Below are positions 1 through 54,518 of a stretch of DNA of 54,518 nt, piece by piece. The stretch's first letter is position 1. Each line of letters opens with the position of its first letter. Below the pieces are notes generated by a model. That model had not been told where the DNA came from. It searched no databases and was given only the letters and a program-made list of their open reading frames with translations. Position numbers and translations under genes: made by a program. Source of the DNA: Candidatus Nitrosopumilus sp. (GTDB lineage: Archaea > Thermoproteota > Nitrososphaeria > Nitrososphaerales > Nitrosopumilaceae); contig JAOLZN010000008.1 in NCBI GenBank assembly GCA_028343855.1, forward strand, positions 1 through 54,518, given 5' to 3'.

Positions 1-26
1 TTTTTTGCTTCATCAATTTTTGTCAT
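1..26 (-). CDS. 5' end of a gene leaving the window (partial)
   Basis: On the minus strand an ATG at 24-26 opens a frame reading MTKIDEAK before the window edge. It is preceded by AT-rich sequence that could hold a promoter, and it would be divergent from nothing nearer than the secreted-protein gene downstream. Too little is present to name a product; the start itself is a guess. Confidence 0.35.
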
Positions 27-78
27 ATAATCACCATTTGTAAATTCAATTTATTACTAATCTTAGAACAATTCATTC

Positions 79-537
79 CTATTTAATAGTAAATGTTCCC
101 GAAGTAGAAATATTTGATAAATCAGTAGAAACAACATCTGCAACTATTTTGTAGGAACCAGGAGAGTCAACTATTTTTGAAAAATTATCGTTGTTTGGAA
201 GTAAATTACCATTTTTGACACATTGATTAAAGAAACCACCTTGAGTCACCACATCACCACTTCCAGAAGTATAAATTGTAATGTAGAGATCACCACAACT
301 AAATGAAGAATCATTGATCTTAACTTGAATTTGTACAGGTTCTGAAACAGAATACTGGTTTTCAAGTCCAATTATTTCAATATCTGAATCATGTGAAGAA
401 TTTCCAGAAAAAGTCATTGGCCACATATTTAGTTCTCTATCAGGTTTTTGAAGAGTATCAGCCATTACTGCTGAACCAAATATGATTGAGAAAATTACAG
501 GTAAAACAAATACAATAATCACTTTTGAAGATGCCAT
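79..537 (-). CDS. secreted protein of unknown function
   Basis: A 152-residue protein with a clear N-terminal signal sequence: Lys5, a hydrophobic core at about residues 6-24, and a probable cleavage after VMA at about residue 26. The mature part is Ser/Asn/Asp-rich and predicted mostly beta, with two cysteines (about 81 and 106) that could form a disulphide outside the cell. It ends in a strand-like GTFTIK. The layout resembles the small secreted beta-rich proteins common in ammonia-oxidising archaea. I do not recognise a family or function. The neighbouring gene is divergent, so it is probably transcribed alone. Confidence 0.75.
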   Translation of the reverse strand: MASSKVIIVFVLPVIFSIIFGSAVMADTLQKPDRELNMWPMTFSGNSSHDSDIEIIGLENQYSVSEPVQIQVKINDSSFSCGDLYITIYTSGSGDVVTQGGFFNQCVKNGNLLPNNDNFSKIVDSPGSYKIVADVVSTDLSNISTSGTFTIK

Positions 538-625
538 TTTGTAATAAATTAAGTAATTCCCTTATATCTATTTAGCAAAAATTGAGGCTAGGGCTACATT
601 GTGACGAATAAGTTAAATCGTATCC

Positions 626-2734
626 GTGCAGATATTGCATGTGCGACTTAGAAAATTTAGGGTTCGAGCATATCGATGTATTCATGATTCTGGCGAAATC
701 ACTGTAGGTGATTTAGCAGCTTTTGTCGGAAGAAATGAGAGTGGAAAAACAACCATCCTACAAGCACTAACACTACTAAACAGGGATGAAAAGATTTCAG
801 ATTTAGATCTGTGTGATGAGATGTCTGAAGAACTCAAAGAAGAGATCAAACTAGCAGAAGGAGAATTTGACTTAAATGAATATGAAATAGAAATGTTAAC
901 AGAAAAATTTCCAGATTTACCGCCAATTAAAAAAATCAAATTATTTAGAACAAATAGAAATCCAAAAGTACAATATGAATTTGAAGACATAGAAATTAGT
1001 GAAAGCCATGATGAAGGACTCAATTCATGGGAGAATTTTACAAAAGAAATTATTGAATTTTTAAATACACTTCCAAATCACATAAGAATTCAAATTGATA
1101 CAAAATTGTTTGATGGTCCGGTTCCTAAAAAACAAGAAGTTTTTGATAGTGGAATGGCAGAATTTAGTAATGAATTACATGTAATAGCAATTGAAGAATC
1201 ACAAATCATTGAAGAATGGGAAAAAATTTATCATAAACCAGAAAACCAATTTTCAAATCTACTAAGTGGTGAAAGTCAAAAAATAGCACTGCAAAATTTT
1301 ATTTCTGCAGAGTTACATCCAAGATTTGTTTATTTTTCAGATTATAAGAAAATTTATGGAAACATCAATCTAAATGAATATCTAAGAAAAGAGAATGAGC
1401 AAAAACAAGATTCTATTGAATTTGTTGAAGAATTTGATAAAGCTGAAACAGTAAGAAATTTGTTTTATTTAGCTGAATTAGATATGAATGAATTGGATGA
1501 AGTTAAAGGGCAACCATCAAAATGTATTAAATTACTCAACACTGCAAGTAATAGATTAACCAAAAAATTGAATCCAGCATGGAAAGGAGATCCCATACAT
1601 GTTGACTTGAGATATAATCCAGGAAATATTATGAGTGTAGTTATTTCAGATGTACATAAAGATGGAACAATTACAAATACAGGATTACTAAACAGACGTG
1701 CAGAAGGTTTCAAATGGACATTTTCATTTATTGTAAACTTTGCAGCCGAAACACAACGTTCAGAATTAAAAGAAGCAATATTACTTTTAGATGAACCAGC
1801 AAGAAATCTTCATCCTACACAACAAATGGGAATTTCAGATTTATTGAAGAATCTAGCAGGGTCAAATCAAGTTCTATACGCAACACATTCTCCATTTATG
1901 ATATTTGACTATACTCCAGGTAATCTACTAGTAGTGGAATTAGATAAAAGAAAACATCTCAGTAGAATATTTTATGATTATTGGAATGCAGATGATAAAA
2001 CACTCACACCTATTTTGTACGGATTGTGTAGAGGTCAAGTAGAAGCAATTGTAGATAGGGAAATTGGAACAAATTCCAGACCAGTAATTATTGTGGAAAC
2101 AATGTCAGATTCGATGTATCTTAATTCATTTGATAAATTTTTGCAAGATCCAAATATCTCAATGAATCCATTAAATGTAATAGCTGCATATAATAAAAAT
2201 TCAGTATTACCTTTAGCAATATTTTATAGAAATCACGGATACAAAACATTTGTTTTATTAGATAATACAGAGGAATCTAAACAAATTTCAGCACAATTGG
2301 AATCAAATCAATTTTCTGCAATTCAAACGATATTTTTTGAAAGAGAAGGTAAAAAATTAGAATCAATAGAAGACTATGTAGTGATTGAAGATTATTTACA
2401 TGCAGTAAATCAAACATATGAAATTAAATTAAGACAAGAAGGGTACTCAAATTTAACACCTGAAAATATAGATTCAAAAGACTCCAAAGGAATTTTAGAG
2501 AAATTAAAAAAAGTATGGCAAGAACATAGTGATGATGATTGGGGAGAATTTAACAATGAAGAAATTACTAGATATATTTGTGAAAAAATTACACTAGAAG
2601 AAACTAATTTCTTATCAGATAAAACTAAAGATCAATTTAGATCATTGTATAGATTAATTGCTGAAAGAATCAGACAATATCAAAATACAGCCACAAAGCC
2701 TGATCTTGAAAAATTCAAAAAGAAAAAAGATTAG
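626..2734 (+). CDS. OLD-family-like AAA ATPase with degenerate TOPRIM region
   Basis: A 702-residue ABC/SMC-type ATPase of the OLD nuclease group. The N-terminal half holds a Walker A loop, GRNESGKTT at residues 35-43. A long charged insert follows at about 60-320, then the Walker B LLLDEPARNLHP (Asp389) and an H-loop (ATHSPF). The C-terminal part looks like a TOPRIM domain: IIVETMSDSMYL with Glu491, then FVLLDNTEES with Asp546. Family members usually carry DxD here; residue 548 is Thr. OLD proteins act in DNA repair or phage defence as ATP-dependent nucleases. The start is GTG at 626; another GTG lies at 641. The gene stands alone and is 12 bases upstream of a secreted-protein frame. Nuclease activity is uncertain because of the altered motif. 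Confidence 0.8.
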   Translation: MQILHVRLRKFRVRAYRCIHDSGEITVGDLAAFVGRNESGKTTILQALTLLNRDEKISDLDLCDEMSEELKEEIKLAEGEFDLNEYEIEMLTEKFPDLPPIKKIKLFRTNRNPKVQYEFEDIEISESHDEGLNSWENFTKEIIEFLNTLPNHIRIQIDTKLFDGPVPKKQEVFDSGMAEFSNELHVIAIEESQIIEEWEKIYHKPENQFSNLLSGESQKIALQNFISAELHPRFVYFSDYKKIYGNINLNEYLRKENEQKQDSIEFVEEFDKAETVRNLFYLAELDMNELDEVKGQPSKCIKLLNTASNRLTKKLNPAWKGDPIHVDLRYNPGNIMSVVISDVHKDGTITNTGLLNRRAEGFKWTFSFIVNFAAETQRSELKEAILLLDEPARNLHPTQQMGISDLLKNLAGSNQVLYATHSPFMIFDYTPGNLLVVELDKRKHLSRIFYDYWNADDKTLTPILYGLCRGQVEAIVDREIGTNSRPVIIVETMSDSMYLNSFDKFLQDPNISMNPLNVIAAYNKNSVLPLAIFYRNHGYKTFVLLDNTEESKQISAQLESNQFSAIQTIFFEREGKKLESIEDYVVIEDYLHAVNQTYEIKLRQEGYSNLTPENIDSKDSKGILEKLKKVWQEHSDDDWGEFNNEEITRYICEKITLEETNFLSDKTKDQFRSLYRLIAERIRQYQNTATKPDLEKFKKKKD

Positions 2735-2809
2735 AAAAAGGAAATTATGCTTATGAAAAATACTAAATTAGAAAAAGAGTTTAAGTTAAAGAGAGAGAGA
2801 TTAAATATC

Positions 2810-4960
2810 ATGAACAAATCTTCAAAGAGAGGAATTCTCCTTGCGACAATAGTATTATTTTCAATATCATTAATTCTAATTCCATCAAATGCACATGCTG
2901 AAGAAATTAATGTAGAAAGTGTAGGATTAGGTAAAACTACAATTATGACACTTACAAATATTGGAACTGACGATGTCCAAACTTTTAGAATTTGGTTAAG
3001 TCAAAACACAAATTTTGAATCATTTAAAACAGAAAAAGGATGGGTAGGTGAGAAAACTCCACAAGGAGTCATAATTTTTACATCGTCTGAGCCCATTAAA
3101 AATAATGAATCAGTAAAATTTGGAATTAAAACAGATAAATCCAGTCCAATAATTAATTGGAAAGGATTAGATGAATCAGATTCTGTAATAGATACAGGAG
3201 TAACAACAACATCAATAATAAAATTAGTTAATCAAAATCCAGAGATAAAAAATGATCAAAATATTCCAAATAGCGGAGAAATACTTTCAGAATCAACATT
3301 CAAAATAATTCCAAGTAAACCGAACAGTGGTTCAACAATTAGAGTCACAGGGGATCAATTTGGCGCATCACAAGTATTTGATTTTTATATTAATAATGAA
3401 AAAATAGGAAATTTTGAAACTGATGAAAATGGTTTTTTTATAACCACAATGAAAATTCCAAACGTTCAAACAAATGAAAGAGTAGATTTTAAAATTAAAG
3501 ATAAAAAAGGACTGGAAAAAGTGGTTAGTCTAAGGTTAGGAAATTTTGAAAATAGAAGTTTAGAAACAGAAAATGTTAAAATTACAATAGAAGGAATAGA
3601 AAATACAATCTACAGAGGAGATATTTTAGAAGTGTATGGTACTGCAGTTCCAGGAAGTGCAGTTACAATTACAATAATAGATCCTCAAAAAATAACAACA
3701 AACACTAGAACTGCAGAAGTAGACAATACAGGAAAGTGGGCGCTATCGAACCCAATTAATGTTGCATTTGATGCACCATTTGGAAAATATAGTGTAACAG
3801 TTTCAGATGGAAAAAACCAGATTTTAAAATATTGGAATATTGAAACAAATAAAGTAATTTTGATCAACCCAACTAAACAGATGTTTGAAGCAGGAGAATT
3901 AATCAAATTTGAAGGTACAGCATTACCAAATACATCAATAGAATTAGTTTTAGAAAATAGTCTAGGAGAAGAGTTAGTTTCGGATATTATAGATATCAAT
4001 GATGATGGAATTATACAATTTGAATATCAAACTGTAGAAAATGACGATAAAGAAGGAACATGGACATTAATTGCAACTCAAGGTGAAAACAAAGAATTTT
4101 CATATGTTGGATATGATGAAGTACCAATAATTCCAACTAATTTATCATTTGATAAATCAAATTATAAATCAGCAGAAAATGCAAAAATTAGTTTTATTGG
4201 GAAACCATCCGATAAATTAAAAATGATAATTATTACTCCCTCTGGAGGACTGCAAGGAGAAGAAATTCAAATTCAATTAAAAGCAGATGGTAGAGGAGAA
4301 TACAAATTGGATTTGAGAGGATACAGTTCAGGAATTTATACAGCAGTTGTACAAAAAGGAAATACCCAAAGTACTGAAACATTTTCAGTAGGACTACTAA
4401 TGGGTTCAGGAACAATTGATGCAAAAATAACACAATCAGAGTATCAAACCGGTGAAAGAATTTTATTATTAGGAAAAACCAATCCAAACGTACTACTAAC
4501 AGCAATATTAGTTGATCCTAGTGGAAAAGAAATCAAAAAAGTAGATGTGCCATCAAATAATGTAGGAATGTTTACTGAAGAAAGATTAAGAATTCCTTCA
4601 ACGGCACAAACAGGATTATGGAAAATTAATGTATCCAGTGGTTCAAACTTAGATGTAATTGAATTCAATGTATTTTCAAAAATAACTGAAGGTATGACAG
4701 TTACAGTTACGGAAGAAATTGCAGTAGGAGGGATTATTAAAATTGAAGTCATAGCATCTCATAAAACATCAATAAGTATGGAAATACTTGATCCATCAGG
4801 AAATAGTGCAAATTCTGCACTTTCATGCAACACAACAAAAGAATTCTTTTGTGAAACATTTTGGTCAGTTCCAGTTGATGCACTTCCAGGTACATATACA
4901 ATTAAAGTAAAAGATTCAATTAGTTCAGATGAAACATCATTTGAGGTAGTACCAAATTAA
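2810..4960 (+). CDS. large secreted protein with tandem Ig-like beta domains
   Basis: The ATG at 2810 gives 716 residues beginning MNKSSKRG, a hydrophobic stretch, and a signal cleavage site near AHA-EE; an upstream ATG at 2747 would add 21 charged residues in front of the signal and is less likely. After an N-terminal domain of about 140 residues there are about six repeats of 85-95 residues. Each repeat has the pattern of a strand, GxxVxxxG, a (V/I)DPSG-type turn, and a closing (G)xYxVxV strand, as in bacterial Ig-like or filamin-like surface repeats. No C-terminal membrane anchor is seen. Probably an extracellular or S-layer-associated protein; ligand unknown. Confidence 0.8.
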   Translation: MNKSSKRGILLATIVLFSISLILIPSNAHAEEINVESVGLGKTTIMTLTNIGTDDVQTFRIWLSQNTNFESFKTEKGWVGEKTPQGVIIFTSSEPIKNNESVKFGIKTDKSSPIINWKGLDESDSVIDTGVTTTSIIKLVNQNPEIKNDQNIPNSGEILSESTFKIIPSKPNSGSTIRVTGDQFGASQVFDFYINNEKIGNFETDENGFFITTMKIPNVQTNERVDFKIKDKKGLEKVVSLRLGNFENRSLETENVKITIEGIENTIYRGDILEVYGTAVPGSAVTITIIDPQKITTNTRTAEVDNTGKWALSNPINVAFDAPFGKYSVTVSDGKNQILKYWNIETNKVILINPTKQMFEAGELIKFEGTALPNTSIELVLENSLGEELVSDIIDINDDGIIQFEYQTVENDDKEGTWTLIATQGENKEFSYVGYDEVPIIPTNLSFDKSNYKSAENAKISFIGKPSDKLKMIIITPSGGLQGEEIQIQLKADGRGEYKLDLRGYSSGIYTAVVQKGNTQSTETFSVGLLMGSGTIDAKITQSEYQTGERILLLGKTNPNVLLTAILVDPSGKEIKKVDVPSNNVGMFTEERLRIPSTAQTGLWKINVSSGSNLDVIEFNVFSKITEGMTVTVTEEIAVGGIIKIEVIASHKTSISMEILDPSGNSANSALSCNTTKEFFCETFWSVPVDALPGTYTIKVKDSISSDETSFEVVPN

Positions 4961-4994
4961 AACAATTTTATTTCACCTAATCAGAGAAACAACA

Positions 4995-5507
4995 ATGAAT
5001 CTAAAAGACAAAATAACAGAATATCCAAATTTTCCAAAAAAAGGAATATTATTTAGAGATTTTAGTCCAATTTTAAAAGATCCTTCATCATTATCCTATA
5101 TTGCTGATGAATTTGCGAAACATTTCCATCCTAAAGATGTAGATGTATTTGCAGGAATTGAGTCAAGAGGATTTCTACTTGCAACAATTTTGGCTTTAAA
5201 ATACAACAAAGGCATGATTATGATTAGAAAAGCAGGAAAATTGCCAGGAAAAACTGCAAAGTTAGCATATACCATTGAATACGGAAAGGACACAATAGAA
5301 ATACAAAAAGATGTTATTGAAAAAGGTCAAAAAGTTGTAATTTGTGATGATTTACTAGCGACAGGTGGAACTGCAAAAGCTTCTGGTAAATTAATTGAGA
5401 AAGTAGGTGGAGATATCACAGGATTTGCATTCATAATAGAATTAACAGACTTGAATGGAATTAAAGGATTGAGTAAGTACAATTGTAAATCACTGGTGAA
5501 ATATTAA
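4995..5507 (+). CDS. apt: adenine phosphoribosyltransferase
   Basis: Cytosolic enzyme joining adenine to PRPP to give AMP. The 170 residues match Apt in length and order: DFSPILKDP near the start, the IESRGFL stretch at about 55-61, and the PRPP-binding loop [14 protein letters not shown] at about 115-128. The ATG at 4995 follows an AT-rich leader. The stop codon TAA shares its last A with the ATG of the next gene, methylthioadenosine phosphorylase, so the two are surely co-translated; that partner makes the adenine used here. Confidence 0.95.
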
Positions 5508-6298
5508 TGGAAAAGGACGTAGAGATTGGAATTTTTGGTGGAACTGGAATTTATGATTCAGGATTACTTGAAAATGCACAAGAAATTGAAATAGATACAC
5601 CTTATGGAAAACCATCAGATACCATAACAGTAGGAATTTTCAAAGGAAGAAAGATTGCATTTCTTCCAAGACACGGAAAAAAGCATACAATACCACCACA
5701 CATGATTAATTTTAAAGCAAATATCTGGGCATTCAAAGAATTAGGAATTACAAGGATCATTGCACCATCAGCAGTTGGAAGCTTAAAAGAAGAATTAGAA
5801 CCAGGTCATTTTGCTTTACCAACACAATTTTTGGATTTTACAAAATCAAGAGATGGTTCATTTTCTGAAGATGGAAGAGTGATCCATATTTCAGTTGCAG
5901 ATCCATTTTGTCCAGAATTACAATCTTCAATTCTCAAGGTAACAGATGAACAAAATATTGGAATTCATAAAGATTGCACCTATGTCTGTATTGAAGGACC
6001 ACGATTCTCAACTAGAGCAGAATCAAAATTCTACAGAACAACGGGTGCAGACATTATTGGAATGACACTTGTCCCAGAATGTCAACTAGCAAGAGAGGCT
6101 CAAATGTGCTATGCATCAATCTCAACAGTTACAGATTATGATGTATGGGCAGACAAACCAGTTACAGCGAAAGAAGTTTTGGAAACATTATCAAAGAATG
6201 TAGAAACTACAAAGAAAATTTTAACAGAATTAATTGATAAAATTCCAAAAACAAGAACTTGTTCTTGTGCTAAGGCGTTAGAAGAAGCAGAATTTTAG
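5507..6298 (+). CDS. mtnP: S-methyl-5'-thioadenosine phosphorylase
   Basis: Phosphorolysis of methylthioadenosine (a polyamine and SAM by-product) to adenine and methylthioribose-1-phosphate. The 263-residue sequence has the PNP/MTAP hallmarks: [13 protein letters not shown] at the N-terminus (phosphate loop), [13 protein letters not shown] at about residues 53-65, and the substrate-binding [11 protein letters not shown] followed by GADIIGMT. The C-terminus carries a CSC motif, seen in several archaeal MTAPs where it is linked to disulphide stability. Overlaps apt by one base. Its 3' end overlaps the convergent neighbour by four bases. Confidence 0.95.
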
Positions 6299-6579
6299 TC
6301 ATCTACAAAAGATTCTCTTTTGAGTCCTTCTGGAAGAGTAAGATCCCCTTGAAGTAAATTCTGTTGAAGAGTCATAATTACTTCTTCAACATCATATCCT
6401 AATTTTTCTAATTCAGTCTCAGTAATTTTAGAAAGTTTTGCACCAACATTTTGTCCACCAATCCTACCAAATGCAATTGCAGTGAAACGAAATTCATTTT
6501 TATCAATAGTAAAGTTACCACTAATTTTTGCAGCCATCTGGCTACCATGAATATTATTAATGTGAACTTTAAGATCCAT
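6295..6579 (-). CDS. conserved small protein of unknown function
   Basis: A 94-residue soluble protein starting at an ATG (6577-6579). It begins with an alternating strand pattern ([29 protein letters not shown]) followed by an amphipathic helix ([15 protein letters not shown]). No cysteines, signal or membrane segment. I do not recognise the family. It lies downstream of, and in the same direction as, the zinc-binding protein at 6588-7073 with an 8-base gap, so the two are probably one transcript. It overlaps mtnP at the 3' ends. Confidence 0.7.
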
Positions 6580-6587
6580 GATGTATT

Positions 6588-7073
6588 CTAAATCTCTATA
6601 GCTTTGTTAACATTTTCTTCAATTAAAAAGCTCCAATGTTGATCATCTTCAATTTTAAAATTTTCAACTTTCAATGAAATAATTTTTTCTTCAACGGTTT
6701 CAAATTTTATCTCTCCATTTTCTTTTAGTTTTACTAACTTCCATCTATCCCTACCTTTTTGTAATTTACTTACACAAACTGCCCATTTTGCATCAGAATC
6801 AATTCTAGGCATTCCAACAACATCAGTTAATTCCTCAATTCCAAGCTGTTTTTCCTCACAGAATTGTTTCTTACAAACTCCACATCTCCACACATCAACG
6901 GAACCAATTGTTCGTTCATTTATGTTGAGATTCACTACACCAAAGTATGTAATCTGAGGATTATCACAGCACTTGTAAACTTCAGGAGCTTTTGGTTTTT
7001 CTTCATCAGATTTACCTAGAGTTTTTCGAGTATAACTCTGAGGTTTTCCTGAAGCTGCGTCAGATTCACTCAA
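6588..7073 (-). CDS. zinc-binding protein of unknown function
   Basis: A 161-residue protein starting at TTG (7071-7073, MSESDAASGK). A disordered N-terminus of about 30 residues leads into CCDNPQ and, 20-25 residues later, CGVCKKQFC. Together these give a likely zinc ribbon in the first third. The remainder is a Lys/Glu-rich mixed alpha/beta region with WAVCVSKLQKGRDRWK. No enzyme motif is seen. A possible operon continues into the 94-residue gene downstream, and a winged-helix gene lies 22 bases upstream in the same direction. A nucleic-acid-binding role is only a guess from the zinc ribbon and basic character. Confidence 0.65.
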   Translation of the reverse strand: MSESDAASGKPQSYTRKTLGKSDEEKPKAPEVYKCCDNPQITYFGVVNLNINERTIGSVDVWRCGVCKKQFCEEKQLGIEELTDVVGMPRIDSDAKWAVCVSKLQKGRDRWKLVKLKENGEIKFETVEEKIISLKVENFKIEDDQHWSFLIEENVNKAIEI

Positions 7074-7095
7074 TGTTGTTCACCAATAATTAGCA

Positions 7096-7449
7096 TTATT
7101 TAGTTCTTGCATCATCATAGGGTTGTTCTAAAAGTACTCCTATATTATCAACAATTTTGTTTCGTTTAAATTCAATATGCTCACGTTCACACATTTTTCT
7201 ATACATGTTAACTGCAGTAAATCGAGGATGCATTGCTTCAAATTCTGTTTCAGATATATCAATAAAAGCACCAAGTTCCATTAACTGAGTAGCAGTTTTT
7301 TGAGCAGATTCAGATGAAATTTTTAATTTATCTGCAATTTGTAAGGAGGTCATTTTTCCATACCAAGTTATCAACAAAAAAGTTTTAGCCTGAATTGGAG
7401 ACAATTTAATTTCTGAAATTAAATCATTTTCAAGTTTTGATGAATCCAT
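7096..7449 (-). CDS. winged helix-turn-helix transcription regulator
   Basis: Read from the ATG at 7447-7449 (MDSSKLEN), this is a 117-residue protein; an upstream start at 7476 would add nine residues. Residues about 14-65 form a winged-helix fold of TrmB/MarR type: LSPIQAKTFLLITWYGKMTSLQIADKLKISSESAQKTATQLMELGAF, described here as helix-turn-helix with recognition helix near SSESAQKTATQL. The C-terminal 50 residues are helical and basic and may dimerise. Target genes are unknown; the adjacent minus-strand genes are candidates. Confidence 0.75.
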   Translation of the reverse strand: MDSSKLENDLISEIKLSPIQAKTFLLITWYGKMTSLQIADKLKISSESAQKTATQLMELGAFIDISETEFEAMHPRFTAVNMYRKMCEREHIEFKRNKIVDNIGVLLEQPYDDARTK

Positions 7450-7493
7450 AATGTCTAGAGAAAATACCAAGTACATAAAACATAAGTAAACAA

Positions 7494-7727
7494 TTATTTT
7501 TTAACCAAGATCTTTTTTGAAATTTTTAAACTAAACCCCATAGCAATAAAATGAACAACACCACCTACAATTGCAGCAGTTATCAAATTATCAAGAATTA
7601 TCCAACTAATCAAAAATGCAATTATAGATGGAACTGTAAGGATAATAGCCATAATAGTTCCTTTTAGTACAATCTCACTAAACTTTAGTTTAGATTTTGT
7701 TGGATCAGACAACAGGAGGTTTTTCAA
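7494..7727 (-). CDS. small two-helix membrane protein
   Basis: 77 residues from TTG at 7725-7727; an internal TTG at 7710-7712 is also possible. Two hydrophobic segments, about residues 24-46 (IMAIILTVPSIIAFLISWII) and 50-66 (AAIVGGVVHFIAMGF), are followed by a Lys-rich tail. No known family. Its 5' end overlaps the 5' end of the divergent Hsp20-like gene if both longest frames are used, so at least one of the two starts is probably further in. Confidence 0.6.
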   Translation of the reverse strand: MKNLLLSDPTKSKLKFSEIVLKGTIMAIILTVPSIIAFLISWIILDNLITAAIVGGVVHFIAMGFSLKISKKILVKK

Positions 7728-8245
7728 AAAAGGTAATAAAAATCAAAGATACTTTATATTTGGTGGGCGATGATTTGAAATGCTTGTCAAGTTATAAAAA
7801 GACCTATTCAAATGAGCAATCATTAAATTTTGTAATTCCTATAATTATAATTTTATTTTTGGGAATAATCTACATAATGACTCAAAGAGCAGATTCAGGA
7901 TATGTCAGTTTTATTCTAATTGGAGCAGCCGCAGTTACAATGTTTTATTGGGTTAGAGTGATTAAAAAAATGGCAATTGAACAAAAGCCTGTAACATTCA
8001 ATCAAGGAAGAGAGCAAGAAACAAAGAATTGGGTGTACGACTTAATCAAAGGAGAAGGGGAGTTTGTTTTTGTAGCAGAGGTTCCAGGTCCTGAAGATAA
8101 AATTGCAGTAAGATTAGTAGATGGAATATTATATGTTCGAGGTACAGGAGGATTTTCAAAAGAAGTGCCAATTGAAGGGGCAAATGAAATGCAAATATTT
8201 GATTTCAAATATAGAAATGGTGTACTAACACTAAGAATCAAATAA
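7697..8245 (+). CDS. membrane-anchored Hsp20/alpha-crystallin-like protein
   Basis: The 182-residue frame has two adjacent membrane segments (about residues 45-60 and 69-86) and then, from about residue 112 to the end, an alpha-crystallin/CS-type domain. Recognisable pieces are FVFVAEVPG, LVDGILYVRG, FSKEVPI and the closing YRNGVLTLRIK, the last being the typical Hsp20 GVLxI-like strand. Hsp20 domains bind unfolded proteins; here the domain would be tethered to the membrane. The TTG at 7697 overlaps the divergent gene, and TTG/GTG codons at 7760 and 7763 are possible starts. The stop abuts the top6A stop with no gap. Confidence 0.7.
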   Translation: MLDQTTGGFSKKVIKIKDTLYLVGDDLKCLSSYKKTYSNEQSLNFVIPIIIILFLGIIYIMTQRADSGYVSFILIGAAAVTMFYWVRVIKKMAIEQKPVTFNQGREQETKNWVYDLIKGEGEFVFVAEVPGPEDKIAVRLVDGILYVRGTGGFSKEVPIEGANEMQIFDFKYRNGVLTLRIK

Positions 8246-9376
8246 CTAAAGACTTTTTGCTAATTCTAATTTTTGTGGCAAATATTTATCAGTAATATTT
8301 GTAAGACCGTATTTTGAAAAAGCCTCAAGTTCTGCTTTTCTTTTTAATCGTAAAAATACATCAAGTTCTTTTTTCCAAATTCCATCTTGATATCTAGGAT
8401 CTTTTTGTAAATCATAACATCGTTTAATGTCAGATTCAGTCATTGGTATTGTAGGTAACTTGTATTTCTCAATATCAGTAGCCCAAACTCCAACCCATTT
8501 AGCATCAGGAACTGTTAATTCTCTAAGATGTGCAGCGTTTGCTGAACCAGATTTAATTACCATTGCAATATGTTCCCCATACACATCACCATCAGTTAAA
8601 CAAATGACAGGTAATTTCATTTCATCATGAAGTCTTTTCAATAAAGTTCGCGTAGAACGCGGTGCTTGTCCTCCAGTATTAATTATAATTGATTTGAATT
8701 TTTTATCAACTTGTTCTTCTACAAATCTTGTAAAAAGACCACCTTTCTCAATAGCAATTACAATTTCAGCACTTGTATCAACTAATTCTGCAGTGGTTAA
8801 ACTAGGACCTATAGAATATCCATCAGGGTGATTAGCCAAATTCATTGTTTTTCCCTCATATCCAGGAATAGTATACTCAATATTCAAGTCTCCAAAAATA
8901 GAACTTCTTTCTTCGGGAAAAATATGAAAATCTTCTCTAGCTCTAGAAGTTACAGCCTCTAAATCAACAATGATGTTATCAGATTCAGATTGATCCTCAA
9001 ATTCAACAGCAAAAGCCTGTGAAGAATAATAAACATCTCTCAAAGTAGATGATTTTCTTTCATTAGTTAATCTGTTTGCAAAGAATGCTAGCCACATTAA
9101 TTGTGTAAATGATCTTAATTGTGCAGAATTTCTAGAACTTCTCAAAGCAGCATTATTTCCTAAAATATATTGTCGAAGTTTTTTGTCATATACAATATTA
9201 CTTACAGACCTACTAGGGATAGAGAATTTTGGAAATTGGCCATTATCTAAATCATCATATATTTTTGCACCGTGACTTTTGAGCATTTCAAGAATAGTTT
9301 TTTGTTTATCATCTGCCTTTTTACTTCGAGCTTTGATTTTACTATCTTTTTCTTTTTTACTTGTTGCCAATTTCAT
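8246..9376 (-). CDS. top6A: DNA topoisomerase VI subunit A
   Basis: The Spo11-related DNA-cleaving subunit of type IIB topoisomerase, 376 residues. The 5Y-CAP domain has STLRDVYYSSQ, whose tyrosine pair (116/117) includes the nucleophile that bonds to DNA. The TOPRIM domain follows with AIEKGG and the metal-binding CLTDGDVYGEHI. The first 30 residues are Lys-rich, an extension. The ATG at 9374-9376 lies 20 bases inside the end of top6B and is preceded by a strong AGGAGG-type ribosome site (rare in this window), so translation re-initiates on the shared message. Confidence 0.96.
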   Translation of the reverse strand: MKLATSKKEKDSKIKARSKKADDKQKTILEMLKSHGAKIYDDLDNGQFPKFSIPSRSVSNIVYDKKLRQYILGNNAALRSSRNSAQLRSFTQLMWLAFFANRLTNERKSSTLRDVYYSSQAFAVEFEDQSESDNIIVDLEAVTSRAREDFHIFPEERSSIFGDLNIEYTIPGYEGKTMNLANHPDGYSIGPSLTTAELVDTSAEIVIAIEKGGLFTRFVEEQVDKKFKSIIINTGGQAPRSTRTLLKRLHDEMKLPVICLTDGDVYGEHIAMVIKSGSANAAHLRELTVPDAKWVGVWATDIEKYKLPTIPMTESDIKRCYDLQKDPRYQDGIWKKELDVFLRLKRKAELEAFSKYGLTNITDKYLPQKLELAKSL

Positions 9377-11231
9377 TTTCCTCCTTTACTGCTTTTTTAT
9401 TTTCAGTTGCAATTTCAGTTTCTAACATTTTCTTATAATTAGGTTCTTTCTTTTTTCCAGATAATTCTGTACAAAATTCTGCAATCATTGGAATATATTT
9501 AGCATAAAGATTTGCTCTCTTTTTTGCCATTTCAGCTTGACCTCTTTTAGACATGAATGAAGAAAGTTTTCGTGATAAAAATTGTAATGCCAATCTTAGT
9601 TCTCGCTCTATTTCTTGTCGATCTGCAACATTTTCTTTTCCAGCAGTTTTGTATGGAATTCTAGTTGAACAAATATGTGAAACAATGATGAAAGGCGGTT
9701 CACCTTTTACCTTGTATCGTCCCCAATCAGTATCATTTACAACTTTAATCACAACATCACTTCCTTCATCATAAAGCAGTGGAATTCGGTTGGCATATCG
9801 ATATACATGAGGTCCACCTGTTTTGATATCACCACCATAAGCAATACCCATTTCAATAATGAAAGGAAATCCAGAATAAGCAGAAGCTGGGCGTTGAACT
9901 ACAGCAACAAAATCAGGATTAAAGAATTTTTTAATTCCTTTTTCTAAAGGTTCTGCACCTAAAGGAGCCAAACAACTGGAATCAGGAGCCATAAAGTCTT
10001 CAAATTTTTGAAGAGCATCACTAAGATTGACAAGTTCCTGATTTGTCAAAGTACCCATTCGTTTTTCTGGCTTTAGTTTAGCAAAATTTGCAAACTTAAC
10101 TGCAGTTGTTGGACCAACACGCTGGAATCTCTTTGTCAAAAATGTAGTTAGAGGTTCACCTTGAACTGTATTTGTCAATTGCTTGTAATATTGACTTTCA
10201 GGATCCATGTCAACTGATTTTGATTGAGAGTCACCAAAATCCCAATAAAATAATTTTTTATTTGGCATGTCAATATCCTCAATTCTAATTTTATTTAATT
10301 TTTCAAAATCCATTTTCAAAAATGACATTAAAGCTATAACAACTCGAACTTGTCGAGGAAGTGTTTTCCATTTTTTCTTTGCTTTTTCCATAATAGATGT
10401 AAAACTTAATTTCTTTACAGATAAGCCTAAATCTTTTCTAACTTTTTCAATCATGGCATCATCGATTGTTGGAATTTCAAACTGAGATTCAACAATCATT
10501 CTTCGTATACGTTCAACATCAATTCCATGTGGGTGTGGACGAATAATAGTTGGAGGTGGAGGGATATCTTTTACAAATCTAGGATGACTAAATTTTTGCC
10601 CCTTAGGATCATCAAAAGTTATCGATGCATAAGGAGTGATTAAAGAAGTTTCATAAACATAATCACGAATTTTATTTCCTGCTTTAGAATAATCACCTTC
10701 TAAACAAATACTTACACTCAATCCTTTTTTTGCAACTTCTTTTGTGGTATGCTTTACAATTACAGGTTTGTTTTTTTGAATATCTAATAATATTTCAAAT
10801 TGATTTTGAATTTTTGCATCTGAAGAACTTTTTACAGTTACAGGTTTATTTGTTGTAATTTGTCCATACAAAATTGCCATTGTTGCACCCAATCCAAACA
10901 TACCTCTTGCTTGTTTAAGTCCAAATTTAGAACCATAAAGTACAGTTCCAAAAGCAAGTGGAATATGTTCAGCATCAATTCCGGGTCCATTATCTTTTAC
11001 AGTCAAAATGTAAGGTTTAGGATCTGGTTTATCAGGCTCAACAGCCTTAATTGTAAGGTGAACATCAGGAAGAATTCCTTTTTGATCACATGCATCTAAT
11101 GCATTTTCAACAAATTCTCGAACAGCAGTATATAATGACCGAGTTGGATTACTAAATCCAGCTAAATCTCGATTACTATAGAAAAACTCACTAGGAGAAA
11201 TTTGATTAAATTTTTCTTTAATAGAAGACAT
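9357..11231 (-). CDS. top6B: DNA topoisomerase VI subunit B
   Basis: ATPase subunit of topoisomerase VI, 624 residues. The GHKL ATP-binding motifs are in order: EFVENALDACD (N box, about residues 38-48), VKDNGPGID (G1), GTVLYGSKFG and RGMFGLGATMA (G2/lid). The helix-two-turn-helix and transducer domains follow, with a C-terminal helical tail rich in Lys/Glu. It relaxes and decatenates DNA with subunit A. Its start ATG (11229-11231) lies 14 bases inside the KH-protein gene, and it overlaps top6A, so the three genes are one operon. Confidence 0.96.
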   Translation of the reverse strand: MSSIKEKFNQISPSEFFYSNRDLAGFSNPTRSLYTAVREFVENALDACDQKGILPDVHLTIKAVEPDKPDPKPYILTVKDNGPGIDAEHIPLAFGTVLYGSKFGLKQARGMFGLGATMAILYGQITTNKPVTVKSSSDAKIQNQFEILLDIQKNKPVIVKHTTKEVAKKGLSVSICLEGDYSKAGNKIRDYVYETSLITPYASITFDDPKGQKFSHPRFVKDIPPPPTIIRPHPHGIDVERIRRMIVESQFEIPTIDDAMIEKVRKDLGLSVKKLSFTSIMEKAKKKWKTLPRQVRVVIALMSFLKMDFEKLNKIRIEDIDMPNKKLFYWDFGDSQSKSVDMDPESQYYKQLTNTVQGEPLTTFLTKRFQRVGPTTAVKFANFAKLKPEKRMGTLTNQELVNLSDALQKFEDFMAPDSSCLAPLGAEPLEKGIKKFFNPDFVAVVQRPASAYSGFPFIIEMGIAYGGDIKTGGPHVYRYANRIPLLYDEGSDVVIKVVNDTDWGRYKVKGEPPFIIVSHICSTRIPYKTAGKENVADRQEIERELRLALQFLSRKLSSFMSKRGQAEMAKKRANLYAKYIPMIAEFCTELSGKKKEPNYKKMLETEIATENKKAVKEENEIGNK

Positions 11232-11790
11232 CTTGATCTTCCCACAATTGCATTTTTTCTTGTTTTGTTCTTCTGTTTGCAGCTTCTAATTTATCATAAA
11301 CTGCACCATGCATACCTCCACTAGAGATAGCAGAAATTGCATCAACAACTAATCTTAATTTACTTGCATCACCAATAATTGAAACTGTTCTTCCGTAAAC
11401 TGAAATGTGTGTGCTAGTAAGATTTTCCATATTTTTTCTTGCTCTACCTCCTTCTCCAATGATCCTCCCTTTTATCCTTTCAACATTTGCATTAGATTTT
11501 CCTGCAAATTCTCGAAGATCTATTACATGTAATGTATTTTCACCCTCTAACAAAGTCATTGCATTGTCAGGAGAAAATCCACGTCCAATTGCACTAACAA
11601 TTTCCATTGCTTTGAATGGTTGCATTTTTTCAACATCGCCAACAGATTTTATAAAAACTTCACCGTTATCACCGTCAATATCAATTGAAACATAACAAGA
11701 TTTTTCAATTGAAGATTTAACATTTCCAGCTTTTCCAATCAAAGCACCTATCCTATCATTAGGTATACGAATTAATTTTTCAAAGCTCAT
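11218..11790 (-). CDS. Pno1/Dim2-like KH-domain RNA-binding protein
   Basis: A 190-residue protein with two KH modules. The first has RIPNDRIGALIGKAG with its GxxG loop (GKAG) at about residues 17-20. The second has VERIKGRIIGEGGRARKN with GEGG at about 111-114 and HISVYGRTVSIIG after it. Archaeal Pno1/Dim2 homologues bind the 3' region of 16S rRNA during small-subunit maturation, and the gene usually sits with RIO1, as it does here. It overlaps RIO1 by 11 bases upstream and top6B by 14 bases downstream. Confidence 0.9.
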   Translation of the reverse strand: MSFEKLIRIPNDRIGALIGKAGNVKSSIEKSCYVSIDIDGDNGEVFIKSVGDVEKMQPFKAMEIVSAIGRGFSPDNAMTLLEGENTLHVIDLREFAGKSNANVERIKGRIIGEGGRARKNMENLTSTHISVYGRTVSIIGDASKLRLVVDAISAISSGGMHGAVYDKLEAANRRTKQEKMQLWEDQDVFY

Positions 11791-12565
11791 TTACAATTTC
11801 CTCAAATACATCAACAGGATCCTCAATAGTCATTCCTCTTTTCTTAAAGAATCTTGTAATGTTATTAATGTCTCTTTTAAGGAACTCTTTAGAATTTGGA
11901 TGTCTAAGATCAACAGCAGAACCCAAATCAAATACAACCAAACCATCATCAGTTTTAAAAATATTATATTCTGAAAAATCACCATGAACTAATTTTGCTT
12001 TATGATAAAGATCTTTAATTAAAGAAATTGCTTGTTCATAATCATTTTGTTCCACAGTTGATGTTAGTAAGGCCCTACAAGGTGCGCCATTAACACCCAC
12101 AAAATCCATAGCTAGTACATTATTTGTCACATAAAGGGGTCTAGGTACAGGAATTCCAGCCTCATAGCATTGAGTTAGATTACGATATTCTTTTTTTGCC
12201 CACAAATAGACTAAATTTTTAGTACCTTTTTTGACATGACGGAATCTAGGGTCTCCAGTAAGATATGGTTCACGTTTTTTAAAATTTGAAGTACTAACCA
12301 AATAAATTTTCAAAGCAACACTAGTATCATCATCAGCAACACCCCAAAAAACAACAGATTCTTTTCCAGCACTTACAGAACCATTAACATATGCAATTAC
12401 ATGGTCTGTGATCATTTTGTATAATGTCATAACTGTAGGTTTGTCTAAAACTTCATTGACAACTTTACCTTTCTTAAATCCGTCATCAAGTTCTCTTCGT
12501 TTAGATTTTGAAATTAATTTATTATCAATTTTAGATTCTAATTTTCTACTAATAGTATCAGTCAA
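11780..12565 (-). CDS. rio1: RIO1-type serine protein kinase
   Basis: Atypical kinase of 261 residues involved in late small-subunit ribosome maturation. The nucleotide loop region is VNGSVSAGKESVVF (about 59-72), the ATP lysine is in VALKIYL, the catalytic loop is LVHGDFSEYNIF (about 192-203), and the metal-binding loop VFDLGSAVD follows. These match RIO1 rather than RIO2, which carries an N-terminal winged helix absent here. Start is TTG at 12563-12565. Next gene downstream is the KH protein with which RIO1 functionally pairs. Confidence 0.94.
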   Translation of the reverse strand: MTDTISRKLESKIDNKLISKSKRRELDDGFKKGKVVNEVLDKPTVMTLYKMITDHVIAYVNGSVSAGKESVVFWGVADDDTSVALKIYLVSTSNFKKREPYLTGDPRFRHVKKGTKNLVYLWAKKEYRNLTQCYEAGIPVPRPLYVTNNVLAMDFVGVNGAPCRALLTSTVEQNDYEQAISLIKDLYHKAKLVHGDFSEYNIFKTDDGLVVFDLGSAVDLRHPNSKEFLKRDINNITRFFKKRGMTIEDPVDVFEEIVNEL

Positions 12566-12646
12566 TAGTTATTATTTTCCACACTAGATAAAAGAGATTG
12601 CTTTTCAATTAAAACATCAGAGATAGTTAGATAGTAAAAATTCATG

Positions 12647-12943
12647 TCATGTATTGAATATAATTAAAAATGGAGTATCAGAAATAATTTTAACACCATC
12701 TTTAGAACCAATTCCAAGATCAATAGCTAAAGAAATTGTTTCTTTGCCAACTAGATTCATGATGGAAGCAGATTTTAAAAAAGATATAGCCTCATCTTTG
12801 TCTACTATTTGTTTACCATAATAGCTTTCACTAATGTGAATTTTTAACTCACCATCAACAACATCCTTTCCAATTAATTCAGCATCACACATATTGACCA
12901 TAGTGTTTTTTTGGTAATCAGAAATTCTTACTGAAAATTGCAT
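12647..12943 (-). CDS. DUF424 family protein
   Basis: A 98-residue archaeal protein recognised as DUF424: MQFSVRISDYQKNTMVNMCD at the start, then LIGKDVVDGELKIHISESYYG and a C-terminal ending SDTPFLIIF. Function is not established; in many archaea it sits next to the gene for translation initiation factor 2 beta, and here its ATG (12941-12943) shares one base with the aIF2-beta stop. A translation-linked role is inferred from that context only. An 81-base gap separates it from RIO1. Confidence 0.85.
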   Translation of the reverse strand: MQFSVRISDYQKNTMVNMCDAELIGKDVVDGELKIHISESYYGKQIVDKDEAISFLKSASIMNLVGKETISLAIDLGIGSKDGVKIISDTPFLIIFNT

Positions 12944-13365
12944 TACGCGTATTTACCTTTCAAAGTAGATTTTGCACCACATGCTTCACAAATTAAAAAG
13001 GAGATACGATTTTCCTTTAAGATTTTACTATCAGGACTTTTGCATGTTGGACATTCAACATAATCCTTAACATAAATTTGAAATAATCTAGTAAAATCAT
13101 CAGGTGCTCTACGTCCAACAAACATTGCTTTGTCACCTAGACGTTCTGCAGGTACAGCAAATTCTTTTGAGAGGTATTGGAGTACTTTATCAGGATCTCT
13201 TCGAAGAACCTTAGGAAATTCTGAAAAATTACGTAAAAACGTTTTTTGTCCTTCCCACATTACATCTACAATAGGTAGTTCAAATCTAGCTGAGGATTCA
13301 GCATTAGAATTACCTAATTTATCTTCAATACGTTTAAGCAGATTTTCATAATCTGATTTAGTCAT
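12943..13365 (-). CDS. translation initiation factor aIF2 subunit beta
   Basis: 140 residues, the usual archaeal length. The N-terminal helix leads to an alpha/beta core (VPAERLGDKAMFVGRRAPDDF at about 69-90, quoted in pieces: VPAERLGDKA, FVGRR), then VECPTCKSPDSKILKEN and ICEACGAKSTLKG give the C4 zinc ribbon at about 107-135. Part of the aIF2 heterotrimer that delivers initiator tRNA to the small subunit. ATG at 13363-13365. Transcribed first in the run leading to DUF424, RIO1, KH protein and topoisomerase VI, or just after the small zinc protein at 13434. Confidence 0.95.
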   Translation of the reverse strand: MTKSDYENLLKRIEDKLGNSNAESSARFELPIVDVMWEGQKTFLRNFSEFPKVLRRDPDKVLQYLSKEFAVPAERLGDKAMFVGRRAPDDFTRLFQIYVKDYVECPTCKSPDSKILKENRISFLICEACGAKSTLKGKYA

Positions 13366-13433
13366 AAAAAAAATGTATAGAGTATTCCCTATATTGTTTT
13401 TGAAAAAGTGGAATCGAGTGGATTAATTTCCAT

Positions 13434-13586
13434 CTATTCTTTTGGCATTGCACCAATACGGAAGACATTAGTTCCACAAGTTGGACATGTACCTTTAACA
13501 GCAGGACGTCCATTCTTTAGTTTGACTTCTTTAGGATCTTTGATATCCGTTTTTGCTCTACATTTTACACAATATGCTTGAACCAT
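13434..13586 (-). CDS. small zinc-ribbon protein, DUF5679-like
   Basis: A 50-residue protein read directly from the sequence: ATG at 13584-13586, TAG at 13434-13436. It starts MVQAYCVKCRAKTDIKDP and ends CPTCGTNVFRIGAMPKE. The two CxxC pairs (residues 6/9 and 34/37) make a compact zinc ribbon that takes up the whole protein. The pattern matches the DUF5679 zinc-ribbon family, which also occurs at topoisomerase I tails; function of the single-domain form is unknown. It is upstream of aIF2-beta on the same strand with a 68-base gap. Confidence 0.85.
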   Translation of the reverse strand: MVQAYCVKCRAKTDIKDPKEVKLKNGRPAVKGTCPTCGTNVFRIGAMPKE

Positions 13587-13805
13587 TATGAAATTAAACA
13601 CGATTAGGGGTATTTAGGAAGAGGCTGTGAAAAATATTTCACTATAAACTGGATGTATGTAGTTTTTTTTAGGCACTAAAAAAAGTAAAAAACTAATAAA
13701 TTTCATTAAAAACAGTATTTTTTTAAAAATTATGAGTTTTAATAACTTAAAATAACTTTTTTTTGAATATTTATAAAATAAAGTATTATTTTTGTAATAA
13801 TTATC
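13587..13805. other. very AT-rich intergenic stretch
   Basis: About 220 bases of A/T-runs between the divergent zinc-ribbon gene and the gene at 13838. It contains homopolymer tracts (for example the T-run near 13660-13668 and A-run near 13678-13684) and TATA-like sequences such as the one at 13771-13780. A minus-strand frame here codes only for a low-complexity Tyr/Lys/Phe/Ile string and is not a gene. I see no RNA-like stem of note. Confidence 0.5.
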
Positions 13806-13814
13806 AAATATAAA
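13806..13814 (+). promoter_or_regulatory. TATA box of the gene at 13838
   Basis: AAATATAAA lies 24-32 bases before the ATG at 13838, the spacing expected for an archaeal promoter giving a leaderless or near-leaderless message. Confidence 0.45.
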
Positions 13815-13837
13815 CAAGCTAATGATAAAAGTAGAAA

Positions 13838-14335
13838 ATGGCATCAAAAAAAGGAATTGCGATTACAGCGATAATTTTAGCAGCAATTACAGGTGCTAGT
13901 TTTCTATTATGGGTTATCCCACAAGAAAACGATACAACATTCATAGTAACAGATTATGAAGGATATCTTGATGGGGCAAAAAATATCCATGAAGTTTTAC
14001 AAGAATCAATAGATATCGAATATCAAAATTTACAAGATGGTAAAATTACACCAAATGATTACATTGCAATTACTGAAGTAACATCATCACAAGTCACCAC
14101 ACAAATTAGTGAATTTGTTACTTCAAAACCTTCAGAACAATGGCAAGAAAGCTACATCAGTTACATGAATGCAATGAAGAAATTCAATGAGTATATTTTA
14201 GAAACCAAAGTATTAGCAAATCAAATAGAGAATGGAAGTATAGAAGAAGAAATTCAACAAACAGTCAATAAAATAGATTCAATTAAAGCAGAATCCATAG
14301 AATATATCATAAAGTCTAATGATTTAAGGCCATAG
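13838..14335 (+). CDS. membrane-anchored extracytoplasmic helical protein
   Basis: 165 residues. Residues 5-27 (KGIAITAIILAAITGASFLL) form a signal anchor, and the rest lies outside the cell. The outer part is helical, with regularly spaced acidic and amide residues and no cysteine; it ends with a probable coiled segment (residues about 110-160, ENGSIEEEIQQTVNKIDSIK). The start is supported by the basic MASKKG before the anchor and by a TATA box about 25 bases upstream. No family recognised. It stands alone, with the DUF373 gene following 68 bases later. Confidence 0.7.
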   Translation: MASKKGIAITAIILAAITGASFLLWVIPQENDTTFIVTDYEGYLDGAKNIHEVLQESIDIEYQNLQDGKITPNDYIAITEVTSSQVTTQISEFVTSKPSEQWQESYISYMNAMKKFNEYILETKVLANQIENGSIEEEIQQTVNKIDSIKAESIEYIIKSNDLRP

Positions 14336-14403
14336 GCTCAAAACCGAATTTTACTAATGAGAAGAGTTGGAAATCATTAAAAACTAATTATATCTAATTG
14401 AAT

Positions 14404-15552
14404 ATGATGTCACAAAGATCTACTAGAGTACAAAAAGATGTTAGTAAATCAACAGCCAATAAATTAGTAGTAATTTGTGTAGACAGAGATGATGACGTAG
14501 GTGAGAAAACAGGAATTAGTACTCCAGTAATAGGAAGAGATGCATGTATAGAAGCAGCACAAAGATTAGCACTAGAGGATCCTGAAGATGCAGATTCTAA
14601 TTCCATATTTGCAGCAATTAAAACATATGAAGATTTAATCAGTAAAGGATACCAAGTCGAAGTGGCTACCATCACAGGTGTAAAAGATAGAGGAGTTCAA
14701 GCAGATGAGAAAATATTACAAGAAGCAAAAATGATATTAGAAAAATTTCAAGCTAACGGAGCAGTAATTGTTTCGGATGGAGAAGATGACGAAAGTGTGA
14801 TACCAGTTATTCAAAATGTTCTACCAGTAGTTTCAGTACAAAGAGTGGTAATGAAAGTAAGTAGAAGTGTAGAGTATTCTTATGCAGTTTTTGGCAAATA
14901 TCTAAAAATGATTGCTTATGATTCAAAATATTCAAAATTCTTTTTAGGAGTTCCAGGAATTCTTTTGTTAATTGGAGGTATTGCAACGGTTTTTGGATAT
15001 ACCGCAGAAATATTTGCAGTACTTGTAAGTATTTTGGGAGGAGCATTTTTAATCAGAGCATTTGATGTAGACAGAGCATGGTCAAGTTGGTCTAAACCTA
15101 CACCGACAGGTTTTATCAGAATGTTTACAATGGTTACAGGAGTATTGTTGATTTTATCATCAGTGCCAGCTGGAATTAGTACAATTGATTCAGAAGTAAT
15201 TGAATCTAATGGAGGAGTAATTGAAAGCATGTCAAATCAAATAGTGATAGGACAGTTTGTTGCAGGTTCATTACCAATTTTATGGATTGGATTAGGTGCA
15301 ATATTTGCTGGAACATTACTAAGTAATTGGATAGGAGGAATTCCTAGACAAATTAGTGACATTCTTAGAATTATTGTGTTAATTTCATTATATCCAATAA
15401 TTGCACAATTTGCCAACATAATGATTTTTGATGAAAGTTCATTCACATTAATTCCACCATTATTAGGAGGATTAGCAGTAACTTTAGTTTCAGCCACTAT
15501 TCTTTTTAAAAAATATAGAAAACAAAAAGATCAAGAAATGATTTCAGAATAA
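14404..15552 (+). CDS. DUF373 family membrane protein
   Basis: About 382 residues from the ATG at 14404 (a TTG at 14398 and an ATG at 14407 are alternatives). The N-terminal cytosolic domain of about 150 residues matches archaeal DUF373: LVVICVDRDDDVGEKTGISTPVIGRD followed (in a separate stretch) by ALEDPEDADSNSIFAAIKTYEDL. These resemble a nucleotide- or metal-binding alpha/beta fold with the DRDDD acidic cluster. The C-terminal 210 residues hold about six membrane helices. Function unknown; found widely in archaea. The next gene, cis-prenyltransferase, starts 70 bases downstream and may be separate. Confidence 0.88.
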   Translation: MMSQRSTRVQKDVSKSTANKLVVICVDRDDDVGEKTGISTPVIGRDACIEAAQRLALEDPEDADSNSIFAAIKTYEDLISKGYQVEVATITGVKDRGVQADEKILQEAKMILEKFQANGAVIVSDGEDDESVIPVIQNVLPVVSVQRVVMKVSRSVEYSYAVFGKYLKMIAYDSKYSKFFLGVPGILLLIGGIATVFGYTAEIFAVLVSILGGAFLIRAFDVDRAWSSWSKPTPTGFIRMFTMVTGVLLILSSVPAGISTIDSEVIESNGGVIESMSNQIVIGQFVAGSLPILWIGLGAIFAGTLLSNWIGGIPRQISDILRIIVLISLYPIIAQFANIMIFDESSFTLIPPLLGGLAVTLVSATILFKKYRKQKDQEMISE

Positions 15553-15621
15553 TTCATTATTTTTAAGAAAAATTTTAAAAAACACTGATATCATCTAACA
15601 TTCATTAATTTTCAACGGGAA

Positions 15622-16413
15622 ATGAGCAAGCTAAAAGACATAATTTTGCAATTATCAGGATTATACAAAATATATGGTAAAAAACTAGAAAATGAAATTA
15701 AAACTGGAGATATTCCTAATCATATTGCATTAATTTTAGATGGGAACAGACGATGGGCTAAACGACATTTGGAGATTAATAAAAAAGGGCATTGGAAAGG
15801 GGCAGATGCAGTTGAAAATTTACTTGATTGGTGTGAGGAATTCAATATCAAAATTGTTACACTTTATGCATTATCAGCAGAAAATTTAGAGAGAAAAGAT
15901 AATGAGTTGGAAGATCTCTTTGAATTGATTCGAATGAGATTAGAAAAATTATACAATGATCCAAGGATACACAGATGCAATATGAGAGTCAAAGCAATTG
16001 GAAGAATTGAATTACTACCAGACTCAATTAAAGAAGTTTTAACAAGATTAGATAATGTAACAAAAAATTACGATAATCATTTTCTAAATATTGCATTAGC
16101 TTATGGTGGCCAGTATGAATTAGTCGATGCAGTAAAAAAAATTGGAGAGAAAATTAAAGATGGAGATCTAAAAATAGAAGAAATTACAAAAAAAGAAATT
16201 GAGTCAAACCTATACACATCACATTTACCACAATCATCACCAGATATGATTTTGCGCACATCAGGTGAAAAAAGACTGAGTGGATTCCTAATGTGGCAAA
16301 GTGCCTACAGTGAATTAGTTTTTATGGATATTTTTTGGCCAGAATTTAGGAAGATTGATTTAATGAGAGCAATTAGAACATTTCAAGTAAGAAAAAGGAG
16401 ATTAGGAAAATGA
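15622..16413 (+). CDS. uppS: cis-prenyltransferase (polyprenyl diphosphate synthase)
   Basis: 263 residues. Adds isopentenyl units in cis to make the long polyprenyl diphosphate that becomes the lipid carrier for glycosylation. Signature: HIALILDGNRRWAKRH (about 34-48, the catalytic Asp and diphosphate-binding Arg), LYALSAENLERKDNELEDL, and the C-terminal RTSGEKRLSGFLMWQSAYSEL in which the RxSGExRLS region binds the allylic substrate. ATG at 15622. Its TGA overlaps the ATG of the Nudix gene by four bases, so they form an operon. Confidence 0.94.
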   Translation: MSKLKDIILQLSGLYKIYGKKLENEIKTGDIPNHIALILDGNRRWAKRHLEINKKGHWKGADAVENLLDWCEEFNIKIVTLYALSAENLERKDNELEDLFELIRMRLEKLYNDPRIHRCNMRVKAIGRIELLPDSIKEVLTRLDNVTKNYDNHFLNIALAYGGQYELVDAVKKIGEKIKDGDLKIEEITKKEIESNLYTSHLPQSSPDMILRTSGEKRLSGFLMWQSAYSELVFMDIFWPEFRKIDLMRAIRTFQVRKRRLGK

Positions 16414-16829
16414 TTGAAGAAACATCTGCAGGAATCGTAATATTTAGAAAAGAGGAATCAAAAAAATTATTTTTATTATTGCATTATCCATCAGGTCATT
16501 GGGATTTTGTAAAAGGTAAAATGGAGAAGGAAGAAAAAACTCACGAAACAGCAATTAGAGAAACAAAAGAGGAAACAGGTATTACAGATATTACATTTGT
16601 AGAAAATTTTGAAGAATGGATTAATTATAATTTTAAATATCAAGGGGAATTGGTGCAAAAAAAAGTTGTATTTTTCTTAGCAGAAACTAAAACTAAAGAA
16701 ATTGAAATTTCTCATGAACATAGTGGATACACGTGGATGGATTATAATTCAGCTATGGAGAAAACAACATTTGATAATGCAAAAAAAGTACTTACAAAAG
16801 CTCAAAAACTACTTTCCAATACTTTGTGA
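16410..16829 (+). CDS. Nudix hydrolase, Ap4A-type
   Basis: 139 residues. The Nudix box is complete: GKMEKEEKTHETAIRE followed by TKEETGI fits G-x5-E-x7-RE-U-x-EE-x-GU at about residues 38-60. Short length, the early SAGIVIF strand and HWDFVKGK just before the box resemble bis(5'-nucleosyl)-tetraphosphatases, which clear Ap4A, but substrate cannot be fixed from sequence alone. Co-translated with cis-prenyltransferase. Its last 21 bases overlap the 3' end of convergent pyrF. Confidence 0.88.
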   Translation: MIEETSAGIVIFRKEESKKLFLLLHYPSGHWDFVKGKMEKEEKTHETAIRETKEETGITDITFVENFEEWINYNFKYQGELVQKKVVFFLAETKTKEIEISHEHSGYTWMDYNSAMEKTTFDNAKKVLTKAQKLLSNTL

Positions 16830-17549
16830 ATGTAATTCTTTTGCAACACTAACAGGATTTTTACCATTCAAAATGGTTCTGCCTACAATTAAATAATTTG
16901 TACCAGATGAAATTACTTCTGATGCATTACCACCTTGAGTACCAACACCAGGTGAAAAAATACTTAGGTTTTTTCCAGCTTGTTTAGAACAATATTGTAT
17001 AATTTTTGGAAATGTTGCGCCAACTACAATACCATCAACTTTTGCAGTCAATGCCCAATTCAAAAATAATTGGTATAGTTGTTGTTTTTTACCCATTTTG
17101 ATTTCCATATCATAAGATAATTTAGCCTCAGGAGCACTCATGTGACATAAAGTAATCACACCTTTCTGTTGTTTGTGTGAGGATTTTACTAAATTCTTCA
17201 AACTGTCTAAACCCATGATAGGGTTTGCTATTACTGCATCAAACCCCAAATTCCATAAATGCTCAGTTGTCACTCTATTAGTATTTCCAATATCATTAAG
17301 TTTGATATCTGCAATAGTTTGTAATCCAAAATCATGGGCCGTTTTATTGATTTTAATAATTTCTTTAGCACTTAAAGGAAGAAGTAGATGAAAATTTAGT
17401 TTTATTCCACACAGATAAGGATTAAGTTTTTTAATATTTTGAATGGTTTTATTTTGTAAATTTTTTTCTGAAGAATCATAGTCATTTGCAAGAATTACTT
17501 TACCATTGCTTTTGGAAATCTGTGAAAGTCTAGTTTTGAAGGTGGCCAT
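16809..17549 (-). CDS. pyrF: orotidine 5'-phosphate decarboxylase
   Basis: Last step of UMP synthesis: OMP to UMP plus CO2. About 246 residues from ATG 17547-17549 (TTG at 17555 is the alternative). The catalytic Asp-Lys-Asp signature is in TIADIKLNDIGNTN (DxKxxD), with an early VILANDYD strand that carries the substrate-binding Asp, and the phosphate-binding end SPGVGTQGG and LIVGRTIL. Divergent from short bacterial forms; closer to the archaeal/eukaryotic-type proteins with a longer middle. The start lies 20 bases inside the gene before it on the same strand. Confidence 0.92.
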   Translation of the reverse strand: MATFKTRLSQISKSNGKVILANDYDSSEKNLQNKTIQNIKKLNPYLCGIKLNFHLLLPLSAKEIIKINKTAHDFGLQTIADIKLNDIGNTNRVTTEHLWNLGFDAVIANPIMGLDSLKNLVKSSHKQQKGVITLCHMSAPEAKLSYDMEIKMGKKQQLYQLFLNWALTAKVDGIVVGATFPKIIQYCSKQAGKNLSIFSPGVGTQGGNASEVISSGTNYLIVGRTILNGKNPVSVAKELHSQSIGK

Positions 17550-18231
17550 AATCAACTAGTGGATGAGTGTCCTTCAATTTTATTATTTTGATGTAAGAGT
17601 AACCATGTTCAGAAGGATTTGGAACAAAAGTTGGTTCAATTCCATTTGTTGTAGAAAATTTTACAAAAGGATTTCCGGGATCGCTATCCAGAACTACATG
17701 ACAAAAGTAAGATGTTCCTTCATCATTAAAATTCATAAAAACTCCAAGTAACCATTTATCATTATGAGGAAATAAAAATAAAGGAAAAGGAACATCATCA
17801 AAACCCCAGGTAAGTTTTGCAAGACTAGATAGATCCTCTAGTTCAATAGGTTGGTATCTATCAAGAGTACCATTACCAGGTTGTAATGTTTTTGGAAGGG
17901 ATTTAATTCTAATAATTGGCGAGTATAATTTACTAGAATCAGATGTAGAATCTACGATATCAGATTCTTCTTTTCCAGATTTCAATCCATAACAAAGATA
18001 ATCACCATTACTTTCTAAAGGAGTATAGTAAACAATGGGTTTTTGTTTTAAAACATCCATTTGTACAGATAGAATTTTTTTACCATCATGATTGTGAGAG
18101 AAAGAAACACGAGGTGCACGCTCAAGTGCACATACTAATCTTGTAAATTCTAAAGTAGAATGCACCTGTATGTAACGAGGTAATTTATCAACAACAGTAG
18201 TTTCTAATTTGTCCACAAGGATTTGTGACAC
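17530..18231 (-). CDS. conserved protein of unknown function
   Basis: 233 residues from GTG at 18229-18231. Soluble; no signal or membrane segment. Rich in aromatic and Pro residues in the middle (WGFDDVPFPLFLFPHND, then WLLGVFMNFND), suggesting a compact beta-rich fold. No metal motif or nucleotide-binding motif is seen, and I do not recognise it. It overlaps pyrF by 20 bases, so it is probably cotranscribed with pyrF, and purA lies 34 bases upstream in the same direction; a link to nucleotide metabolism is suggested only by this arrangement. Confidence 0.7.
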   Translation of the reverse strand: MSQILVDKLETTVVDKLPRYIQVHSTLEFTRLVCALERAPRVSFSHNHDGKKILSVQMDVLKQKPIVYYTPLESNGDYLCYGLKSGKEESDIVDSTSDSSKLYSPIIRIKSLPKTLQPGNGTLDRYQPIELEDLSSLAKLTWGFDDVPFPLFLFPHNDKWLLGVFMNFNDEGTSYFCHVVLDSDPGNPFVKFSTTNGIEPTFVPNPSEHGYSYIKIIKLKDTHPLVDYGHLQN

Positions 18232-18265
18232 ATTATCAAATTAAACTTATCCAAAAAAGTGGAGC

Positions 18266-19267
18266 CTAGTTTCTTCTATCAACAACATCGTTAATGGCAG
18301 GACCAGTTCCAATAATTGTTACAGGCGTGTTTAATTCATTTTCAATATTTTTAATAAATGATTTAGCATCATCAGACAATTCATCGTAGGAAGTTTTTCC
18401 AGCACAATCAGTAAAAAGAACATCAAGTTTAGTAATTGAGATTTGTGTTGCACCATTAAGCATAATTGCACGCCTAGCTAAATCAAAATCAAAATCAGCT
18501 GCACGTCTTTGACGACCAGTAACAGTTCCAAATTCAGACCAGTTTTTCTTTTCTGCATCCTCTAGAGACAATTCTTTATCCAAAGGACCAGTTCCAACAC
18601 GAGTTACATAAGATTTGAAAACAACAATTACTTCATCAACTTTTGTAGGACCTAAACCTACATCAGCACAAATTCCAGAGGCAGTTACATCTTTTGAAGT
18701 TACAAAAGGATATGTTCCATGCCATAAAGATAGAAATGTTCCTTGAGTACCTTCAACTAGAACATTTTGATTTTTATCTAATGCAGAATTTATTTCCTGA
18801 GGTACGTCAGTAATTAGTGAAGATAAAGAATCAAAATCTTTTGCCATTTTTAAAACACGCATTGCTCTATCAGAATTTGCGGGTCCAGTTCCAGAACCAG
18901 TACTACCAATTTTTTCTTTTAATTCCCCTTTAGAATCTCTTATCAAATGGGATTCCTCAATTACTCCACAATGTTTATCGATAAATACACGACCAGATGC
19001 ACCAAAATCTTGAATTTCTTTATCAAGAACCTCAGGATTTATCACGACACCAGGTCCAATCATTACTTTTGCATTTTTATTTAAAAATCCGCTTGGAAGC
19101 ATTCTAACTTTGTAGACTTTATCACCATCCATGATAGTATGACCGGCATTAGGTCCAGCACCACCACGAACTATAATTTTAGGATCATCCTTAATTGCCA
19201 AATATGAAATTATTTTTCCTTTACCCTCATCGCCAAAAAATCCTCCAACAACAACAGTTGATGTCAT
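18266..19267 (-). CDS. purA: adenylosuccinate synthetase
   Basis: GTP-dependent joining of aspartate to IMP, first step from IMP to AMP. About 333 residues from ATG 19265-19267, the short archaeal form (bacterial forms are about 430). GDEGKGK near residues 10-16 is the GTP loop; GGAGPNAGHT is the IMP-binding loop; STGSGTGPA, GTQGTFLS and VTASGI follow; the C-terminus has the shorter archaeal KLDVLF end. The partner purB lies at 35034 in this same window. Divergent from the gene at 19348; the 80-base gap must hold both promoters. Confidence 0.95.
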   Translation of the reverse strand: MTSTVVVGGFFGDEGKGKIISYLAIKDDPKIIVRGGAGPNAGHTIMDGDKVYKVRMLPSGFLNKNAKVMIGPGVVINPEVLDKEIQDFGASGRVFIDKHCGVIEESHLIRDSKGELKEKIGSTGSGTGPANSDRAMRVLKMAKDFDSLSSLITDVPQEINSALDKNQNVLVEGTQGTFLSLWHGTYPFVTSKDVTASGICADVGLGPTKVDEVIVVFKSYVTRVGTGPLDKELSLEDAEKKNWSEFGTVTGRQRRAADFDFDLARRAIMLNGATQISITKLDVLFTDCAGKTSYDELSDDAKSFIKNIENELNTPVTIIGTGPAINDVVDRRN

Positions 19268-19347
19268 AATGGTAAACACCTATTTCGTTTATTTAAGCTA
19301 AAGTGTTACTACAGCATTTTATATTCAAGCAAAATTAGATTAGATCG

Positions 19348-19809
19348 ATGTCTGAAGATAATTTTGCAGGAAATATTATAGTTAATTTAGCAAGTCTCCC
19401 GGATTTTCTAAGAACACCAATTTTGAAAAAAAGGATGGTAGAATTTTTTTCAAAAGATGAATTAGATAAAAAAGAAATCATAAACAATGCATTGGAGGCA
19501 GGTCCAACAATTCCATTTCTGAATTTTTCAAAATTGTTTAAATCATGGTTAAAAATTATAGCAAATCTATCTGAAGAGCATAGAGAAGGAATGTTTGTTG
19601 CATACATTACACAATCATTATTATCACCAGAAAAATTAATCGCATTTAATTTAGATGGGATTTTAGAAATATTTTTACAATTAGAAGAAAATGAAAAAGA
19701 AAATATTTCAAAAACAATTAAAAAAATTATTGGGAATCTTAGTGATGAAGAAAAAAAGAAAATCCTAATTATGATACCAAATAATGCTAAAAATCACTTA
19801 AAAATTTAG
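19348..19809 (+). CDS. helical protein of unknown function
   Basis: 153 residues from ATG 19348. Predicted almost all helix, with an acidic N-terminus (MSEDNF), a hydrophobic stretch at IIVNLASLPDFLRTPI, and a charged C-terminal half with LSDEEKKKILIMIPNN. The repeated pattern Nxx(L)SEE/LSDEE suggests two related helical hairpins. No transmembrane segment, cysteine or enzyme motif. Family not recognised. Its 3' end overlaps the convergent YggX-like gene by four bases. Confidence 0.7.
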   Translation: MSEDNFAGNIIVNLASLPDFLRTPILKKRMVEFFSKDELDKKEIINNALEAGPTIPFLNFSKLFKSWLKIIANLSEEHREGMFVAYITQSLLSPEKLIAFNLDGILEIFLQLEENEKENISKTIKKIIGNLSDEEKKKILIMIPNNAKNHLKI

Positions 19810-20087
19810 TTACCTTGAGGTTCATCAGGTTTTCGATTATCCTCGTTAGAATAATCAATGATTTCTCCTTCAGGAGATAAAACACCTACAAAGATTTTTT
19901 CATGTTTTTTTAATAATTTTCTGTGATCAGCCATAGACATATCTAATTTCATTTCATTCATGACCATAATTTGATATTCTTTCCATTCAGCCCAACACTT
20001 AGTGCATGTAGGATATTTTGTATTCACAGGTCCTAATTGTTCAGTTTCCGGAATAGAATTTTTACATTTAGTACAAGTACGACTCAT
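19806..20087 (-). CDS. YggX-like Fe(II)-trafficking/oxidative damage protein with zinc ribbon
   Basis: 93 residues from ATG 20085-20087. The first 32 residues carry CTKC (5/8) and CTKC (27-31 region), a likely zinc ribbon. The next part, WAEWKEYQIMVMNEMKLDM then ADHRKLLKKHE, closely follows the core of bacterial YggX (WxxWxxxQxMxxNExKLxM...AEHRKLL) as I remember it. YggX protects Fe-S clusters and moves Fe(II). The bacterial protein starts MSRTxFC; this one starts MSRTCTKC. An upstream in-frame ATG at 20174 would add a hydrophobic stretch and is unlikely because it overlaps the divergent gene. Function by similarity only. Confidence 0.75.
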   Translation of the reverse strand: MSRTCTKCKNSIPETEQLGPVNTKYPTCTKCWAEWKEYQIMVMNEMKLDMSMADHRKLLKKHEKIFVGVLSPEGEIIDYSNEDNRKPDEPQGN

Positions 20088-20163
20088 AGAAATCAGCAAG
20101 AAATGACTCCTTTTATCTTTTTTTGATGTAAAGTAATAATAATTCAACAGCAGTACTAACAGT

Positions 20164-20379
20164 ATGAAGATCAAATGTCCAAAATGTAATGAAGATGCAG
20201 AAATGGCTATGGATTATTCATTAGTAAAATGTGGATCATGTGATTTGGATATGAGTTATGGAGAGTATGTAAAATTTGTAGCTCATAATCAACCCAAATA
20301 TTCAGACATTTTAGGAGATTATGCAGCTGGTGGCAGTACAGAAGGTCATACATCAGGGTCATTAGATGAATGGGATTAA
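20164..20379 (+). CDS. small zinc-ribbon protein
   Basis: 71 residues. CPKCNEDAEMAMDYSLVKCGSC places four cysteines (5, 8, 23, 26) as a zinc ribbon over the first half. The second half is Gly/Ser/acidic (GDYAAGGSTEGHTSGSLDEWD) and probably flexible. No family name is certain; single zinc-ribbon proteins of this kind are common in these archaea. ATG at 20164 lies 77 bases from the divergent YggX-like start. Confidence 0.75.
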   Translation: MKIKCPKCNEDAEMAMDYSLVKCGSCDLDMSYGEYVKFVAHNQPKYSDILGDYAAGGSTEGHTSGSLDEWD

Positions 20380-20439
20380 CAATTTAGTAAAATGATTCAG
20401 CAGATTAAAATAATTACTTTAAGAAATTACTAAACATAA

Positions 20440-21087
20440 TTGGAATTTTTATTAGAAAATATACTTAATCTTGTTGGATTTTTAGTAGGACTTGCTATAG
20501 GAGTAATGTCATACATTGGATTTAGAAATACAGGTAGTCCAACATTATTCAGATTAACAATTGCATTTCTTTCAATAAGTGGAGGATTTTTTGTGATTTG
20601 GTCTGGATACATGTTAGAAGATTTTGTAATTAAATCAGGGAATATAGAAAGAGGAATTCAAACTGTAGGAATTGTAATTCAAACTGTAGGGTATTTTTTT
20701 ATTGCATTTTCCCATAGCATAAAATCATTTTTTCCAAAATCAAATTACTTTAGATCAGTTGGAATATTACCATTCTTTTTAGTTTCAACTGTTCAATTAG
20801 AACACATTTTCAGATCAATTTCATTTATTCTATTAGTATATGGTGCAATTGAAACAATGTTATCATACAGAGATAATAGAAACAAAGGCGCTGTTTCGGT
20901 AGCATTAGGATTAGCACTCTTAGCATTGGGAGAATTCTTGGGATGGTATTCTTTTGTATTTCCGGAATCAATTCTATATACGGTATCAATGACAATTAAA
21001 ATTGCAGGATTAGTTGCATTGTTCATTCCAGTAAGTAAAGTTCCATTAAAGAAAATAAAATTCGATGATGACTTGGATAAAATCTAA
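20440..21087 (+). CDS. multi-pass membrane protein, possibly 7TM
   Basis: 215 residues from TTG at 20440. At least six membrane helices can be drawn: about residues 6-29, 38-59, 72-94, 106-122, 125-142, 150-170 and 176-197, the last two counts depending on how the 106-142 stretch is split. The C-terminus ends in a charged KKIKFDDDLDKI tail. No catalytic residues are obvious. A winged-helix regulator follows 103 bases downstream, so a sensor role coupled to it can be imagined but not shown. Confidence 0.7.
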   Translation: MEFLLENILNLVGFLVGLAIGVMSYIGFRNTGSPTLFRLTIAFLSISGGFFVIWSGYMLEDFVIKSGNIERGIQTVGIVIQTVGYFFIAFSHSIKSFFPKSNYFRSVGILPFFLVSTVQLEHIFRSISFILLVYGAIETMLSYRDNRNKGAVSVALGLALLALGEFLGWYSFVFPESILYTVSMTIKIAGLVALFIPVSKVPLKKIKFDDDLDKI

Positions 21088-21190
21088 AATAGGCTCAAAA
21101 ACAGAGAGTTGTCAAATTCTTTTATCTTTTTAGTATATACGAAAATATCAATTGGCTCTCATAGGGATTTATAAATAAAAAATTAAGAAA

Positions 21191-21478
21191 ATGGGTGAAT
21201 ATAGAACACAAATGAAAATAATTGGAGATATTTTGCATACCACTAGAGATGATCTTCAAGATGAAGATGGAGCAACAGTTACTTATCTAATCAGAAAAGC
21301 AAATATCTCTCATTCTAGAATTTCTAGAATTTTAAAAACACTAGTATCACAAGGTTTGTTAGAACAAGCTGATTCACAGGGCTCAAACAGATATAAAATT
21401 AGTCCATCAGGTAGAGAATTTCTTCAAGCATACAATTCATTTACAAAATTTGCAGATAATTTTGGTTTAAATATTTAA
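21191..21478 (+). CDS. small winged-helix transcription regulator (copy 1)
   Basis: 95 residues. Helices 2-3 are TYLIRKANISHSRISRILKTL, read as two pieces (TYLIRKANIS, HSRISRILKTL), with the wing at LEQADSQGSNRYKIS and a C-terminal helix GREFLQAYNSFTKFADNFGL. The same order and many identical residues occur in the protein at 28395-28676: SHSRxSKxL, GLx, GRxxLxxYxxFxxxAxxFGL. Thaumarchaea carry many such one-domain regulators. ATG at 21191; TATA-like TTTATAAATA at 21168-21177 and another, GTATATAC, near 21132. Confidence 0.82.
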   Translation: MGEYRTQMKIIGDILHTTRDDLQDEDGATVTYLIRKANISHSRISRILKTLVSQGLLEQADSQGSNRYKISPSGREFLQAYNSFTKFADNFGLNI

Positions 21479-21552
21479 TTTTCAAGTTCATCAAAATTAT
21501 CATCAAAATCATCTTCAAATCCATTATCATCAAAGTCAGGTACTGAAGACAT
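21475..21552 (-). CDS. possible acidic micro-protein
   Basis: A 25-residue frame, ATG at 21550-21552 and TAA at 21475-21477, reading MSSVPDFDDNGFEDDF then DDNFDELEN. Eleven or so of its residues are Asp or Glu. A TATA-like TTTTTATC lies about 30 bases upstream on the minus strand. It is convergent with the winged-helix gene and overlaps its stop. Coding status is uncertain because acidic repeats arise easily from ATC/TCA-rich DNA. Confidence 0.35.
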   Translation of the reverse strand: MSSVPDFDDNGFEDDFDDNFDELEN

Positions 21553-21631
21553 ACTTAATCAATTGAGTAACTGTAGATAAAAAGATAGTTAAAAGAAAAT
21601 AATAATTAAAGAAAAGATAATCATAAAAATA

Positions 21632-22225
21632 TTGAAAGTAAAATGTGATGAAGAAGGTATCAAGAAAACATCTCAAGTTATTGATGAAGGAGGAATAGTA
21701 GTATTTCCAACAGACACAGTATATGGTATTGGATGTAATCCATACAATGAACACGCAGTAAAAAAAATTTATGAAATTAAATCAAGAGCAAAAGTAAAAT
21801 CATTACCTGTTTTAGCATATTCAATTGATATTGTAAAAAAAATAGTGACAATTGATGAATTTACTGAAAAGATCATAGAAAAGAATTGGCCAGGACCTCT
21901 GACATTAATTTTAGAATTAACAGATCAAAAATTGAAAGAATCATTGAACTTACAAAATAAAATTGCAGTTAGAATTCCTGATTCCAAATGTACCTTAAAA
22001 TTATTAGCAAAATGTGAATTAATTGTAGGAACTAGTGCAAATATTTCTGGAAATTCATCATATACAAATCCAGATGATTGTATAAAAGATATCAAAAATT
22101 ATGATATATTTCTCAATGGAGGAACAATTACAAGTAAAGGAGAATCAACAATAATTGAAATAGAAAATGAAAAAATCAAAGTCATTAGAGAAGGCGCATT
22201 AAAAATAGGAGACATTCAGGTATGA
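21632..22225 (+). CDS. threonylcarbamoyl-AMP synthase (Sua5/YrdC/TsaC)
   Basis: 197 residues from TTG 21632. Makes threonylcarbamoyl-AMP from Thr, bicarbonate and ATP for the t6A37 modification of tRNAs. YrdC landmarks: GGIVVFPTDTVYGIGC (about 20-35), IYEIKSRAKVKSLPVL (the KxRxxxxxLP ATP-binding stretch), WPGPLTLIL, VAVRIPD-like IAVRIPDS, and GTSANISGNSS. Short YrdC-type, without the C-terminal Sua5 domain. Overlaps the Tan1-like gene by four bases, and a convergent KEOPS-subunit gene follows. Confidence 0.93.
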   Translation: MKVKCDEEGIKKTSQVIDEGGIVVFPTDTVYGIGCNPYNEHAVKKIYEIKSRAKVKSLPVLAYSIDIVKKIVTIDEFTEKIIEKNWPGPLTLILELTDQKLKESLNLQNKIAVRIPDSKCTLKLLAKCELIVGTSANISGNSSYTNPDDCIKDIKNYDIFLNGGTITSKGESTIIEIENEKIKVIREGALKIGDIQV

Positions 22226-22746
22226 TGAATTTGATAGTTACATGTGCTAGACATTTGGAAGGTGAAACTGAGGATGAATTAATAGATATTTTAGATGAAT
22301 TAGGTGATTCTGATGTTAAAATTGTAGTTAGTAGTATGTCAGGAATAATTACAGTTCAAACAAAATTAGATCCAATTGAAGTAGTCAAAAAAATTAAAGA
22401 AATGGTATTAGATGAACCATGGAGTATTAGATATTGTCTAAGAATCATACCAATTCAAAAAATTGTTGAAACAAAAATAGATGAAATAGAAAAAATGATT
22501 TCAAGTATGTCAGAGCAAATTGAAGAAAAAGAATCATACAGAATATTAATTGAAAAAAGAAATTCAGATATTTCAAGTAAAGAAATAATTACAAAAATAG
22601 CAAATAGAATAAAAAATAAAGTTTCATTAGATTTTCCAGATAAAGTAATTTTAATTGAAATATTGGGTATAGTTACAGGAATTTCAATAATAAAAAAATC
22701 CGATATTCTAAGTCTTGAAAAGACTAAGAGAAGTATGTCAGATTAG
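22222..22746 (+). CDS. THUMP-domain protein, Tan1-like
   Basis: 174 residues. THUMP layout: MNLIVTCARHLEGETEDELIDIL at the N-terminus (seen in pieces LIVTCARHLEGE, TEDELIDIL), then a beta-alpha core, and the C-terminal ESYRILIEKRNSDISSKEIITKIA and VSLDFPDKVILIEILG. These match archaeal Tan1-like proteins, which bind tRNA and assist Kre33/TmcA-type acetylation to ac4C. Co-translated with Sua5/YrdC by a four-base ATGA overlap. The last nine bases overlap the convergent MoaD-Cgi121 gene. Confidence 0.87.
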   Translation: MMNLIVTCARHLEGETEDELIDILDELGDSDVKIVVSSMSGIITVQTKLDPIEVVKKIKEMVLDEPWSIRYCLRIIPIQKIVETKIDEIEKMISSMSEQIEEKESYRILIEKRNSDISSKEIITKIANRIKNKVSLDFPDKVILIEILGIVTGISIIKKSDILSLEKTKRSMSD

Positions 22747-23511
22747 AATAGAAGATTTTTCTACTAAAATGTCCTCTAAAGGAGTTTTAGAATAAACAGT
22801 ATCAATGTGCTTTTTTGAAATATTGAAATGTTTTTTTAAAAATAAATCATTGCTTTTTGAAAATAAATTTACACAAGAATCAGATAATTCAGAATAAATT
22901 GAACTAAATTGATTTTTATTTCCAATTGCAATTAAGATAAAATTAGTAGAAGGTTTCATCCCTGCTGATGAAATTGCATTAGAAATTTGTAGAGTAACTG
23001 CGAATCTCATCAAAATATCAGTTTCAATTTTTTTAGATAATAAAATTTTATTTTTTTCAGCATTAATTGAAAGGGATAAAATTTTTTTTAGATGTGATGA
23101 ATTGAGAATGAAATTACTCGATACAACTTGAAATTTAATTTTAGGATAATTTTTTCTCAAATTATCTATTAATGTAATATCAACTTCCTTTTTACCACGA
23201 ATTTCAAGAATTTGTATTTGTTTTTTTTCAATTTCAAAAATTAATTTTTTTGATGCTCCACCATGAATAACAGGTATAATACTTACAATATCACCATCAC
23301 GAACAATTGTATCTTTTCCATCCATAGCAGAAGAATCACAACCATTAATTGCAATTAAGATATTTTCAACGTCAATATTAGAAGTATTTTCAGGTTTATT
23401 TTTTATTAGTAATTCCAGTATTTTATTGATTGAAATATCAGATTCATCAATTTTTAATTCATCAGAATTAAAGGATTTTTTTGCTCCACCAATTAATTTT
23501 ATAGTTATCAT
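22738..23511 (-). CDS. MoaD/ThiS-type beta-grasp fused to KEOPS Cgi121-like domain
   Basis: 257 residues in two parts. Residues 1-85 look like a MoaD/ThiS/SAMP ubiquitin-like protein: ITIKLIGGAKK strand, LLIKNKP, ILIAINGCDSS, and the end DGDIVSIIPVIHGG, with the Gly84-Gly85 pair at the normal C-terminal place. From about 90 the chain goes on into a Cgi121-like domain: KILLSKKIETDILMRFAVTLQ, described as the LLRxAxTxQI segment, then ISNAISSAGMKPS and FILIAIG. Cgi121 is the KEOPS subunit next to Bud32 in t6A synthesis. ATG at 23509-23511. Neighbours are Sua5/YrdC and Tan1, which supports a tRNA-modification role. Whether the GG is cleaved or conjugated is unknown. Confidence 0.8.
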   Translation of the reverse strand: MITIKLIGGAKKSFNSDELKIDESDISINKILELLIKNKPENTSNIDVENILIAINGCDSSAMDGKDTIVRDGDIVSIIPVIHGGASKKLIFEIEKKQIQILEIRGKKEVDITLIDNLRKNYPKIKFQVVSSNFILNSSHLKKILSLSINAEKNKILLSKKIETDILMRFAVTLQISNAISSAGMKPSTNFILIAIGNKNQFSSIYSELSDSCVNLFSKSNDLFLKKHFNISKKHIDTVYSKTPLEDILVEKSSILI

Positions 23512-23553
23512 ACTGATATCTAATCTAAAATTTAGAAATTAATATTTAATTAA

Positions 23554-23910
23554 TTATTCTGTTTTCTCTTCATCAGATTTGGTTGAAGGTACAATGGTTT
23601 CAACTTCTTCATTAGTTAGAGTAATTTCTTCAAGAGTTTCAGAAATTTCCTCAGATTCTGTAACATCTAATGAAGATTCTTGCTCATCAGATTTAGAGGA
23701 ATCATAAGTACTTCTATCTTGTTTAAATTTTTCTTCACGAATTTGTTTTTTAATGAATCTTGTAATGTATCCTGCCACTTTATTTTTTAGGCCTTTTGAA
23801 CGGATTATAGAAACTTGGTTTAATGCTTTTTTATTATCAACAAAATCTTCACCAAATTTTGATTTATGATCATTCATTACTTCAAATGATAGACGCTTTA
23901 TCCTATCCAC
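23554..23910 (-). CDS. rps17e: small-subunit ribosomal protein S17e with acidic tail
   Basis: 118 residues from GTG 23908-23910. The first 62 residues match archaeal S17e: MDRIKRLSFEVM, FGEDFVDNKKALN and the basic end SKGLKNKVAGYITRFIKKQI. Archaeal S17e usually stops at about 62-70 residues; here a Ser/Glu/Thr-rich tail (about residues 66-118, for example ESSLDVTESEEIS) roughly doubles it. The tail would be disordered and acidic, unlike normal ribosomal proteins. It shares strand with, but is 42 bases upstream from, the start-distal MoaD-Cgi121 gene. Confidence 0.88.
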   Translation of the reverse strand: MDRIKRLSFEVMNDHKSKFGEDFVDNKKALNQVSIIRSKGLKNKVAGYITRFIKKQIREEKFKQDRSTYDSSKSDEQESSLDVTESEEISETLEEITLTNEEVETIVPSTKSDEEKTE

Positions 23911-23940
23911 GCATGAATTAATGAAGGGGGTATTTTATAC

Positions 23941-24696
23941 CTATATTCCAAGAAAACGTTTTGTATTTTCTTCCAACATCAAGGACATTTCATCAAATGT
24001 TTTTTCAAGAATTTTAGATGCACAGAAAATCACACTAGGAATAAAGCTAATTTGTCCAGATTTCATTTCAAAACATCTAGAAAATCTAACAGGTCCATCA
24101 GTTTCAACAAGAATTTTTGATTCATCAGTTTTTGATAACAATGTCTGTTTATCATTTGCATAAATCATTACAGGTCCAAATGATACAAAAAAATCCATAT
24201 CCATAGCTTTTTGAAGTTGTTTTTTACTACCATCAAACCAATGTAATAAAGCATGTTTAGTATCATATGAAGACATAATTTCAAAAACATCATCAAGACT
24301 TTTTCTAGAATGAATAGATACAGGTTTATGAAATTTTTCTGCAGATGAAAGTAAGGATTCAAAAACGTGGATTTGTCTATTTTTATCATCATTATTTTTA
24401 CAATAAGTAGGATCTAATCCAATTTCACCCACACCAGAAATATTATTTTGATTTAATTCTATTAAATTAGTAATTTTTTCAAGATCATCATTTGCACATT
24501 CAGGATGAATTCCGATAAAAGGTAAAACAAGATTACTTTGTTTAGACAAAGATAACGTTTCTAATGAATTTGTAACATCCATTGAAACACAACAGGCTTT
24601 AATTTTAAGAAATTCCATTTGATTTAAAATAAAATTAATTTCTGGAATGTATGCAGGATCAGATAAATGAATGTGAGAATCAAAAGACCATGTCAT
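23941..24696 (-). CDS. TatD family metal-dependent hydrolase
   Basis: 251 residues. TIM-barrel metal ligands are in place: FDSHIHLSD (HxH, His7/His9), GVGEIGLDPTY (Glu), VSIHSRKSLDDV (His), ALLHWFDGS (His) and ILVETDGP (Asp). TatD proteins are Mg-dependent nucleases active in DNA repair or quality control of nucleic acids. ATG at 24694-24696. The sequence is shorter and more diverged than bacterial TatD but keeps every ligand. Divergent from the histone gene; the 96 bases between them hold both promoters. Confidence 0.88.
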   Translation of the reverse strand: MTWSFDSHIHLSDPAYIPEINFILNQMEFLKIKACCVSMDVTNSLETLSLSKQSNLVLPFIGIHPECANDDLEKITNLIELNQNNISGVGEIGLDPTYCKNNDDKNRQIHVFESLLSSAEKFHKPVSIHSRKSLDDVFEIMSSYDTKHALLHWFDGSKKQLQKAMDMDFFVSFGPVMIYANDKQTLLSKTDESKILVETDGPVRFSRCFEMKSGQISFIPSVIFCASKILEKTFDEMSLMLEENTKRFLGI

Positions 24697-24721
24697 TGTT
24701 TAATTAATTCTCAATGTAGTC

Positions 24722-24756
24722 TGTATAAATCGATTCCTTAGTGATATTTTTTCACT
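24722..24756 (+). promoter_or_regulatory. promoter region of the histone gene
   Basis: TGTATAAATC at 24722-24731 is a good TATA box. Just after it, AGTGA (24740-24744) and TCACT (24752-24756) form a short inverted repeat that would sit at or near the transcription start. The leader to the GTG at 24793 would be about 40 bases. The repeat could be an operator, but five-base arms also occur by chance. Confidence 0.4.
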
Positions 24757-24792
24757 CAGTAGGTTTTTTCACAAAAAATTAAAACAAATGTA

Positions 24793-25014
24793 GTGAAATC
24801 ATCAGAATTAGGATTATCAGCAATGTATAGAATCTTAAAAAAAGCAGGTGCAGAAAGAGTTAGTGATGAATCAGCCGATGAATTAAGAAGAGTAATAGAA
24901 GATGTTGCTGATAATATTGCAAAAAATGCAGTTGACATGGCATCTCATGCAGGTAGAAAAACAATCAAAGGAGAAGATGTCAAATTAGCTTCAAAATCAT
25001 TTAACAAATTCTAA
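24793..25014 (+). CDS. archaeal histone
   Basis: 73 residues from GTG 24793, a single histone fold with almost no tails. MYRILKKAGAERVSDESADELRRVIED is seen as helix 1/loop 1/helix 2 start (ILKKAGAERVSDESA), then VADNIAKNAVDMASHAGRKTI with the loop-2 GRKTI and the final helix KGEDVKLASKSF. It binds DNA as dimers and can polymerise into hypernucleosome-like particles. No partner gene nearby; transcribed alone between TatD and tRNA-Cys. Confidence 0.95.
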   Translation: MKSSELGLSAMYRILKKAGAERVSDESADELRRVIEDVADNIAKNAVDMASHAGRKTIKGEDVKLASKSFNKF

Positions 25015-25053
25015 TCTAAAGAGTTTAATTGTTCATTTCGTGTTTTTCAAAAC

Positions 25054-25125
25054 GGTACTCTGGCAGAACGGTTATGCGTGAGCCTGCAAAGCTTATACAA
25101 GGGGGTTCGACTCCCTCGGGTACCT
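25054..25125 (+). tRNA. tRNA-Cys (anticodon GCA)
   Basis: A complete cloverleaf. Acceptor GGTACTC (25054-25060) pairs with GGGTACC (25118-25124) with one T-G wobble; D-arm GCA/TGC; anticodon stem TGAGC/GCTTA around loop CTGCAAA, anticodon GCA; T-arm GGGGG-TTCGACT-CCCTC. No intron and no encoded CCA; discriminator is T at 25125. The following TTTT run overlaps the stop codon of the convergent cupredoxin gene. Confidence 0.95.
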
Positions 25126-25126
25126 T

Positions 25127-25567
25127 TTATTCTACAATTACCTGAGCGAACATCCAAGGATGTAATGTGCAAAAGTAATCGTATGTACCAATTTCATCAA
25201 AAGATAAGGTGTAGGACTCATACGGATCTAAATGACCACTATCAAAAAGTCCACTAGGTTCAGGATAAAATCCAGAAGTTACACTATGAAAAGAAGAATC
25301 TTCATTTAACCATGTAACAGATTTTCCTTTTTCAACAACAATGTTGGATGGGATATAGCAAATATCCTCAATATCACATCCTGGGCGGGATACTTTCATC
25401 GGTATTACAACATCAGGTGGAATGAGGAAATCATTTTGCAAATTAATTTTTTCAGGGTTTGTTTCGTCAGGATTTGATATTTCAAAAATCATACCTTCTG
25501 CTGTTAACACAATAATTGAAATAGATACGCCCAAAATTATTGCCAAACTTATTATTTTTTTTATCAA
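25127..25567 (-). CDS. secreted or membrane-anchored cupredoxin (plastocyanin-like)
   Basis: 146 residues from TTG 25565-25567. N-terminal signal/anchor at about residues 4-22. A type I copper site is visible: His94 in FHSVTSG, then Cys133, His136 and Met139 in YFCTLHPWM. The sequence between is a beta sandwich (VEKGKSVTWLNED, FDSGHLDPYESYTLSF). Two extra cysteines (64, 70) may form a disulphide. Blue copper proteins are numerous in ammonia-oxidising archaea, where they replace cytochromes as electron carriers. The stop lies two bases from tRNA-Cys. Confidence 0.9.
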   Translation of the reverse strand: MIKKIISLAIILGVSISIIVLTAEGMIFEISNPDETNPEKINLQNDFLIPPDVVIPMKVSRPGCDIEDICYIPSNIVVEKGKSVTWLNEDSSFHSVTSGFYPEPSGLFDSGHLDPYESYTLSFDEIGTYDYFCTLHPWMFAQVIVE

Positions 25568-25616
25568 TTCATTTTACATCCATTAGTAAGTTATTACACA
25601 ATTACCTAATTCTCTA

Positions 25617-25625
25617 AATATATAA
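25617..25625 (+). promoter_or_regulatory. TATA box of the AIPR gene
   Basis: AATATATAA lies 16-24 bases before the ATG at 25641. The spacing implies a very short or no leader. This is the only obvious promoter for the AIPR gene, which is divergent from the cupredoxin gene. Confidence 0.45.
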
Positions 25626-25640
25626 TACATTACAAAATCT

Positions 25641-27392
25641 ATGTCACAAAATCCAAATAGTCTATTAGAATACATACCAGGATCACAGGCTCTATTAGTA
25701 CAAAAAAATTCTAGTCCACCTCTAGAAGGATTTGCAGAAAATATTAGAGAAAACATTCAGGAATACGCCGAAGATTCAAAAAGTGAAGTAGAAAAAGGCA
25801 ATAATTTTCTTCAATGGATTTTAACAAGAGTTTTTGAGGCTACAGAAGATGATGCAGCGGATGCAATTGTAGATGGAGCAAATGATCTAGGAATTGATGC
25901 ATATTTACCAGTAGACTTTTCAGATAATACAGTTAGATTATTTCAATCAAAATACGGCACATCACATTCACTTGAAGCAATTGCAAAATTCAAAGAGGAT
26001 GCAAAGAGATTACTCACAAAAGATATAACAAAAATGAGACCAGAATTAGCTCAGCTTGTTACAAAAATTAAAGAAAAAAATTTGAAAATAAAATGCTGTT
26101 ATGTTACAAATCAAAAAGTCGATTATCAAGATGAATTAGTAGAAATCATAGATGAAGAAAAAATAATTCAAAGGTTGTGGGATAGAATAAAAAAACCAGC
26201 AGCAGGTAAAAAATCATCTATTAAACTTGAAAGAATGCTTAGACATGAAAATACTATTTTAGGGATTTTAAAACTACGTGAATTAACAGACTTTGTAAGT
26301 AAAAACAGAGACTATGTCTTTGAATCAAACATTAGACAATGGATGCAATTTAAAACTACAGTTAACAAAGGATTAAGAGACACTCTACAAACAAATCCAG
26401 GAAAATTCTTTTTTTATAATAATGGAATTACAATAGTAGTTAGTGATTTTACAGAACTAGGAGAAAATATGATTGAGCTTTTTGCGCCACAAATTGTTAA
26501 CGGTGCACAAACATCAAATTCAATTTTAGATCATTCAAAGAGAACAAAAAATATGGACGGATCAATGACAGTAACCATAATCAAAGCAGATGATGAACAA
26601 GAACAAAACAATATTACAAAATATAGAAATTCACAAAATTCAGTTAGAGGAAAAGATTTAGTTTCGTTAATGGATTTTCACAAATCAATTAAATCACAAT
26701 TAAAAAATTGTGGATATTTTTATGAAATTCAAGCAGGTTCATTTGATACAAAATCAAAATCCAAACAATTAGAATACAATGGAGATGCAGCTTACAATAA
26801 TTATTTACCAGATAATCATAAAAAAGTCATTGTTGCCAAAGATGCAATTCAATCATTAGTTGCAGGTATTGAACAGAGACCAACTGAATCATACAGTTCT
26901 CCATCCCAGTTTCTTCCACGAGGAAGTAAGTATGATCAAATTTTTAATGAAAATCTTAAAGATGATTACAGGATTATACTTTATCCATATCTTGTAAAAG
27001 AATTTGCAAAAAAATCATTGAAATACGGAAAACAAGGAGGACATAAAACAAAAAGATATGCAACATTATTCTTTGTAGCAGTTTATTTCAGAATACTACA
27101 TAAGAAAATTTTAGAATCTAAAGGAGATTTTAAATCAGATATAAGAAAATTAGAACCAATATTTCATAGTTTTAAATTAAATAACAGAATTTTAAAAATT
27201 ACAGATGTAATTGTGACAAAGTTTCTAGACGATACTGTAGTGGATGATGAAATTGAATTAGCTAATACAAAACATAATTTTTTCTCCCAACATGTTTGGA
27301 ATGATTCAATGCTTCGAGTAATAGATAAGAAAATTAAACAAGAAGAAGAAGAAATTATGGCTCTAAAAAAGATAGCAAATAGTTTATTTTAA
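25641..27392 (+). CDS. AIPR-family abortive-infection protein with restriction-like N-terminus
   Basis: 583 residues. The centre matches AIPR (abortive phage resistance) proteins: NPGKFFFYNNGITIVV at about residues 252-267 and APQIVNGAQTSNSIL about 30 residues later. The N-terminal 160 residues resemble an Mrr-like nuclease: DGANDLGIDAY with Asp86 and then RLFQSKYG with Gln102-Ser103-Lys104, the D...QxK order of PD-(D/E)xK enzymes. The C-terminus ends in a charged coiled helix. AIPR proteins act against phage, usually by damaging nucleic acid in infected cells. Flanked by a tRNA and by a strong hairpin; no partner nuclease or methylase is adjacent, so it may work alone. Confidence 0.87.
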   Translation: MSQNPNSLLEYIPGSQALLVQKNSSPPLEGFAENIRENIQEYAEDSKSEVEKGNNFLQWILTRVFEATEDDAADAIVDGANDLGIDAYLPVDFSDNTVRLFQSKYGTSHSLEAIAKFKEDAKRLLTKDITKMRPELAQLVTKIKEKNLKIKCCYVTNQKVDYQDELVEIIDEEKIIQRLWDRIKKPAAGKKSSIKLERMLRHENTILGILKLRELTDFVSKNRDYVFESNIRQWMQFKTTVNKGLRDTLQTNPGKFFFYNNGITIVVSDFTELGENMIELFAPQIVNGAQTSNSILDHSKRTKNMDGSMTVTIIKADDEQEQNNITKYRNSQNSVRGKDLVSLMDFHKSIKSQLKNCGYFYEIQAGSFDTKSKSKQLEYNGDAAYNNYLPDNHKKVIVAKDAIQSLVAGIEQRPTESYSSPSQFLPRGSKYDQIFNENLKDDYRIILYPYLVKEFAKKSLKYGKQGGHKTKRYATLFFVAVYFRILHKKILESKGDFKSDIRKLEPIFHSFKLNNRILKITDVIVTKFLDDTVVDDEIELANTKHNFFSQHVWNDSMLRVIDKKIKQEEEEIMALKKIANSLF

Positions 27393-27403
27393 TTAAAAAG
27401 GCA

Positions 27404-27458
27404 GTAGCCTAACCAAGTAAAAATCTTGCAGGAGGTTTACATTGGTTAAACTAGCTAC
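27404..27458. ncRNA. strong hairpin after the AIPR gene
   Basis: Three nested stems pair without mismatch: GTAGC (27404-27408) with GCTAC (27454-27458), TAACCAA (27410-27416) with TTGGTTA (27442-27448), GTAAA (27417-27421) with TTTAC (27436-27440). A one-base bulge (27409), a five-base bulge (27449-27453) and a one-base bulge (27441) interrupt them. The 14-base loop holds GCAGGAGG, which includes a Shine-Dalgarno-like GGAGG. It begins 12 bases after the AIPR stop. It may be a terminator, a small RNA, or an mRNA end element; no T-run follows. Confidence 0.5.
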
Positions 27459-27555
27459 CTGATTTTATGAGAAATAAGTATTATTTAACATAATTTTCTC
27501 AATTAGGATTAATCTAGTATGTTTTTTATAGAGATGAAAAAGAGAGAAAAATACT

Positions 27556-27723
27556 TTGGTATCAAAAGAAAAATGTACAATTTGTAATGAGAAAGTGAAA
27601 CTACGTTACAAACCAATGGAAGAATGGAAAATTGAAGGAACTCTGTGTGGAGAATGTTATTCAAAAAAAGTGCATGAATATTATCCAGGGGAACATATCA
27701 GAGTAAACAAAGATTTAGATTAA
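27556..27723 (+). CDS. small zinc-binding protein
   Basis: 55 residues, read directly: TTG at 27556-27558, TAA at 27721-27723. The sequence starts MVSKEKCTICNEKVK and continues to LCGECYSKKVHEYYPG, so two CxxC pairs (7/10 and 31/34) form a zinc site across most of the protein. Basic with an acidic end. Similar one-domain zinc proteins are common in thaumarchaea; function unknown. Its stop is two bases from the stop of the convergent gene at 27726. Confidence 0.75.
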   Translation: MVSKEKCTICNEKVKLRYKPMEEWKIEGTLCGECYSKKVHEYYPGEHIRVNKDLD

Positions 27724-27725
27724 TT

Positions 27726-28310
27726 TTATTCAGTTTTTGAATATTTATTTACAGTTAAACAATTCCATGCTAAAGTATCATCTTTAACATCTTTTTCTTC
27801 TAAAAATTTAATGTCAGTAATTGTTTTTTTTCTTTTTAAAAGATTCACTTGAAAACTAGAAAAGATTTTACAACTGCAATCATTGAATAAACAAACATCA
27901 TCATCACCTTCATCATGATCTTGAGCTTCATGACCACAAGTGCACAAATCACTTTTTTTGGCATCACTTAGAGATTTTTTTGCATAAACACCCAATCGAA
28001 GATATGCTTCTCCCCCATGACCTTTCTTGAATCGCTCATAGTGTTCAGATTTAGGTAAAATTTTGAAAAAAGCTAAATTAGTGTCAGGTTTTTGTGAATC
28101 AGATCCCATAATGAACCAATAATCATTTTCCATTTCTACAAAACGAATTTTTATTGAAGGATCCACCCACCAATGAATTGAATCATGCCAAAGGGCAGCA
28201 GATTGTTTTCTATCAGTAATTAAAGGGACAACATTCATTCTAAGATCATAATAACGATATGCAACACCTACAAAGTCATCAAACCAAGGAATTGGAGATT
28301 GAGATGACAT
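27726..28310 (-). CDS. Cys-rich protein of unknown function
   Basis: 194 residues from ATG 28308-28310 (MSSQSPIPWFDD); a longer frame to 28421 would run across the divergent regulator's promoter and is unlikely. Soluble, aromatic-rich. Towards the C-terminus, LCTCGHEAQDHDEG and VCLFNDCSCKIF give five Cys plus two His (about residues 131-161) that may bind zinc or iron. No family recognised. It is divergent from the winged-helix gene at 28395, whose product is a candidate regulator. Confidence 0.7.
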   Translation of the reverse strand: MSSQSPIPWFDDFVGVAYRYYDLRMNVVPLITDRKQSAALWHDSIHWWVDPSIKIRFVEMENDYWFIMGSDSQKPDTNLAFFKILPKSEHYERFKKGHGGEAYLRLGVYAKKSLSDAKKSDLCTCGHEAQDHDEGDDDVCLFNDCSCKIFSSFQVNLLKRKKTITDIKFLEEKDVKDDTLAWNCLTVNKYSKTE

Positions 28311-28363
28311 TGAACAAAAATACAGGTGGAGCTTATTTATCTGATCTGAATTTATGGTAATAC

Positions 28364-28373
28364 CCTTATATCT
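28364..28373 (+). promoter_or_regulatory. TATA box of the winged-helix gene at 28395
   Basis: CCTTATATCT lies 22-31 bases before the ATG at 28395, ideal for a leaderless archaeal transcript. The same 84-base gap must hold the promoter of the divergent gene. Confidence 0.45.
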
Positions 28374-28394
28374 GAGTTTGAAAGTATACACCAC

Positions 28395-28676
28395 ATGGTA
28401 GCTTATAGAACTAGTATGCAAATTGTTGCAGATCTATTGACTGTTACCCAATTATCAGGTCAAGAAGGTATCAAAACGACATCACTTCTAACTAAAGCAA
28501 ATCTTTCACATTCAAGATTATCTAAATTTTTAGCTAATTTAACAGGAGCCGGTTTGATAAACAAAATTGAATATGATGGAAAAAATACTTTTGTCATAAC
28601 TTCTAAAGGAAGACAATATTTGGATTCGTATGTTAACTTTTCAAGTATTGCCGAATCATTTGGTTTAGAGCTTTAA
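28395..28676 (+). CDS. small winged-helix transcription regulator (copy 2)
   Basis: 93 residues, a paralogue of the protein at 21191-21478. Shared blocks: SHSRLSKFLANL (recognition helix), a wing at NKIEYDGKNTFVITS, and GRQYLDSYVNFSSIAESFGLEL at the C-terminus. The N-terminal YRTSMQIVADLL corresponds to YRTQMKIIGDIL of copy 1. DNA-binding by dimers is expected. It is divergent from the Cys-rich gene at 27726. Confidence 0.82.
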   Translation: MVAYRTSMQIVADLLTVTQLSGQEGIKTTSLLTKANLSHSRLSKFLANLTGAGLINKIEYDGKNTFVITSKGRQYLDSYVNFSSIAESFGLEL

Positions 28677-28679
28677 AAT

Positions 28680-28895
28680 CTATTTTTTAGATCTTTTTCG
28701 TTTTGCATTAATTTTTTGTCGTTCTTTTTTGTCCTTGTAACCACTATAGAACAAAATAACAATCATGCCTCCTATAGAACCATAAAATAGTGGAAGAAGA
28801 GGTTGTTCACGTATTTCTCCAGTCATTGGAGAAACCCAAGCAATTGGAATTCCTACAACCATGAAAATTAAGAGGACTGTAAGATACTTATCCAT
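28680..28895 (-). CDS. small membrane protein with two helices
   Basis: 71 residues. Membrane segments at about residues 4-20 and 35-51, joined by a short polar loop (SPMTGEIREQPL), then a strongly basic tail KDKKERQKINAKRKRSKK (about residues 54-71). No known family. Similar in layout to the next gene (membrane helices plus basic tail), which is divergent from it by about 60 bases when that gene's internal ATG is used. Confidence 0.6.
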   Translation of the reverse strand: MDKYLTVLLIFMVVGIPIAWVSPMTGEIREQPLLPLFYGSIGGMIVILFYSGYKDKKERQKINAKRKRSKK

Positions 28896-28956
28896 ACATA
28901 ACCTATTTTACAAAACCATATATCTTTTTGATTCTAGAGAAGAAGATAGAAAAACT

Positions 28957-29145
28957 ATGATAAAAATACTAGAAATGATAGGATTTGGGCTTGTAGCAAT
29001 AATGATTCTATCATTTGTTGGAGCGCTTCAATCAATTGGAATTCCAATGGGAGCAAGCAATCCATATTTTTGGGGGTGTGCAGGTGGAACTCTAATTATA
29101 ATCATGTATAGAAAAAGAAAAAGAAAGCAAGCAAATCAAGAGTAA
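28957..29145 (+). CDS. small membrane protein with basic tail
   Basis: 62 residues from ATG 28957; a longer frame from 28861 would overlap the divergent gene and has no support. Two membrane helices (about residues 4-24 and 35-49: GFGLVAIMILSFVGAL and YFWGCAGGTLIIIMY) are followed by RKRKRKQANQE. No family recognised. The mirror-image arrangement with the gene at 28680-28895, of similar size and layout, suggests an old duplication, though sequence identity is low. Confidence 0.6.
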   Translation: MIKILEMIGFGLVAIMILSFVGALQSIGIPMGASNPYFWGCAGGTLIIIMYRKRKRKQANQE

Positions 29146-29233
29146 AAATAATTTTATAAAAAATTATCAATTGATCAATTATTTATCAACCGACAGATCT
29201 ATTAAGGAGCATTTTAACAAAGTAAAAGGGATC

Positions 29234-29311
29234 ATGACAGAACAAACAGAACAATGGTGGATAGGTTTGGGTAAAGAATTAGAAATAGACATTGAAACCC
29301 TAGATGAATAA
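29234..29311 (+). CDS. possible micro-protein
   Basis: A 25-residue frame, ATG 29234 to TAA 29309-29311, reading MTEQTEQWWIGLGKEL then EIDIETLDE. It is preceded by AAAGGGATC, which may act as a ribosome site, and by AAGGAG further up. The frame is open upstream to a TTG near 29172, giving about 46 residues. Acidic end. It lies in the 215-base gap before tRNA-Thr. Weak evidence only. Confidence 0.35.
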   Translation: MTEQTEQWWIGLGKELEIDIETLDE

Positions 29312-29360
29312 TACAATAATTTTCCTAAATAATTTTAAAAATTTTATAGAATATGAAGAG

Positions 29361-29434
29361 AGCCTTGAACGGGATCTGAACCCGCGACCTACTGATTACG
29401 AATCAGGTGCTCTACCGGGCTGAGCTACCAAGGC
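29361..29434 (-). tRNA. tRNA-Thr (anticodon CGT)
   Basis: On the minus strand the acceptor GCCTTGG pairs with TCAAGGC (one G-T wobble). D-arm GCTC/GAGC, anticodon stem CTGAT/ATCAG around loop TCGTA-containing TTCGTAA, anticodon CGT, and T-arm GCGGG-TTCAGAT-CCCGT with one wobble. No intron, no encoded CCA. Reads ACG codons. Transcribed divergently from the phosphohexomutase gene, 53 bases away. Confidence 0.93.
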
Positions 29435-29487
29435 ACGAATGAGTAAATCCATCAGAGTTAATAAAAAGCCTTACCGACTTTGGGTTA

Positions 29488-30786
29488 TTGAAAAAAACAA
29501 TTTCAGGTATTAGAGGAATATTTGGTGAAGATCTCAATCTAAAAGATGTAATGGAGTTTACTAATAATTTCTCATCACTAATTAAATCACAAAAATGTGT
29601 AATTGGAAGAGATACAAGACCTTCTGGAAAAATTATTCAAGAAATAGTGAGTGCAGTTCTAATGAAAAATGGAATAGACGTGTATGATTTAGGAATGGTT
29701 CCAACTCCAGTAGTTTTTAGAGAATCAAGAAAATATGGTGCGGGCATCATAATTTCTTCATCACATAATCCAATAGAATGGAATGGAATGAAATTCATTT
29801 TAGAAGGTAGAGGTATTAATGAAAATGAACTTCCCAAAATCGTTAACAAACAAGAAATAATTAAATCAAAAATTGGTAATATTAAGAAAATAAAATCAAC
29901 ATATGTTGAAGATGCAAGAAAAATTATTGGACATATAAAAAATTCACCTAAAATCATTATAGATAATGGAGGTGGAGCTGCAAATGATTTTGCAGTAAAT
30001 CTACTAAAAAATATTGGATGTGATGTTGAAATCATTAATCAAGAGATCTTAGATAGTTCAAGAGGACCAGATCCTACATCAGATGAACTAACGGAATTAA
30101 CTGAGGCGTCAAAAAATAAAGATATTGGATTTGCATTTGATTTAGACGGGGACCGGTTAGTAGTTGTAACAAAAGGGGAAAAACTAACTCCAGATATTAC
30201 ATTAGGTTTAGGAGTTGTAAAATCATTAGAATTAGGATACAAAAAATTTGTTTTAAGTTTAGATACAAGTGTATCAATTGAAAAATTCATCAAAGAAAAA
30301 GGAGGTACTGTTGTAAGATCAAAAGTGGGAGAAGCAAATGTAATAGAAGAGATGATAAAAAATGATTCTCAAGCTGGAGGAGAAGGAAGTAGTGCAGGAT
30401 TTATTTTACCAGAATTTAATTATTGTAGAGAAGGTATACTTACAAGCGGTTTAATTGCATCAATGTTAGAAAACTCAAAATTTTCTGAAATAATAAAATA
30501 TATGGAAAATTATTTTCAAATTAGAGAAAAAATAAAAATAGATTCAAATTATCACGATAAAATTATCGAAAATATAAAAAATGATTTAATAAAAAAGTAT
30601 TCAAAAATAGATACACGTGACGGAATCAAAGTAATCATGGATGACGATACATGGATTTTAATTAGAAAATCAAATACAGAAGATATCATTAGAATTTCTG
30701 GAGAATCAAATAATGAAGAAAAATGTAAAAAGATAATCAATAATACTATAGAAATGGTAAAAGAATATTATGACAAAATTAAGTGA
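29488..30786 (+). CDS. glmM: phosphohexomutase (phosphoglucosamine/phosphomannomutase)
   Basis: 432 residues from TTG 29488. Interconverts 6- and 1-phosphates of a hexose or hexosamine. Active-site serine in IISSSHNPIEWNG (Ser92), metal-binding loop FDLDGDRLVV at 218-222, sugar loop GGEGSSAGF, and the C-terminal phosphate-binding region DGIKVIMDD...RISGESN. SISGIRG at the N-terminus fits archaeal GlmM/ManB. Which sugar is used cannot be told from sequence, so the symbol is tentative. The last 17 bases overlap the next gene, thiL. Confidence 0.86.
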   Translation: MKKTISGIRGIFGEDLNLKDVMEFTNNFSSLIKSQKCVIGRDTRPSGKIIQEIVSAVLMKNGIDVYDLGMVPTPVVFRESRKYGAGIIISSSHNPIEWNGMKFILEGRGINENELPKIVNKQEIIKSKIGNIKKIKSTYVEDARKIIGHIKNSPKIIIDNGGGAANDFAVNLLKNIGCDVEIINQEILDSSRGPDPTSDELTELTEASKNKDIGFAFDLDGDRLVVVTKGEKLTPDITLGLGVVKSLELGYKKFVLSLDTSVSIEKFIKEKGGTVVRSKVGEANVIEEMIKNDSQAGGEGSSAGFILPEFNYCREGILTSGLIASMLENSKFSEIIKYMENYFQIREKIKIDSNYHDKIIENIKNDLIKKYSKIDTRDGIKVIMDDDTWILIRKSNTEDIIRISGESNNEEKCKKIINNTIEMVKEYYDKIK

Positions 30787-31720
30787 AAATAAAATAATTA
30801 ATATTTTTCAAACAAAATTAGGAAATAAAAAATTTATTTCAGAAGATGTTGAGAAATTTACTCTAGGAAAAACAAAAATAATTGCAAAAATAGACACAAT
30901 GGTACAAAGTACAGACATACCTCAAAAAATGAAATTATCTGATGCAGCACGAAAAAGTGTTATTGCGTGTGTAAGTGATTTTGCATCTAAAGGAGTAAAA
31001 CCGGAGTATGGAATAATTTCAATAAATTTACCTAAATCAATTTCAAAAAAAGAAATACACAGTATTGCTAACGGTTTTAAAAAAGCATGTAAAGAATACA
31101 AAATTTCAATAATTGGGGGAGATACAAATGAAGGTAAAGAAATTGTGTTTAATGTTTGTATTTTTGGAAATTCAAACAAAATTGTTACTAGAAAAGGATC
31201 TAGTAAGGGGGATGCGATATTTACTACAGGTCCATTTGGTTATACCTCTCTCGGTTTACACATATTATTGAAAAATAATAGAATAAAAAATAATTTAATT
31301 AAAAAATCGGTTAAAGCAGTTACAAATCCAAAACCAAGACTCGATTATGGTTTAAAAAATAAAAAATATTTTACATCAGCAATGGATTCCAGTGATGGGT
31401 TATCAACTACTTTAAATGAAATGTCAAAACAAAGTAAGAAAAAATTTATCATAAATAAAATACCTTCAAATAAAGATTTAGAAATTTATTTAAAAAAACA
31501 AAAAATGGATTTGAATTCAGCAGTTTTTCACGGAGGTGAGGAATATGAGTTTGTGTTTACTATACCATTAAAATATAAAAAAATAATAATTAAAAATGCA
31601 AAATTATTGAAAATACCAATTATTGAGATAGGTTATGTTACAATAGGAAAAGGAGTTCACCTTGATAATGGAGAACAAAAAATAATATTGGAAGATTTAG
31701 GATGGAAACATTTTAAATAA
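30770..31720 (+). CDS. thiL: thiamine-monophosphate kinase-like (AIR synthase family)
   Basis: 316 residues. PurM/ThiL-type ATP-binding fold. ISEDVEKF at the N-terminus; KIDTMVQSTDIP and DAARKSVIACVSDFASKG (metal and ATP-binding Asp residues); SIIGGDTNEG; then AMDSSDGLSTTLNEM, the ThiL motif; and HGGEEYEFVFTI near the C-terminus. Phosphorylates thiamine monophosphate to the diphosphate. It is more basic and more diverged than usual ThiL, so a related kinase role is possible. Co-translated with the phosphohexomutase by 17-base overlap. Confidence 0.82.
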   Translation: MTKLSENKIINIFQTKLGNKKFISEDVEKFTLGKTKIIAKIDTMVQSTDIPQKMKLSDAARKSVIACVSDFASKGVKPEYGIISINLPKSISKKEIHSIANGFKKACKEYKISIIGGDTNEGKEIVFNVCIFGNSNKIVTRKGSSKGDAIFTTGPFGYTSLGLHILLKNNRIKNNLIKKSVKAVTNPKPRLDYGLKNKKYFTSAMDSSDGLSTTLNEMSKQSKKKFIINKIPSNKDLEIYLKKQKMDLNSAVFHGGEEYEFVFTIPLKYKKIIIKNAKLLKIPIIEIGYVTIGKGVHLDNGEQKIILEDLGWKHFK

Positions 31721-32041
31721 TTATTCACCATAAGAAAAATCTCTTTCCACATTATTTACAATACTCATAATGGATTCAGATGGTAGAACAGAAACACATT
31801 CTTTCATCCACAAATCATCAAGATACAACAGTCGTTTCATGTCATTCTCTAAAAGTTCATCAGGATTTGATGCAGGATAGAGTGTATGGATTCGATATCC
31901 TTCGTTTGCAATTTCTTGACATTTTTTTTCTAGTGGGGATAAAATCAGATTATTGATCGGTGTTATAGATTGTATTAAGACAGAACCCAATAATGCAACA
32001 ACAACAGCCACAATTATTGCTAATAAAATAATTGAAGCCAT
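31721..32041 (-). CDS. membrane-anchored protein of unknown function
   Basis: 106 residues from ATG 32039-32041; a TTG at 32044 would add one residue. A single N-terminal membrane helix, about residues 3-24 (ASIILLAIIVAVVVALLG), then an outer domain of about 80 residues with two cysteines (about 41 and 82) and a WMKECV segment. Predicted helical. No family recognised. The stop directly abuts that of thiL. Confidence 0.65.
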   Translation of the reverse strand: MASIILLAIIVAVVVALLGSVLIQSITPINNLILSPLEKKCQEIANEGYRIHTLYPASNPDELLENDMKRLLYLDDLWMKECVSVLPSESIMSIVNNVERDFSYGE

Positions 32042-32157
32042 CAAAAATTTCTAACAAATTGTAGTATAAGAATAATGGAAAAAATTAATCCAAGTGACCA
32101 AATTCTAACGATTAATCAAAATCAATGTTTTTTAAACCCTTTAAGATCTGGTAAACA

Positions 32158-32661
32158 TTGTCAGAAATCGAAGCCAAAGTAGAAGCACCAGTTGAGACAA
32201 CTGAGGCAGTAGTTGAAGAAGAAAAAACTGAGGCAGTAGTTGAGACACAAAATCAACCAGAGACCAAAAAAGAAGGTCCAGAAAAATGGGGGATTGCTCA
32301 CATTTACAGTAGTTACAATAATACAATTATCCATATGACAGATCTAACAGGTGGTGAAACAGTTGCCATTAGTTCTGGTGGAAATCATGTTAATGCAGAT
32401 AGATACGAATCATCTCCATTTGCTGCAATGAAAGCTGCAAATGCAGTTGTAGAGTCAACTAGAACTAAAGGATTTACAGGATTTCATATCAGAGTTCGTG
32501 CAGTAGGAGGAGTTGGTTCAAGAGTTCCAGGTCCTGGTGCACAAGCAGCTATCAGAGCATTAGCTAGAGGCGGATTTAAAATTGGAAGAATTGATGATGT
32601 AACACCAATTCCTCACGACACCACCAGAAAGAAAGGTGGAAAAAGAGGAAGAAGAGTCTAG
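32158..32661 (+). CDS. rps11: small-subunit ribosomal protein S11 with acidic N-terminal extension
   Basis: 167 residues from TTG 32158. From about residue 42 the sequence is standard archaeal S11: [24 protein letters not shown] is visible in pieces ([19 protein letters not shown]), [23 protein letters not shown] and the basic end [10 protein letters not shown]. The first 41 residues are an added Glu/Val/Thr-rich tail with the TEAVVE unit twice, from an exact 17-base direct repeat in the DNA (32200-32216 and 32227-32243). S11 sits on the platform near the 16S 3' end. Not in the usual rpl/rpo operon context. Confidence 0.95.
32200..32243 (+). repeat. 17-base direct repeat inside rps11
   Basis: ACTGAGGCAGTAGTTGA occurs at 32200-32216 and again at 32227-32243, 27 bases apart and in frame, so each copy codes for TEAVVE. 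The motif GTTGAGACA also occurs before the first and after the second copy (32191-32199 and 32239-32247). Such repeats can expand or shrink and so change tail length. Confidence 0.85.
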
Positions 32662-32969
32662 GTAACAGAGTTTACTTTTACATTACATCCTCGAGCAACA
32701 AAATAATCACTCATAAATTTAGTAAATTTTCCAGCTTCATCATTAAATTGGTATTTTGCTAGTATGTCAGAAAATTCTTCAGATATACTTATTTGAAAAT
32801 TAGATTTAAATTCTAATTTAAAAAATGTCCAACCAAATTTTGAAGATGGTTCACTAAGAGAATAACTTGCATAACAATTCAAAAGACTTTCCATATGAGA
32901 AAGATGTTTTTTGACACAGAGTAAATCATCTAGGTAATTCTTTGTTCCAATTTCTAAAGTAATACTCAT
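32658..32969 (-). CDS. small protein of unknown function next to PDCD5
   Basis: 103 residues, ATG 32967-32969. Mixed alpha/beta with [27 protein letters not shown] helical start (seen as [15 protein letters not shown]) and a beta segment [19 protein letters not shown]. Two or three cysteines, not paired as CxxC. No known family. It follows the PDCD5-like gene with a four-base overlap, so they are cotranslated, and overlaps rps11 at the 3' end by four bases. Confidence 0.68.
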
Positions 32970-33379
32970 TCTACATCATCATTATCTGATTTAGTACTAA
33001 GTTTATCAGTTAAAGAAACAAATTTTCCATCTTGTTGAATGTTAATTTTAGTATCCATCCTTACACTTAATCCAATTGAACGAAACAATCCCAATAATTT
33101 ACCACCATCAAGAATTTCAGTAATTTCTCCAGTTTTAATTAATTCATATAATTTATCAATAATCATTTTAGTTTCATTTGGAAATTGAGATTCAGCATTT
33201 GTTAAAACCTCTAAACCTCTAAACCCTAATTGTTTTATCAATGCATCTCTAGGATTAACAGTTTTTTCTTTAGTTGATTCGGGGTTTTCTTCAACAGTTT
33301 CTCGAGAAGAAATATTTTTTTGCATTTCAGCTAGACGTTTAGCCTGTAATCTTTGAAGTTCAGAATCGTCTTCACTCAA
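32966..33379 (-). CDS. PDCD5/TFAR19-like DNA-binding protein
   Basis: 137 residues from TTG 33377-33379 preceded by AAAGG. The N-terminus is ELQRLQAKRLAEMQKNI (the same heptad-rich helix as in eukaryotic PDCD5), the middle is linker, and the three-helix core follows: NPRDALIKQLGF, NETKMIIDKLYELIKTG and GLFRSIGLSVRM, ending in the characteristic INIQQDGKF. PDCD5 relatives in archaea bind DNA non-specifically and are usually found near ribosomal protein genes. The extra linker (about 20 residues, Glu/Pro/Thr-rich) is longer than usual. Confidence 0.86.
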   Translation of the reverse strand: MSEDDSELQRLQAKRLAEMQKNISSRETVEENPESTKEKTVNPRDALIKQLGFRGLEVLTNAESQFPNETKMIIDKLYELIKTGEITEILDGGKLLGLFRSIGLSVRMDTKINIQQDGKFVSLTDKLSTKSDNDDVE

Positions 33380-33467
33380 CCTTTAATCACATCTACGTGT
33401 ATCAAGTTTGATGCTATATGCTTTCTTACCTAATTTCCTGTTGATTACAAAAACTAGTTAGTTAGAA

Positions 33468-34658
33468 TTAGTCCTCTGGTCGTTCGCCCGAAGGTGCCAT
33501 TTTCACCAATTTTGGATCAAATCGTGCTTGAATGTCTACCAAATCTTGCTGTTCTTCCATGACTTTGTCGATGTTTTTGTAGACTGTTGGTACTTCATCT
33601 AAGCCAGCTGATAGAAGAGTGACTCCTTTGTTTGCAAGGATCTTGTTTGCATCTTCCCAGTTTAGTTCTCTGTGCGCCCGTTTTCTCGACATTACTCTTC
33701 CAGCACCGTGAGCAGCAGAGTTAAGTGATTCAGGTTGTCCCTTTCCTTTAACAACATAAGCAGGTGACGCCATTGAACCTGGAATGATTCCTAAAACATT
33801 TTTTCCGGCAGGTGTTGCACCTTTTCTATGGACGATAAGGTCCTCACCATGATGTGTTTCTTTCCATGCAAAATTATGATGGTTTTCAACATCAAGTAAG
33901 ACATTAGAACCCAAGTAGTTTGTTACATGTTTATGGATACAAGCATGATTTGCTGCTGCATATTTTCCCATTAGTTCCATCGCATCCCAGTATTCTTCTC
34001 CTTCTTCGGTATCAAGATCAAGCCATGCTAAGTGTTTCAAACGATCCGGAAGTTCATGGTGCATTTTCATTGCTAGTTTTGAATAGTGGTCAGCAACTGC
34101 TGCGCCCACACCTCTACTTCCGGAGTGAGACATGAGTGCTAAGTATTTTCCTGGATTTATCCCAAGATTTTTTTCTTTGATTGTAATGGGTCCAAATTCT
34201 ACGAAATGATTACCTGATCCTGATGTACCTAACTGTGAATGAGCTTTACCTTTCAATTTTTTTGTGATAGGAGATACATCCCAGTCTTCATCTATGACAG
34301 AATGTTCTCGTCGATCTTTGAATTTTGCTCCTACTCCAAACTTTGTTTCAGTCTCTATTGCTTTGGTTAACTGTTCCATTCCGGATTCATTTTCAAGCAT
34401 TTCGGGTGGAAGATCCAAGACGGATAGTTTTACTCTGCACGCGATATCAACACCTACAGCATATGGAATTACTGAATTACGAGTTGCTAAGACTCCTCCA
34501 ATGGGTAAGCCGTAGCCAATATGGGAATCTGCCATGAGTGCTCCTGATTCTGAGATTGGTAGTTCACATGCATTCTTCATCTGCTGCTTTGCTTCTTCCA
34601 TACAGGTACCCCACTGCTTGAATTCTGCGGGTTTATCTCTAAGTGGTTTGTTTTCCAT
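33468..34658 (-). CDS. rtcB: RtcB-type 3'-phosphate RNA ligase, short divergent form
   Basis: 396 residues from ATG 34656-34658. All metal/GMP residues are present: DIACRV (Cys; GC/AC variant of DIxCG), LGTSGSGNHFVEF, LMSHSGSRGVG, ENHHNFAW, VHRKGATPA and AAHGAGRVMSR, whose His is guanylated. RtcB joins 2',3'-cyclic phosphate ends to 5'-OH, in tRNA splicing and RNA repair. At under 400 residues it is shorter than standard archaeal RtcB (about 480), and it resembles bacterial RtcB2-type. Two 60-base samples counted by hand gave 47 and 55 percent GC against 30 percent in nearby purB; this suggests transfer. Confidence 0.93.
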   Translation of the reverse strand: MENKPLRDKPAEFKQWGTCMEEAKQQMKNACELPISESGALMADSHIGYGLPIGGVLATRNSVIPYAVGVDIACRVKLSVLDLPPEMLENESGMEQLTKAIETETKFGVGAKFKDRREHSVIDEDWDVSPITKKLKGKAHSQLGTSGSGNHFVEFGPITIKEKNLGINPGKYLALMSHSGSRGVGAAVADHYSKLAMKMHHELPDRLKHLAWLDLDTEEGEEYWDAMELMGKYAAANHACIHKHVTNYLGSNVLLDVENHHNFAWKETHHGEDLIVHRKGATPAGKNVLGIIPGSMASPAYVVKGKGQPESLNSAAHGAGRVMSRKRAHRELNWEDANKILANKGVTLLSAGLDEVPTVYKNIDKVMEEQQDLVDIQARFDPKLVKMAPSGERPED

Positions 34659-34784
34659 CTTCCTACAAAAGACTAATCATCACAGGGATATTAGATATTT
34701 GGCTTGTATGAATTTCGTCACTATTAATTTAAACTACAATTACATCAAAAGTAATTTAAAATTGATCAGATACAATTGTAGCAT

Positions 34785-34940
34785 ATGTTAGATAAAGCAA
34801 TAATTACACAAAAAGCAAATCAATTACTTGCTGAATTAAGAGCAAATCCAGATTGGGCAATTGATGAGAAAAATTTCAAACAAGGTTATTTGAAAGCACT
34901 AGAATGGGTATTATCAGATACAGGCATTAAACAAAAATAA
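34785..34940 (+). CDS. small helical protein of unknown function
   Basis: 51 residues, read directly: ATG 34785-34787, TAA 34938-34940. It starts MLDKAIITQKANQLLAEL and goes on with RANPDWAIDEKNFKQGY then LKALEWVLSD. Two amphipathic helices with an aromatic hinge (PDW). No cysteine, no membrane segment. No known family. Codon use is like the native genes around, not like rtcB, which is divergent from it. Confidence 0.6.
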   Translation: MLDKAIITQKANQLLAELRANPDWAIDEKNFKQGYLKALEWVLSDTGIKQK

Positions 34941-35001
34941 GTAGAAGTGGATAGCGATAGAATTAATCCCATTATGATCGCAGAAATAAGTAGAAAAACA
35001 A

Positions 35002-35023
35002 GTAGATTTATTTTCTAATCTAC
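35002..35023. promoter_or_regulatory. seven-base inverted repeat before purB
   Basis: GTAGATT (35002-35008) and AATCTAC (35017-35023) are exact inverted copies with an 8-base loop, ending 10 bases before the purB ATG. It could be an operator overlapping the promoter region or an end structure of the preceding small gene. Confidence 0.35.
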
Positions 35024-35033
35024 AAATACCAAG

Positions 35034-36398
35034 ATGTTGGCAATTTTACCTATTGATAATGGTCGGTATGGGACCAAAGAAATGATGGAAATTTTTAGTG
35101 AGCAAAAGAAAGTTGATTATCAATTAGAAATTGAAGGTGCTGCTGCAATTTCACAAAGTGAAATAGGAATGATTTCAAAAACAATAGGTAAAGAAATTCA
35201 CAGAGCTGCAATGTCAGGTAAAATTACTGCAAAAAGAATTAAACAATTAGAAGCAAAAAGTGATCACGATACAGCAGCATTAGTAGAATCATTAAGTGAA
35301 AAATGTTCTAAAAATGCAAGACCATGGATTCATTATGGACTCACAAGTAACGATTTAGTTGATACAAGTAATTCCATGCAAATGAGAGATGCATTACAAA
35401 TTATTGAACCTAAAGTTGCAAAAATGGCATCGATCCTTGCAAAAAAATCTGTAAAATATGCAAAGATACCAGCAGTAGGTAGAACTCATGGACAACATGC
35501 AAGTATCATTTCATTTGGATTAAAATTTGCTAATTGGGCAGCAGAAATGGCAAAACATGTAGAACGTATTGAAGAAATTAAAAAAAGGATTCTAATTTGT
35601 AAAACATTAGGAGTTGTTGGAACAGGTTCTCTAATGGGAGCAAAATCATTGGAAGTGCAAAAAAGAGCTGCAAAGAGATTAAAATTATTCCCAGCAGAAG
35701 TTACAACACAAGTTGTACCTAGAGAGAGATATGCAGAATATGTATTTGAATTGGCATTAATTGGTGCAACATTAGAAAAAATTGCTATAGAAATTAGAAA
35801 TTTGCAAAGAACCGAAATAGGAGAAGTAGCTGAACAATTCAAAAAAGGTCAAATGGGAAGCAGTGCAGTTCCTGTTAAAAGAAATCCAATAAAGAGTGAA
35901 CGAGTATCATCATTATCAAAATTAGTTAGAAGTCAAGTTGCATTATCTTTTGAAAACATTCCATTATGGCATGAACGTGATCTTTCAAATTCAGCTAATG
36001 AAAGATTTGTGATTCCAACTGTATCTATTTTAGTTGATGAAATGTTGGAAACAATGACTAGAATTATTTCAAATTTGATGGTAAATGAAAAGAGAATTGT
36101 GGATAATCTATACATCACAAAAGGGCAAATCTTTGCAGAATTTGTTTTAGAAGCACTAATCAAAAAAGGAATTCCAAGATTTGTAGCATATCGAGATGTA
36201 CAAAGAGTGGCATTTGAGGCAAATGACAAAGGAATGTTGTACAAAGATGCAATTAAAAATGATAAAGCATTCTCTTCAAAATTAACAAATAATGAAATTG
36301 ACGCAATTTTTTCGCCAGAAAAACATCTAGGAGCATCACCAAAGATTATCAGTAATGTAGAAAAATCAGTTCATAAAACTGTAAAAAAATTCATCTAG
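35034..36398 (+). CDS. purB: adenylosuccinate lyase
   Basis: 454 residues from ATG 35034. Cleaves SAICAR and adenylosuccinate with release of fumarate, two steps in purine synthesis. Fumarase-superfamily motifs: TSNDLVDTSNS, VGRTHGQHAS (catalytic His), and the signature loop GSSAVPVKRNPIKSE at about 283-297; a Met to Val change (MPxKxNP to VPVKRNP) is a normal variant. Complements purA at 18266. Its stop region overlaps the convergent gene at 36391 by eight bases. Confidence 0.95.
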   Translation: MLAILPIDNGRYGTKEMMEIFSEQKKVDYQLEIEGAAAISQSEIGMISKTIGKEIHRAAMSGKITAKRIKQLEAKSDHDTAALVESLSEKCSKNARPWIHYGLTSNDLVDTSNSMQMRDALQIIEPKVAKMASILAKKSVKYAKIPAVGRTHGQHASIISFGLKFANWAAEMAKHVERIEEIKKRILICKTLGVVGTGSLMGAKSLEVQKRAAKRLKLFPAEVTTQVVPRERYAEYVFELALIGATLEKIAIEIRNLQRTEIGEVAEQFKKGQMGSSAVPVKRNPIKSERVSSLSKLVRSQVALSFENIPLWHERDLSNSANERFVIPTVSILVDEMLETMTRIISNLMVNEKRIVDNLYITKGQIFAEFVLEALIKKGIPRFVAYRDVQRVAFEANDKGMLYKDAIKNDKAFSSKLTNNEIDAIFSPEKHLGASPKIISNVEKSVHKTVKKFI

Positions 36399-37146
36399 TT
36401 TTCAATAAGGATTTATGAATTTTAGAGCCATATTGTAATGCTTTTTTTCTTTTACTACAAGAAATTTCAGGAACACCTACATCACTAGCTAATTTACGTA
36501 TGATATGCTTACGATACAGATCATCAGAACTATGAATTTTTTCAGTGATAGGAACAGTTTTGGCATATTCAATGAATTTACTAGATAATAGGGGTTGTAG
36601 AATTTTTACATTAAACTCTGAAGCAATTACATTAACAGCTTTCATCATTTTTAATTCATTTTGTAATTTTGAATCCATTACTTCTTTAATTTTAGATTCA
36701 CCACCATCAAAGGCTTCACGATATGCATTATATCCACAAAATAATTCATCAATACCATTACCAGTAATTACAACATCAAGATTCAAGCTTTTTGCAAGTT
36801 TTGAAACATAATAGAAAGCAATACAATTTTCATTCCAAGATAAATTATCAGTAGCAATTACTTTGTGAATGTCAGTAGTAATTTTAGGAAATATTTCAGG
36901 ATCAATTTCTAAAATATGATGAGAGTAATTCAATTGTTCATTAACTTCTTTAGAAAATATAATATCATGAGATTCAGAAAAACCAATAGTTAGTAAAACA
37001 ATATCAAAACCCATATCTGTACATATTTTTGATACTAATGTACTATCAACACCACCAGAAAAAGCAATGCCTATTTTCTTTTTTGGAACTACATCAGAGA
37101 TGGAATTTTGAATATTTTCTAAAAGTTTTTGATTGATTAAATCCAT
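36391..37146 (-). CDS. asparagine synthetase-like PP-loop ATPase without glutaminase domain
   Basis: 251 residues. The N-terminal PP-loop GIAFSGGVDSTLVSK at about 26-40 binds ATP; VITGNGIDELFCGYNAYREA matches the AsnB synthetase signature (GxGxDElfxGY); the C-terminus has RKHIIRKLASDVGVPEI. Normal AsnB has an N-terminal glutamine amidotransferase half, which is missing, so ammonia must come free or from another protein, or the acceptor is something other than aspartate. ATG at 37144-37146. Divergent from the pentapeptide gene. Confidence 0.83.
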   Translation of the reverse strand: MDLINQKLLENIQNSISDVVPKKKIGIAFSGGVDSTLVSKICTDMGFDIVLLTIGFSESHDIIFSKEVNEQLNYSHHILEIDPEIFPKITTDIHKVIATDNLSWNENCIAFYYVSKLAKSLNLDVVITGNGIDELFCGYNAYREAFDGGESKIKEVMDSKLQNELKMMKAVNVIASEFNVKILQPLLSSKFIEYAKTVPITEKIHSSDDLYRKHIIRKLASDVGVPEISCSKRKKALQYGSKIHKSLLKTR

Positions 37147-37215
37147 ACACGTACAATAAACTATAGAATTAATTTTACATATATTTCCATAAACTAGGAA
37201 TAGGTAGGGAAAATA

Positions 37216-37240
37216 GTCATAAACGTCATAGTTGTATGAC
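37216..37240. promoter_or_regulatory. operator-like repeats before the pentapeptide gene
   Basis: GTCATA occurs at 37216-37221 and 37225-37230, and its inverted copy TATGAC at 37235-37240. The last two form a perfect hairpin with a four-base loop GTTG. The group ends 16 bases before the start codon at 37257, a place where a repressor would block transcription or an RNA structure would affect translation. Confidence 0.4.
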
Positions 37241-37256
37241 AGTTAAGTGAGAAACA

Positions 37257-37754
37257 ATGGAGCCTGGAGATATTTTTAAGAAAAGAAATTTGTCAAAAGT
37301 TAATTTTGATTACGAAGAATTAATTGGAAGAGACTTATCAAATGCAAATTTAAAAGGAGTAGATCTTAAAAATAGAGACATCCACAATGCAAATTTGAGT
37401 GGTACGGATTTGAGTGGAGCAGATTTAACTGATACAATATTATTTAATGTAAAACTAAGAGGAGCCAATTTACAAAATACAAAACTTGTAAATGCAAAAC
37501 TGTGGGATACTGATTTGTATGGGGTTGATCTTACAAATGCAAATATTAGTGGAGCAGATTTGTTTTATGCAGATTTAAGGAATGCAGATTTAAGGAATAC
37601 AAATCTGAGTGGTGTAAATTTTAGACATGCAAATTTTGAAGGTGCCACTTTTACATCAATAGATTTTACAAATGCAAATTATGATTTGCAGACATTAGAT
37701 ACAATTTCAAAAGATATCAAAGTAATTTTAGAAATGCAAGGGAATCTTTGGTAA
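37257..37754 (+). CDS. pentapeptide-repeat protein
   Basis: 165 residues. From about residue 25 to 140 the chain follows A(D/N)LxX repeats: LSNANLKGVDLKN, LSGTDLSGADLTD, LRGANLQNTKLVN, LTNANISGADLFY and so on, about 20 units. They fold as a right-handed quadrilateral beta helix. The N-terminal 20 residues and the C-terminal 25 are different and cap it. Pentapeptide proteins can mimic DNA (for example gyrase protection) or act as scaffolds; here no partner is seen. The start ATG is at 37257, after operator-like repeats. Confidence 0.9.
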   Translation: MEPGDIFKKRNLSKVNFDYEELIGRDLSNANLKGVDLKNRDIHNANLSGTDLSGADLTDTILFNVKLRGANLQNTKLVNAKLWDTDLYGVDLTNANISGADLFYADLRNADLRNTNLSGVNFRHANFEGATFTSIDFTNANYDLQTLDTISKDIKVILEMQGNLW

Positions 37755-37804
37755 AAATATGAATTATCAATCTTTTAATCTAACAATATCAATTAATCAT
37801 TATA

Positions 37805-38080
37805 ATGAAATTATCAGAATCAAACATTGAAGAAGAATTAAAAAAATTACCAGGATGGAGTCTAAAAAATGATAAACTGCACAAAGAATTTCAATTTGAT
37901 AATTTCAATCAAGCATTTGGATTTATGACTAGAGCTGCCATGGAAATTGAAAAAATGAATCATCATCCAGAATGGTTTAATGTTTACAACAGAATTACAG
38001 TTGAATTAACAACACATGATGCAGGTGGTATTACAGATAATGATGTCAATCTTGCAAGAATTTTAAATTCATTATTCTAA
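37805..38080 (+). CDS. pterin-4a-carbinolamine dehydratase
   Basis: 91 residues, family length. [17 protein letters not shown] at the start, then the catalytic [30 protein letters not shown] (seen as [23 protein letters not shown]) holding the two key histidines. Dehydrates the 4a-hydroxy pterin formed by pterin-dependent hydroxylases. The next gene is a PTPS-type enzyme, so two pterin genes are adjacent with a 69-base gap. No aromatic amino acid hydroxylase is seen in the window. Confidence 0.92.
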
Positions 38081-38149
38081 CTAAAAAAATCAATTTTTCA
38101 GGCACATTATTACAGAATTTATATTATATCCATAGCCAAATAACTTTAC

Positions 38150-38965
38150 ATGACTACAAGCCCTACAATTATGGATTCAGATTTTAAGTATATAGACAAA
38201 AAAGGAAATTTGCTTAAAACAAGAACAGAGTTAACAATAGCACAAATGCTCACATTTTTAGAAAATGAATATGAATACAATTATGAAATTAGTTTAAAAA
38301 ATGGAACTAAAGTAAAAATAGATTTTAAAACAGAAAAAGGATTAATCGAGGTTATTGATAATGATGATGATATTGAAAAATATAGACAAATCAAAGAAGA
38401 CTTTCCTGAAGAAAAAATAATGGCTATAGGTCATGCAAAGTATGTTGCACAGATAAAAGAATTACAAGATATTGTATTTTATGATAAAACACCTCAAACT
38501 GGTTCAATATTTTTAGAAGATGCATCATTCTCATTTGATTATGCACATATACTTCCACTAGTTGAAAAATGTTCCATCTTACATGGACATACATCTTCAG
38601 TAATGGTAGAATTAGTAGGGCAAATGAAAAATAATTTGTTAGTTGATTTTGGAATAGCAAAAAAAATCATAAAAGAAGTGGTTAATGAATTTGATCATAA
38701 ATTTTTCATTAATAGAAAATATCTTAAAAAAGAAGATGATACACATTATCAAATTAGTTTTGAAGGTCCAAAAGGAATGTTTGACTTGCAAGTTCCAAAA
38801 CATACAACATATCTTCTTGAAGGAGAAGCTACAGTTGAAAATCTGTCAAGTGAAATAATAAAATTATTAGCTCCAAAAATGCCTACTAATGTTGAAGCAC
38901 TAGGAGTTTACATTTACGAAGGATACAACAAAGGTTCTCACATAATTTCTAATATTGAAAGATGA
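38150..38965 (+). CDS. PD-(D/E)xK-like domain fused to 6-pyruvoyl-tetrahydropterin synthase
   Basis: 271 residues. The C-terminal half (about 120-271) is PTPS/QueD: FSFDYAHIL, CSILHGHTSSVMVEL with zinc ligands His133, His145 and His147 and the Cys141 region, LLVDFGIAKKII, EFDHKFFINRK, and TVENLSSEI then VYIYEGYNKGSHI. The N-terminal 115 residues look like a restriction-type fold: TRTELTIAQML (Glu27), EYNYEISLKNGTKVKIDF (Asp58) and GLIEVID (Glu67). The usual lysine after Glu is replaced (EVI), so activity is doubtful. PTPS makes pterin or queuosine/archaeosine precursors. The stop overlaps the TTG alternative start of valS. Confidence 0.8.
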   Translation: MTTSPTIMDSDFKYIDKKGNLLKTRTELTIAQMLTFLENEYEYNYEISLKNGTKVKIDFKTEKGLIEVIDNDDDIEKYRQIKEDFPEEKIMAIGHAKYVAQIKELQDIVFYDKTPQTGSIFLEDASFSFDYAHILPLVEKCSILHGHTSSVMVELVGQMKNNLLVDFGIAKKIIKEVVNEFDHKFFINRKYLKKEDDTHYQISFEGPKGMFDLQVPKHTTYLLEGEATVENLSSEIIKLLAPKMPTNVEALGVYIYEGYNKGSHIISNIER

Positions 38966-38969
38966 AATA

Positions 38970-41288
38970 ATGGAACCTAAAATTTCAGAAAAAGCATGGA
39001 ATCCAGAATTAGAAAAAAATATTCTAAAACAATGGGAAGAAGAAAAAATTTATGACTTCAAACCAAATGATGATAATTTTACAATAGACACACCACCACC
39101 ATATCCATCAGGCAGACCATGGCATATTGGTGCTGCAGCACATTACTCACAAATAGATATGATTGCACGTACAGCAAGAATGGCTGGAAAAAATGTGTAT
39201 TTCCCAATAGGGATTGATAGAAACGGATTACCAGTTGAACTCTATACTGAAAAGAAGCACAAGATAAGAATGAGAGAGACAGAGCGAGGAGAATTTCTTA
39301 ATTTGTGTAAAGATGCTTTAGATGATTTGGAAGCAGAAATGATTCTAATAATGAAAAGTTTGGGAATAAGTGGTGATTTTGCAAATTACTATAGAACAGA
39401 TTCTGAAGAATATAGATCATTAACACAATCAACTTTCATTGACTTGTGGAAAAAAGGGGAAGTATATCTTGCAAATAGACCTAACAATTATGATTGGGTT
39501 TCAGGAACTACAATTGCAGATGCTGAAATAATTTATGATGATTTACAAACAAAACTTGTTTACATGAAATTTAAAATTAAAGATACAGATAAAGAAATAA
39601 TTATTGCTAGTACAAGACCAGAATTACTTTGTGCGTGTAGAACTATTATTGTTAATCCAGATGATGAAAGATATTCAAACTATATTGGTGAAAAAATAAT
39701 TGTTCCAATTACAAATTCAGAAGTAGAATTAAGAACTCATCATTCAGCCAAAGAAGAATTTGGTTCAGGAGCAGTAATGGTTTGTAGTTATGGTGATCAA
39801 AACGATGTTGCATTATTTAGAGAATTACAATTAGAAGAAATAGTTGCAATTGGGTTAGATGGAAGAATGACTGAAGTTGCAGGAGAATATGCAGGATTAA
39901 AACCAAAGCAAGCAAGAACAAAAATTATTGAGGATTTAGAAACTGCAGGATTTGTTGAAAAAATTGAGGATATTGTGCACAGAACTCCAATTTCAGAAAG
40001 AAGTAAAATTCCTATTGAAATCATTCCAATGGAAGAATATTATCTTAAACAAAAAGAAAAAATTGGAAAAATGAAAGATATTGGGAAAGAAATTACATTC
40101 CATCCAAATATGCACAAGCAGATTTTGATGAATTGGTTGGAATCAATAAATATTGATTGGCCAATTTCAAGAAGGAGATTTTATGGTACAGAAATTCCAA
40201 TCTGGTATTGTAAAGAATGTTCAGAACCACATGTACCAGAGCCTGGGAAATATTATAGACCATGGAATGAAAAATGTCCAATTACAAATTGTACAAAATG
40301 TAAATCTACAGAATTTATTGGTGAAGAAAGAACATTTGATACATGGATGGATTCAAGTGTATCTCCATTATTCATTAGTAAATTTAACAGAGATGATGAA
40401 TTCTTTAAGAAAGTATATCCTGCATCCATTAGACCACAAGCAAAAGATATTGTGAGAACATGGTTGTATTACACATTATTGAGATGTGAGGAATTAACTG
40501 GAGAAAAACCATGGTCTGAAGCTTGGATTATGGGATATGGTTTAGATGAAAAAGGAATGAAAATGAGTAAAAGTAAAGGAAATGCAATAGATCCATTACC
40601 AGTAATTGAAAAATTAGGAGCAGATACTTTTAGATTTTGGAGTGCAAGTGAGATTAATCACGGATATGACTTTAGATGTAATGAACAAAAAATTGAATCA
40701 ACAAAGAAATTTTTAAGTAAATTATGGAATGTGTCCAGATTTTTATCAAGTTTTCCAGTAATTGATTCAGGAATTCCAACTGCTTCTGATAAATGGATTT
40801 TATCAGAATTAGACAAATTAGTAAAAGAATGTAAAAAGGGTTACGAGGAATACAATTTCTTCATTCCAGCAATTGCAATTAGAGAATTTACATGGAATGT
40901 ATTTGCAGCACACTATATTGAAATGGTTAAGGCAAGAGCATATGGTATTGATTTTTCAGATGAAGAAAGAAACGGTGCAATATTTACACTTCATAAAACA
41001 TTGGCAACAATTTTAAAATTATTAGCTCCAATTACACCATTCATTACAGAACATCTTTGGAAAATATTGTATTCAAATGAAAGTATACATCAACAAAAAC
41101 AAGTAAATTTTGAAGATATTGAAGAACAAACAGAAATTACAAAAGAGATAGCAGAATTTAATTCCAAAGTTTGGAATGAGAAAAAATCTCAAAACTTATC
41201 ACTAAAGGATTCAATCAAAATTGAAATTCCAGAAATACTAGAACCATTCAAAAAAGATTTGAAATCAATGCATAATTTATTAGACTAA
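38970..41288 (+). CDS. valS: valyl-tRNA synthetase
   Basis: About 772 residues from ATG 38970 (TTG at 38955 would overlap the previous gene by 11 bases). Class I synthetase: PPYPSGRPWHIGAA contains the HIGH-like WHIG, and GMKMSKSKGNAIDP the KMSKS loop. The editing domain lies between (TRPELLCACRT, GSGAVMVCSYGDQNDV), and a zinc-binding CKECSEPH...CPITNCTKC precedes the KMSKS part. No C-terminal coiled coil, as is normal for archaea. Attaches Val to tRNA-Val. Confidence 0.95.
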   Translation: MEPKISEKAWNPELEKNILKQWEEEKIYDFKPNDDNFTIDTPPPYPSGRPWHIGAAAHYSQIDMIARTARMAGKNVYFPIGIDRNGLPVELYTEKKHKIRMRETERGEFLNLCKDALDDLEAEMILIMKSLGISGDFANYYRTDSEEYRSLTQSTFIDLWKKGEVYLANRPNNYDWVSGTTIADAEIIYDDLQTKLVYMKFKIKDTDKEIIIASTRPELLCACRTIIVNPDDERYSNYIGEKIIVPITNSEVELRTHHSAKEEFGSGAVMVCSYGDQNDVALFRELQLEEIVAIGLDGRMTEVAGEYAGLKPKQARTKIIEDLETAGFVEKIEDIVHRTPISERSKIPIEIIPMEEYYLKQKEKIGKMKDIGKEITFHPNMHKQILMNWLESINIDWPISRRRFYGTEIPIWYCKECSEPHVPEPGKYYRPWNEKCPITNCTKCKSTEFIGEERTFDTWMDSSVSPLFISKFNRDDEFFKKVYPASIRPQAKDIVRTWLYYTLLRCEELTGEKPWSEAWIMGYGLDEKGMKMSKSKGNAIDPLPVIEKLGADTFRFWSASEINHGYDFRCNEQKIESTKKFLSKLWNVSRFLSSFPVIDSGIPTASDKWILSELDKLVKECKKGYEEYNFFIPAIAIREFTWNVFAAHYIEMVKARAYGIDFSDEERNGAIFTLHKTLATILKLLAPITPFITEHLWKILYSNESIHQQKQVNFEDIEEQTEITKEIAEFNSKVWNEKKSQNLSLKDSIKIEIPEILEPFKKDLKSMHNLLD

Positions 41289-41365
41289 AACGAAAAATCC
41301 AGATAAAATTAGCACTAGAAGGATAAAATATTAGTTTTAAATATACCAAAAAGGTTTTTTGGATA

Positions 41366-41932
41366 TTGGCAAAAGAATACGAAAGTTTCTTAGATGAATT
41401 AAAAATTCAATGTCCTGAATTGCCTCAAGATGATTTAAAAAATATTACAGATGATTCAGGATTATCCACATTAGATGATTTTACAAAGGCAAATTTTGTA
41501 AATTTTGAGGCTAAAAGAGAGGATCTTTACAGATTAAGTATGGATATTGAGGCATATGCTGTAAAAAATTATGATCCATTACTAGCAACATTTGAAACTG
41601 AAGCTCTTTACAAATATGTTCAAAAACGATATACTGAAATTTTGAAAAAAATCCCACATGCTTGGGTGATAGGAGGTTTTGACGATCCATTTTTAATTCC
41701 ACCAGATTCAGTTCCCCCAACTGCAGAAATTCTAAGTTGTTTAGATACAAACATTGAAAAAATGTGGATTGTAGTAACAAAAGGACCAAATGGACCATTT
41801 GGTTTAGTAGCTGAAGATTTAGGAGGAGATAAGTTTAGAGGGTTTTTTACAATGGATTCAAAAATTATTGAGAAAGTAATAAAAATTATCAACAATACAA
41901 TGCGTATTGAAATTAATTTTTCAAAAGTTTAA
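41366..41932 (+). CDS. conserved protein of unknown function
   Basis: 188 residues from TTG 41366. N-terminal helical part of about 80 residues (EYESFLDELKIQCPELPQDDL), then a beta-rich core: HAWVIGGFDDPFLIPPDSVPP, seen as WVIGGFDDPFLIPPD, then MWIVVTKGPNGPFGLVAED and DKFRGFFTMDSKIIEKVI. The last part resembles a small ligand-binding sensor domain but I cannot name it. No membrane segment. Stands alone after valS. Confidence 0.68.
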   Translation: MAKEYESFLDELKIQCPELPQDDLKNITDDSGLSTLDDFTKANFVNFEAKREDLYRLSMDIEAYAVKNYDPLLATFETEALYKYVQKRYTEILKKIPHAWVIGGFDDPFLIPPDSVPPTAEILSCLDTNIEKMWIVVTKGPNGPFGLVAEDLGGDKFRGFFTMDSKIIEKVIKIINNTMRIEINFSKV

Positions 41933-41988
41933 TAAAAAAATAATAATACATTCAACCGATAAATAATTTTAAAATTAAAAAACAAAAA

Positions 41989-42357
41989 TTAGTTGTGTCT
42001 TGGAGTTGCAGTTCCAGTTACTTTAACTATTTGTGGATCTGCACAGACTTTTTCAATATGTCTTATTCCCATCAAACCTGAAAAGATAACTCCATCACCC
42101 CACTTGTTTGTAGAAATTTCTATTGGGAATTTGTCTCGGGCTTCTTCTTGTTTTATGTGAAGATCTATACCTTTTTCGTATGTAACATCAAGGTGTACGT
42201 GTGGGATGTCTGGGCCAACATATTTTTTCAGATTTATCTCAAACAACATTACTCGAATTAATAGTTCAGTGTCAATTTTTGGGTGAACGGTTTTGATTTG
42301 TTCAAAGAACTGTTCAAAATATGGTGCTATCGAGCCTGTTGTAGATTGTTCTGCCAT
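41989..42357 (-). CDS. conserved protein of unknown function
   Basis: 122 residues. Compact mixed fold: an N-terminal helix (APYFEQFFEQIKTVHPKIDTELL), strands GPDIPHVHLDVTYEKGIDLHI with two histidines, and WGDGVIFSGLMGIRHIEKVC near the C-terminus. Ends TATPRHN. The sequence looks less AT-driven than its neighbours (more G/C at third positions), like a highly expressed or transferred gene; I did not count it fully. Family not recognised. Confidence 0.68.
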   Translation of the reverse strand: MAEQSTTGSIAPYFEQFFEQIKTVHPKIDTELLIRVMLFEINLKKYVGPDIPHVHLDVTYEKGIDLHIKQEEARDKFPIEISTNKWGDGVIFSGLMGIRHIEKVCADPQIVKVTGTATPRHN

Positions 42358-42454
42358 GCAAATTCTTGAATTTTATTATATTTAATTGGTAAGAAACCAG
42401 AAATCTAGTGCCAAAATTAGTGTAAATAGGGATAATTTTACCGCATGTTCTGAA

Positions 42455-43072
42455 TTAATTTTTTAAGGTATTTGTTAGATTAACAAAATATTTGTGAAGT
42501 GAAATATCCGTAGTTAATTCTGGATGAAAAGCAACTCCAATAATATTATTTTTTCTAACAGCAACAATTTTTTCATTAAACTTTGATAAAACTTCCACAT
42601 CAGAACCAACATCAGAAATTGATGGGGCTCTAATGAAAACGCCATTAAAAGATGGAATTCCAATAGAGTTTAAAGAAATGTCAGATTCAAAAGATTCTCG
42701 TTGACGTCCAAAAGAATTTCTTTCTAATTTAATATCTAAAATATCTAAAAGAGGTTGATCAATTTTTCCTACTACTTTATCTTGTGCTGTTTTAGATAAC
42801 ATAATCATTCCTGCACAAATTCCCAAGACAGGCATGCCTTGTTCAATTTTTTCTTTTAAAACATTCAATGAACCATTAGTCACAGATAGTTGTCCAATAG
42901 TAGTACTTTCACCACCTGGAATAACAAGACCATCAACTTTGGAAATTTCATCTGGGGTTTTAACACTAGTAACAGTTCCATCAATGTCTAATGCATCAAT
43001 TGCAGATTTTACAGACAAAACGTTTTCAAGGACGTCACCTTGTATTGCTAAAACTCCAATAGTAAGACTCAT
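42455..43072 (-). CDS. pdxT: pyridoxal 5'-phosphate synthase glutaminase subunit
   Basis: 205 residues. Class I glutaminase that feeds ammonia to Pdx[15 protein letters not shown] at the N-terminus, [13 protein letters not shown] (oxyanion region), nucleophile Cys in [25 protein letters not shown], and the catalytic His-Glu in [14 protein letters not shown] at 43070-43072 overlaps the pdxS stop by four bases, so PdxS and PdxT are made from one message and assemble as a 24-subunit complex. Confidence 0.96.
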
Positions 43073-44037
43073 GCTGAACCTCCACGGTCTTGCATACGTA
43101 ACTCTAATGTTTTAACATCTAAACCATGAATAGATTGTCTTTCATCAATCATTTTTTGTGCTTCCTTTACTTTATCAGATTCATTCCAAAAAGTAGTAGC
43201 TAAAACAATTGAATTAGCTCTTTCTTGTGCATCATCTGCACTAAAAATTCCAGAACCAACAAAGATACCATCACAACCAAGTGACATTAAATATGCTGCA
43301 TCTGCGGGTGTTGCAATTCCACCAGCTGCAAAATTTACTACAGGTAATCTTCCAAGTTTTGCAGTTTGTTCCACAATGTCGTATGATACTTTGAATTCTC
43401 TTGCCATACGTACTAAATCTTGATTATCACCAGAATCATAAATTGATTTGATTGTCCTTAATTCATCATTAACTTTTTTGATATGTGTAATAGCTTCTGC
43501 AACGTTTCCAGTTCCAGGTTCACCTTTTGTTCTTATCATAGATGCACCTTCTTCAATTCTTCTTAAAGCTTCAGCCAAAGATCTAGCACCATTTACAACA
43601 GGTGTTGTAAGATCCCATTTCCAAATATGACGTAATTCATCAGCAGGAGTTAAAACTTCAGATTCATCTATCATGTCAACATCAGTTTCTTGTAAAACTA
43701 ATGCTTCACTTACATGTCCAATTCTACATTTAGCCATAACAGGAATAGTAACAGAGTCCATAATTTCTTCAATAATTTTTATACTTGCAGTTCTTGCAAC
43801 TCCACCTGCTTTTCTTACTTCAGATGGAAGTTTATCTAAAACCATTACAGAAACAGCACCAGCTTCTTGAGCAATTAATGCTTGTTCAACATTTGTTACA
43901 TCCATTACAACACCATTTTTTTGCATATGAGCAAATCCACGCTTTAATGTACTAGAACCACGGATTGTATCTAAAGAGTCTAATTTTTCAGAAATGATTC
44001 CTTTAGCATTAACTCGTTCACCAGATAGAGGTAACAT
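43069..44037 (-). CDS. pdxS: pyridoxal 5'-phosphate synthase synthase subunit
   Basis: 322 residues. TIM barrel that makes PLP from ribose 5-phosphate, glyceraldehyde 3-phosphate and ammonia. [19 protein letters not shown] near the start (Asp and the first catalytic Lys region nearby), [22 protein letters not shown] (Lys), [25 protein letters not shown] (phosphate loop), [13 protein letters not shown] and [13 protein letters not shown]-terminal part has about 25 extra residues compared with bacterial PdxS. First gene of the pdxST operon. Confidence 0.97.
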
Positions 44038-44067
44038 ACTCTAATTTTTCCCCAAGCCTATTTGTAC

Positions 44068-44601
44068 CTATTCACTAATTTCAGACATTATTTTGTCTAA
44101 CTCAGATTCAACCATGGTAATTATGGGTGGAATAAAATCAGAGGTTGCAGAAGATTCAGGCCAATGAATTTGATTAACTCGTCCATTCAAAGTGATTTTA
44201 ACAGAAGATTTTTGATAATCTGTTACATCTTCTAAAACTGAAAAAGTGTCAGGTTTTATTGAAATAAAACCTGTTTCTTTAATGAGAGCTTTAATTTTTT
44301 CTAATTGTTTTTGATTTATTTTTGATTTAGTATCAGGTTGAGGATAGCCTTTTTCAGTTATAGTATATTTTGTATCGCCATTATTTTTTATCAAAAGAAT
44401 TTCAGTTTTTTGAGAACCAGTTCTTTCAGCAATTCCATTAGAGATTTTTTTTAATTGATGTTTTGTATATTCGATTTCAATTTTATCAAATGAGTTTGAA
44501 GCAGATACAGGAATTTCATTTTTTGTTACTAATGGAAGTGCTAGCAATATTGCAGCAATAACTGGAATTGCTCCAAATACAAACAAAATTGGTTTAACCA
44601 T
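44068..44601 (-). CDS. membrane-anchored protein of unknown function
   Basis: 177 residues. Residues 4-24 (ILFVFGAIPVIAAILLALPL) form a signal anchor, and the remaining 150 residues lie outside the cell. The outer part has two beta-hairpin-like segments (TEILLIKNNGDTKYTIT and SSVKITLNGRVNQIHW) and acidic helices. No cysteine, so no disulphide. No family recognised. Stop is 30 bases from pdxS start, same strand, so possibly cotranscribed. Confidence 0.68.
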   Translation of the reverse strand: MVKPILFVFGAIPVIAAILLALPLVTKNEIPVSASNSFDKIEIEYTKHQLKKISNGIAERTGSQKTEILLIKNNGDTKYTITEKGYPQPDTKSKINQKQLEKIKALIKETGFISIKPDTFSVLEDVTDYQKSSVKITLNGRVNQIHWPESSATSDFIPPIITMVESELDKIMSEISE

Positions 44602-44689
44602 ATTACGCTACAATGGAAGAATAGTGATTATTGCAAATAAATCTTGGTTAAAATAAGTTAAAATTCAAGCAAATTGTTCCGATTCTTGT

Positions 44690-44763
44690 GGGTTCGTAGC
44701 CTAGCCTGGTAGGGCGATGGTCTCCAAAACCATCGATCGTCGGTTCAAATCCGATCGGGCCCA
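44690..44763 (+). tRNA. tRNA-Trp (anticodon CCA)
   Basis: Acceptor GGGTTCG (44690-44696) pairs with CGGGCCC (44756-44762) with T-G wobbles; D-arm GCCT/GGGC with one wobble; anticodon stem ATGGT/ACCAT around loop CTCCAAA, anticodon CCA; T-arm GTCGG-TTCAAAT-CCGAT. Discriminator A at 44763. No intron, although archaeal tRNA-Trp often has one. CCA is not encoded. Charged by TrpS, encoded at 52716. Confidence 0.95.
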
Positions 44764-44770
44764 TTTTTTT
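44764..44770 (+). terminator. T-run terminator of tRNA-Trp
   Basis: Seven T residues start directly after the tRNA discriminator base, as expected for archaeal termination. The last two also form part of the aconitase stop codon (TTA on this strand at 44769-44771). Confidence 0.6.
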
Positions 44771-47036
44771 ATTTTTTATTTCTTAGAACATTTAATGCTG
44801 AACCATGTTTGAACCATTGAATTTGAGATTCATTGTATGAGTGATTTAATTGAATTTCTTCTTTGTTTCCATCATTATGAGTAATGACACAAGTAACTTG
44901 TTTTTGAGGTTCTAAATTATCTAGATTAATTAAACTAATTTTATCATCTTCAAGAATTTTTTCATAATCATTTGGCTCATTGAAAGTTAATGCCAAAACA
45001 CCTTGTTTTTTCAAATTTGTTTCATGAATTCTTGCTAAACTTTTTGTAATTACTGCAACACATCCCAAATATCTAGGGGTCATAGCTGCATGTTCTCTAC
45101 TGCTACCTTCACCATAATTATTATCTCCAATAATTATCCAATTGATTCCTTGTTGTTTGTATTGTCTTGCAATTTTTGAAAAAGGTTCAATTTCGTTATT
45201 TAAAATATTTTTACCATTTCCAACTTTATCATTAAATGCATTAACAGCACCCAGTAACATATTATCACTAAGGTTATCCAAATGCCCTCGAAGTGACAAC
45301 CATGCACCAGCAGGAGAAATATGATCAGTAGTACATTTTCCTTTAGCCTTAACCATTATTGGAAGTTCAACAAAGTCATCACCATTCCATTTTGTAAAAG
45401 GTTCCAAACGTTGAAGACGCTTACTATTAGAATCAATTACAACTTCTGTATCAGACGAATCAGAAGGTGGGGCAACAAAAATTCCGTCAGGTATCTTAAA
45501 TCCATCTTCAGGAACTTCTGGTGCAATTGATGGCGGTTGCAATTTAAACTTGGTTCCATCTGCGGCAATAAGATCATCTTTTAGAGGATTAAAAGATAAT
45601 TTTCCACCCAATGCTAATGCAATAATCATTTCAGGACTTCCAATAAAATTCAGAGTTGTTCTTTGACCATCATTTCGTCCTGGAAAATTTCTGTTAAATG
45701 TAGTTACAATAGAATTCTTCTCATTCTTTTCTAATTCTGGTCTATTCCATTGTCCTATGCATGGACCACATGCATTTGCTAAAACAGTTGCGCCAATTTC
45801 TTTAAGAGAATCCATTTGTCCATCCCTCTCTATTGTACCTCTAATTTGTTCAGAACCAGGAGTTACAAGTAATGGAATCTTTGATTTAATTCCTTTAGAT
45901 TTAGCTTGCTCAGCTAAACTAGCTGCTCTAGACATGTCTTCATAAGAAGAATTTGTGCAACTACCAATTAATGCAACAGAAATTGGATCCACATAATCAT
46001 TAGATGTTACATCATCAGCAAGTTCAGAAATGGATCTTGCAAGATCAGGTGTATGAGGTCCAACAATGTGAGGTTCTAAAGTGGACAAATTAATTTCAAT
46101 TATTTTATCAAAGAATTTTTCAGGATTAGATTCAATTTCAGGATCTGCAACTAGTAATTCTTTATTTTGATTAGCAAGTTCTGCAATTTCTTTTCTGTTA
46201 GTATACTTAAGATAAGTTTCCATTCTCTCATCATAAGGAAATATAGAACAAGTTGCACCAATTTCAGCACCCATATTTGTAATAGTAGCTTTTCCAGTGC
46301 AACTAATGGATTTAGTACCAGGACCAAAATATTCTACAATTGCATTGGTTCCACCAGAAACGGTTAGTTCTTCAGCAACTTTTAAAATAATATCTTTAGG
46401 TGCAGTCCAACCGTCTAATTTTCCAGTTAATTTTACACCGACTCGTTTTGGATAAAGTAATTCCCAAGGCATTCCAGCCATAGTTTCTGCAGCATCTAAA
46501 CCTCCAACACCAATTGCAATCATTCCAAGACCACCTGCATTTGGAGTATGTGAATCAGTTCCAATCATCAATCCACCAGGAAATGCATAATTTTCAAGAA
46601 CTACTTGATGTATAATTCCGGCGCCTGGTTTCCAAAATCCACATCCATATTTTGCACATGCAGATTGTAAAAATTTGAAAACTTCACTATTTTCATCTAA
46701 AGAAACTTTCATGTCAACATCACCTTGTACTTCAGCACGAATCAGATGATCACAATGAACAGTAGTTGGTAATGATGTTTGTTTTAATTCTGCTTGCATA
46801 AATTGAAGCATAACCATTTGTCCAGTAACATCTTGTAATGCAACTCGGTCAGGTTTAAGAAAAACATAATCCTTTCCACCAGAAGGATTTGTTTGATTTA
46901 TTTCATTAAAATGACCAGATAGAATTTTTTCAGTAAGTGTTAATGGTCTACCAACAACATCTCTGAACTTTACGATGTTTTCTTTTAATTTTAGATAAAC
47001 ATTAGAAACAAGTTCGGGTGAAGTATTAATTTGCAT
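44769..47036 (-). CDS. acn: aconitate hydratase
   Basis: 755 residues, close in length and order to mitochondrial-type aconitase. Isomerises citrate to isocitrate. 4Fe-4S ligands are in VALIGSCTNSSYEDM (first Cys) and NACGPCIGQW (second and third). Other active-site stretches: HCDHLIRAEVQGD, GTDSHTPNAGGLGMIAIGVGG, NRNFPGRND, and C-terminal domain 4 GDNNYGEGSSREHAA. ATG at 47034-47036. Central to the TCA or dicarboxylate pathways. A 152-base divergent gap leads to the gene at 47190. Confidence 0.96.
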   Translation of the reverse strand: MQINTSPELVSNVYLKLKENIVKFRDVVGRPLTLTEKILSGHFNEINQTNPSGGKDYVFLKPDRVALQDVTGQMVMLQFMQAELKQTSLPTTVHCDHLIRAEVQGDVDMKVSLDENSEVFKFLQSACAKYGCGFWKPGAGIIHQVVLENYAFPGGLMIGTDSHTPNAGGLGMIAIGVGGLDAAETMAGMPWELLYPKRVGVKLTGKLDGWTAPKDIILKVAEELTVSGGTNAIVEYFGPGTKSISCTGKATITNMGAEIGATCSIFPYDERMETYLKYTNRKEIAELANQNKELLVADPEIESNPEKFFDKIIEINLSTLEPHIVGPHTPDLARSISELADDVTSNDYVDPISVALIGSCTNSSYEDMSRAASLAEQAKSKGIKSKIPLLVTPGSEQIRGTIERDGQMDSLKEIGATVLANACGPCIGQWNRPELEKNEKNSIVTTFNRNFPGRNDGQRTTLNFIGSPEMIIALALGGKLSFNPLKDDLIAADGTKFKLQPPSIAPEVPEDGFKIPDGIFVAPPSDSSDTEVVIDSNSKRLQRLEPFTKWNGDDFVELPIMVKAKGKCTTDHISPAGAWLSLRGHLDNLSDNMLLGAVNAFNDKVGNGKNILNNEIEPFSKIARQYKQQGINWIIIGDNNYGEGSSREHAAMTPRYLGCVAVITKSLARIHETNLKKQGVLALTFNEPNDYEKILEDDKISLINLDNLEPQKQVTCVITHNDGNKEEIQLNHSYNESQIQWFKHGSALNVLRNKK

Positions 47037-47189
47037 AAATTGATAAAATTCTTCCCAAATTTAATATTTACAATTTGAAACTTGAAAAAATATCAGACTA
47101 GGCATATGAATTCTCAACAATTATAAGCCAAACCCAGCTTTTTAATGCGTTGTCAATAAATTCAAAATTTTCTAAATATGGAGTAGAAT

Positions 47190-47822
47190 TTGGTCAATAA
47201 AGGATTTCCAAAATTTGGAATGTCACAAGCAGGATCGTTTGTTGCAGCATTAAAAAATTATAATTTGCCAGATTTCATACTAGTCTTAATTGCTAAAGAA
47301 TGTAAATCAGATTTACTTGAAAGGGGTAGAATTGATGATAGATTACAAAGTATGAATGATGATGCTTTACATTTACTGCACAAAGTTTTTGTAGATTGTG
47401 AAGAAGATGATGCAGGGAAATTTGCACAGTACAGATTTTTTGCATATGTATCTAGTATGTATCACAAATGTGAAGTATTAGTAAATGAAACCATACCAGG
47501 TGCAACAGGTAAAAATCATAAAATTCTAGTTGCAGTAAAAAATAATGGAATGTATATTTCAGTAGCACATAACAAAGCTAAAGGTAATCCAGTTAACAAA
47601 AAAGAAACAGATAGATTTTATCAAATGGTAGATGATATTAAAAAAGGAGACCACGGAACAATGCTAACAGATGCTGTTTATGGTTCATCAGTAGGTTTTA
47701 GAGCAGATGCATTAGTAGCACTTAAAGAATTAAGTGAGTCTAGAGATAATGATCCAGAAAATAAACTAGATTTCAAAACTGCTAATTTTGAAAATAATAT
47801 TTATTCAGTTACAAAATGTTAA
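47190..47822 (+). CDS. conserved protein of unknown function
   Basis: 210 residues from TTG 47190. Soluble. Starts MVNKGFPKFGMSQAGSF and has a helical first half with two Cys (about 38 and 70), then a beta segment KNHKILVAVKNNGMYISVAHNKAKGNP, seen as ILVAVKNNGMYISVAHNKA, and an acidic tail. No catalytic signature can be assigned. Possibly a DNA- or nucleotide-binding helical protein, but nothing proves it. Divergent from aconitase. Confidence 0.68.
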   Translation: MVNKGFPKFGMSQAGSFVAALKNYNLPDFILVLIAKECKSDLLERGRIDDRLQSMNDDALHLLHKVFVDCEEDDAGKFAQYRFFAYVSSMYHKCEVLVNETIPGATGKNHKILVAVKNNGMYISVAHNKAKGNPVNKKETDRFYQMVDDIKKGDHGTMLTDAVYGSSVGFRADALVALKELSESRDNDPENKLDFKTANFENNIYSVTKC

Positions 47823-47833
47823 AATTTTAAAAA

Positions 47834-48400
47834 TTAATTTTTTAAATTACTAATATCCATTGTTAAGAACATAGGTTTATCCTCAGTGATCTGAAAATCT
47901 TCCCCGTATTGTTGAAATTCTAATTGTTCATAGAAATGCTTTGTCCAAACATCATGAACATCATGAATGTATTTTTTATGCCCTTTAATTCTCAACATCT
48001 CATGAACAATTTCGTGTGAAACAGTTGTACAATTTTTTTCTGCTAAAAATAAAACATCATCAGATTCTTTTGGAGCTTGCCAAAATACCATTCCAAAATT
48101 TTCGGAGTGATATCCTTCACATGTACAATCAGTCCAAAGAGGTTTAAAATGAGTCAAGTAGAAATGATATGTGTCATTGCCACGTTGTTCATGATCACGA
48201 ACAAGGGTATGAGTATCAAGTTTTTGAAAAATACTTCTAGGTTTTGTAATTAATTCATCACATTTAACATCATATTCTATTCCATAATTTTCTTTAATCC
48301 ATTTTTTGTAAAATTGTGCCATTTTTTTAATATATTCAAACTCAAACTTTCGTTTTTCAAGATCTTCTTCTTTTACAACAAAAATAAAATGAAGAATCAT
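47834..48400 (-). CDS. zincin-like protein with HExxH motif
   Basis: 188 residues from ATG 48398-48400. CTTVSHEIVHEMLRIKGH holds an HExxH motif (His, Glu, His in HEIVH) typical of zinc metallopeptidases, followed by possible third ligands in HKKYIHDVHDVW. Other features: WTDCTCEGYHSENFGMVFWQ, with CTC and HSE. The first 20 residues are polar-charged with no signal peptide, so it is cytosolic. No named family; peptidase activity is inferred from the motif alone. Confidence 0.65.
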   Translation of the reverse strand: MILHFIFVVKEEDLEKRKFEFEYIKKMAQFYKKWIKENYGIEYDVKCDELITKPRSIFQKLDTHTLVRDHEQRGNDTYHFYLTHFKPLWTDCTCEGYHSENFGMVFWQAPKESDDVLFLAEKNCTTVSHEIVHEMLRIKGHKKYIHDVHDVWTKHFYEQLEFQQYGEDFQITEDKPMFLTMDISNLKN

Positions 48401-48418
48401 AATTAAAAAAAAAGGTGT

Positions 48419-48658
48419 TTATGTTTGGCCTTCAATACCCATAAGGGTAAGAGTAGAACGAATCTTTTCAATTTTTCTGATTTTCCAGGTAATTGTTTCT
48501 CGTAGTTTCTCAACGGTATCAGATTCAATCTTGGCCAAAATATCGTATGCACCAAAAGTTCCATGAACTTCTTTTACACCTTCTAAGCCCTTTAGTTGCC
48601 CAATAATAGCTTCTTCAGAACCTAGTTCACAGTTTATTAAAACATAAGCTGTTGCCAT
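48419..48658 (-). CDS. stand-alone Lrp/AsnC ligand-binding (RAM) domain protein
   Basis: 79 residues, ATG 48656-48658. MATAYVLINCELGSEEAIIGQL then LEGVKEVHGTFGAYDILAKIES and a helix with TITWKIRKIEKIRSTLTLMGIE. This is the C-terminal effector-binding fold of Lrp-family regulators (beta-alpha-beta-beta-alpha-beta) without the DNA-binding part. Such single domains bind amino acids and can join full-length Lrp proteins. EVE-domain gene follows upstream on the same strand, 42 bases away. Confidence 0.86.
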   Translation of the reverse strand: MATAYVLINCELGSEEAIIGQLKGLEGVKEVHGTFGAYDILAKIESDTVEKLRETITWKIRKIEKIRSTLTLMGIEGQT

Positions 48659-48700
48659 GAAGTAATTAGATAATTCTACTATATCAATAAAGCGATTAAA

Positions 48701-49120
48701 CTAGCCTTGTGAAATTTTTAAGATTTCATCCCAAATAGATTTTGGTACAGGCATTACAGATAATCTTGAAATTCTAACAAGTTCCCAATCTTTGAATTTT
48801 TTATTATTTTTTATTTCAGTTAATGTTACTGGTCGTTTTAGAGTTTTTTTATATTTTACATCAACAACAATAAAACGTTCAACATCCTCTTTTGGATTGG
48901 GGTAGGGTTTTGAAGTAACTTGCATTATTCCTACTGCTTGTCTTTCATCACCTGTATGATAAAATAAAATTAGATCACCAGATTTCATTTCTCTCATATG
49001 TTTTAATGCCAAATTATTATGAACACCATCCCAAACAGTTGTTTTGTCTTTTTTCAATTGTTCAAAATTATATCCTCTAGGTCCACTTGGTTCCTGCTTT
49101 GCTAACCAATAGTTTACCAT
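48701..49120 (-). CDS. EVE-domain protein
   Basis: 139 residues from ATG 49118-49120 (MVNYWLAKQEPSGP); an upstream start at 49201 would run into the structured-RNA region. WLAKQEPSGPRGYNFEQLK is typical of EVE (PUA-like) domains, followed by VWDGVHNNLALKHMREM, the sandwich core GDLILFYHTGDERQAVGI, and DVKYKKTLKRPVTLTEIK. EVE domains bind modified bases in nucleic acids and occur in defence and RNA-modification contexts. Partner gene downstream is the Lrp-like RAM domain. Confidence 0.9.
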   Translation of the reverse strand: MVNYWLAKQEPSGPRGYNFEQLKKDKTTVWDGVHNNLALKHMREMKSGDLILFYHTGDERQAVGIMQVTSKPYPNPKEDVERFIVVDVKYKKTLKRPVTLTEIKNNKKFKDWELVRISRLSVMPVPKSIWDEILKISQG

Positions 49121-49174
49121 TACAATATTGGCTTTATGACTAACGTTTAATGGTTCTTGAATTGATTTAGTGTT

Positions 49175-49337
49175 CCCCGGTTCTGACTCGCAAAATTTCA
49201 TTGGACATAGCCATACGCCTCATTACGTTCTGAAACCGGGGTTGCCCATAATGTAGCACACCTGGGTGAATTAGAAATCATTGGTATCTTTACGATCAGC
49301 GTCATCCTAATCCGTCTGTGTGCCTGCTCTTGGGCGA
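49175..49337. ncRNA. GC-rich structured RNA candidate of unknown family
   Basis: Noncoding block between the EVE gene and the gene at 49411. Domain 1: CCCCGGTT (49175-49182) pairs with AACCGGGG (49234-49241), 8 bp. Domain 2 follows at once: TTGCCCA (49242-49248) with TGGGCGA (49331-49337), then GCACAC (49256-49261) with GTGTGC (49318-49323), then ATTAG (49270-49274) with CTAAT (49307-49311). Hand count gives about 47 percent GC for 49201-49340, against 15 percent for 49341-49400. Promoter-like sequences exist for both strands (TTTAAT near 49146 on plus; TTTATC near 49353 on minus), so strand is open. I could not match it to RNase P, SRP, 5S or tRNA. Confidence 0.65.
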
Positions 49338-49410
49338 TTAATTATCAGATAAACCTACTAAAAACTATTAGAAATTTATTAAAAAAGAAATAAAATTTTG
49401 TGAAGGATAT

Positions 49411-49671
49411 TTGGAAATTAGAAATCAAAAAAAATTTTTAGTTGGATTAATAATTATGATTTTAGGGGCATTTATCATAGTATTTGATTATCCTCAAATT
49501 GAGTATTTCAATTATTTAGAAAATAACACTAGTCAAATATTTGAAACCGATAAAAAAGAAATTTATCAAAAAATTCTTGTTGAACTTTCAATAGGAGTAA
49601 TATTATTTGGGTTAGGAATTATGTTGATTTTGATTTCAATATTAAAGAGATTTGAGAATGGATTCAGATAA
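49411..49671 (+). CDS. small membrane protein with two helices
   Basis: 86 residues from TTG 49411. Membrane segments at about residues 8-25 (FLVGLIIMILGAFIIVFD) and 58-77 (IGVILFGLGIMLILISIL) with a polar acidic stretch between (EYFNYLENNTSQIFETDKKEI). Probably both ends inside. No family recognised. Its last 30 bases overlap the 3' end of the convergent pheT. Confidence 0.6.
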   Translation: MEIRNQKKFLVGLIIMILGAFIIVFDYPQIEYFNYLENNTSQIFETDKKEIYQKILVELSIGVILFGLGIMLILISILKRFENGFR

Positions 49672-51285
49672 AGATATTTCAAATCCAACCACAGGTACAC
49701 GAATTTTATAATTTTCAATAATTTTAGAATTAATTTCTCCAATAATTCCAATTACATTTCCATTGAAAATAATATTAGCGCAATGACCATCTTCAAAACT
49801 AGAATTAACTGTAGTCTTGGTTTGAATTTGAATTCCAAATCCAATTTTCAATGCAGTTTGTAAAACAGATTTAATTTCAGTAAAATTTGCATCTTTATGG
49901 GCACTAATAACAGCAAGATTAATTTTTTCAGATATTGGATCATGAAGATTAAAGACACTACCAGTTTCAAACATTTTTTGAGGATAGGATTCATGAATAT
50001 TTCTTGAAAGATTCTCAATCAATCCAGGAAGTACAGAATCACGTAAAATAGTGTGCTCTTGACTTTTTGAATCAAGCACAGAAATAATTTTTTTAGAATC
50101 TCTATTTGTCATGTCATACAAAACACGTTTACTACTTAAACTGGAATTTAATGCCTCAAGAAATCCCAAACCAATCATTGTTTGATTTAGAGATTTTAAT
50201 TGAAGTGATATTGGATTAGTATGACCAATAGTTTGAGAAGGAGACATTGTTGGCTCAAAATTTTGAATGCCATAACCTAAAGCAACTTCTTCAACTAAAT
50301 CCATTGGACCAAAAATATCAAATCTGTATGCAGGTATTGTACAGACAATATTTTTCCCTTTAGATATTGCATTTAATCTAGATTTTTTTAACGAAGCAAT
50401 AATTTTTGAAGTATTGAGGTTTAACCCAAGAGTTTGATTAATCAAAGAAGGATTAACTCTCATTGTTTTTTCCTGAAGTTTAGGTGAAGAATTCTTTGCT
50501 CCAGAAATTTGTATATTTTCTAATGTGAATCCTGCACTTTGCAAAATAGTTGCTACAACTGAAAGCATATCTTCGGCATCATCTTTATTGATTCCAGTAA
50601 CTTCTACAAAGAGATTTTTTGTTTTAGTGGTTACAGTAGTTACAGCAGCATTAATGATAGGAGGAAATGAAACTGTTTTTTGGTTTACGTCAAAAATTAT
50701 TGGCATTTGAGAAGATTGTCCTAAGAGGTGACCATAATCTTTACCTGTTTCAGTATCATTAATTATTTCAGAAATTGAAAGTTCTTTTTCAGAATTCAAT
50801 GGAATAAATTTATGATTTTTACTAGTGGTGGTGTAAATCAAAGGAAATGAAATTTCATCTAAATCATGTATTCCAATAGAAGATTTTTTTCGTTTTCTGC
50901 CAATACCAAAGTGAAGATCCTCTTGCATAGTCATTAATTGTTTAATTGTTTTATCATCAATTTTGCCATTTTTAGCAATAATTCCAGTCACAAATGGACG
51001 AATTTTAGATACAGTTGGTTTTACGGATATGGAATAATTTTTAGATTTTTTAATATTGAGTTTGACTGAACCTGTTTTAATTCCAAGTAAACCCTGTAAA
51101 CCAAGTGCAACTCCATAATCAGTTGAATAATCTGGACGATTTGGACTGTATTCAATTCTAACTAGATCTTTATCTTCAGATTCAATATCTAATCCTAGAA
51201 AAGGTAATGAATCAGAAATTTGTTTTTTAGAAACCTTACCAATTAATTTTTGGAGACGAGAGTATGATAATTCAATTACTGGCAT
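49642..51285 (-). CDS. pheT: phenylalanyl-tRNA synthetase beta subunit
   Basis: 547 residues, archaeal length. The first part has PFLGLDIESEDKDLVRIEYSPNRPDYS and the B3/B4 editing region LIYTTTSKNHKFIP, VAVGLG-like segments; the B5 domain and the class II-like catalytic-fold domain follow (GPMDLVEEVALGYGIQNFEPTMS, quoted here as MDLVEEVALGYGI). It pairs with PheS to make the tetramer. ATG at 51283-51285 lies 10 bases inside pheS, so translation is coupled. Confidence 0.95.
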   Translation of the reverse strand: MPVIELSYSRLQKLIGKVSKKQISDSLPFLGLDIESEDKDLVRIEYSPNRPDYSTDYGVALGLQGLLGIKTGSVKLNIKKSKNYSISVKPTVSKIRPFVTGIIAKNGKIDDKTIKQLMTMQEDLHFGIGRKRKKSSIGIHDLDEISFPLIYTTTSKNHKFIPLNSEKELSISEIINDTETGKDYGHLLGQSSQMPIIFDVNQKTVSFPPIINAAVTTVTTKTKNLFVEVTGINKDDAEDMLSVVATILQSAGFTLENIQISGAKNSSPKLQEKTMRVNPSLINQTLGLNLNTSKIIASLKKSRLNAISKGKNIVCTIPAYRFDIFGPMDLVEEVALGYGIQNFEPTMSPSQTIGHTNPISLQLKSLNQTMIGLGFLEALNSSLSSKRVLYDMTNRDSKKIISVLDSKSQEHTILRDSVLPGLIENLSRNIHESYPQKMFETGSVFNLHDPISEKINLAVISAHKDANFTEIKSVLQTALKIGFGIQIQTKTTVNSSFEDGHCANIIFNGNVIGIIGEINSKIIENYKIRVPVVGFEISLSESILKSL

Positions 51286-52664
51286 TTTGTGTTACTCCTT
51301 AACCAACCTAAATTATTATTATAAAACTCTCTTACATCATCTAAATCGTACTTTAACATAGCAATTCTCTCAATACCGCCACCCCATGCTAAAACAGGTT
51401 TGGTAATTCCAAGAGGCTTAGTTACTTCAGGTCTAAAAATTCCCATTCCAAATAATTCAATCCATTTTCCTAATTTTTCATTGTAAACCATAGTTTGAAG
51501 TGAAGGTTCAGTGTATGGGAAAAAAGTTGGCCAAAATTTAATTTTAGTAATTCCAATTCGTTTATAGAATTCTCTTTGAATCCCCATCAAATTTCTTAAA
51601 TTAGCATCTTTACCAACAACAATACCTTCAATTTGATTAAATTCAACAAGATGCTTGTAACTAACTTTTTCATTTCTAAACACTCTTCCCAGTGAAAAAA
51701 TTCGTGCCTCATCAGGCTTATTTTCAGCTAAATGTTTTATCGTTACACAAGTAGTATGAGTTCTTAAAACCATTTTACGAGCTTCGTTGATATCCCATTG
51801 ATATCGCCAATTTTTCTTATGAGACTCAGAAACTTTTCTAATTTGTTCTGGTGTTGCAATTTTTTTTGCAGAAATACCATCCAAGAAAAAAGTGTCCTGT
51901 AATTCTCTTGCTGGATGATCCTGTGGAGTAAACAATGCATCAAAATTCCAAAAACTAGACTGAGTCATATTTCCAAGTATTTCTGAAAAACCTAATGTTA
52001 CAAAAATCTCACGTATTTCATCAATTGTATCTTTTAATGGATGGGTTCTTGCAACAAAAATTTCTGGAACTTCAGCTTCAACATCTATTGCTCCAGAAGT
52101 ATTTGAAATATCTAAAGATTTTGCAGATGAAGTTAAACTTATTTTTTTATTTTTTATTACATCTTCAATTATAAAGTCAGGACGTTTCAATAGTTCATTT
52201 AAATCAGTTGTGTCAAGTTTATCTTTAGATAATTTACCGCTTCCAATTTGTTGAAGAGTTTCTTCTCCAGGTAATATGGAAGAATTTGTTTTTAGAATAA
52301 TTTCATCAGATGAAGTTTCAATCCAATTATTTTTTCTACATAAACCCATTGCAGGACCAAAAACAAATCCTAATTCTTTTTGTAGATCAGATAATTTTCT
52401 AGGTCCATTTTTAAGCAAATTTAATAATCTTCGTTCAGGTAATCCTTTTTCAAAAGAATCTAAACCGTTTTTACCCAAACTAATTACACTGGATTTTGAT
52501 TCATCTACAATAGCTAAATCCTTTAATTTTAGCCATTCAATTCCACGTCGAACTTGATCTGGTGAGAGTTGAGTAGATTTTTCAAGTGTTTCAGGGCTCT
52601 GAATTGAATTTTCTTTAAGTGAATTAATGATTTTTTTTTCAATATCATGAAAAACTTGTGACAA
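51276..52664 (-). CDS. pheS: phenylalanyl-tRNA synthetase alpha subunit
   Basis: 462 residues from TTG 52662-52664. The N-terminal half carries a winged-helix type region (QLSPDQVRRGIEWLKLKDLAIVD) seen in archaeal/eukaryotic PheS. The catalytic class II core is in the C-terminal half: HPARELQDTFFL, VLRTHTTCVTIKHL, KVSYKHLVEFNQIEGI and motif 3 LAWGGGIERIAMLKY. It binds Phe and ATP. First gene of the pheST unit. Divergent from trpS, with only 51 bases between the two starts. Confidence 0.95.
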   Translation of the reverse strand: MSQVFHDIEKKIINSLKENSIQSPETLEKSTQLSPDQVRRGIEWLKLKDLAIVDESKSSVISLGKNGLDSFEKGLPERRLLNLLKNGPRKLSDLQKELGFVFGPAMGLCRKNNWIETSSDEIILKTNSSILPGEETLQQIGSGKLSKDKLDTTDLNELLKRPDFIIEDVIKNKKISLTSSAKSLDISNTSGAIDVEAEVPEIFVARTHPLKDTIDEIREIFVTLGFSEILGNMTQSSFWNFDALFTPQDHPARELQDTFFLDGISAKKIATPEQIRKVSESHKKNWRYQWDINEARKMVLRTHTTCVTIKHLAENKPDEARIFSLGRVFRNEKVSYKHLVEFNQIEGIVVGKDANLRNLMGIQREFYKRIGITKIKFWPTFFPYTEPSLQTMVYNEKLGKWIELFGMGIFRPEVTKPLGITKPVLAWGGGIERIAMLKYDLDDVREFYNNNLGWLRSNTKCQ

Positions 52665-52715
52665 TAGATCAAAGATCGAAAAAGACTTTTTAAACCTTAA
52701 CCTAAGTCATGTTGA

Positions 52716-53828
52716 ATGTCAGCTGATGAATTTATTGTAACTCCTTGGCATGTTGAAGGAGATATCGATTATGATAAACTAATTGAAAAATTTGGTACTC
52801 AAAAAATATCACCAGAATTACTTGAGAAAATTAAGACTATGACAAGTGAGGATCATTTCATGCTTAGAAGAGGAATATTCTTCTCCCACAGAGAAATGAA
52901 TAGAATTTTAGAAGATTATGAAAAAGGTAAGGAATTCTTTCTTTATACGGGAAGAGGGCCATCAGGTCATACCCATATAGGACATCTAGTTCCATGGGTA
53001 TTTGCAAAATGGTTACAAGAAAAATTTGATGTAAATTTGTACTTTCAATTAACTGATGATGAAAAATTCTTTTCAAAATCAAATTTAACTTTAGAGGAGA
53101 CAAACAAATTCGCATATGAAAATGCACTAGATTTCATAGCATTAGGTTTCAATCCAGAAAAAACAAAAATAATTATCAATACAAAAAATATTCAAACATT
53201 ATATCCAATTGCAGCTCAAGTTGCAAAAAAAATAAATTTTTCTAATACAAAAGCAACATTTGGATTTACAAATGAAACAAACATTGGAATGATTTTTTAT
53301 ACATCATTACAATCAGCTCCATGTTTTATAGAAGATAAACCAGTTTTGATACCTTTAGGGGTAGACCAAGATCCACATTTTAGATTAACAAGAGATATTG
53401 CACAAAAAATTGGAAAACATAAACCAGCATTAATTCATAACATAATGATTCCAGCATTAACAGGTCCTGGTGGAAAAATGTCCGCATCAGAAGAAAAAGG
53501 AACAATTTACACAACAGATTCACCAGATGTGGTAAAAAAGAAAATTAACAAATACGCATTTTCAGGGGGACAACCAGATATCGAACAACATAGAAAATTA
53601 GGTGGAAATCCAGATATTGATGTATCTTATCAATATTTGAGAATATTTTTTGAGCCTGATGACAGTAAATTAAAGAAAATTTATGAAGACTACAAATCAG
53701 GAAAATTACTTTCAGGAGAATTAAAGGCAATTTTAATTGAAAAAATTAATGAATTTCTTAAAACACATCAAGAAAAACGAGAAAAAGCAAAACAGCAAAT
53801 AGAACAATTTCTTTTGGAAAATAAATGA
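52716..53828 (+). CDS. trpS: tryptophanyl-tRNA synthetase
   Basis: 370 residues, of the eukaryotic/archaeal TrpRS type. TGRGPSGHTHIGHLVPWV holds the HIGH-like GHTHIGH, FQLTDDEKF is the acidic loop after it, and GGKMSASEEKGTIYT contains the KMSAS loop. N-terminal extension of about 70 residues with VTPWHVEGDIDYDKLIEKF is typical of this type. Uses tRNA-Trp from this same window (44690). Its stop overlaps the ATG of the next gene by four bases. Confidence 0.95.
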   Translation: MSADEFIVTPWHVEGDIDYDKLIEKFGTQKISPELLEKIKTMTSEDHFMLRRGIFFSHREMNRILEDYEKGKEFFLYTGRGPSGHTHIGHLVPWVFAKWLQEKFDVNLYFQLTDDEKFFSKSNLTLEETNKFAYENALDFIALGFNPEKTKIIINTKNIQTLYPIAAQVAKKINFSNTKATFGFTNETNIGMIFYTSLQSAPCFIEDKPVLIPLGVDQDPHFRLTRDIAQKIGKHKPALIHNIMIPALTGPGGKMSASEEKGTIYTTDSPDVVKKKINKYAFSGGQPDIEQHRKLGGNPDIDVSYQYLRIFFEPDDSKLKKIYEDYKSGKLLSGELKAILIEKINEFLKTHQEKREKAKQQIEQFLLENK

Positions 53829-54106
53829 AAACCGAAATTACATGTGACGATGAATATGAAGCTCAAAAATTGATGAGTCTTATTTTCATAAAAGAAGATA
53901 AAGAGACATACATTACAGGAATTTTAAACATAATAAAAAATGAAATGATTATTTCATTGAAAGATAAATCAGCTCATAGTATTTTACTCAAAGATGAAGA
54001 AAATGTTGAAAAATTTGCAGATTTTATACAATCAGTTATAGACAAAGAACATAATTTAATATCTACAAAAATGATTAAATCAGTTATTGAAATTACCAAA
54101 GAGTAA
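53825..54106 (+). CDS. small protein of unknown function cotranslated with trpS
   Basis: 93 residues. Mixed alpha/beta: MKTEITCDDEYEAQKLMSLI, KETYITGILNIIKNEMIISL, seen as TYITGILNIIKNEMIIS, then HSILLKDEENVEKFADFIQSVID. The size and alternating pattern recall Pcc1-type KEOPS subunits, but the residues that I would look for are not clearly there, so I do not assign it. ATGA overlap with trpS. Confidence 0.65.
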   Translation: MKTEITCDDEYEAQKLMSLIFIKEDKETYITGILNIIKNEMIISLKDKSAHSILLKDEENVEKFADFIQSVIDKEHNLISTKMIKSVIEITKE

Positions 54107-54114
54107 CTTAAAGA

Positions 54115-54518
54115 TCATCTAGGAAAATATTTACTTCTTTTAGATTTATTTTTTGGACGTTCTTCTTGAGGTTTAGGAGCAGGTTCAACAGCATCATTAC
54201 AATTTGAACAGAATATTTTGAGTTCCTTTTTAGCAACATCAGGTGCAGAAATATATTTTCCCCAAGATGCGGCTTTACTACCACGTCTAGTTTCAGTTGA
54301 TAATTGATTATTATTTTCGTCACAAATACCTAAAGATCGTTCATCAGTAGAACCACAACTAGAACATGTTTTTCCACCTAAAATTTCATATAATTTTTTC
54401 TGTAATGATTCATTGAATTTTGTAGAACCACCAGAATAGAAACTCTCTTGTTTTCTCAAAACTTTATCGCTTCTTCCCCTACTAGATCTAGAATTATCTC
54501 GAGAATTTCGTGAACCTC
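54115..54518 (-). CDS. zinc-binding protein with Arg/Ser/Gly-rich N-terminus (partial, runs off the end)
   Basis: The frame stays open from its stop at 54115 through the window end, so the true start is beyond 54518. The visible part reads, in order, an Arg/Ser/Gly/Asp-rich stretch (GSRNSRDNSRSSRGR), then KLYEILGGKTCSSCGSTDERS and later IFCSNCNDAVEP. The CxxC pairs form a zinc site with WGKYISAPDVAKKE between them. It ends Lys/Arg-rich (NKSKRSKYFPR). RS/RG-rich segments often bind RNA. An HNH-like function is possible from the Cys pattern but the His residues are missing. Confidence 0.7.
   Translation of the reverse strand, partial: GSRNSRDNSRSSRGRSDKVLRKQESFYSGGSTKFNESLQKKLYEILGGKTCSSCGSTDERSLGICDENNNQLSTETRRGSKAASWGKYISAPDVAKKELKIFCSNCNDAVEPAPKPQEERPKNKSKRSKYFPR

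Follow-up and report, generated by a model that had tools for sequence, protein, structure and literature searches.

A gene of Candidatus Nitrosopumilus sp., from the lineage of the ammonia-oxidizing archaeon Nitrosopumilus, encodes a ThiS/Urm1-type beta-grasp domain that ends in His-Gly-Gly and runs directly into a Cgi121 domain (about residues 88-257). This fusion is probably a precursor of the ubiquitin type, which a JAMM protease would cut after Gly85 to give an Urm1/SAMP-like modifier and Cgi121. Eukaryotic ubiquitin is made as ubiquitin-ribosomal protein fusions, and Urm1-type ubiquitin-like (Ubl) modules and KEOPS modules both belong to tRNA anticodon-loop modification. The Ubl-Cgi121 fusion is already known, having been described in 2010 (PMC2948915); the evidence on how it works, drawn from a comparison of many relatives, is new here.

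Results

A ubiquitin-like domain and Cgi121 in one reading frame

We analyzed a window of 54,518 nucleotides, by which we mean the whole stretch of DNA examined (contig JAOLZN010000008.1, positions 1 to 54,518). The features of interest are as follows.

21632..22225, plus strand: Sua5/YrdC threonylcarbamoyl-AMP synthase of the t6A pathway, convergent with the fusion gene (Pfam 1.1e-52; NCBIfam TIGR00057)
22222..22746, plus strand: THUMP-domain protein, of Tan1 type according to the earlier sequence-only reading, convergent (Pfam THUMP 2.1e-7)
22738..23511, minus strand: Ubl-Cgi121 fusion gene, 257 aa (ORF with ATG start; stop codon 22738-22740)
23257..23511, minus strand: Urm1/SAMP/MoaD-type beta-grasp domain, residues 1-85 (Pfam ThiS and Urm1; structure match)
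23257..23265, minus strand: His83-Gly84-Gly85, internal here and the C-terminus in split orthologues (invariance, zero entropy, low pLDDT)
22741..23256, minus strand: Cgi121 (KEOPS) part, residues 86-257 (CGI-121 match; solved Cgi121 structures; counterparts of tRNA-contact residues)
23554..23910, minus strand: rps17e, directly upstream of the fusion with a 42-bp gap (Pfam Ribosomal_S17e 1.4e-15)
23941..24696, minus strand: TatD-type nuclease, upstream of rps17e (Pfam 2.1e-48)

The sequence-only reading had proposed that one frame joins a beta-grasp module to a Cgi121-like domain. Indeed, Pfam, NCBIfam and structure matching of an AlphaFold model all agree on this, and the frame lies on the minus strand; frame 1 of the plus strand has no open frame across 22738-23511 and many stops. 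In Pfam, ThiS matches residues 13-85 (E=1.6e-8, 35.4 bits against a cut-off of 22.5), Urm1 matches residues 2-85 (E=6.9e-5, 23.6 bits against 21.8), and CGI-121 matches residues 114-214 (E=1.5e-6, 28.8 bits against 25). The NCBIfam model NF011465, "KEOPS complex subunit Cgi121," gives 141 bits for the whole protein, with a cut-off of 40. When solved structures were searched by sequence, the N-terminal part retrieved Urm1/SAMP-type chains and the C-terminal part retrieved Cgi121 chains, mostly more weakly. The AlphaFold model, a single chain built on 71 sequences, has a mean pLDDT of 91.3 but a pTM of 0.68, so both domains are well predicted and their relative placing probably is not. With VIA-align 2, model residues 1-84 match MoaD, Urm1, and SAMP1 structures (Z up to 11.9), and residues from 85-98 to 254-257 match Cgi121 structures from plant, human, yeast, and M. 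jannaschii (Z 11.6-17.6). The Cgi121 similarity on which the earlier reading had staked itself is clear both in sequence (Pfam, NF011465) and in fold. In several rows of the VIA-align 2 output, human and yeast Cgi121 begin opposite model residues 88-89, and there is therefore almost no linker between the Ubl and Cgi121. As encoded, 172 residues follow the GG, leaving no free C-terminal Gly carboxylate; proteolysis is required for one. Thiocarboxylation or conjugation by the Ubl part and Bud32 binding by the Cgi121 part are candidate functions.

We then compared the Cgi121 part with residues that contact tRNA. In the passages of PMC7718258 on the CCA end of tRNA, the contacting residues of mjCgi121 include Lys56, Met60, Gln71, Ile72, and Gly80; we compared these five, and mjCgi121 Phe21 falls outside the aligned region. 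Gln71, Ile72, and Gly80 correspond to Q175, I176, and G184 of the fusion (from the alignment, numbered by hand) and are invariant in 80/80 relatives. At the Lys56 position the same 80 relatives have N in 63, K in 16, and H in 1. The fusion shares its fold (Z 11.6-17.6) and, by this alignment, counterparts of part of the CCA-contact residues with mjCgi121 and human TPRKB; unlike them it carries an N-terminal Ubl, and where mjCgi121 has Met60 most relatives have Thr (62/80; I in 10, M in 7, S in 1).

The co-directional upstream neighbor of the fusion, rps17e, was absent from the sequence-only reading, whose Sua5/YrdC neighbor is borne out by the Pfam match. The THUMP gene and the fusion gene share 9 bp at their 3' ends, and a histone gene lies beyond TatD in the window. 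A block of rps17e, ubl, and cgi121 recurs in the sister-family loci L024-L029 (neighbors named by eye). Convergent THUMP and/or sua5 genes occur in 5/6 of these (L024, L025, L027, L028, and L029); the stretch of L026 contains neither. Elsewhere in the window, 25641-27392 on the plus strand encodes a protein of 583 aa in which Pfam finds a strong AIPR domain (3.8e-58), from a family linked to abortive phage infection, and 25127-25567 on the minus strand encodes a plastocyanin/azurin-type copper protein (Pfam 9.5e-8) with a hydrophobic N-terminus.

Conservation and disorder at the Gly-Gly junction

The sequences read were the best 80 of 149 candidate loci that carry titles, mostly Nitrosopumilus or Nitrosarchaeum, together with 22 alignment rows and further fetched loci; titled and untitled sets overlap in species, and their counts are not additive. 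E1, JAMM, Cgi121-only, and threonine-synthase-like loci, as well as L238, were left out of the Ubl-Cgi121 rows. One locus, L067 (JADFJJ010000046.1), is titled Proteobacteria bacterium yet carries the archaeal fusion gene; it probably belongs to a mislabelled bin.

The Gly84-Gly85 pair that had been placed at the end of the beta-grasp domain is present and invariant. All 80 titled loci have one ORF with HGG, and GG is found likewise in 22/22 rows of the separate alignment, in which identity between fused proteins goes down to 34% with HGG still invariant. HGG is also kept in 89/89 loci read with domain profiles. The expected conservation among homologues thus holds, with a single exception outside family f1 (G038, below). 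In the 80 titled loci the longest invariant run is I82-H83-G84-G85; residues 59-61 form the sole other one of at least three. Over these loci the mean entropy is zero at positions 82-85, 1.03 bits at 1-81, 1.11 at 96-257, and 1.85 at 86-95, the highest of the four segments computed. Immediately after HGG, the residue is S in 58 loci, A in 13, L in 4, T in 3, V in 1, and I in 1. Residues 83-85 are the only segment of three or more residues with a pLDDT below 50 in a model averaging 91.3, so the conservation of the GG segment looks unlike that of a folded core. Codons for G84 vary freely (GGT 31, GGA 29, GGC 15, and GGG 5 in the 80 loci), which shows that selection acts on the protein. Invariant sites make up 18/85 of the Ubl half and 16/172 of the Cgi121 half (Fisher p=0.011, an indicative value, as the sequences are related). 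Since this GG, invariant and predicted to be disordered, occupies the position at which split orthologues end, a precursor that would be cut after Gly85 fits the pattern.

We also considered the GG as a hidden ribosome-binding site for an internal Cgi121 start and rejected this as a general cause. GGAGGT is present in only 19/80 loci, and 47/80 have no in-frame ATG, GTG, or TTG within 25 codons past the GG.

Fused and split forms among relatives

At least 234 of 250 genomes of family f1 match the fusion profile, 7 of them at E above 1e-10 only and probably via Ubl-E1, and all 22 genera searched have a match among the matches listed. An order-wide search gave matches in at least 133/151 genomes. 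Of 89 loci read with profiles, 33 are fused. Another 44 are split and have cgi121 on the stretch that was read, and 12 show the Ubl alone. The 56 non-fused loci (44 plus 12, including G246 of f1) mostly end where the fused Ubl domain does: 41 stop exactly at HGG, 14 have a tail of 1-9 residues, and one has 189. In loci read by hand, the Ubl C-terminus is HGG in L026, L027, L028, and L030 and HGG plus four residues in L024; L029 comes from the same genome as L130 (G040). We examined stop-codon readthrough in split pairs as well and rejected it, cgi121 being in the ubl frame in 18/44, a share not different from one third (p=0.34).

Several loci show what can follow the GG. In G246:C9 (L188), of family f1, a TGA stands one residue after GG and is followed immediately by TTG and the Cgi121 frame; the parts are split again. 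With a TTG right after the stop, a ribosome-binding-site reading of GG is possible for this locus. In G034:C62 (L131), the HGG of the Ubl runs into a phosphoribosyltransferase domain (189 residues after GG), and cgi121 is a separate downstream ORF, showing that the Ubl partner can change while GG stays. G038:C77 (L025, about 880-1614) holds a separate fusion of both domains in which the Ubl has lost its GG (LHCSA), so fusion does not always keep GG. The G038 genome, the single one of the GG-less family f15 in the comparison, is 82% complete and has neither a ThiF nor a Prok-JAB match, which fits a precursor model, yet this is one incomplete genome. Genus g51 of family f8 is mixed: of its eight genomes searched, four are fused, three are split, and G330 has no match, with HGG in all seven, among the matches listed.

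On a tree of 77 rows, all with HGG, the fused and split states need 5 changes, at least 3 of them forced by starred branches; this tree was made quickly, has long branches and contains two doubtful joins, and it served for the change count alone. It was built without G038 and the hand-read L024-L030, except G040 (L029 = L130). In the tree 29/30 f1 rows are fused, the exception being G246. Besides one whole family, a few other lineages have the fusion, and sister lineages mostly have neighboring split genes. That whatever follows the GG has been repeatedly gained and lost, with different partners, again fits a precursor.

Partners of the ubiquitin-like domain in the same genomes

A modifier released from the fusion would need an activating enzyme and a protease, and we looked for both, as well as for a free Ubl. 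Among 25 f1 genomes, 24 of them with a ThiS match, no match was found in a free small ORF (Pfam ThiS, E<=0.001), a threshold on which this result depends and which a strongly diverged free Ubl could escape. The matches sit in frames of the size of the Cgi121 fusion or the E1 fusion, two of them (G005 and G016) cut by contig ends.

The genome of the fusion, G000, encodes an E1 with ThiF at G000:C9 (E=2.0e-75), itself a Ubl-E1 fusion. The second Ubl of f1 is this E1 N-terminus, and AGG is kept before the E1 part where read (e.g., L133:5413-6735 in G006; L113 in G000). The E1 gene has a threonine-synthase-like ORF on one side and an S-layer-like ORF of 1525 aa on the other (both named by eye) and is missing from many drafts. 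Among the matches listed, E1 is found in 24/24 f1 genomes that consist of a single contig, each of them with a match to the fusion profile too, and in at least 181/250 f1 genomes overall; ThiF was not found in 69/250. We examined 18 of these 69. In 15 a close threonine-synthase-like neighbor is lacking too (29-34% matches or none), and in the remaining 3 it lies at a contig edge or is truncated, so in the 18 the absence of ThiF seems to stem from gaps in assembly or binning. On the strength of these 18, genomes with a fusion and without E1 were set aside as counter-evidence to Ubl activation.

Prok-JAB proteins are present in 38/41 genomes, and f1 genomes mostly encode two proteins of JAMM type. 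Both Prok-JAB proteins of G000 carry HxHPx6SxxD, the JAMM+ signature. Within f1, 24/25 genomes have Prok-JAB, and the exception is 56% complete. It is also present in G025, G026, G029, and G034, the other genomes read in that set whose Ubl has a tail or another partner. In G037 and G038, which have no Prok-JAB match, the Ubl needs no cut, as it ends at HGG in the former and has lost GG in the latter. JAMM presence does not track fusion, since most lineages without need of a cut also have JAMM, and with 38/41 genomes positive it decides little as a discriminator of fused from split. NcsA-type TIGR00269 occurs in 39/41 genomes (35 over the cut-off), G000 included, and Kae1/TsaD in 22/25 (G000:C11, E=9.1e-70). 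These genomes hold E1 and JAMM+ proteases and no detected free Ubl, a combination that a precursor would account for.

Discussion

In its passages on the fusion, the study of Makarova and Koonin from 2010 (PMC2948915) reports a Ubl-Cgi121 fusion in each of the Thaumarchaea available at that time, an N. maritimus fusion gene apparently cotranscribed with S17, and a Ubl-E1-TBP fusion in Thaumarchaeota. It proposes regulation of KEOPS by SAMPylation, or coordinated functioning, and its passages on cleavage, precursors, and processing contain nothing on processing of the Ubl-Cgi121 fusion. Fusion, lineage, and S17 neighbor are the same in that account and ours; the scope given there is all Thaumarchaea, whereas we find split genes elsewhere. 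Among the papers listed for Cgi121 or KEOPS with ubiquitin-like proteins or Urm1 in archaea, this was the one that, judging by the listed entries, bears on the fusion, and a search joining Nitrosopumilus, JAMM, and small archaeal modifiers returned none. The matched passages of PMC4508532, PMC9654439, PMC9889334, and PMC10989989 do not mention it.

Cleavage of such fusions has precedents. According to the relevant passages of PMC4443979, HvJAMM1 cuts an artificial linear fusion of SAMP1 with MoaE precisely after Gly. That fusion has no activity until it is cut, and no cleavage was detected in cells once GG was deleted. PMC8832034, in the part concerned with DRJAMM, describes cutting of a natural MoaD-MoaE fusion in Deinococcus and cites earlier work in which HvJAMM1 did not require the diglycine on linear fusions. 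If so, GG may owe its invariance to E1, which would act on the released end, as much as to a protease that recognizes it. Like the protein studied here, SAMP1-MoaE (Haloferax, artificial) and MoaD-MoaE (Deinococcus) have an N-terminal beta-grasp Ubl, an internal GG, a partner subunit, and a JAMM in the same organism. They differ in that their partner is molybdopterin synthase and not a KEOPS tRNA-modification subunit, and here the cut is a prediction. CsJAMM cuts SAMP precursors in Caldiarchaeum, as a section of PMC6043591 describes. These Ub/SAMP precursors and the eukaryotic ubiquitin-ribosomal protein fusions likewise have residues beyond GG that would need removal; the Ubl here is of Urm1/SAMP type and its extension is a complete Cgi121. 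Unlike in the ubiquitin-ribosomal protein fusions, the ribosomal protein gene here, rps17e, is a neighbor and not the fusion partner.

We propose the following course of events. The gene, probably cotranscribed with rps17e, would be translated into one chain. A JAMM/MPN+ metalloprotease, possibly either of those encoded, would cut it after Gly85, releasing a mature Urm1/SAMP-like modifier that ends in HGG. The E1, which is UbaA/Uba4-like, could activate this Ubl, presumably for tRNA sulfur transfer via NcsA and/or protein conjugation; in the portion of PMC4048286 on Haloferax, SAMP2 is proposed to serve NcsA-type thiolation. The other product, Cgi121 with a nearly native N-terminus, would take its place in KEOPS as the subunit that binds the tRNA CCA end for t6A synthesis. 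One counterpoint is that the first Cgi121 strand starts only about three residues past GG, and access of the protease is therefore not assured. The sequence-only reading had offered a direct link between the Ubl and t6A synthesis as one inference and a precursor cut after GG as another, and the second appears the better supported. The direct link holds as genetic linkage, in neighboring genes that often form one ORF; it does not hold as a shown mechanism, with adjacency alone in most sister lineages read, a split in G246, and another partner in G034.

A second reading, which we consider unlikely, is a permanent two-domain subunit. The Ubl would then serve KEOPS as an arm for docking or regulation that, for example, recruits tRNA-thiolation enzymes to the t6A complex, with GG serving binding and not chemistry. 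Wide retention of the fusion in f1 suits this reading, as do the preserved counterparts of three Cgi121 tRNA-contact residues, the involvement of both modules in anticodon-loop modification (in the passages concerned of PMC4048286 and PMC7718258), and the link between the Ubl system and KEOPS proposed in the corresponding part of PMC2948915. It sits poorly with invariant residues that fall in a predicted disordered segment and are C-terminal in split orthologues, with a covalent link lost in G246 and absent from most sister lineages read, and with the phosphoribosyltransferase partner in G034.

We regard as decidedly improbable that the fusion is a regulated store, mostly uncut and inactive, in which conditional JAMM cleavage turns on the Ubl and KEOPS together. 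t6A synthesis is a housekeeping need and the gene adjoins rps17e, both of which argue against such a switch; uncut Cgi121 might still work, and we saw no sequence sign of regulation. A store would nonetheless agree with the two JAMM-type proteins in most f1 genomes, the failure to detect a free Ubl in f1, and the inactivity of SAMP1-MoaE until cut by HvJAMM1, in the account of that experiment in PMC4443979. Lastly, a meaningless chance fusion by loss of a stop codon, with GG retained through too little time, is disfavored and very improbable: fusion is easy, since in sister lineages ubl and cgi121 lie side by side in one direction and several pairs are one in-frame stop apart, but matches occur in 22/22 f1 genera searched (among the matches listed), identity falls to 34% with HGG invariant, and the positions beside GG have diverged.

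The proposed maturation of the fusion as a precursor is well motivated, and the fusion is real and old within its family. Its wide retention in f1, with one re-split seen, hints that the covalent link may bring some benefit. As a more tentative proposal, f1 may encode no free-ended Ubl at all. Its pool would come from Ubl-E1 and Ubl-Cgi121, JAMM would be an obligatory gate, and for each molecule of the Urm1-like sulfur carrier (s2U34) one KEOPS subunit (t6A37) would be made. Relatives that have split again or fused separately offer natural controls. At stake is whether this lineage makes its modifiers in precursor form, as eukaryotes do with ubiquitin, and whether Urm1-type thiolation and KEOPS t6A synthesis, both acting on the tRNA anticodon loop, feed from one polypeptide.
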